From assembly GCA_944324875.1 (NCBI GenBank), contig CALUXZ010000002.1:1-33840 (forward strand): a DNA stretch of 33,840 nucleotides. The letters are read 5' to 3'. Made by a program: the position numbers and the translations under genes. Positions 1 through 33,840 of the stretch are shown one piece after another. The notes under the pieces are model-generated. The model ran no database searches. It had not been told where the DNA came from and worked only from the letters and a program-made list of their open reading frames with translations. This DNA is from Candidatus Gastranaerophilales bacterium (GTDB lineage Bacteria; Cyanobacteriota; Vampirovibrionia; Gastranaerophilales; Gastranaerophilaceae). Numbering within the stretch: position 1 is the stretch's first letter; every line of letters begins with the position of its first letter.

Positions 1-797
1 ATTTCCACCCTGCCAAGGTCTTTAAAACCAAAGAGTTTTACAATTTTGCCCTTTTGCATTGTGCCGTCAGCTTTTATAAGGGTTACTTGTTCACCTGAGT
101 GTAAAATGCCGTTTTTAATTCTGCCTATTGCAATTCTGCCTACATAATCGTTGTAATCAAGTGTTGTAACATGAAATTGCAGGGTTAAATCGTCATCCCC
201 AACAGGCGGTTGTATATTTTCTAAAATACAGTCTAAAAGCGGTGTTATGTCTTTTTCTTCGTCATTGAGTTCTTTTTTTGCAAATTTGTGAAGGGAGCTA
301 GCGTAAATTATTGGGAAGTCAATTAAATCTTCTCTGTCCGTTAATTCTGTAAATAAATCAAAAACTTTATCTAATGTGCCGTTTGGATCAGCACCTTGTT
401 TGTCGATTTTATTAACAACGACGATGATTTTAATACCTAACTCAAGTGCTTTTGAAAGCACAAAACGAGTCTGCGGCATTGGACCTTCTTGAGCATCAAC
501 AATTAAAAGTGCGCCATCTACCATGCCTAAAACACGCTCTACTTCGCCGCCAAAGTCAGCGTGCCCGGGGGTGTCTACGACGTTAATTTTAACACCCTTG
601 TAGTTTACTGAAATATTTTTTGAAAGTATTGTAATGCCTCGTTCACGTTCAATGTCGTTACTGTCCAGTACTCTCTCGCCTGCTTCCTGATGTTCTTTAA
701 AAACGCCTGTTTGCTGTAACATGCAGTCAACAAGAGTAGTTTTACCATGGTCAACGTGCGCAATTATCGCTATATTTCTTATGTTTTTCTTCTTCAT
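1..797 (-). CDS. typA: Translational GTPase TypA/BipA, 5' part (gene runs off the left edge)
   Basis: Ribosome-associated GTPase of the EF-G-like family, linked to 50S assembly and stress or cold adaptation. Reading the minus strand from ATG at 797 gives about 265 residues that begin [20 protein letters not shown]. The G1 loop (AHVDHGKTT), switch I (RGIT), G3 ([15 protein letters not shown]) and G4 (NKID) follow in order, which is the BipA pattern rather than LepA or EF-G. The start of domain 2 is visible near the edge. The C-terminal half (the family is about 600 residues) lies outside the window. An AAGGA element lies about 9 bases upstream of the ATG. The gene is divergent from glyA, and the two share a 79-bp intergenic region with a palindrome. 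Confidence 0.95.
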
Positions 798-815
798 TGT
801 TGTCAATCCTTCTTA

Positions 816-831
816 TGTAAATTATTTTACA
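816..831. promoter_or_regulatory. Palindrome TGTAAA-N4-TTTACA between typA and glyA
   Basis: A perfect 6+6 inverted repeat with a 4-base spacer sits in the middle of the typA/glyA divergent intergenic region. Its right arm (TTTACA, 826-831) is also a plausible -35 for glyA. The symmetry and position suggest a dimeric repressor operator, but AT-rich DNA makes chance palindromes common, and no regulator is identified. Confidence 0.35.
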
Positions 832-853
832 ACAAACATTTTTAAGGTAAAAT
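826..853 (+). promoter_or_regulatory. Candidate glyA promoter
   Basis: TTTACA at 826-831 and TAAAAT at 848-853 are spaced by 16 bases. A start near 860 would give a short leader that contains the AAGGAG ribosome-binding site at 865-870. The -35 overlaps the palindrome at 816-831, so binding there would block glyA. Confidence 0.4.
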
Positions 854-876
854 ATTTTATAAAAAAGGAGTTGGAA

Positions 877-2124
877 ATGGAATTAAATAAAATCAAAGAA
901 ATTGATTCGGAAGTTGCAAAATATATTGAACAGGAGTTAAAACGCCAGCAGAATACAATTGAGCTTATTGCAAGTGAAAATTTTACATCTGAAGCTGTTA
1001 TGGCTGCTCAGGGTAGTGTTTTAACAAATAAATACGCTGAAGGCAAACCCTATAAAAGATTTTACAACGGATGTGAAAATGTAGATAAAATTGAAGAATT
1101 AGCTGTTGAAAGGTGCAAAGAGCTTTTTAAAGTTGACCACGCTAATGTTCAACCCCACAGTGGTGCGCAAGCTAATATGGCGGTATTTTTATATGCTCTA
1201 AAAGCAGGTGATACAATTATGGGTATGGATTTATCAAACGGGGGACACTTAACCCATGGTTCACCTGTTAATTTTTCGGGGCTTTATTTTAATGTTGTAA
1301 GTTATGGTGTTAATGATAACGGCGAAATTGACTATGAAGATGTTAAAAATAAAGCCCTAGAACATAAACCAAAGTTAATAATTGCAGGTGCAAGCAACTA
1401 CTCTAAAATCATTGATTTTAAAAAGTTTAGAGAAATAGCAGATATGGTAGGCGCATATTTAATGGTTGATATCGCTCACATTGCAGCTCTTGTTGCAACA
1501 GGTTATCATCCTTCTCCTGCTCCTTATGCTGATTTTATTACTACAACAACGCATAAGACCCTAAGAGGTCCTCGTGGCGGTATTGTTATGTGCAAACAAG
1601 AACATGCTTTAGGTATTGATAAAGCTGTTTTCCCCGGTATTCAGGGTGGACCTTTAGAACATGTAATTGCTGCAAAAGCAGTTGCACTAAAAGAAGCTCT
1701 AAGTGATGAGTTTAAGCAATACGGTAAAAATATTATTGAAAATTCAAAAGCATTGTCAAATGCTCTTATGCAAGAAGGAATTGATATTGTAGGCGGTCAG
1801 AGCGAAAACCATCTTATGACAGTTGATTTAAGAAAATTAAATAAAACAGGTAAAGATGTTGCCAATATGCTTGAGAGAATTGGTATTACAGCTAATAAAA
1901 ACACTGTTCCAAACGACCCTCAAAGTCCTTTTGTAACATCAGGTGTGAGAATCGGTGTTCCTGCAGTAACTACAAGAGGTTTTAAGGTTGAAGATATGAA
2001 AATCCTTGCAAAAATAATTGCTGATGGCATTTTAGAGCGTGAAGATGAAAGCATTTTAAGGCAAAAAAGTCTTGAACTTTGCAAAAAATACCCACTATAC
2101 CCTGATATGAAATGTGGAGTGTAG
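877..2124 (+). CDS. glyA: Serine hydroxymethyltransferase
   Basis: PLP enzyme that interconverts serine and glycine with tetrahydrofolate and supplies one-carbon units; cytosolic. The 415-residue product matches the family length. Visible marks are [11 protein letters not shown] near the N-terminus, the substrate loop [34 protein letters not shown], and the PLP-lysine motif [14 protein letters not shown]. The start at 877 is chosen because AAGGAG lies 6 bases upstream and the protein then begins [13 protein letters not shown]. The open frame continues upstream to 721, but that part is antisense to typA and has no family similarity. The next gene starts 3 bases after the stop, so the two are probably co-transcribed. 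Confidence 0.97.
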
Positions 2125-2127
2125 AAA

Positions 2128-3183
2128 ATGATTAAACTTACGCAAGCTCATATAATAGGTGCAATAATAGCTTATTTGTTAGGGATTTTTATAGTTCCGC
2201 TTGTTATTTATTTTTCAAAAAAGGCAGGGCTTGTAGATGTCCCAAATGAAAGAAAAATCCACCGTGGTGCGATTTCCCGTCTTGGCGGAATTGCAATATG
2301 GGTGTCTGTCATGCTTACGTTTTTGTTTTTGGTGCTGTTAAGTTACTATCCAAACGGCGTTGGCTTATCAGGCATTATTGTAGGCGGTTCATTGATGTTC
2401 CTTTTAGGTTTGATTGATGACATTTTTTGCCTCAATGCAAAGTTTAAATTATTTATACAAATTGCCATTGCAACAATGGTAATACTTTTGGGTATTAGAA
2501 TTGATGAACTTTATGTTCCTTTTGTGTCAAATCCTGTTGTTTTAGGTTTTTGGTCTTACCCTATAAGTTTGCTTTGGATTGTCGGTATTTCAAATGCGAC
2601 AAATTTTATAGACGGTGTGGACGGTCTGGCTGGTTCAATTGTAACAATAGCTTGTATTGCAATTGGTATTGTGTCTTTTGTTGTAACTCCACCATCACCC
2701 ATTTCAGCACTCGTTGCTTTTATTTTAATGGGCGCAATGCTTGCATTTCTAACCTTTAATTATAACCCTGCAAAAATCTTTATGGGTGATTCAGGTGCGC
2801 TTTATGCGGGTTTTTTGCTTGCTACGCTTTCAATTAAAGGGGTTATGAATAATGCACAAAGTCCTGTAATGTATCTTCCTTTTATAATTTTAGCTGTTCC
2901 TATTTTAGATGTTGCTTTTTCAAGCATAAGAAGAATTATGAAGGGCTCAAGTCCTTTTATAGCAGACAGCGAGCATATTCACCATAAACTTTTGCACCAT
3001 GGCTGTTCTCAAGATAAGGTTGTACTTATTCTTTCAACATTTGCATTTGCCTGTGCAATAATTTCAATTCTTATTGCAGGTTCATTTAGTAAATATTATA
3101 TATACGCTGTAATTCTTGTTGCAGTGCTGGTTATTTTGAACTTAATTTCAAAGGCAATAAAGAAACCGGACAAAAATGAGTGA
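2128..3183 (+). CDS. wecA: WecA/TagO-type undecaprenyl-phosphate sugar-1-phosphate transferase
   Basis: Polytopic inner-membrane enzyme (MraY/WecA superfamily) that moves a HexNAc-1-phosphate from a UDP-sugar to undecaprenyl phosphate, the first step of O-antigen, teichoic-acid-like or other surface glycan synthesis. It is 351 residues with about ten hydrophobic segments. Family motifs seen are the Asp pair GLIDDIFCLNAKFK (about 97-110), NATNFIDGVDGLAGS, FMGDSGALYAGF, and the C-terminal cytoplasmic HIHHKLLHHG typical of WecA/TagO rather than MraY. GGAG near 2116 in the end of glyA serves as ribosome-binding site. The stop overlaps the next start by 8 bases. The actual sugar substrate (GlcNAc or another) cannot be read from the sequence. 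Confidence 0.9.
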   Translation: MIKLTQAHIIGAIIAYLLGIFIVPLVIYFSKKAGLVDVPNERKIHRGAISRLGGIAIWVSVMLTFLFLVLLSYYPNGVGLSGIIVGGSLMFLLGLIDDIFCLNAKFKLFIQIAIATMVILLGIRIDELYVPFVSNPVVLGFWSYPISLLWIVGISNATNFIDGVDGLAGSIVTIACIAIGIVSFVVTPPSPISALVAFILMGAMLAFLTFNYNPAKIFMGDSGALYAGFLLATLSIKGVMNNAQSPVMYLPFIILAVPILDVAFSSIRRIMKGSSPFIADSEHIHHKLLHHGCSQDKVVLILSTFAFACAIISILIAGSFSKYYIYAVILVAVLVILNLISKAIKKPDKNE

Positions 3184-3499
3184 TAATGAGATTAAAAATA
3201 AAAGATGGTATGATTTAGACCCGACCGTTAGTCTTGCTGTAAAATTGTTTGAACATTGTGATGATAATGTTAAAATATATATTGCAAACTATATTATAGA
3301 GGAGGCTAAAAACAGAGGTGCTAAGTTAGACTTGGAAAATAAAGATGCCTTTAACTACGTCTGGAAACGCTGGCAGGATAAAGACGAAAAAATGTTTGAG
3401 GCTATGGAATATTTTAAGATAATTGACTTTGAAACCAAAAAACAATTATCATTAGAAATAATAGATTACATCAGAAAATGCAAAAATAAATTTGAATAA
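3176..3499 (+). CDS. Small conserved-looking protein of unknown function
   Basis: I do not recognise this 107-residue protein. It is charged, probably helical and soluble, with no signal peptide or membrane segment. It is rich in Lys, Asp and Glu, with aromatic patches (KRWYDLDP near the start, YVWKRWQDKDEKMFEAMEYF in the middle). The start overlaps the 3' end of the WecA-type gene by 8 bases, which indicates translational coupling and co-transcription. That position hints at an envelope-related role, but nothing in the sequence proves it. Confidence 0.7.
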   Translation: MSDNEIKNKRWYDLDPTVSLAVKLFEHCDDNVKIYIANYIIEEAKNRGAKLDLENKDAFNYVWKRWQDKDEKMFEAMEYFKIIDFETKKQLSLEIIDYIRKCKNKFE

Positions 3500-3552
3500 T
3501 TTTCATGCATTTGTTTGATGATATTATAGGGGGAGTTATTTAAAATAGTTAT

Positions 3553-4431
3553 ATGACAAGGGTGATACTTAGTTTTGTTGGAATGTTTATTATTGCGCTT
3601 TTTAGTGCAATGCCTGCCCATGCCATAAAAATAGGTCTTGATGACGGGGTTAGGCAAACATATATCGGTTCGTCAAAACAAAGTGTAGTAGTTGACGGAA
3701 AAACAGGCAAATCCCTTTTTACCCTAAATGCATTTGTGCCATATACCATAAGAGCTTATAATAATGCGATTGTTATAAAAATTGACGGAAAATATTACAG
3801 TTTTGGTACAAATTATATAAAAGTAAAGCCTAAAGAGAAAAAATGCTTTCTGGCAACTAAAAGAAAATGGTACAGAGGTGAATTTATCGTTTATAACATA
3901 AATAAAAAATTGGTTGTTATAAATGATGTACCTATCGAAGAGTACCTTCTAGGTGTTGTGCCTTCAGAGATGCCTTCTAAATGGAATATCGAAGCGCATA
4001 AGGCACAGGCAATTGCAGCAAGAAGTTATGCTATTGCAAATTTAGGAAAAAGAAAACACAGCGGTTACGATTTAAAAGATACTCCTTTGGATCAGGCTTA
4101 TGGGGGCGCAAGTGCAGAGACTCCGCAAACAACAAGAGCTGTTACTTTAACAAGGGGTATTGTTTTAACTTACGGTGGAAAAGTAATTCCTGCGTATTAT
4201 CATGCTTCCTCGGGCGGCAAGACGGTTTCTTCCGGTGCTGTCTGGGCAAGAGACTTGCCTTACATAAAATCAGTTCCTGCCTATGATGAAGGAATAAGAA
4301 AAAACGGACATGGGGTAGGTATGAGTCAGCACGGTGCTAATAATCTTGCAAATAAAGGTTATAATGCTTACCAAATATTAAATTATTTTTACAAAAATGT
4401 GAAATTTTCGGTTGTTAAAACTCAACTGTAG
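3553..4431 (+). CDS. SpoIID/LytB-domain cell-wall protein
   Basis: Secreted protein of the SpoIID/LytB family, whose founding member is a lytic transglycosylase that cleaves denuded glycan strands of peptidoglycan. The first 24 residues form a signal peptide (MTRVILSFVGMFIIALFSAM, then a PAHA cleavage site). The family core follows: VPIEEYLLGVVPSEMPSKW, AHKAQAIAARSYAIAN, YYHASSGGKTVSS, and the C-terminal GHGVGMSQHGANNLA. The total of 292 residues is short but complete. Homologs are common in non-sporulating bacteria, including cyanobacteria, so sporulation is not implied. The only purine-rich site (GGGGGA near 3529-3535) is rather far from the ATG; there is a stop in frame at 3541, so no earlier start is possible. 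Confidence 0.88.
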   Translation: MTRVILSFVGMFIIALFSAMPAHAIKIGLDDGVRQTYIGSSKQSVVVDGKTGKSLFTLNAFVPYTIRAYNNAIVIKIDGKYYSFGTNYIKVKPKEKKCFLATKRKWYRGEFIVYNINKKLVVINDVPIEEYLLGVVPSEMPSKWNIEAHKAQAIAARSYAIANLGKRKHSGYDLKDTPLDQAYGGASAETPQTTRAVTLTRGIVLTYGGKVIPAYYHASSGGKTVSSGAVWARDLPYIKSVPAYDEGIRKNGHGVGMSQHGANNLANKGYNAYQILNYFYKNVKFSVVKTQL

Positions 4432-4494
4432 CAAGTTTTTCGGCTTTCATTATATTATAAAAACCCGTTAATTTAGCTTTTTTTAAAAAAATGC

Positions 4495-4522
4495 TTGCCA
4501 AATACCTATAAATAGGTATAAT
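4495..4522 (+). promoter_or_regulatory. hup promoter
   Basis: TTGCCA (4495-4500), a 16-base spacer, then a consensus TATAAT (4517-4522). This predicts a start near 4529 and a leader of about 24 bases before hup. It is one of the best sigma-70-type promoters in the window, as expected for an abundant nucleoid protein. Confidence 0.65.
4503..4518. promoter_or_regulatory. 16-bp palindrome in the hup promoter spacer
   Basis: TACCTAT-AA-ATAGGTA is a perfect 7+7 inverted repeat with a 2-base centre. It fills the spacer between the -35 and -10 of hup and overlaps the first two bases of the -10. A dimeric regulator bound here would occlude RNA polymerase, so it is a candidate operator. The regulator is unknown. 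Confidence 0.5.
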
Positions 4523-4552
4523 AAAGGGGTAAATATGGAAAGGGGTTCGTAA

Positions 4553-4825
4553 ATGAACAAAGAAGAATTAGTAAAAGCGGTTGCTGAAAAAGCTAAACTT
4601 TCACAAAAACAAACAGCTGAAGTTGTAGCTTCTATTCTTGAAACAGTACAAAAAACGGTTGCTAAAGGTAAAAAGGTTACTTTAGTTGGTTTTGGTACTT
4701 TTGAAGCAAGAAAAAGAGCAGCAAGAGTTGGTCGCAATCCTCAAACAGGCAAAGAAATTAAAATTGCCGCAAAAACAGTTCCGGCATTCTCAGCTGGTAA
4801 AAAATTCAAAGAATTAGTAAAATAG
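4553..4825 (+). CDS. hup: HU-family DNA-binding protein
   Basis: Small basic nucleoid protein that binds and bends DNA as a dimer. The 90-residue product has the standard HU length and order: helical N-terminal part MNKEELVKAVAEKAKLSQKQ, then GFGTFEARKRAARVGRNPQT (the start of the beta-arm), KEIKIAAKTVPAFSAGKKFK, and a C-terminal Lys. The proline-bearing arm with RNPQTGKEI is the DNA-contacting element. GGAAAGGGG at 4537-4545 is the ribosome-binding site. The gene has its own strong promoter and a terminator at 4852-4889, so it is probably monocistronic. Confidence 0.97.
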   Translation: MNKEELVKAVAEKAKLSQKQTAEVVASILETVQKTVAKGKKVTLVGFGTFEARKRAARVGRNPQTGKEIKIAAKTVPAFSAGKKFKELVK

Positions 4826-4851
4826 TTATGAAAATTTGAATTAAAAATTTT

Positions 4852-4889
4852 AAAAAGCCGATTTGCCTTTTATAGGCGGTCGGCTTTTT
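4852..4889 (+). terminator. Rho-independent terminator after hup
   Basis: AAAAAGCCG (4852-4860) pairs with CGGCTTTTT (4881-4889), with an inner GCC/GGC pairing. The 3' arm ends in a run of five T. The A-run on the 5' side means it could also act on the minus strand. Confidence 0.85.
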
Positions 4890-4904
4890 GCAAAAATAAA
4901 AATT

Positions 4905-4913
4905 TGTGATAAT
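4905..4913 (+). promoter_or_regulatory. Candidate extended -10 for infC
   Basis: TGTGATAAT reads as TGN followed by GATAAT, an extended -10 element, about 36 bases upstream of the infC start. No good -35 is present at the usual spacing. TATAAT at 4929-4934 is closer but would place the start after the ribosome-binding site. Confidence 0.35.
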
Positions 4914-4948
4914 ATTTAAAAGTTACAATATAATAAGGAGATACAACA

Positions 4949-5479
4949 ATTAACAAAGAAATCAAGGCTCAAAAAGAATTAGTCAATGAAAAAATCAGAG
5001 CAAAGGAAGTAAGACTCATTGACGATAATGGCACAAACCACGGGCTTGTCGCTACAAGTAAAGCGCTAGAGATGGCGAAAGAAAAAGATTTGGATTTAGT
5101 TGTTGTTTCCCCTAATCAATCCCCGCCGGTTGCAAAGATAATGGACTGGGGAAAATATAAGTACGAAACCGAAAAACGTGCAAAAGAAGCTCGTAAAAAG
5201 CAGCACACAATTGATATTAAAGAAGTTAAAATGCGCTATAAAATTGACACTCATGATTATGAGGTTCGTCTAAAAAGTGCTAAAAAATTTATTGCTTCAG
5301 GTAATAAGGTTAAGGTTGTTGTCATGCTAAGAGGTCGTGAAATGCAGCATAATAAGTTGGCATTAGACCTTGCAAATAAGTTTTTATTAGAATTTGAAGA
5401 AAATACATTTAATCTTGAAAAAGCACCTGCACTTGAAGGCAGAAATGTCGTAATGGTTTTAGCACCTGCGGGAAAATAA
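4949..5479 (+). CDS. infC: Translation initiation factor IF-3, ATT start codon
   Basis: IF-3 binds the 30S subunit, prevents premature 50S joining and proofreads the start codon. No ATG occurs before codon 42 (5072), yet IF-3 similarity begins 41 codons earlier: from ATT at 4949 the frame reads INKEIKAQKELVNEKIRAKE and VRLIDDNG, the conserved N-terminal domain. AAGGAG at 4935-4940 lies 8 bases upstream of the ATT. The product is then 176 residues, the normal length. The linker and C-terminal domain are intact (PPVAKIMDWGKYKYE, KEVKMRYKIDTHDYEVRLK, GREMQHNKLA). AUU is the known IF-3 start codon in many bacteria and allows self-repression through start discrimination. The usual rpmI and rplT do not follow. 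Confidence 0.95.
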   Translation: MNKEIKAQKELVNEKIRAKEVRLIDDNGTNHGLVATSKALEMAKEKDLDLVVVSPNQSPPVAKIMDWGKYKYETEKRAKEARKKQHTIDIKEVKMRYKIDTHDYEVRLKSAKKFIASGNKVKVVVMLRGREMQHNKLALDLANKFLLEFEENTFNLEKAPALEGRNVVMVLAPAGK

Positions 5480-5485
5480 AAAAAT

Positions 5486-5509
5486 AGCCTTTCGTTTTAG
5501 CAAAAGGCT
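5486..5509 (-). terminator. Terminator of the flagellar operon
   Basis: Read on the minus strand, AGCCTTT pairs with AAAGGCT around a 10-base loop, followed by A then seven T. On the plus strand the stem is followed by TAAAAATGG, without a T-run, so it serves the leftward flagellar transcript rather than infC. Confidence 0.75.
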
Positions 5510-5535
5510 TAAAAATGGTAAGTTTATATGTTTAA

Positions 5536-6450
5536 TTAAATGTAGTTTAAAAGCGTTGCTTGCTGCATTATTGTAGCGCCCGCCTGAAGTGATGCTTGAA
5601 GTGCCGTTTGGTACATCATAAGCTGCGTTGCAGCTTCCGCTAAGTCTGTGTCTTCCAGATTTGATTTCATTTCGGTTATGCCGAGTGTAACATTATCATT
5701 TATTGAACTTGTAGCGTCAAGCCTTTGGACTCTGCTTGATATAACTGCTTGAGCGCTTGTTATATCTTTAATTCCATTTTGAACAGGTGTTATACAGTCG
5801 CTTATGGCTTTGATATCCATATCAGGGTTTGCTAAAGCATCGTTCAATTGCTTTAAGGTGGCAAAAATTCCGCCGTTTTCATCACCAAATATTTCTTGAC
5901 CGTTAATATTTAATGGCATTGTAACGCCTTCTGATATTTCAATGTTTCTTTCCCAGTTGCCATCTTGCGATGTTCCCGAGTATGTAACATTTAAGTCCTC
6001 ATCAAGTGAGTATGGTATAGTATCGGTATTTGAACCCGAGAAAATATACTTGTCTTGATATTTTGTATTTGCAAGTTGTGCAATTGTACGTGTTCTTTGT
6101 TCTACTTCATCACGAATTGCTTTCATGCTATCTTCCGAGTTGTATGAGTTTGCAGCTTGAATTGCAAGTTCATTTATTCTTTGCATGTTTTCTTGAATTA
6201 GCCCTAAAGTATCGTATGATTGGTTAAGTTCATCTTTTGCGGTTTCAATATTTTTTGACCAGTCATCAAGTTGTCCCAACTGTTTGTTATACTTCATAAC
6301 TTTTGTTCCGTCAGATGGATTTTGCCCAACGGATGTTAATTTTTTGCCTGATGTTATTTGTTCGTAAGTATTATAGATGTTTGACAAATTTTTATTCATA
6401 TTTGTCAACATTAAATTAGAAGTCATTTGAGTTGTTATTCTTATGCCCAT
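5536..6450 (-). CDS. flgL: Flagellar hook-filament junction protein FlgL
   Basis: HAP3, the second junction protein between the hook and the filament, exported by the flagellar type III apparatus. It has 304 residues and a flagellin-like layout: the N-terminal helix MGIRITTQMTSNLMLTNMNK is followed by NLSNIYNTYEQITSGKKLT, and the C-terminal helix carries TDLAEAATQLMMYQTALQAS with ATIMQQATLLNYI at the end. The variable middle carries the central domain. AAGGA lies about 8 bases upstream of the ATG. It is the last gene of the operon and starts 11 bases after the flgK stop. Confidence 0.93.
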   Translation of the reverse strand: MGIRITTQMTSNLMLTNMNKNLSNIYNTYEQITSGKKLTSVGQNPSDGTKVMKYNKQLGQLDDWSKNIETAKDELNQSYDTLGLIQENMQRINELAIQAANSYNSEDSMKAIRDEVEQRTRTIAQLANTKYQDKYIFSGSNTDTIPYSLDEDLNVTYSGTSQDGNWERNIEISEGVTMPLNINGQEIFGDENGGIFATLKQLNDALANPDMDIKAISDCITPVQNGIKDITSAQAVISSRVQRLDATSSINDNVTLGITEMKSNLEDTDLAEAATQLMMYQTALQASLQAGATIMQQATLLNYI

Positions 6451-6461
6451 AATTTATTTCC

Positions 6462-8006
6462 TTATTCTCCAAGCGTAACAAGCAGTTGATATATCTCATT
6501 TGCTGTGTTAAATACTCTTGCTGAAGCCTCATATCCTCTTTGGAATTTAATCATATCAGCAAGCTCCTCATCAAGGTTAACACCTGTTATGCTTTGCAAA
6601 TTTGTTTGTGCAGAATCGTTAAGTGTATTTGCAGTGTCAAATTTACCTTTTATATCGCTTTGCTGCAAGCCTACTTCACCGCTGTAATAAGTTAAAAAGC
6701 CTTCAAAAGTAACATTGTTTTCGCCGCCAAAAGTGCTCATTGTCTTTTTGTCTCTTAATTGCGCTGTTGCAACAATGTTATCAGTATTTCCGACGTTATT
6801 TTCCCAACCGTCAACAGATGTATCAACCCTTGCAGTTGCAATAAGATTGGGGTCATTAATTATATTTTGGTTAACACTGATACTATCTGCAGTTATTGGA
6901 TTTGTAATGTTAAATATAGGTTCTGTTGAAGGTACAAGAATTTGCTGTCCTGTTGCAGGGTCAACACTCAGTGCCATTGCTTGAGTTGTACCATCAACAA
7001 AAGTTTGTATATTGTTTACTTCAGTTGCAAAAGTGCTTGCCATTTCATCAATTTTTGCCCTCATGCCGCTTATTGTTATTAAGCCGTCATCGGATTGATT
7101 GACGATATCAAGGATTGCGCCTAATTGACCGCCTGATACCTCAGAATTTGCGTTCGAGTGAACTAAAGTACCATCCATCTTTTCAACTTGAATAATCGCC
7201 GGTGTTGTTGCATCTCCTGTTACAACATTTAATTTTAATTGTTGTTCTGCACCTGCAACAAGTTTTATATCGCCCATTTTGACGTCAACCGAGCCGTTTT
7301 TGTTGTATTCAACATTTAAATCTACATAAGCAGACATATCATTAAGCAGATTTTCTCTTTCATTGATAAGTCCTGCGGAATTGTCTACGCCTTGTACAAC
7401 AATTTGTTTGTTTATTTCGGTTAGTCGCTCAAGTTTTTGGTTAAAGTCTTGCACGCTCATATAAATGTCGCTGTTTTCAATAGTTGCAGGTTGCTGCCAG
7501 TTACCTACCAGTTGCTCTTGTAAATTATCAAGAGATTTTGCAACCGAGTTAAATTTCATTGCGACACTTTGTGCGCTTTCAATATAAATTCTTCTTGCTG
7601 ACGGGTCTGTAGGATTTGCACTTAAATTTTGTGCAGCAGAGAAGAAATCAGCAAGTGTTGCTTGCAATCCGTCATCACCAAGTTCATTTGATATTTCGCC
7701 CAATTGTCCCATTATGGAATCAAGCGTATAGTAATATTGTGCGCCCGAGTTAGCTTCACGAGCAGAGTTTGCAGCAGCATTATTTGCATAACTTGTGATT
7801 TGAGAAATACATGCACCGTTTAAGCCTCTAATATTACTGTATACATTGTTTCCGTAGCTGTATGTCGGATTTGTGGCAAAGTCGGCACGCAGTTTAATAT
7901 AACCGTCAACATTTTGGTTTGCAATATTATGAGAAACTACTGCAAGTGCGTGTTGATAGTTATTCATGGACTCTCTGCTAATATTCATTGTTTGACTTAT
8001 TGTCAT
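6462..8006 (-). CDS. flgK: Flagellar hook-associated protein FlgK
   Basis: HAP1, the first junction protein at the hook tip. The 514-residue product opens with the axial-protein helix (SRESMNNYQHALAVVSHNIA, then NQNVDGY) and closes with the matching C-terminal coiled coil (LADMIKFQRGYEASARVFNT). Residues about 85-175 hold a long FlgK-type helical region (DDGLQATLADFFSAAQNLSA), and the middle is a beta-rich variable domain. AAGGAG precedes the ATG by 6 bases. It lies between flgN, its probable export chaperone, and flgL. Confidence 0.94.
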   Translation of the reverse strand: MTISQTMNISRESMNNYQHALAVVSHNIANQNVDGYIKLRADFATNPTYSYGNNVYSNIRGLNGACISQITSYANNAAANSAREANSGAQYYYTLDSIMGQLGEISNELGDDGLQATLADFFSAAQNLSANPTDPSARRIYIESAQSVAMKFNSVAKSLDNLQEQLVGNWQQPATIENSDIYMSVQDFNQKLERLTEINKQIVVQGVDNSAGLINERENLLNDMSAYVDLNVEYNKNGSVDVKMGDIKLVAGAEQQLKLNVVTGDATTPAIIQVEKMDGTLVHSNANSEVSGGQLGAILDIVNQSDDGLITISGMRAKIDEMASTFATEVNNIQTFVDGTTQAMALSVDPATGQQILVPSTEPIFNITNPITADSISVNQNIINDPNLIATARVDTSVDGWENNVGNTDNIVATAQLRDKKTMSTFGGENNVTFEGFLTYYSGEVGLQQSDIKGKFDTANTLNDSAQTNLQSITGVNLDEELADMIKFQRGYEASARVFNTANEIYQLLVTLGE

Positions 8007-8024
8007 AATTAACTCCTTTTAAGC

Positions 8025-8426
8025 TTAGGCTTCTTCCGTGATTGAAGAAATATCAAGATTGCTTTCCTGATTTTTCTTGCCCAAATGATTGTAGTCCGCA
8101 TTTTTTGCAGACGTTATATTTAAAATTCCCTCAAATATTTTATTTATAACATTGAGCGAGTGTGTTATTAACACTTCGTTATTTTTCTGTAAATGTCCTA
8201 TTTGTGCGGTTATTTCATTTAATTCGTTTTTTTGTTCCTGTGTAAGGTTTAAATTTTCTTTATGTTCGTATATTACTTTTATTTCATTGTAAGCACAGAT
8301 TAGTTTTTCATCGCAATTTGCAAGACCTTCAAGGTCTTTTTTAATTAACGCTTCTTGTTTTTGTTCAAGAAGTGTTTTTATTGTTATGTAACTTTCTTTT
8401 ATTTTCTCAAAAGTTATTTCGCTCAT
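8025..8426 (-). CDS. flgN: FlgN-like flagellar export chaperone
   Basis: Probable cytosolic chaperone that escorts FlgK and FlgL to the export gate. The 133-residue product is almost entirely helical and charged, with the FlgN-type pattern of a long N-terminal helix (ITIKTLLEQKQEALIKKDLE), a turn, and a second long helix ending in an unstructured tail. Sequence similarity to FlgN is weak, so the call rests mainly on size, helicity and position directly upstream of flgK. I chose ATG 8426 (MSEITFEKIKESY) because TAAGG lies 6 bases upstream and it follows the previous stop by 7 bases. The longer frame to 8468 would overlap the upstream gene. Confidence 0.7.
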   Translation of the reverse strand: MSEITFEKIKESYITIKTLLEQKQEALIKKDLEGLANCDEKLICAYNEIKVIYEHKENLNLTQEQKNELNEITAQIGHLQKNNEVLITHSLNVINKIFEGILNITSAKNADYNHLGKKNQESNLDISSITEEA

Positions 8427-8433
8427 TTTTACC

Positions 8434-8721
8434 TTATGCGCTGTAATCTGCAAGCACGCTTCTTCCATACGTTAGTCCGTATTTAATATCCTCGTCGGTT
8501 ATTTCTTCACCTATTGATTGTGCGGACTTTTTAATATCATCAATGTCTATTCCTTTAAAAATGTCATCTTGTGCAAGTTTAATGTCGTCTTCTTTAGTGT
8601 TTAGTGTTTCCGTTGGTGTTGTTTTTTGAATGTTTTGTGCAGATTTAACCGCATAGTTATAAAATATACGATTAAGTGCTTGAGTATCTGCTATTTGATT
8701 TGTATTTGTTGAAATATTCAT
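8434..8721 (-). CDS. Small unknown protein of the flagellar operon (positional FlgM candidate)
   Basis: A 95-residue acidic protein between flgJ and flgN. The N-terminal half is Asn/Thr-rich and looks disordered (MNISTNTNQIADTQALNRIF); the C-terminal half is helical and acidic (DIDDIKKSAQSIGEEITDED) and ends YGLTYGRSVLADYSA. In many bacteria this position (next to flgN-flgK-flgL) is held by the anti-sigma-28 factor FlgM, which is also small with a disordered N-terminus. However, I cannot align the usual FlgM C-terminal motif, so the identification is only positional. The start lies 3 bases after the flgJ stop and the ribosome-binding site is weak (GGGA), suggesting coupling. Confidence 0.6.
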   Translation of the reverse strand: MNISTNTNQIADTQALNRIFYNYAVKSAQNIQKTTPTETLNTKEDDIKLAQDDIFKGIDIDDIKKSAQSIGEEITDEDIKYGLTYGRSVLADYSA

Positions 8722-8724
8722 TTT

Positions 8725-9096
8725 TTATCCCGTAATATCTTCTATATCGCCGGCTTCAGCCGGAACTGATTTTTCCATTTGTGCGTATAGTTGTTTTGCA
8801 AAACCGATGTTTGATGTAGGAGAGTTTGCGACATCTCTGCCTATTTGATTAAAAAATATAGATTTAAAATTGTCCATATATTTTGATTCCCCAAACATTG
8901 AGTTTTCTCTATCAACTGTTTTATCCATTTGTGTGAGCATTTTTGAAACAAGTATTGCTTCAAATTCTTTTGCGATTTTCTTTAACTGTTGCCTTTGAGT
9001 ACCTGATGATCTAACAGTATTGATAAAATCGTAATCTCCGCCTTGAGAGTAGCTTTGCGGTATGTAGTTTTGAGTTGTGTAAAAATTATCGCTCAT
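8725..9096 (-). CDS. flgJ: FlgJ-type rod-binding (rod cap) protein, N-terminal domain only
   Basis: Scaffold for assembly of the flagellar rod in the periplasm. The 123 residues correspond only to the N-terminal rod-binding domain of FlgJ: LKKIAKEFEAILVSKMLTQM, then MFGESKYMDNFKSIFFNQIG and IGFAKQLYAQME. The peptidoglycan-hydrolase domain found at the C-terminus of enterobacterial FlgJ is absent. A separate lytic transglycosylase gene heads the same operon (13265-13867) and probably supplies that activity. AAGG precedes the ATG. Confidence 0.88.
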   Translation of the reverse strand: MSDNFYTTQNYIPQSYSQGGDYDFINTVRSSGTQRQQLKKIAKEFEAILVSKMLTQMDKTVDRENSMFGESKYMDNFKSIFFNQIGRDVANSPTSNIGFAKQLYAQMEKSVPAEAGDIEDITG

Positions 9097-9104
9097 TTTT
9101 AACC

Positions 9105-10226
9105 TTAAATTATTTGCAATTCCGCTTGTAAACTTCCTGACATCTTGAGTGCCTGCAATATTGCAATTAAATCCGTTGGTGTTACTCCAATTGAATTTAG
9201 TGCATTAACAAGTTCACCTAAAGTTGAATTTGCCTTCATTTCAACAAGGCTGCCCTCTTTCTTTTCAATATCAATTTGAGTGTTTGTAACCCCAACCGTT
9301 TGACCTTGTGAGAAAGGAGCAGGTTGGGATACATCATTGTACGCTTGAATCGTAACTGTTATGCCGCCATGAGCAACTGCTGCAGGCATAAGTCTGGCAT
9401 CCGCACCAATTACAACAGTTCCTGTTCTTTCGTTGATTATAACCCTAGCTCTTTCTCTTGGTGCGTTTACCCTGATATTTTCAAGGATTGATATGAAGGC
9501 AATTCTGTCTGTTAAATATCTTTGTGGAATTGTAACTTTTATACTTCCGCCATCAACTGCAATAGCCTCAGATACGTTTCTCGAGATTATATTTGCAATT
9601 TGCGCTGCCATTGTGTAATCTGCTTGATCTAAAATAAGTGTTAGTGAATTTTCATCACCAATTGCGCTTATAATATCTCTTTCAATTATGGCGCCTCCCG
9701 GGACTCTGCCTGTTGTTGTAATTGCAGTTCTTGAGCTTGAACCGCCTGATTTTGCACTTGCGCCTCCAACAGATAGAGGTCCTTGTGCAACGGCAACGAT
9801 TTCACCGTTTGGAGCTCTTAATTGAGTTTGAACAAGCACGCCGCCTTCAAGACTTTTAGCATCTGCCATAGCAGATACTACAACATCAACCCTGTCGCCG
9901 TTTTTTGCAAAGGGTGGAATTGTTGCTGTAACAATTACTGCAGCCGACGCACCTTTTTGGATGTAGTTTGATTGGTCAATTGCCATACCTAAGTTTTGTA
10001 ATAGCAATTGGTTTGTCATTTGCGTGTGGCGTGAGTTGTCGCCTGTATTTTGCAGACCTACAACAAGACCGTAACCGACAACCTGGTTTTCTCTTACACC
10101 TTTAATGTGTGTAATGTCTTTAATTCTTACGCTTTGTGCGCTTATTGCGTTTGCTGCTCCTGTATTTAGCAAACAAAATGCCAATATAATTGCTGTTGAA
10201 ATAAGTTTTTTAAACACTTGTGTCAT
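9105..10226 (-). CDS. flgI: Flagellar P-ring protein FlgI
   Basis: Forms the bushing around the rod in the peptidoglycan layer, so it implies a Gram-negative-type flagellum. It has 373 residues with a Sec signal peptide (hydrophobic 8-24, cleavage after GAANA). The mature part starts SVRIKDITHIKGVRENQVVG and YGLVVGLQNTGD, strongly FlgI, and continues with GRVPGGAIIERDI and the C-terminal LVNALNSIGVTPTDLIAILQ. Start choice is uncertain: at ATG 10226 the AAGG abuts the start codon, whereas GTG at 10217 (codon 4) has AAGGA at a normal distance. The signal peptide is complete either way. Confidence 0.96.
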   Translation of the reverse strand: MTQVFKKLISTAIILAFCLLNTGAANAISAQSVRIKDITHIKGVRENQVVGYGLVVGLQNTGDNSRHTQMTNQLLLQNLGMAIDQSNYIQKGASAAVIVTATIPPFAKNGDRVDVVVSAMADAKSLEGGVLVQTQLRAPNGEIVAVAQGPLSVGGASAKSGGSSSRTAITTTGRVPGGAIIERDIISAIGDENSLTLILDQADYTMAAQIANIISRNVSEAIAVDGGSIKVTIPQRYLTDRIAFISILENIRVNAPRERARVIINERTGTVVIGADARLMPAAVAHGGITVTIQAYNDVSQPAPFSQGQTVGVTNTQIDIEKKEGSLVEMKANSTLGELVNALNSIGVTPTDLIAILQALKMSGSLQAELQII

Positions 10227-10237
10227 CCTTTTTATAA

Positions 10238-10852
10238 TTAGAAAATATATCTCATGAAGCGATATAATACGCCTTCGTTTTGACCTCTTGAAACTGTACC
10301 TGCTCCGCTCATTGCAAATTGCAGATTGGCAACTTGATTTGAACTGATTTCGCCTTGCTGGTCAATCCATCTCGGGTCGATAATGCCTGAAACTAAAAGG
10401 TCTACACGTTCGTTTGCATTAACAAGACTTTTTTTGCCTTGTACCAGCAGGTTGCCGTTAGGTAAAAGTTGTATAACCTGTACTGCGACTTTATCCTGAA
10501 TACCAAGTGCCCTTTGTGTGTTTGTAGAGCCTGATACCGAGATTGTTCCGCTTGTTCCGTTCAGTGCGCCTTTTAAATTTGTTTTAAATATTGTATTAAA
10601 TGCATTTGATAAGTTTTCAAGAATGCTTGAAGTTTTTTCTGTTTTATATACGCCGGAATCAGTTAATGTCGGGACTTCATCAATTACAATAGTAACAAGA
10701 TCACCGACATTTCTTGCACGAACTGAGCTATACAGCGGTCTTGGTTCAATAAAGCTTGATTGTGTAGCATTTAGTGAAAAAAGACTTTCAGCGTTTGCGC
10801 CTGTTGTCAAAAAGCTTATAAAACATAATGTAACTGCTAACTTTTTTATCAT
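10238..10852 (-). CDS. flgH: Flagellar L-ring protein FlgH, without a lipobox
   Basis: Outer-membrane ring through which the flagellar rod passes. The 204-residue product carries the FlgH core (SVRARNVGDLVTIVIDE, VQVIQLLPNGNLLVQGKKSL, VSGIIDPRWIDQQGEISSNQ) and the C-terminal RFMRYIF. FlgH is normally a lipoprotein with a Cys right after the signal peptide. Here the signal peptide reads MIKKLAVTLCFISFLTTGAN with ANA/ES as the likely cleavage site and no Cys at the junction; the only Cys is inside the hydrophobic core. Signal peptidase I processing is more likely. AAAGGA lies 7 bases upstream of the ATG. Confidence 0.94.
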   Translation of the reverse strand: MIKKLAVTLCFISFLTTGANAESLFSLNATQSSFIEPRPLYSSVRARNVGDLVTIVIDEVPTLTDSGVYKTEKTSSILENLSNAFNTIFKTNLKGALNGTSGTISVSGSTNTQRALGIQDKVAVQVIQLLPNGNLLVQGKKSLVNANERVDLLVSGIIDPRWIDQQGEISSNQVANLQFAMSGAGTVSRGQNEGVLYRFMRYIF

Positions 10853-10863
10853 CCTTTTATCCT

Positions 10864-11586
10864 TTAAATTCTAACTGTTGCTTCGTTTTTATTGCTTACT
10901 GTTGCGTTATAAATTTTGTTGTATTTTAAACTTTTAACTAAAATATTATCTCCTATACTTCCCTCTTTTAGGGCTTTTCCGTCTATTGTTATTTTTAAAT
11001 TATCTTTTGATTTAAAAATAATGTTTATCGTGGAGTCTTTTAGTACATCAGGTTTTGATTTTACATAATTTTTTAAAATTACTGTCCCTTTTTGGATATT
11101 TCTTGTTGCTACAAGAGGATTTTTAGGAAATGCATCAATGGTTTGCCCTAAATACTGTCCTATCTCGCTCCTTTTAACCGATGAATTTGAAATTGTGATA
11201 TTTTGTTCTCTTACAATTGGATTGTTTGCACATAGAACATCTCTGTAAACAAGAGTATTTACGCTTATCGGGAAGGATTTTATAAAGGTATTTCCATCGT
11301 AAATACTCACTCTTTTTAAATCTCTGCTTAAAAATCCGTTATTGTTGGAATCAACTTTTATAGTTGGTTTATTTTTTGTTTCAATGTTACCTTGTGGCAT
11401 GTTTAAAATTTTTACTTCAATTTCGCCGCCACCTAAGTCATCAACTTGTTTTTGCGTTTGTGCTTTAATTTGATTTTTAATTTGTGCTTCAAGATTTTCT
11501 CTGCTTAAAGTATACGCACTGACGCTTGATATGCTAAGGGCGAGAATAAATAATGATATTAAACTTTTTCTTGTTTTATTTTTCAT
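10864..11586 (-). CDS. flgA: Flagellar P-ring assembly chaperone FlgA
   Basis: Periplasmic chaperone needed for P-ring (FlgI) assembly. It has 240 residues with a signal peptide (hydrophobic 9-24, ending SSVSA), a central domain, and a C-terminal SAF-type beta-clip: RNIQKGTVILKNYVK and LKEGSIGDNILVKSLKYNKI, ending ATVRI. The order flgA-flgH-flgI agrees with a joint role in ring building. The start is 2 bases after the flgG stop, with no clear Shine-Dalgarno, so translation is probably coupled to flgG. Confidence 0.88.
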   Translation of the reverse strand: MKNKTRKSLISLFILALSISSVSAYTLSRENLEAQIKNQIKAQTQKQVDDLGGGEIEVKILNMPQGNIETKNKPTIKVDSNNNGFLSRDLKRVSIYDGNTFIKSFPISVNTLVYRDVLCANNPIVREQNITISNSSVKRSEIGQYLGQTIDAFPKNPLVATRNIQKGTVILKNYVKSKPDVLKDSTINIIFKSKDNLKITIDGKALKEGSIGDNILVKSLKYNKIYNATVSNKNEATVRI

Positions 11587-11588
11587 AA

Positions 11589-12374
11589 TTATTGAAGATT
11601 ATTTGTTACCTGTAGGATATTTGAAGCCGATGTAATTATTTTTGAGTTTGATTCAAAAGCACGTTCTGCTTTAATTAGCGCAATCATTTCCTCGACTGTT
11701 TGTACATTTGAGCCTTCAACAAAGTATTGTTGTATTGTGCCGTAGCCGTCTTGACCTGCAATACCCGGAACAGGTACGCCTGAAGCCGGTGTTTCAAGGT
11801 ATAAATTGTGTCCTGTAGCAGCAAGACCGGAGTTGTTTTGGAATTTTACAATTTGCAATTGTCCTACTTGAGTTTGTTCGGGCTGTGCGCCTACTTTAAC
11901 GTATACCATGCCTTGCGGGGTTATGGTAATTTCTTTTGTATTTTGCGGAATTTGAACAGGCGGCATAAGCTGGTAACCATCTGTTGTAGTAAGTGAGCCG
12001 TTGGCATCCATCTTAAAAGAACCATCACGGGTGTAGGCTATTGTACCGTCATCGAGTGTTATTTGGAAAAATCCATCACCTTCTATTGCAACATCAAGGT
12101 TTCTGCCTGTTGATTGCATAATACCTGTTGTAAAAATTCTTGATGTTGCTGCTGTTTTTACACCAAGACCTATTTCAACACCGACAGGCTGATATGTACC
12201 TTGTCCCATTTGTGCGCCTGCTGCACGCTCTGTTTGATAGATTAAATCTTGAAATTCGGCACGAACTTTTTTGTAACCGTAGGTATTAACGTTTGCCATG
12301 TTGTTTGCGATAACATCAAGATTTGTTTGTTGTGCTATCATACCTGTTGCTGCTGTGTGTAGTGATCTTAGCAT
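11589..12374 (-). CDS. flgG: Flagellar distal rod protein FlgG
   Basis: Distal rod subunit that links the basal body to the hook. The 261-residue product matches FlgG length and motifs: MLRSLHTAATGMIAQQTNLD, then VIANNMANVNTYGYKKVRAEFQ in the N-terminal helix and loop. GRNLDVAIEGDGFFQI sits at about 80-100, and the C-terminal helix carries NVQTVEEMIALIKAERAFES and ASNILQVTNNLQ. AGGA lies about 7 bases before the ATG. It is the second of two paralogous rod genes in the operon. Confidence 0.95.
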   Translation of the reverse strand: MLRSLHTAATGMIAQQTNLDVIANNMANVNTYGYKKVRAEFQDLIYQTERAAGAQMGQGTYQPVGVEIGLGVKTAATSRIFTTGIMQSTGRNLDVAIEGDGFFQITLDDGTIAYTRDGSFKMDANGSLTTTDGYQLMPPVQIPQNTKEITITPQGMVYVKVGAQPEQTQVGQLQIVKFQNNSGLAATGHNLYLETPASGVPVPGIAGQDGYGTIQQYFVEGSNVQTVEEMIALIKAERAFESNSKIITSASNILQVTNNLQ

Positions 12375-12392
12375 TTTATTTTCCTAACTCCC

Positions 12393-13268
12393 TTAGCCTT
12401 TTATGACACCCAAGTTTATGGCTTGTGATACTGTATCGCCCTGTGTTTTAACTATTTTTGCCATAGCTTCATAAGAGCGTGTTACAGTTATTGTATTTAT
12501 CATTTCATAAATTGTGTTTGTATTTGAACTCTCAAGCATTCCCTGTTGCAGTCTTGCAGTGTTGTTTGCCTGATGCATACCCGCGTCAATTCCTTCATCC
12601 TGAATAAATTTTCCCTCTCCCAACTGTGCGCTTAAAAGAGTTTTGTCATTAAAATCAACAACTTGAATTTGTTGCAGTGTTCTTGCGGTATTTGGGTTTG
12701 TAACTTGAATTACCCCGTTTTCGCCTATGTTTAAGTCTTTTAAGTAATCAATTCTGTTATTTGGGTTAAATTCTTCTTCAGGATTTAGTACAAGTCTTAT
12801 TCTCCTGTTTTGCGTGTCCATAACCCAATCACCTTCTTTTGTTACAAGGTAATAATCATCCGTAATTTCAAAGTTACCTGCACGTGTGTAATAATAATTT
12901 TTTTCATCATAAGCTACATTGTCAGGCACTTCTTGATGTCTTATTTTAAAGAAACCGCTGCCTTGAATACCGACATCAAGTTTGTTTCCGGTTGTAATTA
13001 ATCCGCCTTGAGAAAAATCAATATATGTTCTATCTGCAGCGTTGCCCAGACTTAAACTTCCAACTCTTATAAAATCCGTATCTTTAGGATTGTTTGTAAA
13101 AGGAACTTTTTTAACTTCAACATCAGCCTGCATTAAGTCTTTAAAAGTAATATTTGTCTTTTTGAAACCGACAGTGTTAACGTTTGCAAGGTTGTTTGCG
13201 TTAACGTCTTCCTGCTTTAAAAGCGACATCATACCTTTTGTTGCAGCTTCAAGACCTCTTGTAATCAT
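12393..13268 (-). CDS. flgF: Flagellar proximal rod protein FlgF (FlgF/FlgG family)
   Basis: Rod protein paralogous to FlgG. The 291 residues start MITRGLEAATKGMMSLLKQE and DVNANNLANVNTVGFKKT, contain GNKLDVGIQGSGFFKI, and end with NTIYEMINTITVTRSYEAMA and the final helix. The order flgF-flgG and the longer middle region support FlgF, but FlgG-like paralogs are hard to separate by eye. GGAGG lies 6 bases upstream. The ATG overlaps the transglycosylase stop (ATGA), so the two are translationally coupled. Confidence 0.88.
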   Translation of the reverse strand: MITRGLEAATKGMMSLLKQEDVNANNLANVNTVGFKKTNITFKDLMQADVEVKKVPFTNNPKDTDFIRVGSLSLGNAADRTYIDFSQGGLITTGNKLDVGIQGSGFFKIRHQEVPDNVAYDEKNYYYTRAGNFEITDDYYLVTKEGDWVMDTQNRRIRLVLNPEEEFNPNNRIDYLKDLNIGENGVIQVTNPNTARTLQQIQVVDFNDKTLLSAQLGEGKFIQDEGIDAGMHQANNTARLQQGMLESSNTNTIYEMINTITVTRSYEAMAKIVKTQGDTVSQAINLGVIKG

Positions 13269-13867
13269 ATTTTGCCTCCTTTTATTGCTTCATAAGAGGC
13301 TAAAATATTTTTTACATAGTTTTGTGTTTCTTTATATGGAGGAATATCTCCGTATTTTTGCACTGCCCCCGGACCTGCATTATAAGCGGCAAGCGCTAGT
13401 TTTGGGTCGTTGTTAAAGCGATTTAGCATACTTTTTAAATATTTTACTCCGCCCTCAATATTTTGCTCAGGGTCGTACGCATCAACAACTCCCAGCCCTT
13501 TAGCTGTTTGAGGCATAAGTTGCATTAAACCCATAGCGCCGCACTTTGAAGTAGCATCTGGATTAAAGCCTGATTCTTGCTTAACTACGGCTTTTATAAA
13601 ATCAGGGTCGAGATTATTTTTTTGTGCATATTTTTCAATTAAATTTTCTATATTTTCTCTTGAGTTTTTAAAAGATATTTTTTCTATGGTATTGTCAGGT
13701 TTATCTTGAGCCATTTTCTCGTCAAGAATATTTTTAAATTCTTTAGCTGCAGCATTATTTTCAACGCTAACATCTTTTTCGTTGCCAAAAACTCTGTTAA
13801 TGCTGTTTTCTATAGAACTTAACCTTCTTAAAGTTAAGTCAAGACCTGTGATTAAGCCCTCACTCAT
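13265..13867 (-). CDS. SLT-type lytic transglycosylase heading the flagellar operon
   Basis: Cleaves the glycan strands of peptidoglycan; here probably opens the wall for the rod. Of 200 residues, about 75-195 form a goose-type lysozyme/SLT domain: KAVVKQESGFNPDATSKCGA with the catalytic Glu in KQESGF, then GLMQLMPQTAKGLGV, the ENxEGG-like QNIEGGVKYLKSML, and LALAAYNAGPGAVQKYG. There is no N-terminal signal peptide; instead residues 1-70 are helical and charged (MSEGLITGLDLTLRRLSSIE). It complements the hydrolase-less FlgJ in the same operon and may leave the cell through the flagellar export apparatus. Confidence 0.9.
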   Translation of the reverse strand: MSEGLITGLDLTLRRLSSIENSINRVFGNEKDVSVENNAAAKEFKNILDEKMAQDKPDNTIEKISFKNSRENIENLIEKYAQKNNLDPDFIKAVVKQESGFNPDATSKCGAMGLMQLMPQTAKGLGVVDAYDPEQNIEGGVKYLKSMLNRFNNDPKLALAAYNAGPGAVQKYGDIPPYKETQNYVKNILASYEAIKGGKI

Positions 13868-13898
13868 TTTTATATAAACCTACCTCTTACCATTTTGC

Positions 13899-13913
13899 AG
13901 GCATAAAATGCCT
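13899..13913. promoter_or_regulatory. Palindrome in the leader of the flagellar operon
   Basis: AGGCAT-AAA-ATGCCT, a perfect 6+6 inverted repeat, sits about 32 bases before the first flagellar ATG. It could be an operator or a 5'-UTR hairpin. It has no T-run on either side, so it is not a terminator. I find no convincing sigma-28 or sigma-54 promoter in 13868-14006. Confidence 0.35.
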
Positions 13914-14006
13914 TACAATATAAATATAACCTCACGCAGTGTTTATTCTCATCAATCAAACGATGGAATTTTTTTAAAAAAATAAATCTCTGGATTAATT
14001 TTGAAA

Positions 14007-14029
14007 ATAAAAAACCGGCTTTTGCCGGT
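14007..14029 (-). terminator. Terminator between the 79-residue gene and the flagellar operon
   Basis: On the minus strand ACCGGC-AAAA-GCCGGT is followed by six T (TTTTTTA). It lies 14 bases after the stop of the gene at 14043-14282 and insulates the flagellar operon from that gene. Confidence 0.85.
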
Positions 14030-14042
14030 CTTGGGTTGTCGA

Positions 14043-14282
14043 TTATAAAACTTTAGATATAAAACAAACCGCATCTACAAAAATGTCTTTTAGAAACTCA
14101 TGTGCCAGTTTGTTTAACGGTGCATTGTCTATATGCTCAAATGCAAGCTCAATCGGATCTCTTGTTTTACTAAAGGAGCGGACAAGTTTATTTCTGTCCA
14201 TGTAATCAAGTTTATTTTTTAATGCTTCAATATCATTAACACTTATGTCAAGTGTTTCGTTGCCAAAAATTGACGCTGCCAT
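14043..14282 (-). CDS. Small unknown protein, 79 residues
   Basis: Not recognised. The product begins MAASIFGNETLDISVNDIEA and is mostly helical, with a mixed-charge middle (DYMDRNKLVRSFSKTRDP) and a hydrophobic C-terminal helix (LAHEFLKDIFVDAVCFISKV). I chose ATG 14282 because GAGGAT lies about 8 bases upstream. The frame is open further, to 14405, but that extension has no ribosome-binding site and unusual composition. The gene stands alone with its own terminator and is divergent from the large protein at 14464. The SIFGN near the N-terminus resembles the short Phe-Gly motif of other lineage-type proteins here. Confidence 0.65.
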   Translation of the reverse strand: MAASIFGNETLDISVNDIEALKNKLDYMDRNKLVRSFSKTRDPIELAFEHIDNAPLNKLAHEFLKDIFVDAVCFISKVL

Positions 14283-14463
14283 TTTATTATCCTCATCTAA
14301 TATGTTATATTTATATAAAAAATATATACTAAGTAAAATTGCTAATTTTGAAACATTTATGTTAATATTTCTTAAAGTAAAGTTTAACCACTCAGGTAAT
14401 AGCAAAAAAAAATATTTTTGTGTTTTATGTTTTTAGTGTTGTGTTTGTCAGATTGGGGAACAA

Positions 14464-15903
14464 ATGAAAGTAGCTGCTACAGGTAATACATACAGGTCTA
14501 TAAATTTTGGAAGAAGTTTAAATAAAACCGAAATGGACAACGCTTATAAGGTGTCTCTTGAGGCAAGAAATTTAATGGGGGCTCAAGATGGCAGAGGTGT
14601 TTTGTTTTTGCCTTCAGAAAGGTTACCGAAAGCACAAGAGGGTGTGGGCTTAACAGAGCAGTTGGAGAAATTTTTTGACAATGTAAAAAAACTTCTTGGT
14701 ATAAACACTGTTGAGATTACAGGTGCAGCAGATGAAGCTTCTGCGGCTTCCGTTAAAAATGCAATACAAGGTAGTGGACTGGAGCGCATGGGTCGTTTTG
14801 TAATCCCTCAAAATCGTGACGAACTTGAAAATGCCGTAGAGCAAGCAGCAAAAGAATTTGATGCTTTAAGAGTTATGACAAATGATGGAAATGTCAGTCT
14901 TGAAGATATCAACAAAATTGAAGAAACTTTTAAAAGAGTAAAGGGAGATGCATTTAAACCTTCAATGTTGATATATGAACATCAAGATAAGGCTTACGCT
15001 TGGGACCCTGACAGAATCAATGAAATGTATAAAGGCAGGGTAATTGTAGGCTCAAGTAATTATTTAAATGACAATGGCGGAGTTTTATGGGGTTCTAAAA
15101 GCTTTTTTACAGACAGAATGGGTGCAAAACAAGGAGAGTTTATTCATGGGCTAAGGAATGCTTTTGATAGCGATTTAGCTACACAAATGAGTGATGGGGG
15201 ACAAATAAACGCAGCCAGAAATCTGCTTGAAACAGAGTTAAAACTACAAGATGACGAGATTTTACATCCTGCAAGGTTTGCAGCTGCAAAAAGGGCTGAT
15301 GTTGTATTATCAAATAATTTTTATAAGCATTTTGATGACATTGCGCCTAAAATGTCATTAGACGTTGAAAATTTTGAAAAAATTTATCAGGAGGCCTTGC
15401 AACAAGGTAGTGGAGATAACTATTTTGATTCACTTGCAAAAGCACTAAAGTCTTTGGGTTTGGATAAAAGCAATCCTGATGTTTATGAGTCGGTCTGCAA
15501 GTATAGAAATGCGCTTTTTGCATCAGGTGCAAAAACCATGGAGGAAGCAGCAGCATTAACCGCACAGGAACTTGAATCTTCTTATAAAGATGTTTCAAAT
15601 GTTGTTTTACAAGGTGTCGAGATAAAAAGGAAGGCTCTTGAAGATGCTAAAAAACTTGCTGATTTTAAAGAACAACATAAGGAAATTTTAGAAGAGGGCA
15701 GGAAGCTTGGCGAGAATATGAATCCTCTTGATATTACACGTTTTGATAAATTTTTAAATTATGTAAGAAAATATAAAGTACAGTTTATAGTAGGCGCTGC
15801 ACTTGCTGCACTTGCAATAATAGGTGGTACAATGTATTCTTACGGTAAAGAAATTGCACAAAAGTCACAAGCTGCAAAGCCAAAGCCGGATAATATAGTT
15901 TAG
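14464..15903 (+). CDS. Large lineage-type protein of unknown function with C-terminal membrane anchor
   Basis: Not recognised. The 479-residue product has no signal peptide. The N-terminus carries YRSINFGRSLNKTE at about 10-23, a Phe-Gly motif I associate with Gastranaerophilales proteins. Residues about 60-380 are predicted soluble and mainly helical; about 385-425 are strongly charged and coiled-coil-like (IKRKALEDAKKLADFKEQHK). A single hydrophobic segment (about 439-459, VQFIVGAALAALAIIGGTMY) is followed by a basic tail KEIAQKSQAAKPKP, so it looks tail-anchored with the bulk on one face of the membrane. GGGGA precedes the ATG. The 3' end overlaps the convergent prepilin peptidase gene by 4 bases. 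Confidence 0.8.
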   Translation: MKVAATGNTYRSINFGRSLNKTEMDNAYKVSLEARNLMGAQDGRGVLFLPSERLPKAQEGVGLTEQLEKFFDNVKKLLGINTVEITGAADEASAASVKNAIQGSGLERMGRFVIPQNRDELENAVEQAAKEFDALRVMTNDGNVSLEDINKIEETFKRVKGDAFKPSMLIYEHQDKAYAWDPDRINEMYKGRVIVGSSNYLNDNGGVLWGSKSFFTDRMGAKQGEFIHGLRNAFDSDLATQMSDGGQINAARNLLETELKLQDDEILHPARFAAAKRADVVLSNNFYKHFDDIAPKMSLDVENFEKIYQEALQQGSGDNYFDSLAKALKSLGLDKSNPDVYESVCKYRNALFASGAKTMEEAAALTAQELESSYKDVSNVVLQGVEIKRKALEDAKKLADFKEQHKEILEEGRKLGENMNPLDITRFDKFLNYVRKYKVQFIVGAALAALAIIGGTMYSYGKEIAQKSQAAKPKPDNIV

Positions 15904-16835
15904 CTGAAAAAAACCAAGATTTTCTTTGCAAAAAATATTATAAAAAGCGCCCCTGTAACAAGAGCCGGTCCAAAAGGCAAGTAGCAAAAACTTTCTTGGC
16001 TTTTTATGTTTTTTAAAATAATTAAAAGACAAAAAAGTAAAACGGTGCATAAAATTGCAAGGTAAATTATATAATAATCAAAATTTGGGTTTGCAAATTT
16101 TGTTGAAATAATACATAGAACTATAAGTATAAGTGCAAATGCGCTTAAATAATTTTTGTTTTTAAAGTATTTAATAAATAATACAGGTATTGTAAAAATT
16201 GCCTGTATTAACATGCTTATAAAAATAGTTAATATTAGCATTTTCCAGCCTAAAAGTGCGCCTAAACCCATTGCAATGAGTGTGTCGCCTTCTCCAAAGG
16301 CTCTGGTTTTTACAGTAATTGTGCCTATGCGTGCTAAAATTTCAAAAATTAAATAACCTGCTAAAATCCCCAGAATACTGTCTAAAATGCTTATTGAACC
16401 GAGTTTTAAAATGTTATATAAAAGTCCTAAGCCAATTAAAATGTAAGTATGCAAGTCAATTATAACTTGCTCTTTAAAGTCTGTTATGCAAATTAAAATA
16501 AAGATTGATGTAACTGCCCATAAAATAAGGGTCTTAAGACTCACGCCAAAGTTTAAAAACATAATTAAATACAAAATTGCATTTGCGCTTTCAACAATGG
16601 GATATTGAACTGAAATCGGTTGTTTGCAAAATTGGCATTTACCAAGAAGAAAAATATAAGAAATTACAGGTATGTTTGTGTACCAGTTTAATTTTTTGCC
16701 GCATTTGGGGCATTTTGAAGGTGGAAAGACAATGCTTTCGCCGCTTAAGCCTCTAAGTGCGACAACATTTAAAAAACTGCCTATGCTAAGTCCTATAAGG
16801 ACTGCAAAAAAGCCATAAAGTGCTTCAATGCTCAT
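15900..16835 (-). CDS. pilD: Prepilin peptidase / N-methyltransferase (A24 family)
   Basis: Inner-membrane aspartic protease that cleaves and N-methylates type IV prepilins or pseudopilins. The 311-residue product has several membrane segments. The cytoplasmic N-terminal domain has the two CxxC pairs of the bifunctional enzyme (CPKCGKKLNWYTNIPVISYI and CQFCKQPIS). The catalytic Asp residues are in CITDFKEQVIIDLHTYI and in GEGDTLIAMGLGALLG. Its ATG lies 11 bases inside the 3' end of the sigma-factor gene, so the two are coupled. This implies a type IV pilus, secretion or competence system elsewhere in the genome. Confidence 0.94.
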   Translation of the reverse strand: MSIEALYGFFAVLIGLSIGSFLNVVALRGLSGESIVFPPSKCPKCGKKLNWYTNIPVISYIFLLGKCQFCKQPISVQYPIVESANAILYLIMFLNFGVSLKTLILWAVTSIFILICITDFKEQVIIDLHTYILIGLGLLYNILKLGSISILDSILGILAGYLIFEILARIGTITVKTRAFGEGDTLIAMGLGALLGWKMLILTIFISMLIQAIFTIPVLFIKYFKNKNYLSAFALILIVLCIISTKFANPNFDYYIIYLAILCTVLLFCLLIILKNIKSQESFCYLPFGPALVTGALFIIFFAKKILVFFS

Positions 16836-17643
16836 ATTTGTGCATGCCTTTTTTTGTAATTAAGTTAAAAAGCTTATCCAGTGCTTTTTTTAGCTTTCTT
16901 GAAACTTGCATTTGCGACATATCAAGCTTTTGAGATATTTCCCTCTGGTTTAAACCTTCAAAGTAATTTAAAATAATAAGCTGTTGTTCGTCATATTCTA
17001 ATTTTTTTATTGCTTCATTTAAAATAAGACGATTTTCAAAACTGGTTAGAATGTCTTTTTGACTTTCATCAATCAATCTGTCGCCAAGAGTTGATGTGCC
17101 GTTTTCTTCATTACCTAAAATTTGATCAATTGAAATAGCAGTTGTGCGCCTGTCAAGTTCATAGACTTCTTCTATTTTCTTTTCGCTCATTTGCAGTGCT
17201 TGCGCAAGTTCTTTATCAGATGGAGTTGTGCCTAACTTTTCCGTTAGCTCCATTGTAATTTTGTGCACACGATAAGAGAGTTCTTTTATCTCACGTGGCG
17301 CACGGATAATTGTGCTTTTATCTCTTAAATAATGGCGTATTTCACCTGTTATAAGATAAGTGGCATAAGTTTTAAAATTTGAACTAATTTCAGGCTTAAA
17401 AAGATCAATAGCTTTAATAAGCCCTAAAGCCCCAACTTGAGTAATGTCTTCAATAGGGTCGGTAGCACGACGGGCAAGCGAGCGTGCGACTTTTTTTACA
17501 AGCGGCATATAAGCAAGAACTATAAGCTCACGAAGATGTTTTTTTGTGGCTTCATCTTCAGTTGTCTTATATTCTTCAAGCCACTGAGAAACTCTATTTT
17601 CAAGGTCTATTGTATCATTAGTATTTAAGAATTCTTGTGTCAT
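16825..17643 (-). CDS. sigF: Group-3 sigma factor of the cyanobacterial SigF / SigB-SigF-SigG type
   Basis: Alternative sigma-70-family factor, 272 residues. Region 2 runs from about 45 to 115 (PLVKKVARSLARRATDPIED, then ITQVGALGLIKAIDLF and TYATYLITGEIRHYLRD). Region 3 follows (LGTTPSDKELAQALQMSEKK), and region 4 is at about 215-260 with the helix-turn-helix LNQREISQKLDMSQMQVSRK. The pattern LARRxTDPIED and FITGEIRHYLRDK-like region is that of cyanobacterial SigF, which in Synechocystis controls pilus genes and motility. Flagellar FliA is the closest alternative. The start follows the metG stop by 13 bases with a weak ribosome-binding site. The overlap with pilD supports a surface-motility role. 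Confidence 0.88.
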   Translation of the reverse strand: MTQEFLNTNDTIDLENRVSQWLEEYKTTEDEATKKHLRELIVLAYMPLVKKVARSLARRATDPIEDITQVGALGLIKAIDLFKPEISSNFKTYATYLITGEIRHYLRDKSTIIRAPREIKELSYRVHKITMELTEKLGTTPSDKELAQALQMSEKKIEEVYELDRRTTAISIDQILGNEENGTSTLGDRLIDESQKDILTSFENRLILNEAIKKLEYDEQQLIILNYFEGLNQREISQKLDMSQMQVSRKLKKALDKLFNLITKKGMHKYEH

Positions 17644-17656
17644 TTAAGTTTTCCGC

Positions 17657-19210
17657 TTATTTTTTTACTGCAAATTCTGAATCTAGTCTTAAAAATACAG
17701 GTTGAATTTCTGATTTTTCAATTAATTTACCTGTTTTAATCATTTTAGGTTTTAATTCATCAAGTTTCATATTAATATCAATTTTTAGCTGTTTAGCCAT
17801 ATTTGCCGCAATGTTTGGGCAATAAGGATAAATTAAAACTGCAACTTTTGTCATTAAATCAAAAATTGAATATAAAACCTCACCACATTCTTGCATTTTG
17901 CCTTCTTTTGCAAGTGTCCAAGGCGCATTGTCGTTTACAAATTTATTTGCTTCATCTACAAGAGAGATAATTTCCCCTGCAGCTTCCGCTAACTCTACTC
18001 TGTCAAAGTGGTCTTTAACTTTTTCAATTGTATCAATTGAGGTTTTTGTAAGTGAGTTTTCGCAAATGTGTTCTTCTAAAATATTACCGTCAAAATATTT
18101 GCATAACATATTTAAAGAACGGTTTAAAAGATTGCCCATGTTATTCGCTAAATCTGCATTTACACGCTCTTTAAAGTCTTCATCGGAATAATTTCCGTCT
18201 TTGCCCGAGGGTGCGCTAACACACATAAAATAACGGAAAGAATCGGGCTCTTTTAGTTCAAAAGCGTCCATAACGGTCTTTGGAGAGATAACGTTGCCGA
18301 TTGATTTTGACATTTTGTTTTTGTCAATTGTTATCCAGCCATGCGCATAAATTGTTTTAGGCAACTCAACTTCAAGTGCCATAAGTATTGCAATCCAATA
18401 AATTGAGTGAAATTTTAGGATGTCTTTACCTATAATTTGAAAATCAGCCGGCCAGAAAGTGTTGAATTTTTCATCGCTTTCACCGTTTGGATTGTAGCCT
18501 AAAGCTGTAATATAGTTGCTCAGCGCGTCAATCCATACGTAAATTACCTGTGTTGGGTCAGATTTTACTTCAATACCCCAGTTTACGTTTGTTTTAGCAC
18601 GAGAAACGGAGATATCTTCAATATTTTCAAGCTGGTTTAAAACTTCATTTGCCCTGAAGGCAGGCATGATAAAGTCGGGATTTTCCTTGATATGCTTAAT
18701 TATTGCGTCTTTGTATTTTGTTAATTTAAAAAAGTAATTTTCTTCGCTCACAAGTTCGGGCTTTTTACCGTGAATCGGGCAATTGCCGTTCTCATCAAGG
18801 TCTTTTGGACTTAAAAAGCTTTCGCAGCCGCTACAGTATAGACCTTCGTATTTGTGTTTATAAATATCACCTTTTTCAAGGAGTTTTTCAAAAATTTCCT
18901 GCACGATTTTTGTATGTTCTAAATCGGTTGTTCTTATGAATTTGTCGTAATTTATATCTAAAAGCGCCCATGAATCTTTAAATTTTTGAGAATTTTCATC
19001 GCACAATTCTTTTGGTGTAATGCCTAAAGTTGCGGCAGTTTTTTGTATTTTAATACCATGTTCATCTGTACCTGTTAGGAAAAATGCGCTGTCAGTTCTT
19101 TGTTTAAAGTGTCTGAAAAGTACATCTGTTAATATTTTCTCAAATGCATGACCTATGTGCGGAGCGCCGTTAACATAGTCTATTGCAGTTGTTACCATAA
19201 ATTTATTCAT
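17657..19210 (-). CDS. metG: Methionyl-tRNA synthetase
   Basis: Class I synthetase that charges tRNA-Met. The 517-residue product begins MNKFMVTTAIDYVNGAPHIG, so the HIGH motif is at about 18-22. A zinc knuckle follows (CSGCESFLSPKDLDENGNCP, then IHG). WIDALSNYITALGY and the KMSKS loop NKMSKSIGNVISP complete the catalytic core, and a helical anticodon-binding domain ends the protein. The C-terminal EMAP-like dimerisation domain of some MetRS is absent. ATG 19210 is preferred over the upstream ATG at 19246 because AGGA lies 8 bases upstream and family similarity begins there. Confidence 0.96.
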   Translation of the reverse strand: MNKFMVTTAIDYVNGAPHIGHAFEKILTDVLFRHFKQRTDSAFFLTGTDEHGIKIQKTAATLGITPKELCDENSQKFKDSWALLDINYDKFIRTTDLEHTKIVQEIFEKLLEKGDIYKHKYEGLYCSGCESFLSPKDLDENGNCPIHGKKPELVSEENYFFKLTKYKDAIIKHIKENPDFIMPAFRANEVLNQLENIEDISVSRAKTNVNWGIEVKSDPTQVIYVWIDALSNYITALGYNPNGESDEKFNTFWPADFQIIGKDILKFHSIYWIAILMALEVELPKTIYAHGWITIDKNKMSKSIGNVISPKTVMDAFELKEPDSFRYFMCVSAPSGKDGNYSDEDFKERVNADLANNMGNLLNRSLNMLCKYFDGNILEEHICENSLTKTSIDTIEKVKDHFDRVELAEAAGEIISLVDEANKFVNDNAPWTLAKEGKMQECGEVLYSIFDLMTKVAVLIYPYCPNIAANMAKQLKIDINMKLDELKPKMIKTGKLIEKSEIQPVFLRLDSEFAVKK

Positions 19211-19252
19211 AATTTTATTCCTGTTGTCTATATGAAAATTATACAATGAAGA

Positions 19253-20557
19253 TTAAAGTGCGTAAATAAGCTCTTTTGCGTATGGTTTAGATAAGCTTAT
19301 CTTAACTGCTTGATTAGCTGAATCTATTGCCTCATTTAGCTTTTCATCTTTTACATCATTGTAATACAGTGTTAGGAGAGTTTCTCCGTTTTTAATTTCA
19401 TCGCCTGTTTTTTTATTTAAAATGCAACCAGCGGCAGGGTCTATGCTGTCTGATTTTTTATCTCTGCCTGCACCTAAAAGCTTGCAGGCACGAGCTATTT
19501 TAAGTGCGTCAAGTTCTTCAATATAGCCATCTTTTTGTGCTTTTAGTTTATAAGAATTTTCTGCTTGTTTAAATAGAGTGTAATCATTTACTATATCAGG
19601 GTTTGCACCTTGGTAAGCGATGATTTTTTTAAATGTTTCAAGCGCAAGACCTGATTTAATAGCATTGTCAATTTTTTCTTTTGCTTCTTTTTTTGTTTTG
19701 CAAAAATCGCCCGCAATAAGCGTTTTTGCAGCTATTTCAAGAGTTACGTCATACAGGTCTTTTTGATAATTTCCTTTCAAAAATTCAATACTTTCAATAA
19801 TTTCAAGGCTGTTACCGATGTGTGTACCCAAAGGCTGTTCCATAGAGCTTATTATGGCGGATATTTTTCTGCCCAAAAGTGCGCCTGTTTCTATCATAAG
19901 CTGTGCAAGTTCACTTGCTTCTTCTTTTGTTTTAATAAATGCGCCCGAGCCGTATTTAACATCCAGAACTATTGAATTTGCGCCGCTTGCAATTTTTTTG
20001 GATACAACAGAAGCGCAAATTAAAGACTTATTGTCAACCGTTGCGGTTACATCTCTAAGTGCGTATATTTTGCCGTCAGCCGGAGTTAAATTTGGACTTT
20101 GAGAGGATATTGCAGCGTTTATGTCCTTAATTTGTTTCATAAACTCATCTTTTGACATTTCGCATTTAAAATTAGGTATAGATTCAAGCTTGTCAACAGT
20201 TCCACCTGTATAGCCTAACCCTCTGCCTGATAATTTAGCGCAAGTTACTCCAAGACTTGCTAAAAGTGGTATAAGAACAATTGTTACTTTGTCGCCAACA
20301 CCTCCTGTAGAGTGCTTATCCGCAACAAAATTACTTATATGGGAAAAATCCAATACTTCGCCAGAATCTACAAAAGCCTGTGTCATCCATGCGGTTTCTT
20401 CTTTATCAAGTCCGCAAAAACATACTGCCATAAGCCAAGCAGACATTTGATAATCTTCAACTTCGCCTTTTGTGTATCCGTTAACTAAAAAATATATTTC
20501 TTCTTTTGTATGTTTTTTGCCTTCTTTTTTCTTTTGTATTAAGTCAACAGTTCTCAT
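19253..20557 (-). CDS. pdp: Pyrimidine-nucleoside (thymidine) phosphorylase
   Basis: Cleaves thymidine, deoxyuridine or uridine with phosphate to free base and (deoxy)ribose-1-phosphate; pyrimidine salvage. It has 434 residues, the family length. It starts MRTVDLIQKKKEGKKHTKEE, and the phosphate-binding loop reads DKHSTGGVGDKVTIVL. The family signature is KLSGRGLGYTGGTVDKLESI, followed by RDVTATVDNKSLICASVVSKK and DVKYGSGAFIK. GGAG lies 6 bases upstream. The sequence does not separate pdp from deoA with certainty. The start lies 8 bases after the rlmH stop. Confidence 0.93.
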   Translation of the reverse strand: MRTVDLIQKKKEGKKHTKEEIYFLVNGYTKGEVEDYQMSAWLMAVCFCGLDKEETAWMTQAFVDSGEVLDFSHISNFVADKHSTGGVGDKVTIVLIPLLASLGVTCAKLSGRGLGYTGGTVDKLESIPNFKCEMSKDEFMKQIKDINAAISSQSPNLTPADGKIYALRDVTATVDNKSLICASVVSKKIASGANSIVLDVKYGSGAFIKTKEEASELAQLMIETGALLGRKISAIISSMEQPLGTHIGNSLEIIESIEFLKGNYQKDLYDVTLEIAAKTLIAGDFCKTKKEAKEKIDNAIKSGLALETFKKIIAYQGANPDIVNDYTLFKQAENSYKLKAQKDGYIEELDALKIARACKLLGAGRDKKSDSIDPAAGCILNKKTGDEIKNGETLLTLYYNDVKDEKLNEAIDSANQAVKISLSKPYAKELIYAL

Positions 20558-20565
20558 TTTTACTC

Positions 20566-20982
20566 CTATTTGTGATAAGGTTCGTTATTTAAAATTTTAT
20601 AAGCTCTATAAATTTGTTCTATTAGTATAAAAGTTGCCTCTTGATGCAAAAAAGTCATTTTCGACATTGACAATTTAAAGTCTGACAAATCTCTTACTTC
20701 CTTGCTGAGCCCCTCTGCGCCACCTATTAAGAAAAGTATTTCATTTGCTATTCCCGAGGTTTCTATCTCTCTTAGTTTTTGGGCAAATTCTTTGCTTGAT
20801 AACATTTTACCCTCAATTTCAAGCGTAACAATGTATGCCCCTGATTTATTTTTTAAAAATTCTGAAATATTGGAAACTTCAAGAACCTCTACTTTATTAA
20901 GGAGTCTTTTTTTAAATTCATCAATTCCTAATTTAAAGTAGGGTTCTTTAATTTTGCCTTCAAGAATAATTTTTATATTCAT
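20566..20982 (-). CDS. rlmH: 23S rRNA (pseudouridine1915-N3)-methyltransferase RlmH
   Basis: SPOUT-class methyltransferase that modifies helix 69 of 23S rRNA in the assembled ribosome. The trefoil-knot SAM site reads ILFLIGGAEGLSKEV, and the C-terminus has the family signature FILIEQIYRAYKILNNEPYH. The N-terminus, MNIKIILEGKIKEPYFKLGI, is also typical. At 138 residues it is shorter than the usual 155-160, mainly through shorter loops before the knot. Its ATG shares one base with the stop of the symporter gene (TAATG), so the genes are coupled. Confidence 0.93.
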   Translation of the reverse strand: MNIKIILEGKIKEPYFKLGIDEFKKRLLNKVEVLEVSNISEFLKNKSGAYIVTLEIEGKMLSSKEFAQKLREIETSGIANEILFLIGGAEGLSKEVRDLSDFKLSMSKMTFLHQEATFILIEQIYRAYKILNNEPYHK

Positions 20983-22304
20983 TAAACTATTTCTTTGTAA
21001 CCGTCAGGATTATTTAAAAGGTCATAGTTAATCTCATTTTCATTATCTGCAATTATTGCTGCAACTACAGCATCAGATGCTACGTTAACTGTTGAGCGCA
21101 ACATATCTGCAAGTCTTTCAAGTGCAAAGAGGAATGAAAAACCTACGACAAGCTGGTCAGGTGTTAAACCGATACCGTTTAAAACAAGTGCTATGGTAAT
21201 TAACCCTGCCCCGGGGATACCTGCTGAAGTTGATGAGGCTATCATTGCAAGTATTGCGATTTGAATTATCATGCCTAAAGAAAGGTCTATACCGTAAGCT
21301 TGAGTTAAGAAAATAACCGCAACTGTTTGCACAAGTGCTGTTCCGTCCATATTAAGTGTTGCACCCAAAGGAAGTACAAAAGAGCAAATTTTATTTGAAA
21401 TGCCACGTTTTTCGCAACATGTAATAGTTAAAGGCAAGGTTGCAGAGCTTGATGCTGTACCAAATGCAACCATAATAGCTTCTGTTATTGCAGTATAGAG
21501 TTTGCCAACGGGAACTTTTGAAAATATTTTCATTAACATTGGATAAACAATAAAGAATTGAATTGCAAGTCCCAAGCATATTACAAAGAAATACTTCCAA
21601 ACTTCAGAGAACATTTCCATACCAAAGCTTGCAACAGAACTTGCAGTCAGTGCAAAAACACCGGGCGCTGCAAGATACATAATCCAGTCTGTTACTTTCA
21701 TTGTTGCTGCAAATACACTTTCAAAGAAAGAAACAACCGGACGGTTTATTTCGCCGACTTTTGCAAGTGCTATAGCAAAAGTCAAAACAAAGATTATAAT
21801 AGGTATCATTTGCCCGCTTGATAATGAATTAAACGGGTTAGATGGAATCATATTTAAAATCATACCTGCCATATTGGCTCTTTGTTCGCTTATTGCGCTT
21901 GATACAAAGCCTTGTAATTGTTGAGCTACATCAGGATTAATAAAGTTTTGTGCACCAAGACCGGGTTTAAATACTAGGGCTAAAACAGCACCGATTGTAA
22001 CAGCAGCAAGGGTGATAATAAAATAATAAAATATCATTTTTTTACCGAATTTTGCTAACTGTTTGTTGTCGCCAATATTTGAAACACCTATAACAATTGC
22101 GCTTATTACAAGAGGAATAACAACCATTTGAATAATATTTATGAAACCTTGACCAATAAAATTTAAAACTTTATGAATAGTAGGATAATTATCTGCCGGA
22201 AACAAAATTCCGACTAAAATACCTGCAATAAGTCCAAAGAATATATGCCAGTTTCTTTTTATACCAAGAAGTATGGCTATTAAAATCTGCATGTGTATTC
22301 CCAT
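20982..22304 (-). CDS. gltP: Dicarboxylate/amino acid:cation symporter (DAACS family, GltP/DctA type)
   Basis: Elevator-type secondary transporter that imports glutamate, aspartate or C4-dicarboxylates with Na+ or H+. The 440-residue product has the family hairpin HP1 motif (TASSSATLPLTITCCEKRGI), the ion-site TM7 motif LPLGATLNMDGTAL, and HP2 (SSTSAGIPGAGLITIALVLN). About eight helices and two hairpins can be traced. The start at 22304 has AAAGGA 9 bases upstream. It heads the leftward operon behind a good promoter at 22344-22372. The exact substrate cannot be decided by eye. Confidence 0.93.
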   Translation of the reverse strand: MGIHMQILIAILLGIKRNWHIFFGLIAGILVGILFPADNYPTIHKVLNFIGQGFINIIQMVVIPLVISAIVIGVSNIGDNKQLAKFGKKMIFYYFIITLAAVTIGAVLALVFKPGLGAQNFINPDVAQQLQGFVSSAISEQRANMAGMILNMIPSNPFNSLSSGQMIPIIIFVLTFAIALAKVGEINRPVVSFFESVFAATMKVTDWIMYLAAPGVFALTASSVASFGMEMFSEVWKYFFVICLGLAIQFFIVYPMLMKIFSKVPVGKLYTAITEAIMVAFGTASSSATLPLTITCCEKRGISNKICSFVLPLGATLNMDGTALVQTVAVIFLTQAYGIDLSLGMIIQIAILAMIASSTSAGIPGAGLITIALVLNGIGLTPDQLVVGFSFLFALERLADMLRSTVNVASDAVVAAIIADNENEINYDLLNNPDGYKEIV

Positions 22305-22530
22305 TATTATTAATCCTTTTCCGCTAATTTTGACATTAAGTTAATATTACAACTATTTTTAAACTCTGACAATACATGTTATGTTGTACTTTTGCCACTT
22401 AAAGCAGAATAAACTTTTTTTAAAAATTCAACCTTTTGGATGATTTATATAATATTTAAATAAAGCAAAATCAATTTAACCCGTTAAAATTAAAAGTAAT
22501 TGTATTTTAAAAAACCCAAGGGAACACAAG
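22305..22530. other. Divergent intergenic region, gltP / TPR gene
   Basis: This 226-base AT-rich region holds the leftward gltP promoter (22344-22372). For the rightward TPR operon TATAAT at 22448-22453 is a possible -10, but no good -35 is seen at 16-18 bases. AAGGGA near 22520 is the ribosome-binding site of the TPR gene. No RNA gene or strong hairpin was recognised. Confidence 0.5.
22344..22372 (-). promoter_or_regulatory. Promoter of the gltP-rlmH-pdp-metG-sigF-pilD operon
   Basis: On the minus strand TTGTCA (22372-22367) and TAATAT (22349-22344) are separated by exactly 17 bases. A transcript starting near 22337 would carry a leader of about 33 bases before the symporter ATG. Confidence 0.6.
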
Positions 22531-24189
22531 ATGTTCAAGCAGAAAACTTCGGATAATTCTTTTAAAGGTTCAAAAAATGAGCCAAATAATTCAATGCAGC
22601 TGGCGCAAGCTGCACATCAAAGGTATCTTCTGCATTCTTCATCCGAAGATTTAACAACAGCAATAAATTATTATATAGAAGCTCTTAAAAATAACCCTGA
22701 TACCCCGAGTGCTTATTTCAGGCTTGCAAGTCTTTTACACGACAATGGACAAATAGGGATAGAATCAGCTATTGAACAGTGTAGAAAAGCTGTTGAAATA
22801 GATTCAAAAAATCCTAATGCGCACATGTATTTAGGGTATTTTTTGTCTTTAAAAGGTGATTTTGAAGATGCTAAGGAGCAATTTAAAACAGCAATTAAAT
22901 TAAATCCCTTGAAATCCTCAAGAACAAGGCTTGTTCTGGCATTAACTTTATTGGAAAAAGGCAGGATAAATAAAAATTCTTTTAGTGATTTCACTTGTGC
23001 ACTTTATTACATTTTCTCGGGCTCTGTTTTATTCTTCTTTGATAAAGCAAGTGTTAAGATGTTTTTTAAAAATGTTTTAGACGATATAAGTTTTATTAAA
23101 TATAGGGCTTTTGGCGAAATTTTAGAGAAAACAAATCAAGATAAAAATGCCTACAGTCTGTATGCTGATGCTTTAGATAAAACAAGAAATAAATCTGTTT
23201 TTTATGAGAGAATGGCACAAATTGCCAAAAAGAAAAAACGCTATGATGTGGCTCTTGAGTGTTATCAAAATTCTGTAGTGCTTTCTAATTCTAATCCGAT
23301 GAGAGTTGTAAGTGCTATTGAATTTGTCGAGGAATTTTATCCTGAAAAAACTGATGAGTTAATTGATTTATATACTATTTTAACAAGTCAAAATCCTAAC
23401 TTGCCAAGATGTTATTATGAGTTGGGACATTTATATCTTAAAAAAGAAGATAAATTTAATGCTGTAAATGCTTTTAAGCTTGCACTTCAATATGATAATG
23501 ATAATCCGTTTTACTTAAATGCGCTTGCATTTTCTTATGTTCAACTTGAACAATACGATAGCGCAATAGAATTGTATCAAAAAGCTTTAAGTATAAACCC
23601 TGATAATGAATGGTCAGCAGTTGTTGCTCAAGCTTTAGCTGCAATTTATCATCAAATAAAAGGCAATTCTGATGCAGCTATTTCAATGTTACAAAATGCG
23701 CTTCTTTTAACAAAAGAAAAATCTCAAATTTATCAAGCTATTGCAGATATTTATTATGACTTGGAAGATTTAGACAAAGCAATCGAATATTACAATTCTT
23801 CGCTTGATGGTGATTGCAATAATCCAAAAGCATATTCTCGCCTTGCTATGGCATATTGGGAAAAAGATTACATCGAAAAAGCAATTATTTATTATTCAAA
23901 AGCAATTGATTTAGATCCTGAATACGATATTGCATACAATAATTTGGGTGTAATATTTTTAGATGGTCTGGGGGACGCTAAGCGTGCGCTTTCTTATTTT
24001 GAAAATGCAGTTGATATAAATCCAAATTATGTCCTTGCACATTTTAACATTGGTAGAGCTTATGAAACCATGGGACAAAAAATTGATGCTGCAAAAAATT
24101 ATCAAGTTGCCCTTAATTTAAATAAGATTAATCCCGAAGTAGACTCTCAGATGATTGAAGATATGCTCTTTAAACTATTTGAAGCATAA
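22531..24189 (+). CDS. TPR-repeat protein, cytosolic
   Basis: A 552-residue protein made mostly of tetratricopeptide repeats, which form superhelical surfaces for binding other proteins. Typical units include AYFRLASLLHDNGQIGIESA, AHMYLGYFLSLKGDFEDAKE, NPFYLNALAFSYVQLEQYDS and AYNNLGVIFLDGLGDAKRAL. There is no signal peptide; an aromatic hydrophobic stretch near 160-180 (FTCALYYIFSGSVLFFFDKA) breaks the repeat array. The N-terminus MFKQKTSDNSFKGSKNE is polar, with a Phe-Lys-Gly motif. AAGGGA precedes the ATG by 8 bases. It is followed at 11 bases by a second TPR gene and then a diguanylate cyclase, so it is probably part of one signalling module. Confidence 0.88.
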   Translation: MFKQKTSDNSFKGSKNEPNNSMQLAQAAHQRYLLHSSSEDLTTAINYYIEALKNNPDTPSAYFRLASLLHDNGQIGIESAIEQCRKAVEIDSKNPNAHMYLGYFLSLKGDFEDAKEQFKTAIKLNPLKSSRTRLVLALTLLEKGRINKNSFSDFTCALYYIFSGSVLFFFDKASVKMFFKNVLDDISFIKYRAFGEILEKTNQDKNAYSLYADALDKTRNKSVFYERMAQIAKKKKRYDVALECYQNSVVLSNSNPMRVVSAIEFVEEFYPEKTDELIDLYTILTSQNPNLPRCYYELGHLYLKKEDKFNAVNAFKLALQYDNDNPFYLNALAFSYVQLEQYDSAIELYQKALSINPDNEWSAVVAQALAAIYHQIKGNSDAAISMLQNALLLTKEKSQIYQAIADIYYDLEDLDKAIEYYNSSLDGDCNNPKAYSRLAMAYWEKDYIEKAIIYYSKAIDLDPEYDIAYNNLGVIFLDGLGDAKRALSYFENAVDINPNYVLAHFNIGRAYETMGQKIDAAKNYQVALNLNKINPEVDSQMIEDMLFKLFEA

Positions 24190-24200
24190 TAAATTGCCTT

Positions 24201-25280
24201 ATGAAAAAAATTCTTGAATTTTTTAAAAACACAACAGTTAGAATTATAAGCATTTTATTGCTTGTGTTATTTTTAGCGAGTATTTTTTTATTCTTTGATG
24301 TTTATGTCGAACAAGTTAAAAAGGGTGTAAGCTTTTATTGGGTTTACAGGGGTGATAAGTACTACAAAAAAAATAAAACCCAAAGAGCAATTGACTGCTA
24401 TAAAAAAGCACTTGAATATTATCCTGATCACTACAGGGCAAGATATAATCTTGCAAATATATATGTAGTGTATGAAGATTACTATAGTGCACTTGAACAG
24501 TATGCTCGTACACTTGAAATAAAACCCGATTTTATGATAGCCAGAATTGACTATGCTCTTGTTCTATCAAGTGCGACATTTAATCATGACAGAGCAATAG
24601 AACAATATAAAAAAGCAATAGAGAAAAAACCAAAGTGGGTTTATATACCTTTTTTTATAAACAACAGAAAAACATATAAATATAATACAGGAATCGCCTA
24701 TTACAATATGGGTCTTGCATATCGTGCAAAGTCTTTACTTGTGGGAGAAAATAAGTTTTCTGCCCGTCAATATTTATATAGTGCTGTTGAAGCCTATAAA
24801 AAAGCACTTAAAAATATAAAAAGCTATGAAATTTATTATAATTTAGGGCTTGCCAATCAGCTTTTGAAAAATAATGAAGAAGCGGGGGTTAATTATTGCA
24901 AGGCGATTGAGCTTGCGCCATTAAGATATGAAGCTCACTATAATCTTGCACTTTTATTAAGGGATATGAAATTATACAGAGATTCGCTTGAAGAATTTAA
25001 AAAAGCAGGATTGATACTTGATATTGACGGTGAAAGTACCAAAACACGCTATATATATGATGTTTTATCGGATGTTACTCAAAAAATGGTTCAACAGGGT
25101 GATTATAAATATTTAGTCGAACATATTGATGAAAGGGGACATAAAGAAGGTTATAATCAGGCAGAGTTGACTTATGTAGGCGGTAAGCTTGTTGTAAGTG
25201 AAGAATTTGACCGTGCTGTATTAAAAAATTTCAGGACATGTTCTGCAAAAGTTCATTTTAAAACCATTAATGAGGATTAA
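24201..25280 (+). CDS. Membrane-anchored TPR protein
   Basis: 359 residues. One N-terminal membrane segment (about 14-33, RIISILLLVLFLASIFLFFD) is followed by at least five TPR units, for example AIDCYKKALEYYPDHYRARY, ALEQYARTLEIKPDFMIARI, and YEIYYNLGLANQLLKNNEEA. The last 80 residues leave the repeat pattern. With a short basic N-terminus and a long following part, the TPR domain is probably periplasmic, though orientation is an inference. The start is 11 bases after the preceding TPR gene, without a strong ribosome-binding site. It may relay an envelope signal to the cyclase encoded 3 bases downstream. Confidence 0.86.
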   Translation: MKKILEFFKNTTVRIISILLLVLFLASIFLFFDVYVEQVKKGVSFYWVYRGDKYYKKNKTQRAIDCYKKALEYYPDHYRARYNLANIYVVYEDYYSALEQYARTLEIKPDFMIARIDYALVLSSATFNHDRAIEQYKKAIEKKPKWVYIPFFINNRKTYKYNTGIAYYNMGLAYRAKSLLVGENKFSARQYLYSAVEAYKKALKNIKSYEIYYNLGLANQLLKNNEEAGVNYCKAIELAPLRYEAHYNLALLLRDMKLYRDSLEEFKKAGLILDIDGESTKTRYIYDVLSDVTQKMVQQGDYKYLVEHIDERGHKEGYNQAELTYVGGKLVVSEEFDRAVLKNFRTCSAKVHFKTINED

Positions 25281-25283
25281 AAA

Positions 25284-26669
25284 ATGGATTATAAAACATT
25301 TTATAATTTTATGTTAAAACTTACTCTGGCTTTTGAAAAATCAAAATGCAGAAGGGAATTTATAAGCGGTCTTGAAACAGCATTTTCAAAAGTTTTACAG
25401 GTTGAATGCATCAAAATTTATACGCTGGATGAATTTTCATATACAATTAAAGATTTTGAAAAACCTTGGGAAAGTATTTCTGATAATCAAGAGCATTGCA
25501 AACTGCAAGAAGTTTTAAATTCTTTTGTTGGTTCTAAAGATTGTGCAAAACTTGATGAAAATATCATCTATATTCCTATTTTTGACGATACAAAAATAAT
25601 TGGTTTGTTAAAAATTATTTTGGATAAAAAAATTAAACCCGAAAATGACTTTTTTGAAATTGCTCAACTTGTACAAAAACAAATTTCTTATGCTGTTTTA
25701 AACTTTAAATCCGGCGAGAAAATGAAACTTAATACAAAATTTTATCAAACAATCAGAAATATAGCGAAAATTATTGAAACTCAGTACGAATTGAGCTACA
25801 TTTTGCCTATTTTGGGCGAAATGATAGACAGTTTTATTTATGAGCATTTAATTTATATTTTTATAAAAAATAAAAATAAAAAAGAATTTAAACTTGTTTG
25901 GCCTGCAAACATCAAAGATGTAAAAATATACGAATATCTTGAAAATCTTACCCCAAAATCAGGTGTAATCCTTGAGCGAGAGGGAAAAATAGGAATATTT
26001 CCATTATTAAGTGAACAGAAACTTTTGGGCGCAGTTGTGGCATACAATCCTTTTGATAAATTAAATGAAAATGAAATAAATTATCTTGATGAAATTTCAA
26101 AACAGGCGTCAATTACAATTGAGCGTGCCGGTGAGTATATGAAAATTTTAAAAGATGCCACACTGGATGCACTCACCGGTCTTAATAATCGTCATCAGTT
26201 TGCGCTGAGGTTAAGAGAAGAAACTGCAAGTGCAAAACGACAAAATACTCCTTTGTGTTGCATCATGACTGATATTGATTTCTTTAAAAAGGTAAATGAT
26301 ACCTATGGGCACGCAGTAGGTGATTGTGTATTAAAAAATGTTGCCCGTACTATAAAGAAAGAGTTAAGAGAAAACGATATCCCCTCACGCTACGGTGGGG
26401 AGGAATTTGCGATACTTTTGCCCCATACAACACTTGATGAGGCACAACTTGTCGCACAAAGATTAAGGGCAGCAATAGAAAAGAAAAAAATTAATATTGA
26501 AGAATATGGTATTGAAGACATTAAACAACTGAATGTTACAATATCTGTAGGTGTGAGCTTGTATGACAAAAAAATGAAAGAGCCGCAGCAGCTTTATCAA
26601 AATGCTGACAAAGCACTATATCAAGCAAAAGAAAGTGGCAGAAACAAAGTTGTTGTGTTTTGCGAATAA
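25284..26669 (+). CDS. Diguanylate cyclase with GAF-like sensor region
   Basis: Makes c-di-GMP from two GTP. Of 461 residues, about 291-460 form a complete GGDEF domain: DALTGLNNRHQF, DIDFFKKVNDTYGHAVGD, and the active-site loop SRYGGEEFAILLP (GGEEF at 371-375). An inhibitory I-site RxxD (REND, 362-365) is correctly placed five residues before GGEEF, so product feedback is expected. Residues about 1-135 and 150-285 look like two GAF-type modules (for example IIYIPIFDDTKIIGLLKIIL and GIFPLLSEQKLLGAVVAYNP), followed by a helical linker into the GGDEF. There is no membrane segment. It is the third gene of the TPR-TPR-cyclase operon. Confidence 0.93.
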   Translation: MDYKTFYNFMLKLTLAFEKSKCRREFISGLETAFSKVLQVECIKIYTLDEFSYTIKDFEKPWESISDNQEHCKLQEVLNSFVGSKDCAKLDENIIYIPIFDDTKIIGLLKIILDKKIKPENDFFEIAQLVQKQISYAVLNFKSGEKMKLNTKFYQTIRNIAKIIETQYELSYILPILGEMIDSFIYEHLIYIFIKNKNKKEFKLVWPANIKDVKIYEYLENLTPKSGVILEREGKIGIFPLLSEQKLLGAVVAYNPFDKLNENEINYLDEISKQASITIERAGEYMKILKDATLDALTGLNNRHQFALRLREETASAKRQNTPLCCIMTDIDFFKKVNDTYGHAVGDCVLKNVARTIKKELRENDIPSRYGGEEFAILLPHTTLDEAQLVAQRLRAAIEKKKINIEEYGIEDIKQLNVTISVGVSLYDKKMKEPQQLYQNADKALYQAKESGRNKVVVFCE

Positions 26670-26711
26670 AATTCTAAAATATTAACTTTTGTAAATTTAT
26701 TGAAAAAAACT

Positions 26712-26781
26712 AACCTCGGAATATATATTAATTTTATTTTGGAAAATTGTAATACAATTAAAATAGCAAATACCCGAGGTT
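26712..26781 (+). promoter_or_regulatory. Inverted repeat enclosing the ribosome-binding site of the next gene
   Basis: AACCTCGG (26712-26719) and CCGAGGTT (26774-26781) are perfectly complementary and lie 54 bases apart. The right arm contains GAGG (26776-26779), the ribosome-binding site of the gene that starts at 26786. Between the arms lies AATTGTA-A-TACAATT (26745-26759), a second palindrome that contains TACAAT, a possible -10. In a transcript reading through from the cyclase gene the left arm could mask the site; a transcript from the internal promoter would lack it. Confidence 0.45.
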
Positions 26782-26785
26782 TGTT

Positions 26786-27022
26786 ATGTTAAGAACAAAA
26801 TCAAAACAATCTTATCTTAAAAAAGCCGTGAAGGTCAGACATCATGGCAGGCTTTATTTTGTAAATAAAGCAAAGTTAAGCTTTGTACTGTCTAAAATAG
26901 GTGTGTGCAAAAAGTTTGATTTTTTAAATGAAAATTTAAAAGATTTTTTATCTAAAAATAAGCTTTTGTATACAGAGTTTTTGCACCATGTAAGCGACAG
27001 CGTAAAAGTGTTTGATAAATAG
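26786..27022 (+). CDS. Small basic protein of unknown function
   Basis: Not recognised. The 78-residue product is Lys-rich (MLRTKSKQSYLKKAVKVRHH, then GRLYFVNKAKLSFVL) with a predicted pI well above 9 and no membrane segment. The basic N-terminal third suggests nucleic-acid or ribosome binding, but no family motif is visible. GAGG at 26776-26779 lies 6 bases upstream of the ATG, which supports translation. It follows the c-di-GMP module by 116 bases and may be under separate control through the inverted repeat at 26712-26781. Confidence 0.6.
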   Translation: MLRTKSKQSYLKKAVKVRHHGRLYFVNKAKLSFVLSKIGVCKKFDFLNENLKDFLSKNKLLYTEFLHHVSDSVKVFDK

Positions 27023-27278
27023 CAGATACGAATAATATTTATAGTTTTATTGTGTGATGAACAAATTATGTTTGTTGCAAGTTTTTATACGTAGTTTTTC
27101 GAATATTAAGTTTTGTTTCAAAAATTTTATACATGGTGTTACAAAATTACTTTTTGAATATAATGGTAGGGCAAAATTAAATAGTACTTTTGGATTATTT
27201 TTTAACTTGAAAGGATTTGAAATTATCTTTGTGCTAAGATTTTGCATGTATGGTAGTAAGTATTAAAGGAATTTAAAA
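27023..27278. other. AT-rich intergenic region before glgP
   Basis: 256 bases with no convincing gene. It holds a small hairpin AACAAA-TTATG-TTTGTT (27060-27076) without a proper T-run, a TATAAT at 27159-27164 lacking a good -35, and the candidate glgP promoter near 27232. Small frames on both strands here have no ribosome-binding sites. A non-coding RNA is possible but unsupported. Confidence 0.4.
27232..27240 (+). promoter_or_regulatory. Candidate extended -10 of glgP
   Basis: TGCTAAGAT reads as TGN-TAAGAT, an extended -10 element, 39 bases before the glgP ATG. The -35 region is poor. AAAGGA (about 27265-27270) is the ribosome-binding site. Confidence 0.35.
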
Positions 27279-28976
27279 ATGGCTTTACCAAATGTCGCAT
27301 ATTTCTCAATGGAAATAGCATTAGACCAATCATTAGCAACTTATTCAGGCGGTCTTGGTTTCTTAGCGGGTGCACACATGCAATCTGCAGGTTATCTTCA
27401 AATGCCTATGGTCGGTGTAACAATGTTATGGTCATACGGCTATTACGACCAACGTATCAATCAAAATGGCGAAGTTGAAGTTGCATACATTAGAAAGCAC
27501 TACGACTTTTTGACAGATTTAAATGTTTATACAACAGTAAAAGTCTTTGGCGAAGATGTAAAAGTTAAAGCTTACAGAGTAGAAGGCGACCTTTTTGGTT
27601 CATGCCCTGTTTATCTATTAACAACAGATATTGACGGCAACTCTGAATGGGCAAGAAGAATTTCACACAAATTATATGACGGAGATGAAAAAATCCGTAT
27701 TGCTCAAGAAACAATTCTTGGTATAGGTGGTGTTAGGATTCTTCAAGAAGTGGGTTATCCGTTTGATTGTGTTCATATGAACGAAGGTCATGCGCTTCCT
27801 GCTGCTTTTGAGCTTTTAAGACAATATAACGGTGATTTAAATGCAGTTAAAAAGAAAACCGTATTCACAACTCACACACCGGTTGCTGCAGGTAACGAAG
27901 TTCACTGGGTTGATACACTAATTGAAGGCGGTTTCTTTGCAGGTTGCCCACGTGAAAAAGCAATTGAACTTGGTGGAGAAAACTTCTCACTAACTGTTGC
28001 TGCTCTTAGAATGTCAAGAGTTGCAAACGCAGTTTCTCAGCTTCATGGTTTGGTTGCAAATAAAATGTGGGATTGGGTTCAAGGCAGATGTCCGATACGT
28101 GCTATTACAAACGCTGTAAACCAACACTACTGGCAAGACCCAAGAATTGCTTTTGCTGAATCTTTCCAAGAGCTGCTAGATGCTAAAAAAGAAATGAAAA
28201 AGGATTTATTCCAATACATTTCAGATACTCAAGGTAAAAGATTTGACCCCAATGTTCTAACAATCACCTGGGCAAGAAGATTTGCAGATTACAAACGTGC
28301 TTGGTTAATCTTAATGGATAAACCTCGTATTGAAAAGCTTTTGAACGAAAACAAAGTTCAATTAATCTTTGCCGGTAAATTCCACCCTGATGATACTATG
28401 GGCAAAGAAATGTTTAACAAAATCCTAAAAGAATCTTACAATATGAAAAACGTTGTAGTTCTTCCGGGTTACGAGTTAGCATTGTCGGCAAAACTTAAAA
28501 AAGGTTCTGATATTTGGTTAAATACACCTCTAAGACCTTTTGAAGCTTCAGGTACATCAGGTATGTCAGCTAACTTAAACGGTGCTTTGCACTTCTCAAC
28601 TTATGACGGTTGGACAGTTGAAGGTACTTTCCCCGGAATCAATGGTTACACTGTTGAATACCCTGGTTTAGACGATGATATTCCATGGGAAGAAAGACAC
28701 TGGAAAGATCATCAATGTGTTATGAATACATTGGAAAATGAAATCATTCCAACTTACTATAACAATCCTGATGAGTGGGCAAGATTAATGCGTCAAGCAA
28801 AAAGAACTGCTGAAGCATACTTTAACTCTGACCGTATGGTTATTGAATACTACAACCGTGTTTATAAACCAATTGCACACGGTGGTTCTCAAGCTGGTCA
28901 AGACGAAGAAGGCTCAGATGCTAAAATTGCAGAAAATCCAAACCTTGATGCTTGGACATTCTCAAACATAAAGTAG
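27279..28976 (+). CDS. glgP: Short-type alpha-glucan (glycogen) phosphorylase, GT35, with Ser at the PLP-lysine position
   Basis: GT35 enzymes release glucose-1-phosphate from alpha-1,4-glucans with pyridoxal phosphate as cofactor. The 565-residue product is a short-type member. It shows VAYFSMEIALDQSLATYSGG, FTTHTPVAAGNEVHW, ITNAVNQHYWQDP, the phosphate-site TWARRFADYKRAW, and IWLNTPLRPFEASGTSGM. In the family the last motif continues with the PLP-binding Lys (GTSGMK or GTGNMK); here the residue is Ser430 (codon TCA at 28566-28568) in GTSGMSANLNGALHFS. The rest of the fold looks intact. The gene has a good ribosome-binding site, its own terminator, and many C-ending codons (ttc, tac, aac) compared with neighbours, suggesting high expression. 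It is either a phosphorylase with altered cofactor use or a non-catalytic glucan-binding paralog. Confidence 0.88.
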   Translation: MALPNVAYFSMEIALDQSLATYSGGLGFLAGAHMQSAGYLQMPMVGVTMLWSYGYYDQRINQNGEVEVAYIRKHYDFLTDLNVYTTVKVFGEDVKVKAYRVEGDLFGSCPVYLLTTDIDGNSEWARRISHKLYDGDEKIRIAQETILGIGGVRILQEVGYPFDCVHMNEGHALPAAFELLRQYNGDLNAVKKKTVFTTHTPVAAGNEVHWVDTLIEGGFFAGCPREKAIELGGENFSLTVAALRMSRVANAVSQLHGLVANKMWDWVQGRCPIRAITNAVNQHYWQDPRIAFAESFQELLDAKKEMKKDLFQYISDTQGKRFDPNVLTITWARRFADYKRAWLILMDKPRIEKLLNENKVQLIFAGKFHPDDTMGKEMFNKILKESYNMKNVVVLPGYELALSAKLKKGSDIWLNTPLRPFEASGTSGMSANLNGALHFSTYDGWTVEGTFPGINGYTVEYPGLDDDIPWEERHWKDHQCVMNTLENEIIPTYYNNPDEWARLMRQAKRTAEAYFNSDRMVIEYYNRVYKPIAHGGSQAGQDEEGSDAKIAENPNLDAWTFSNIK

Positions 28977-28990
28977 TTAAGATATTTTAA

Positions 28991-29029
28991 AAAATAGCGG
29001 GCAGGGTAAAAACTCTGTTCGCTATTTTT
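28991..29029 (+). terminator. Terminator after glgP
   Basis: AAAATAGCG (28991-28999) pairs with CGCTATTTT (29020-29028). The stem extends inward through GGCAG/CTGTT with G-T pairs, giving about 14 pairs around a 10-base loop, and ends in a T-run. Confidence 0.85.
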
Positions 29030-29074
29030 GTTTATGATAAAATTTTTATATAAAGTAATAAATTGGAGAAAAAG

Positions 29075-30562
29075 ATGGAAGCTACTAATAACAGCACAAT
29101 TTCTAGCATTCGAGAGAATAGAATACAAAAACTTAATGATTTAACAGATAAGGGAATAAATCCGTATCCTTATTCATTTGATAAAAATATCTCAGCAGAT
29201 GCACTGCAGAAAAAATATGCTGATCTTGCCGCAGGTGAAGAAACTACTGACACATACAATGTTGCGGGTCGTATAATGGCAATACGCAATACAGGTATGT
29301 TTATTGACCTTATGGATGATTCGGGCAAAATTCAAATTTTTTCACATAAAGAAAATCTAGACCCTGATAAAATGGCAATTATTAAAATGTTGGATGTTGG
29401 CGATATTGTTGGGTTTTCTGGAGATGTCAGAAGAACTCCCAGAGGCGAGTTGAGCATAAAAGCAAAAGATGTTAAACTGCTTTCAAAATCGCTTTTGCCC
29501 TTGCCTGAAAAATTCCATGGTCTAACTGATGTTGAAATTCGCTATCGTCAAAGATATGTGGATATGATTATGAACCCTGAAGTTCGTGATACTTTTAGAA
29601 AACGTTCTTTGATAATTCAAAAAATCAGAGAATATCTTTGTGCTCAAGGATTTTTGGAAGTTGAAACACCAATGCTTCATGCTCAAGCAGGTGGTGCTTC
29701 GGCAAGACCTTTTGAAACATATCATAACGCCCTTGATATGCACATGGTATTAAGAATTGCGCCTGAATTGCATTTAAAAAGGCTACTTGTTGGCGGTGTG
29801 AGCGAAAAGCTTTTTGAGATGAACAGAAACTTTAGAAACGAAGGTATTGACACTCGCCACAATCCTGAGTTTACTATGATAGAGTTGTATCAGGCTTATG
29901 TTGATTATAATGATATGATGGTATTGCTTGAAAATCTTGTTTCAAGTGTTGCGCAAGACGTACTTGGTACTATGGTTATTGAATATCAAGGACAAAAAAT
30001 TGATTTAACCCCTCCATGGGATAGAAAAACCATGCTTGGCGCCATAAAAGAATTTACGGGAGTTGATTTTAATGAATATTTAACTGTAAGTGAAGCTGCA
30101 AAACAAGCGGAAAAATTAGGAATCGAGGTAGAAGAAAATGACAGTTGGGGTAAAATTCTCGATAAAATCTTTGAAGAAAGAGTTGAACCTAAGCTTGTTC
30201 AGCCAGTTCACATACTTGATTATCCACGTGATATTTCACCTCTTGCAAAAGTTCACAGGGATAACCCACGCTTAACGGAACGTTTTGAAACACGCATTAA
30301 CGGCTGGGAAATTTCAAATGCATTTTCTGAACTTACCGATCCGATTGACCAGCGTAATCGTTTTGAGGCTCAGGCAAGAGAAAAAGCAATGGGGGATGAG
30401 GAAGCTTGCGGAATTGATGAAGATTTTATTTGTGCGCTTGAGCATGGTATGCCACCTGCAGGTGGTATGGGCATTGGTATTGATAGACTTGTAATGCTCT
30501 TAACAAATTCGCCTTCTATCCGTGATGTAATTGCATTTCCTACAATGCGTCCAAAAGGATAA
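29075..30562 (+). CDS. lysS: Lysyl-tRNA synthetase, class II
   Basis: Charges tRNA-Lys. The 495-residue product has the N-terminal OB-fold anticodon-binding domain ([20 protein letters not shown], then GKIQIF) and the class II core. Visible are [20 protein letters not shown], motif 2 ([20 protein letters not shown]), and the end with motif 3 ([20 protein letters not shown]). ATG 29075 is chosen because GGAG (29065-29068) lies 6 bases upstream; an in-frame TTG at 29063 would overlap that site. It is flanked by terminators, so it is probably a single-gene unit. Confidence 0.97.
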
Positions 30563-30584
30563 AAAAATTTACTTAACATTTCTT

Positions 30585-30625
30585 AAAAATTGCGGTTAAT
30601 TTTTTGCATTACCCGCAATTTTTTT
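30585..30625 (+). terminator. Terminator after lysS
   Basis: AAAAATTGCGG (30585-30595) pairs with CCGCAATTTTT (30613-30623). The stem continues inward with TAAT/ATTA after one mismatch, and the 3' arm merges into seven T. Confidence 0.88.
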
Positions 30626-30669
30626 GTTTCAATGTTTTTGTATGAACAGTTAGAAGGTTAGGTATAATA

Positions 30670-32145
30670 ATGACTCAAATTTCACCTATTGGAAATAATC
30701 CTTTCTCAATGTTCAAAATGGTTGATATGACTACACCTTCGAGGGGTATGGTTCAACCTGTGCAAAACAATATGAATGCAACTGCACAAAATAGCGTGCC
30801 TGCTACTCAAAATACATCTGCGCCCAGTGGAAATAATATTATAAATAAAAAAATTAATAAAAAAACAATAGCAATCATTGGAGGAGTACTTGCTGCTGCG
30901 GTGGGTATCGTTATTGCAATAAAATCCCATAAGACGCACTCCTTAAAGGGAGATGCCGTTCAAGAATTAAAAGATGCAGCACAACCTCTGCTCTCAAGTG
31001 CGCCTGAAGTTTTACCTGATTTGTCCCCAAAAGTTGTTGACACTGTATCTGAGAAGTTGGCAGATGGCTTGTCACAAATCAAGCCTGATGTTACAAATTT
31101 CACAGCTCAGTTGCCACCTGTTGCTGAGGCAGGCTCTGAGGGAGTAAAATTAGCAGTTAACGAAGTTCCGCAAGTTATAGAAGCGGCAGCACAAGATGTT
31201 TCAGAAAAAATTGCACATAAGGCGAAAGAAGTTTCAAATAAGTCAAAAGAAATACGTTTTGTTATTACCGCATTTTCAGTTGGTCTTATTGCTAAGGCTT
31301 TTAAGGAAATTATAAAGAGCGATAGCGTGCAAGCGGCAAATTTGCAAAAACAGATATTAGAGAAGGAATCTTATTTAAAAGATATAGAAATTCCCTATAT
31401 AAGGCAAGAAGCTCAAGAGTATTATGAAAACTATAAACAAGATATTTTAACGGCACTTGATTATTTTGAACCAAATGCACAATATTTAACAGCGAAATAC
31501 AACGAAGCTATTGTAAAATATGCAGAACTTGATGATGGCAGTTATGCAGAGTTTTTTGACGGCACTAATGATACCAAACTCGAAGTACAAAGACGAGAAA
31601 ACGGCAGCACAAAAGTAAGAGAATTCAGCCCTGACGGCAAAGGAAGTACTGTTACGTACTATACTTTCGAAGGAAGACCTTTATCAATTGAATTTTATCA
31701 GGGTGACAAATTAAAACTTAAAGCCAAGTATAAACTTTCGCCTATGAGCGCAGAGCCTTATTTATCGCAAATGTTTGTTTATACAAAAGGCAGCAAAAAA
31801 GCAAGTATGATTTCATTTGATGAAGAATTAAATCCTAAATATTATCTTGCAAGAGATAATCAAGGTCGATTAATTAAGGCTTTTGATATAGACAGTAATT
31901 CCCTTGATGTGAAAACAATAACATTACCAGCTAAAGACGGTGAAAGTTGGCTTAAAAAGTATAATTATGAATCTGACGGTCAATTAAAAAGCGTTGTAAT
32001 AATGCCTTCGAATGATTTACCCGCAAGAAGATATAACTTTGATGATGGTGTGCTTGAAGGTTTAGACTTGTATGCCAATATTAATGAAGCACCTATTTTA
32101 CACGTACCTTTTGAAACTCTTGCTCAGCCGGAATTTATAGAGTAA
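30670..32145 (+). CDS. Lineage-type membrane protein of unknown function
   Basis: Not recognised. The 491-residue product begins with a polar Asn/Gln/Thr/Pro-rich stretch (1-60, including GNNPFSMFKM), then one clear membrane segment (about 66-85, TIAIIGGVLAAAVGIVIAIK). Residues 95-190 are amphipathic helices with many Val/Ala/Pro. A weaker hydrophobic stretch is at about 195-210 (RFVITAFSVGLIAKAF). The last 200 residues are beta-rich with repeated strand patterns resembling YD or MORN-like repeats (VREFSPDGKGSTVTYYTFEG, then RPLSIEFYQGDK). AGG lies about 7-10 bases upstream of the ATG. Its 3' end overlaps the convergent recombinase gene by 22 bases. Confidence 0.78.
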   Translation: MTQISPIGNNPFSMFKMVDMTTPSRGMVQPVQNNMNATAQNSVPATQNTSAPSGNNIINKKINKKTIAIIGGVLAAAVGIVIAIKSHKTHSLKGDAVQELKDAAQPLLSSAPEVLPDLSPKVVDTVSEKLADGLSQIKPDVTNFTAQLPPVAEAGSEGVKLAVNEVPQVIEAAAQDVSEKIAHKAKEVSNKSKEIRFVITAFSVGLIAKAFKEIIKSDSVQAANLQKQILEKESYLKDIEIPYIRQEAQEYYENYKQDILTALDYFEPNAQYLTAKYNEAIVKYAELDDGSYAEFFDGTNDTKLEVQRRENGSTKVREFSPDGKGSTVTYYTFEGRPLSIEFYQGDKLKLKAKYKLSPMSAEPYLSQMFVYTKGSKKASMISFDEELNPKYYLARDNQGRLIKAFDIDSNSLDVKTITLPAKDGESWLKKYNYESDGQLKSVVIMPSNDLPARRYNFDDGVLEGLDLYANINEAPILHVPFETLAQPEFIE

Positions 32146-33005
32146 TAAACTTCTCTTAGGCGTTTTTTGCTAATATGGGTGTAAAGTTGCGTAGTTACAA
32201 TGCTTGAGTGTCCCAATAATTCTTGTACAACTCTTAAATCTGCTCCATTTTCGAGCAGGTGTGTTGCAAAAGAGTGCCGAATTGTGTGTGGGGAAATATC
32301 TTTTTGAATTTTTTTACCTAAATTATGGATGAATGTGTAAACATATTGGCGGCTTATTTTTGCTCCGTTTTGCTTTAAGAAAACATATTTTTGATTTTTT
32401 TTGCCCAAATCATTTGTAAAAATTATTATTTCTCTTTCTTTAAAGTAATTTTTAAGAGCAGTTTTTGCTTTTGAGCCTATTGGAATAATTCTTTCTTTAG
32501 AACCTTTGCCCATTGTTTTAATTATGCCTGTTTTTAAATCTGTATTTTTAAATTCCAGATTTACAAGTTCGCTAACCCTTAATCCTGTTGCATAAAATAA
32601 TTCAAATAATGCTTTATGCATAATATCTAAATGGGATGACAAAAGTTTTTCAATTTCCTTAACACTTATTACTTTTGGAAGTTTTTTTGATATTTTAGGT
32701 GATGTTAGTGCCAATGCCGGATTTTTCTCTATAACGGAGTTTACGCATAAGTATCTGAAAAAACCTTTAATTGAGGCTATTTTTCTTACGATACTCACGG
32801 GATTTATGCCGCAAGATGCCAGATAACGGTTATAAGAGCTGATATGAGTTCGTTTTATTTGTCCTATATCTGCAACACCTAAATTGTCGGAAAGGTATTT
32901 TAAAAAAGAAAAAATATCATTTTCATAAGCTTCAATGGTATTTTTTGAAAGTGCTCTTTCTACTTCCAAATAGTTAAGATAGTCCGAAATAAGTTCTAAA
33001 TTCAT
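32124..33005 (-). CDS. xerD: XerD-like tyrosine recombinase
   Basis: Site-specific recombinase of the XerC/XerD type, which resolves chromosome dimers at dif with FtsK. The 293-residue product has the SAM-like N-terminal core-binding domain (LNYLEVERALSKNTIEAYEN) and the catalytic domain with Arg in YATGLRVSELVNL, Lys in MGKGSKERIIPIG, and the HxxR...H/W...Y set in ISPHTIRHSFATHLLENGAD, LLGHSSIVTTQLYTHI. The C-terminal SKKRLREVYY fits XerD slightly better than XerC. No clear Shine-Dalgarno precedes the ATG. Being next to ftsZ fits a cell-division context. Integrase of a mobile element is an alternative, but nothing else mobile is nearby. Confidence 0.9.
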   Translation of the reverse strand: MNLELISDYLNYLEVERALSKNTIEAYENDIFSFLKYLSDNLGVADIGQIKRTHISSYNRYLASCGINPVSIVRKIASIKGFFRYLCVNSVIEKNPALALTSPKISKKLPKVISVKEIEKLLSSHLDIMHKALFELFYATGLRVSELVNLEFKNTDLKTGIIKTMGKGSKERIIPIGSKAKTALKNYFKEREIIIFTNDLGKKNQKYVFLKQNGAKISRQYVYTFIHNLGKKIQKDISPHTIRHSFATHLLENGADLRVVQELLGHSSIVTTQLYTHISKKRLREVYYSINSG

Positions 33006-33030
33006 AAAGTTATTTTAACATTTTAACAAA

Positions 33031-33064
33031 AATAAAGCCTCCTTAATTTATTGGAGGCTTTATT
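33031..33064 (-). terminator. Terminator after ftsZ
   Basis: A perfect 12-bp stem, AATAAAGCCTCC with GGAGGCTTTATT, around a 10-base loop (33043-33052). It lies 15 bases after the ftsZ stop and just upstream of the recombinase gene, and ends in a T-rich tract on the minus strand. Its symmetry means it may act both ways. Confidence 0.85.
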
Positions 33065-33078
33065 TATATTTTATGTTT

Positions 33079-33840
33079 CTATATTCTGTTTTTTGGATTT
33101 AAGAACTCTGGAATATCAAGCAAACTGTTTGCAGCGGCTTCATGGCTTTGAGTATCTTGTGTGTTTACAGAAGGTGTAGACCCAATTGTTCCAAAAGATA
33201 AACCGCTTGTGCTTGTTCCGCCGAAGAAACTTGCAGCAGATAGTTTTAAATCATCTTTTACTGTAACAGTGTCGCCATTTTTAAGTTCAAAACCTGTGGC
33301 GATTATTGTTATCATAATTTCGCCTTGAATTCTATCATCAATTACAGAACCAAAGATAACTTCAGCATCGTCAGAAACAGCATCATGAATAACACTTGCA
33401 GCTTCGTTGACTTCATGAAGTGTCATATCAGGGCCACCCGTTACATTCATTATGATGCCAGTTGCACCGTTGATTGAAGTTTCAAGAAGTTTTGAGTTGA
33501 TAGCAAGTTTAGCAGCTTCCATTGCCCTGCCTTCTCCTGATGATTTACCGATGCCCATAAGCGCAGAGCCGGATGATTGCATAATTGTCTTAACATCGGC
33601 AAAGTCAACGTTAATTAAACCGGGGACTGTGATAATGTCTGAAATACCTTGAACACCGCAAAGCAGTACTTCATCAACAACACTGAATGCATCACGCATT
33701 GTTGTTCTTCTTTCAACTACTTCAATTAATTTATCGTTTGGTATAACAATTAAAGCGTCAACATTTTCTTTTAATTTTTCTAAACCTTGAAGCGCTTGTG
33801 TCATACGGCGTTTACCTTCAAATTGGAAAGGTTTTGTAAC
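33079..33840 (-). CDS. ftsZ: Cell division protein FtsZ, 3' part (gene runs off the right edge)
   Basis: Tubulin-like GTPase that forms the Z-ring. The frame is open to the right edge and the visible part begins VTKPFQFEGKRRMTQALQGL, the FtsZ region just after the GTPase nucleotide domain. The T7 synergy loop is seen (GLINVDFADVKTIMQSSGSA), followed by GEGRAMEAAKLAINSKLLE and the C-terminal subdomain (GEIMITIIATGFE). A linker of about 50 residues, rich in Ser, Thr and Gly, leads to the conserved C-terminal peptide LLDIPEFLNPKNRI, which binds membrane tethers and other partners. The GTP-binding half is outside the window. An internal ATG at 33804 is not the true start. Confidence 0.97.
   Translation of the reverse strand, partial: VTKPFQFEGKRRMTQALQGLEKLKENVDALIVIPNDKLIEVVERRTTMRDAFSVVDEVLLCGVQGISDIITVPGLINVDFADVKTIMQSSGSALMGIGKSSGEGRAMEAAKLAINSKLLETSINGATGIIMNVTGGPDMTLHEVNEAASVIHDAVSDDAEVIFGSVIDDRIQGEIMITIIATGFELKNGDTVTVKDDLKLSAASFFGGTSTSGLSFGTIGSTPSVNTQDTQSHEAAANSLLDIPEFLNPKNRI

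Follow-up and report, generated by a model that had tools for sequence, protein, structure and literature searches.

A TPR protein with a membrane anchor and a diguanylate cyclase form a candidate c-di-GMP writer module in Gastranaerophilales

Gastranaerophilales are gut bacteria and non-photosynthetic relatives of cyanobacteria; TPR proteins are protein-docking proteins, and c-di-GMP is a signal molecule. The window, the 33,840-nucleotide stretch analyzed here (contig CALUXZ010000002.1), contains three co-directional genes, TPR1, TPR2, and DGC, that are separated in the ORF list by gaps of 11 and 3 bases (Table 1), exactly the spacing that the original prediction had given. The products had been described as a soluble TPR protein, a membrane-anchored TPR protein, and a GAF-like/GGDEF cyclase without membrane segment, all of which is borne out by a Pfam search, in which TPR1 and TPR2 match TPR families, and by hydropathy. 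Since the peak 19-residue hydropathy is 1.32 for TPR1 and 1.45 for DGC, but 2.81 (from residue 13) for TPR2, only the latter has a membrane segment. Because a sequence scan for promoter- and terminator-like sites showed no excess of them (27 versus 28.5 expected), it is from the gene spacing that we infer a single transcript spanning the three genes.

Table 1. Coordinates of the three genes and of their domains and motifs in the window
Feature	Position	Strand	Basis
TPR1, soluble all-TPR protein, 552 aa	22531..24189	+	ORF, Pfam TPR families, hydropathy
TPR2, 359 aa, N-terminal membrane segment, TPR superhelix, C-terminal non-TPR tail	24201..25280	+	
TPR2 membrane segment, residues 13-31	24237..24293	+	hydropathy 2.81; helix 11-30 in model
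DGC, soluble GAF-GAF-GGDEF diguanylate cyclase, 461 aa	25284..26669	+	
GAF-like domain 1, residues 23-125	25350..25658	+	elements of structure model
GAF-like domain 2, residues 170-254	25791..26045	+	elements of structure model, conservation
GGDEF domain	26157..26648	+	Pfam
I-site RxxD, residues 362-365	26367..26378	+	motif
Active-site motif GGEEF, residues 371-375	26394..26408	+	motif

In DGC, Pfam identifies a GGDEF domain (2.2e-49) and a GAF domain whose score of 23.6 bits is barely above the cut-off of 22.4, and no TPR family. By our reading of its elements, the structure model (mean pLDDT 85) has two GAF-like α/β domains preceding the GGDEF domain. The first is poorly conserved among DGC orthologs, with a mean identity of 27%, and the second is well conserved (54%), a conserved QYELxYIxPxxGE motif beginning shortly before it and extending into it. 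Our cyclase alignment (A2) leaves aside the paralogous GGDEF protein of locus L156 and the partial cyclase (371 aa) of locus L149. The best fold matches of the whole model are GAF/phytochrome-type cyclases, such as PDB 5llw from Idiomarina, which likewise display sensory domains, a long helix, and a GGDEF domain, but with a whole-chain TM of just 0.38-0.48 and 15-17% identity. The active site reads GGEEF in 83 of the 84 collected DGC orthologs and GGEEI in the remaining one, while the RxxD I-site is present in all 84, a set that pools relatives with named loci and includes duplicates of one genome. Both sites are thus intact, as originally noted, and kept across orthologs; judging from these motifs, DGC is probably a catalytically active cyclase.

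TPR2 belongs to a single-copy, order-specific family. Of the 382 genomes in the class, 279 have it, and no relative from outside the order was detected at E 1e-30 among those listed. Alignment A3 comprises the TPR2 proteins of 41 of the 80 named loci together with that of the window. Pfam finds neither a LysM nor a FimV match in TPR2, and the listed matches of TPR1 (best 25 of 39) and TPR2 to named TPR equivalogs (MamA, PilW, LapB, and others) all fall below the NCBIfam cut-off. Lysines and arginines are more numerous before the membrane segment than after it in 83 of 135 TPR2 proteins, the reverse being true in 21 and the counts equal in 31. Moreover, one cysteine is invariant (124/124), and a cysteine occurs within the last 50 residues in all 124. 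This charge bias and these conserved cysteines suggest that the TPR domain of TPR2 may lie outside the cytoplasm. Were the repeats to face outwards, TPR2 could not hold DGC directly, and any direct contact between the two therefore depends on TPR2 topology. It is conceivable, but in our view unlikely, that TPR2 works outside the cytoplasm in the assembly of the envelope or of an appendage, with a co-expressed DGC signaling to the same process without contact. The positive-inside lean and the cysteines fit such a role, as does the finding that TPR2 is order-wide and commoner than DGC (56 versus 44 of 58 genomes, with a DGC orthology cut-off of E 7e-58 or better), whereas the difference in charge is small (mean K/R 3.4 before versus 2.5 after) and the flank following the membrane segment is positive too.

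The distribution of the genes was assessed in 58 relatives and in 80 named loci, the best of 360 confirmed, so that proportions in the latter describe the nearest loci; the two sets partly overlap (e.g., L143 and G012) and cannot be summed. Sixteen of the 58 relatives, namely all 15 of the genus and one of a sister genus, carry the exact trio, as do 15 of the 80 named loci. Hence, the trio is not the unit that is kept, and a conserved three-gene system is ruled out, since the arrangement is limited to one genus and a sister clade. An ortholog of TPR1 is present in 57/58 genomes, adjoins TPR2/DGC in 16 of these 57, and is unlinked in 41, counting contigs that end near the gene (in G052, G032, G050, G055, and G056 from contig numbers alone). 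As TPR1 is mostly alone elsewhere, it joined the unit late. In 29 of 57 genomes, by hand count, a PilZ gene is immediately followed by a TPR1 paralog.

TPR2 and DGC, by comparison, are direct neighbors in 26/58 relatives, i.e., in 26 of the 56 with TPR2, and lie within one or two genes of each other, as TPR2-(HDOD)-DGC, in four further genomes of the 58. In the named loci, the two are adjacent in 37 of 80, separated by an HDOD gene in 3, and apart in 39. The original prediction was to count as refuted if the TPR genes were found mostly apart from the cyclase. By this rule TPR1 fails, and TPR2 stands at about half and half. At 61 collected places, which pool relatives and named loci and include some genomes twice, the gap between the pair ranges from -56 to +82 bases and is mostly below 12. 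On a tree of TPR2, the adjacency label changes 3 times, whereas shuffled labels change 41.6 times on average. For this tree, TPR2 tails that were identical were collapsed into one, named loci whose contig ends at TPR2 and proteins of ≤300 aa were set aside, and linkage meant within two genes, which scores G041 and G043, where HDOD and a further gene intervene, as unlinked. The recurrence of the pair and the tree both show that the pairing is more than chance. The older unit is TPR2-DGC, or TPR2-HDOD-DGC in outgroup families, and the three-gene form is a recent, local arrangement of a pairing that is old, often kept, and maintained across deep divergence.

Linkage has its exceptions. A clade of 45 tips in the TPR2 tree has the pair split; DGC is unlinked to TPR2 in 13 of the 44 genomes with a DGC ortholog (a contig end breaks one more), and in 8 of these 13 it lies among housekeeping genes (YebC, TsaE, TsaB); and family f3, G018, G034, and G037 retain TPR2 but have no DGC ortholog. 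TPR2 of G052 and the weak cyclase matches of most f3 genomes were counted as unlinked from contig numbers alone. Genes flanking DGC or TPR2 include gyrB, identified by Pfam, and others that we take to be yebC, tsaE, tsaB, and pyrG. Such housekeeping neighbors, the split clade, and the mostly unlinked TPR1 would be expected if small, stable genomes simply kept neighbors by descent, the cyclase and the TPR genes being unrelated apart from a shared transcript. We consider this less likely than the explanation favored below, although it is the strongest of the alternatives, since in linked lineages TPR2-DGC persists while the genes around it are exchanged (upstream neighbors of TPR2 vary among G016, G017, G019, G022, G026, G029, G030, and G033, and the pair stays), its spacing is tight or overlapping, and HDOD too recurs with TPR2. 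Of the possible envelope-to-c-di-GMP relay originally proposed, what stands is that TPR2 shares a tight, conserved unit with a cyclase that is soluble and probably active; what falls is the trio as that unit.

The HDOD protein, encoded between or beside TPR2 and DGC in outgroup families, adjoins TPR2 in four genomes that have no DGC there (G037, G039, G044, and G050), which suggests that the association of TPR2 with c-di-GMP genes extends beyond DGC. In Pseudomonas fluorescens, the HDOD-domain protein SadB is reported to bind c-di-GMP and to control flagella (PMC6543031). There, the cyclase AdrA acts with SadB, reminiscent of the outgroup HDOD-DGC neighbors, but the domain beside HDOD is YbaK-like rather than resolvase-like as here, and the system as described has no TPR protein. 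All 15 genomes of the genus have GGDEF, HD_5, and PilZ genes and none has EAL, and one PilZ gene directly follows an flhA-like gene. In family f1, TPR2-DGC is linked in 21/21 flagellin-bearing genomes with DGC and in 4/12 flagellin-less ones (Fisher, 3.6e-5). We rejected this match as proof because the eight unlinked genomes fall in one clade and may reflect a single event, and because f6 genomes with flagellin (G039, G044, and G050) are unlinked.

It had been stated that no named system is known to have exactly this composition, which is fair, except that there are close functional precedents in RcbAB (PMC12282931) and FimV-DgcP (PMC7033161). In Vibrio vulnificus, RcbB is reported to keep its own cyclase repressed through its TPR part; RcbA, a TPR protein of the same operon, relieves this repression, and the TPRs govern both cyclase activity and polar placement (PMC12282931). 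As here, an operon joins TPR protein and diguanylate cyclase and a TPR gene adjoins the cyclase; as described there, however, TPRs and GGDEF are fused in RcbB and two genes suffice, whereas our locus has three chains, with GAF domains in the cyclase and one of the TPR proteins in the membrane. We rejected membership in RcbAB because the DGC chain lacks a TPR domain. By analogy, TPR-TPR contacts might hold the cyclase off until TPR1 releases it, a switch spread over three chains for which V. vulnificus RcbAB is the model; with no TPR match in DGC, an extra membrane TPR protein, and TPR1 outside the older unit, we regard this as highly improbable. Pseudomonas aeruginosa FimV is, like TPR2, a single-pass membrane TPR protein; its cytosolic part, with TPRs, binds DgcP and recruits this cyclase to a cell site (PMC7033161). 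FimV, however, has 924 aa with a periplasmic LysM and cytosolic TPRs, against 359 aa, an N-terminal anchor, and no LysM in TPR2, and membership in FimV/HubP was rejected since LysM and the FimV domain are absent. Our verdict is that the locus would be a lineage-specific variant of TPR-linked c-di-GMP signaling; the literature searched yielded no study of c-di-GMP in Gastranaerophilales/Melainabacteria.

The explanation that we favor, with confidence somewhat short of even, sees in the locus a module with which Gastranaerophilales write c-di-GMP, TPR2 and DGC taking part in the same process. The two would most likely be devoted to a single local pool of c-di-GMP, TPR1 being a soluble adaptor that was added to them. 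TPR2 would mark or assemble a membrane site, for which DGC would make c-di-GMP under the gating of its GAF domains and of product inhibition. TPR1, presumably co-expressed with the pair in the genus lineage, may dock DGC or its partners. The output would most likely be motility or surface behavior via PilZ proteins, with HD-GYP-type enzymes as putative erasers. A bolder proposal, to which we give little weight, is a TPR-scaffolded c-di-GMP hub, where lineage-specific TPR proteins would be paired, gene by gene, with a writer (DGC, next to TPR2), a reader that is probably HDOD (also next to TPR2), and a PilZ reader (followed by the TPR1 paralog); if true, each c-di-GMP component would owe its location and its partner to TPR superhelices rather than to fused domains. 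The natural variants, namely a split pair, a deleted cyclase, an inserted HDOD gene, and an added TPR1, allow the hypothesis to be put to the test through heterologous expression. Should TPR2 and DGC cooperate, they would represent an order-wide case in which c-di-GMP output is set by separate TPR chains, not by fused sensors.

The three open reading frames of the original prediction, with their strands and gaps, were all confirmed on the window sequence, and the products have the expected character. TPR1 (552 aa) consists of TPRs throughout and is soluble according to family matches and hydropathy, and TPR2 (359 aa) is indeed membrane-anchored, with a strong single N-terminal membrane segment followed by TPRs and a tail. 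As for the 461-aa cyclase, DGC, it is soluble as proposed, and its GGEEF and RxxD motifs agree with the predicted intact active site and I-site. Among 84 collected orthologs, pooled from two sets with some duplicates between them, GGEEF is found in 83 and RxxD in all 84. An AlphaFold model of DGC (alignment of 40 sequences, mean pLDDT 85, pTM 0.51) suggests two GAF-like domains, by our reading of the model elements, with long signalling helices and a GGDEF domain; its top fold matches are phytochrome-type cyclases, with low whole-chain TM. Mean identity to the window's DGC is 27% for the weakly conserved GAF1, 54% for GAF2 and 65% for GGDEF. A small ORF between the cyclase and phosphorylase genes has same-place relatives in 8/14 other genomes of the genus (families F11 or F35).

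Across 58 surveyed genomes, including the window's own (1.34 Mb, 76% complete, the window being contig 2), TPR2 occurs in 56, TPR1 in 57 and a DGC ortholog (E ≤ 7e-58) in 44. Named relatives of the locus are Ca. Gastranaerophilales. Class-wide, TPR2 matched 279/382 genomes; among the 20 listed of the 103 misses, 7 belong to the same family and 13 to the same class but outside the order. The cyclase ORF of G025 (locus L039) is broken by a stop codon into 247 + 229 aa, possibly a pseudogene or an assembly error.

Conservation of the exact trio did not extend far: neighbourhoods in the 58 genomes place it in 15/15 genomes of the genus (in G003 with the cyclase divided over two contigs) and in G016, from a sister genus, and not elsewhere. 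TPR2 directly adjoins DGC in 26/58. In G040, G041, G043 and G045 the two are separated by an HDOD gene, alone or together with one other gene, and G035 has the TPR2, HDOD and DGC parts, but at contig ends. The two are unlinked in eight genomes of the window's family, four of family f6 and G038, a DGC-bearing genome in which the survey found no TPR2. In the eight, a yebC-tsaE-tsaB neighbourhood surrounds the cyclase, tsaE not being seen beside it in G028. (YebC, TsaE, TsaB, GatC, PyrG, Cdd, thymidine phosphorylase and LysS are presumed names, from reading sequences rather than database matches.) The 80 named loci, the best of 360 confirmed ones, comprise 37 with TPR2-DGC, 15 of these preceded by TPR1, 3 with TPR2-HDOD-DGC, 39 without an adjoining cyclase and 1 at a contig end. 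A tree of 124 TPR2 sequences requires 3 adjacency changes, against a mean of 41.6 with shuffled labels. TPR2-DGC is the older unit, joined by HDOD in outgroup families; TPR1 came late and is usually a lone gene outside trio genomes.

The cyclase can also be lost. G037 (L082) carries TPR2-HDOD-gatC-pyrG-cdd without a cyclase, whereas its relative G043 (L057) has one mid-array there, a clean natural deletion. The f3 genomes surveyed keep TPR2, and all have an HDOD protein of the TPR2-DGC-associated kind; no DGC ortholog was found in them among the 58 genomes. In f2, f4, f6 and f7, TPR2 and DGC have an HDOD protein with a resolvase-like N terminus between them or at their side; its full-length form was not found among surveyed genomes of f1, the window's family.

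Coordinates of the loci discussed
Feature	Sequence	Positions	Strand
TPR1-TPR2-DGC	window	22531-26669	+
Small ORF, ~78 aa	window	about 26787-27200	
TPR1, then a different 645-aa GGDEF protein 451 bases behind	G042, L124	3389-7438	
Resolvase-like/HDOD protein (example)	L054	6475-7698	
PilZ gene, ~20 bases, 530-aa TPR1 paralog	G000 (window's genome) contig 11, L129	9073-11267	
Two close GGDEF genes	G000 contig 14, L068	15209-19406	

A TPR1 paralog lies directly downstream of a PilZ gene in 29/57 genomes by hand count, all 29 with flagellin; a phmmer search of the fetched locus added the same pair in G029. Eight paralog loci searched with phmmer yielded a PilZ relative in six, none being found at those of G016 and G021. 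The TPR1 gene of G042 and the different GGDEF gene behind it give a second, though loose, case of TPR1 near a GGDEF gene.

Matches per genome in the 15 genomes of the genus number 7-9 for GGDEF, 7-9 for HD_5 and 2-3 for PilZ, with no EAL match in any. The second L068 gene also matches HD_5 in the same frame, probably a writer-eraser fusion. In the window's genome, one PilZ gene directly follows an flhA-like gene, which we take to be FlhA from its match to the FHIPEP family. Full-length FHIPEP proteins form two classes: one (about 860-890 bits) is absent from the listed genomes that lack flagellin, and the other (about 670-730 bits) occurs in nearly all 58, flagellin-less ones included; a half-length relative (about 490 aa) is widespread too. 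Flagellin is present in 43/58 genomes, the window's among them; in earlier work, only three of the nine Gastranaerophilales genomes are reported to carry a full complement of flagellar genes (PMC4040986).

For TPR2-DGC, co-location, conservation, intact motifs and the TPR2 membrane segment were observed directly. The three genes may share a single transcript, TPR2 and DGC would act in a shared process, and c-di-GMP would be made locally. Among 135 TPR2 sequences, K/R residues are more numerous before than after the membrane segment in 83, equal in 31 and fewer in 21 (means 3.4 and 2.5); one cysteine is invariant in 124/124, and all 124 have a cysteine within the last 50 residues. Together, this bias and these cysteines incline us to place the TPR domain outside the cytoplasm, in which case the link of TPR2 to the cyclase would be indirect. 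The proposed three-gene relay, taken as a system, finds only partial support. The locus is a genuine module, conserved in part, and fits best among TPR-linked forms of cyclase control, as a variant specific to this lineage.
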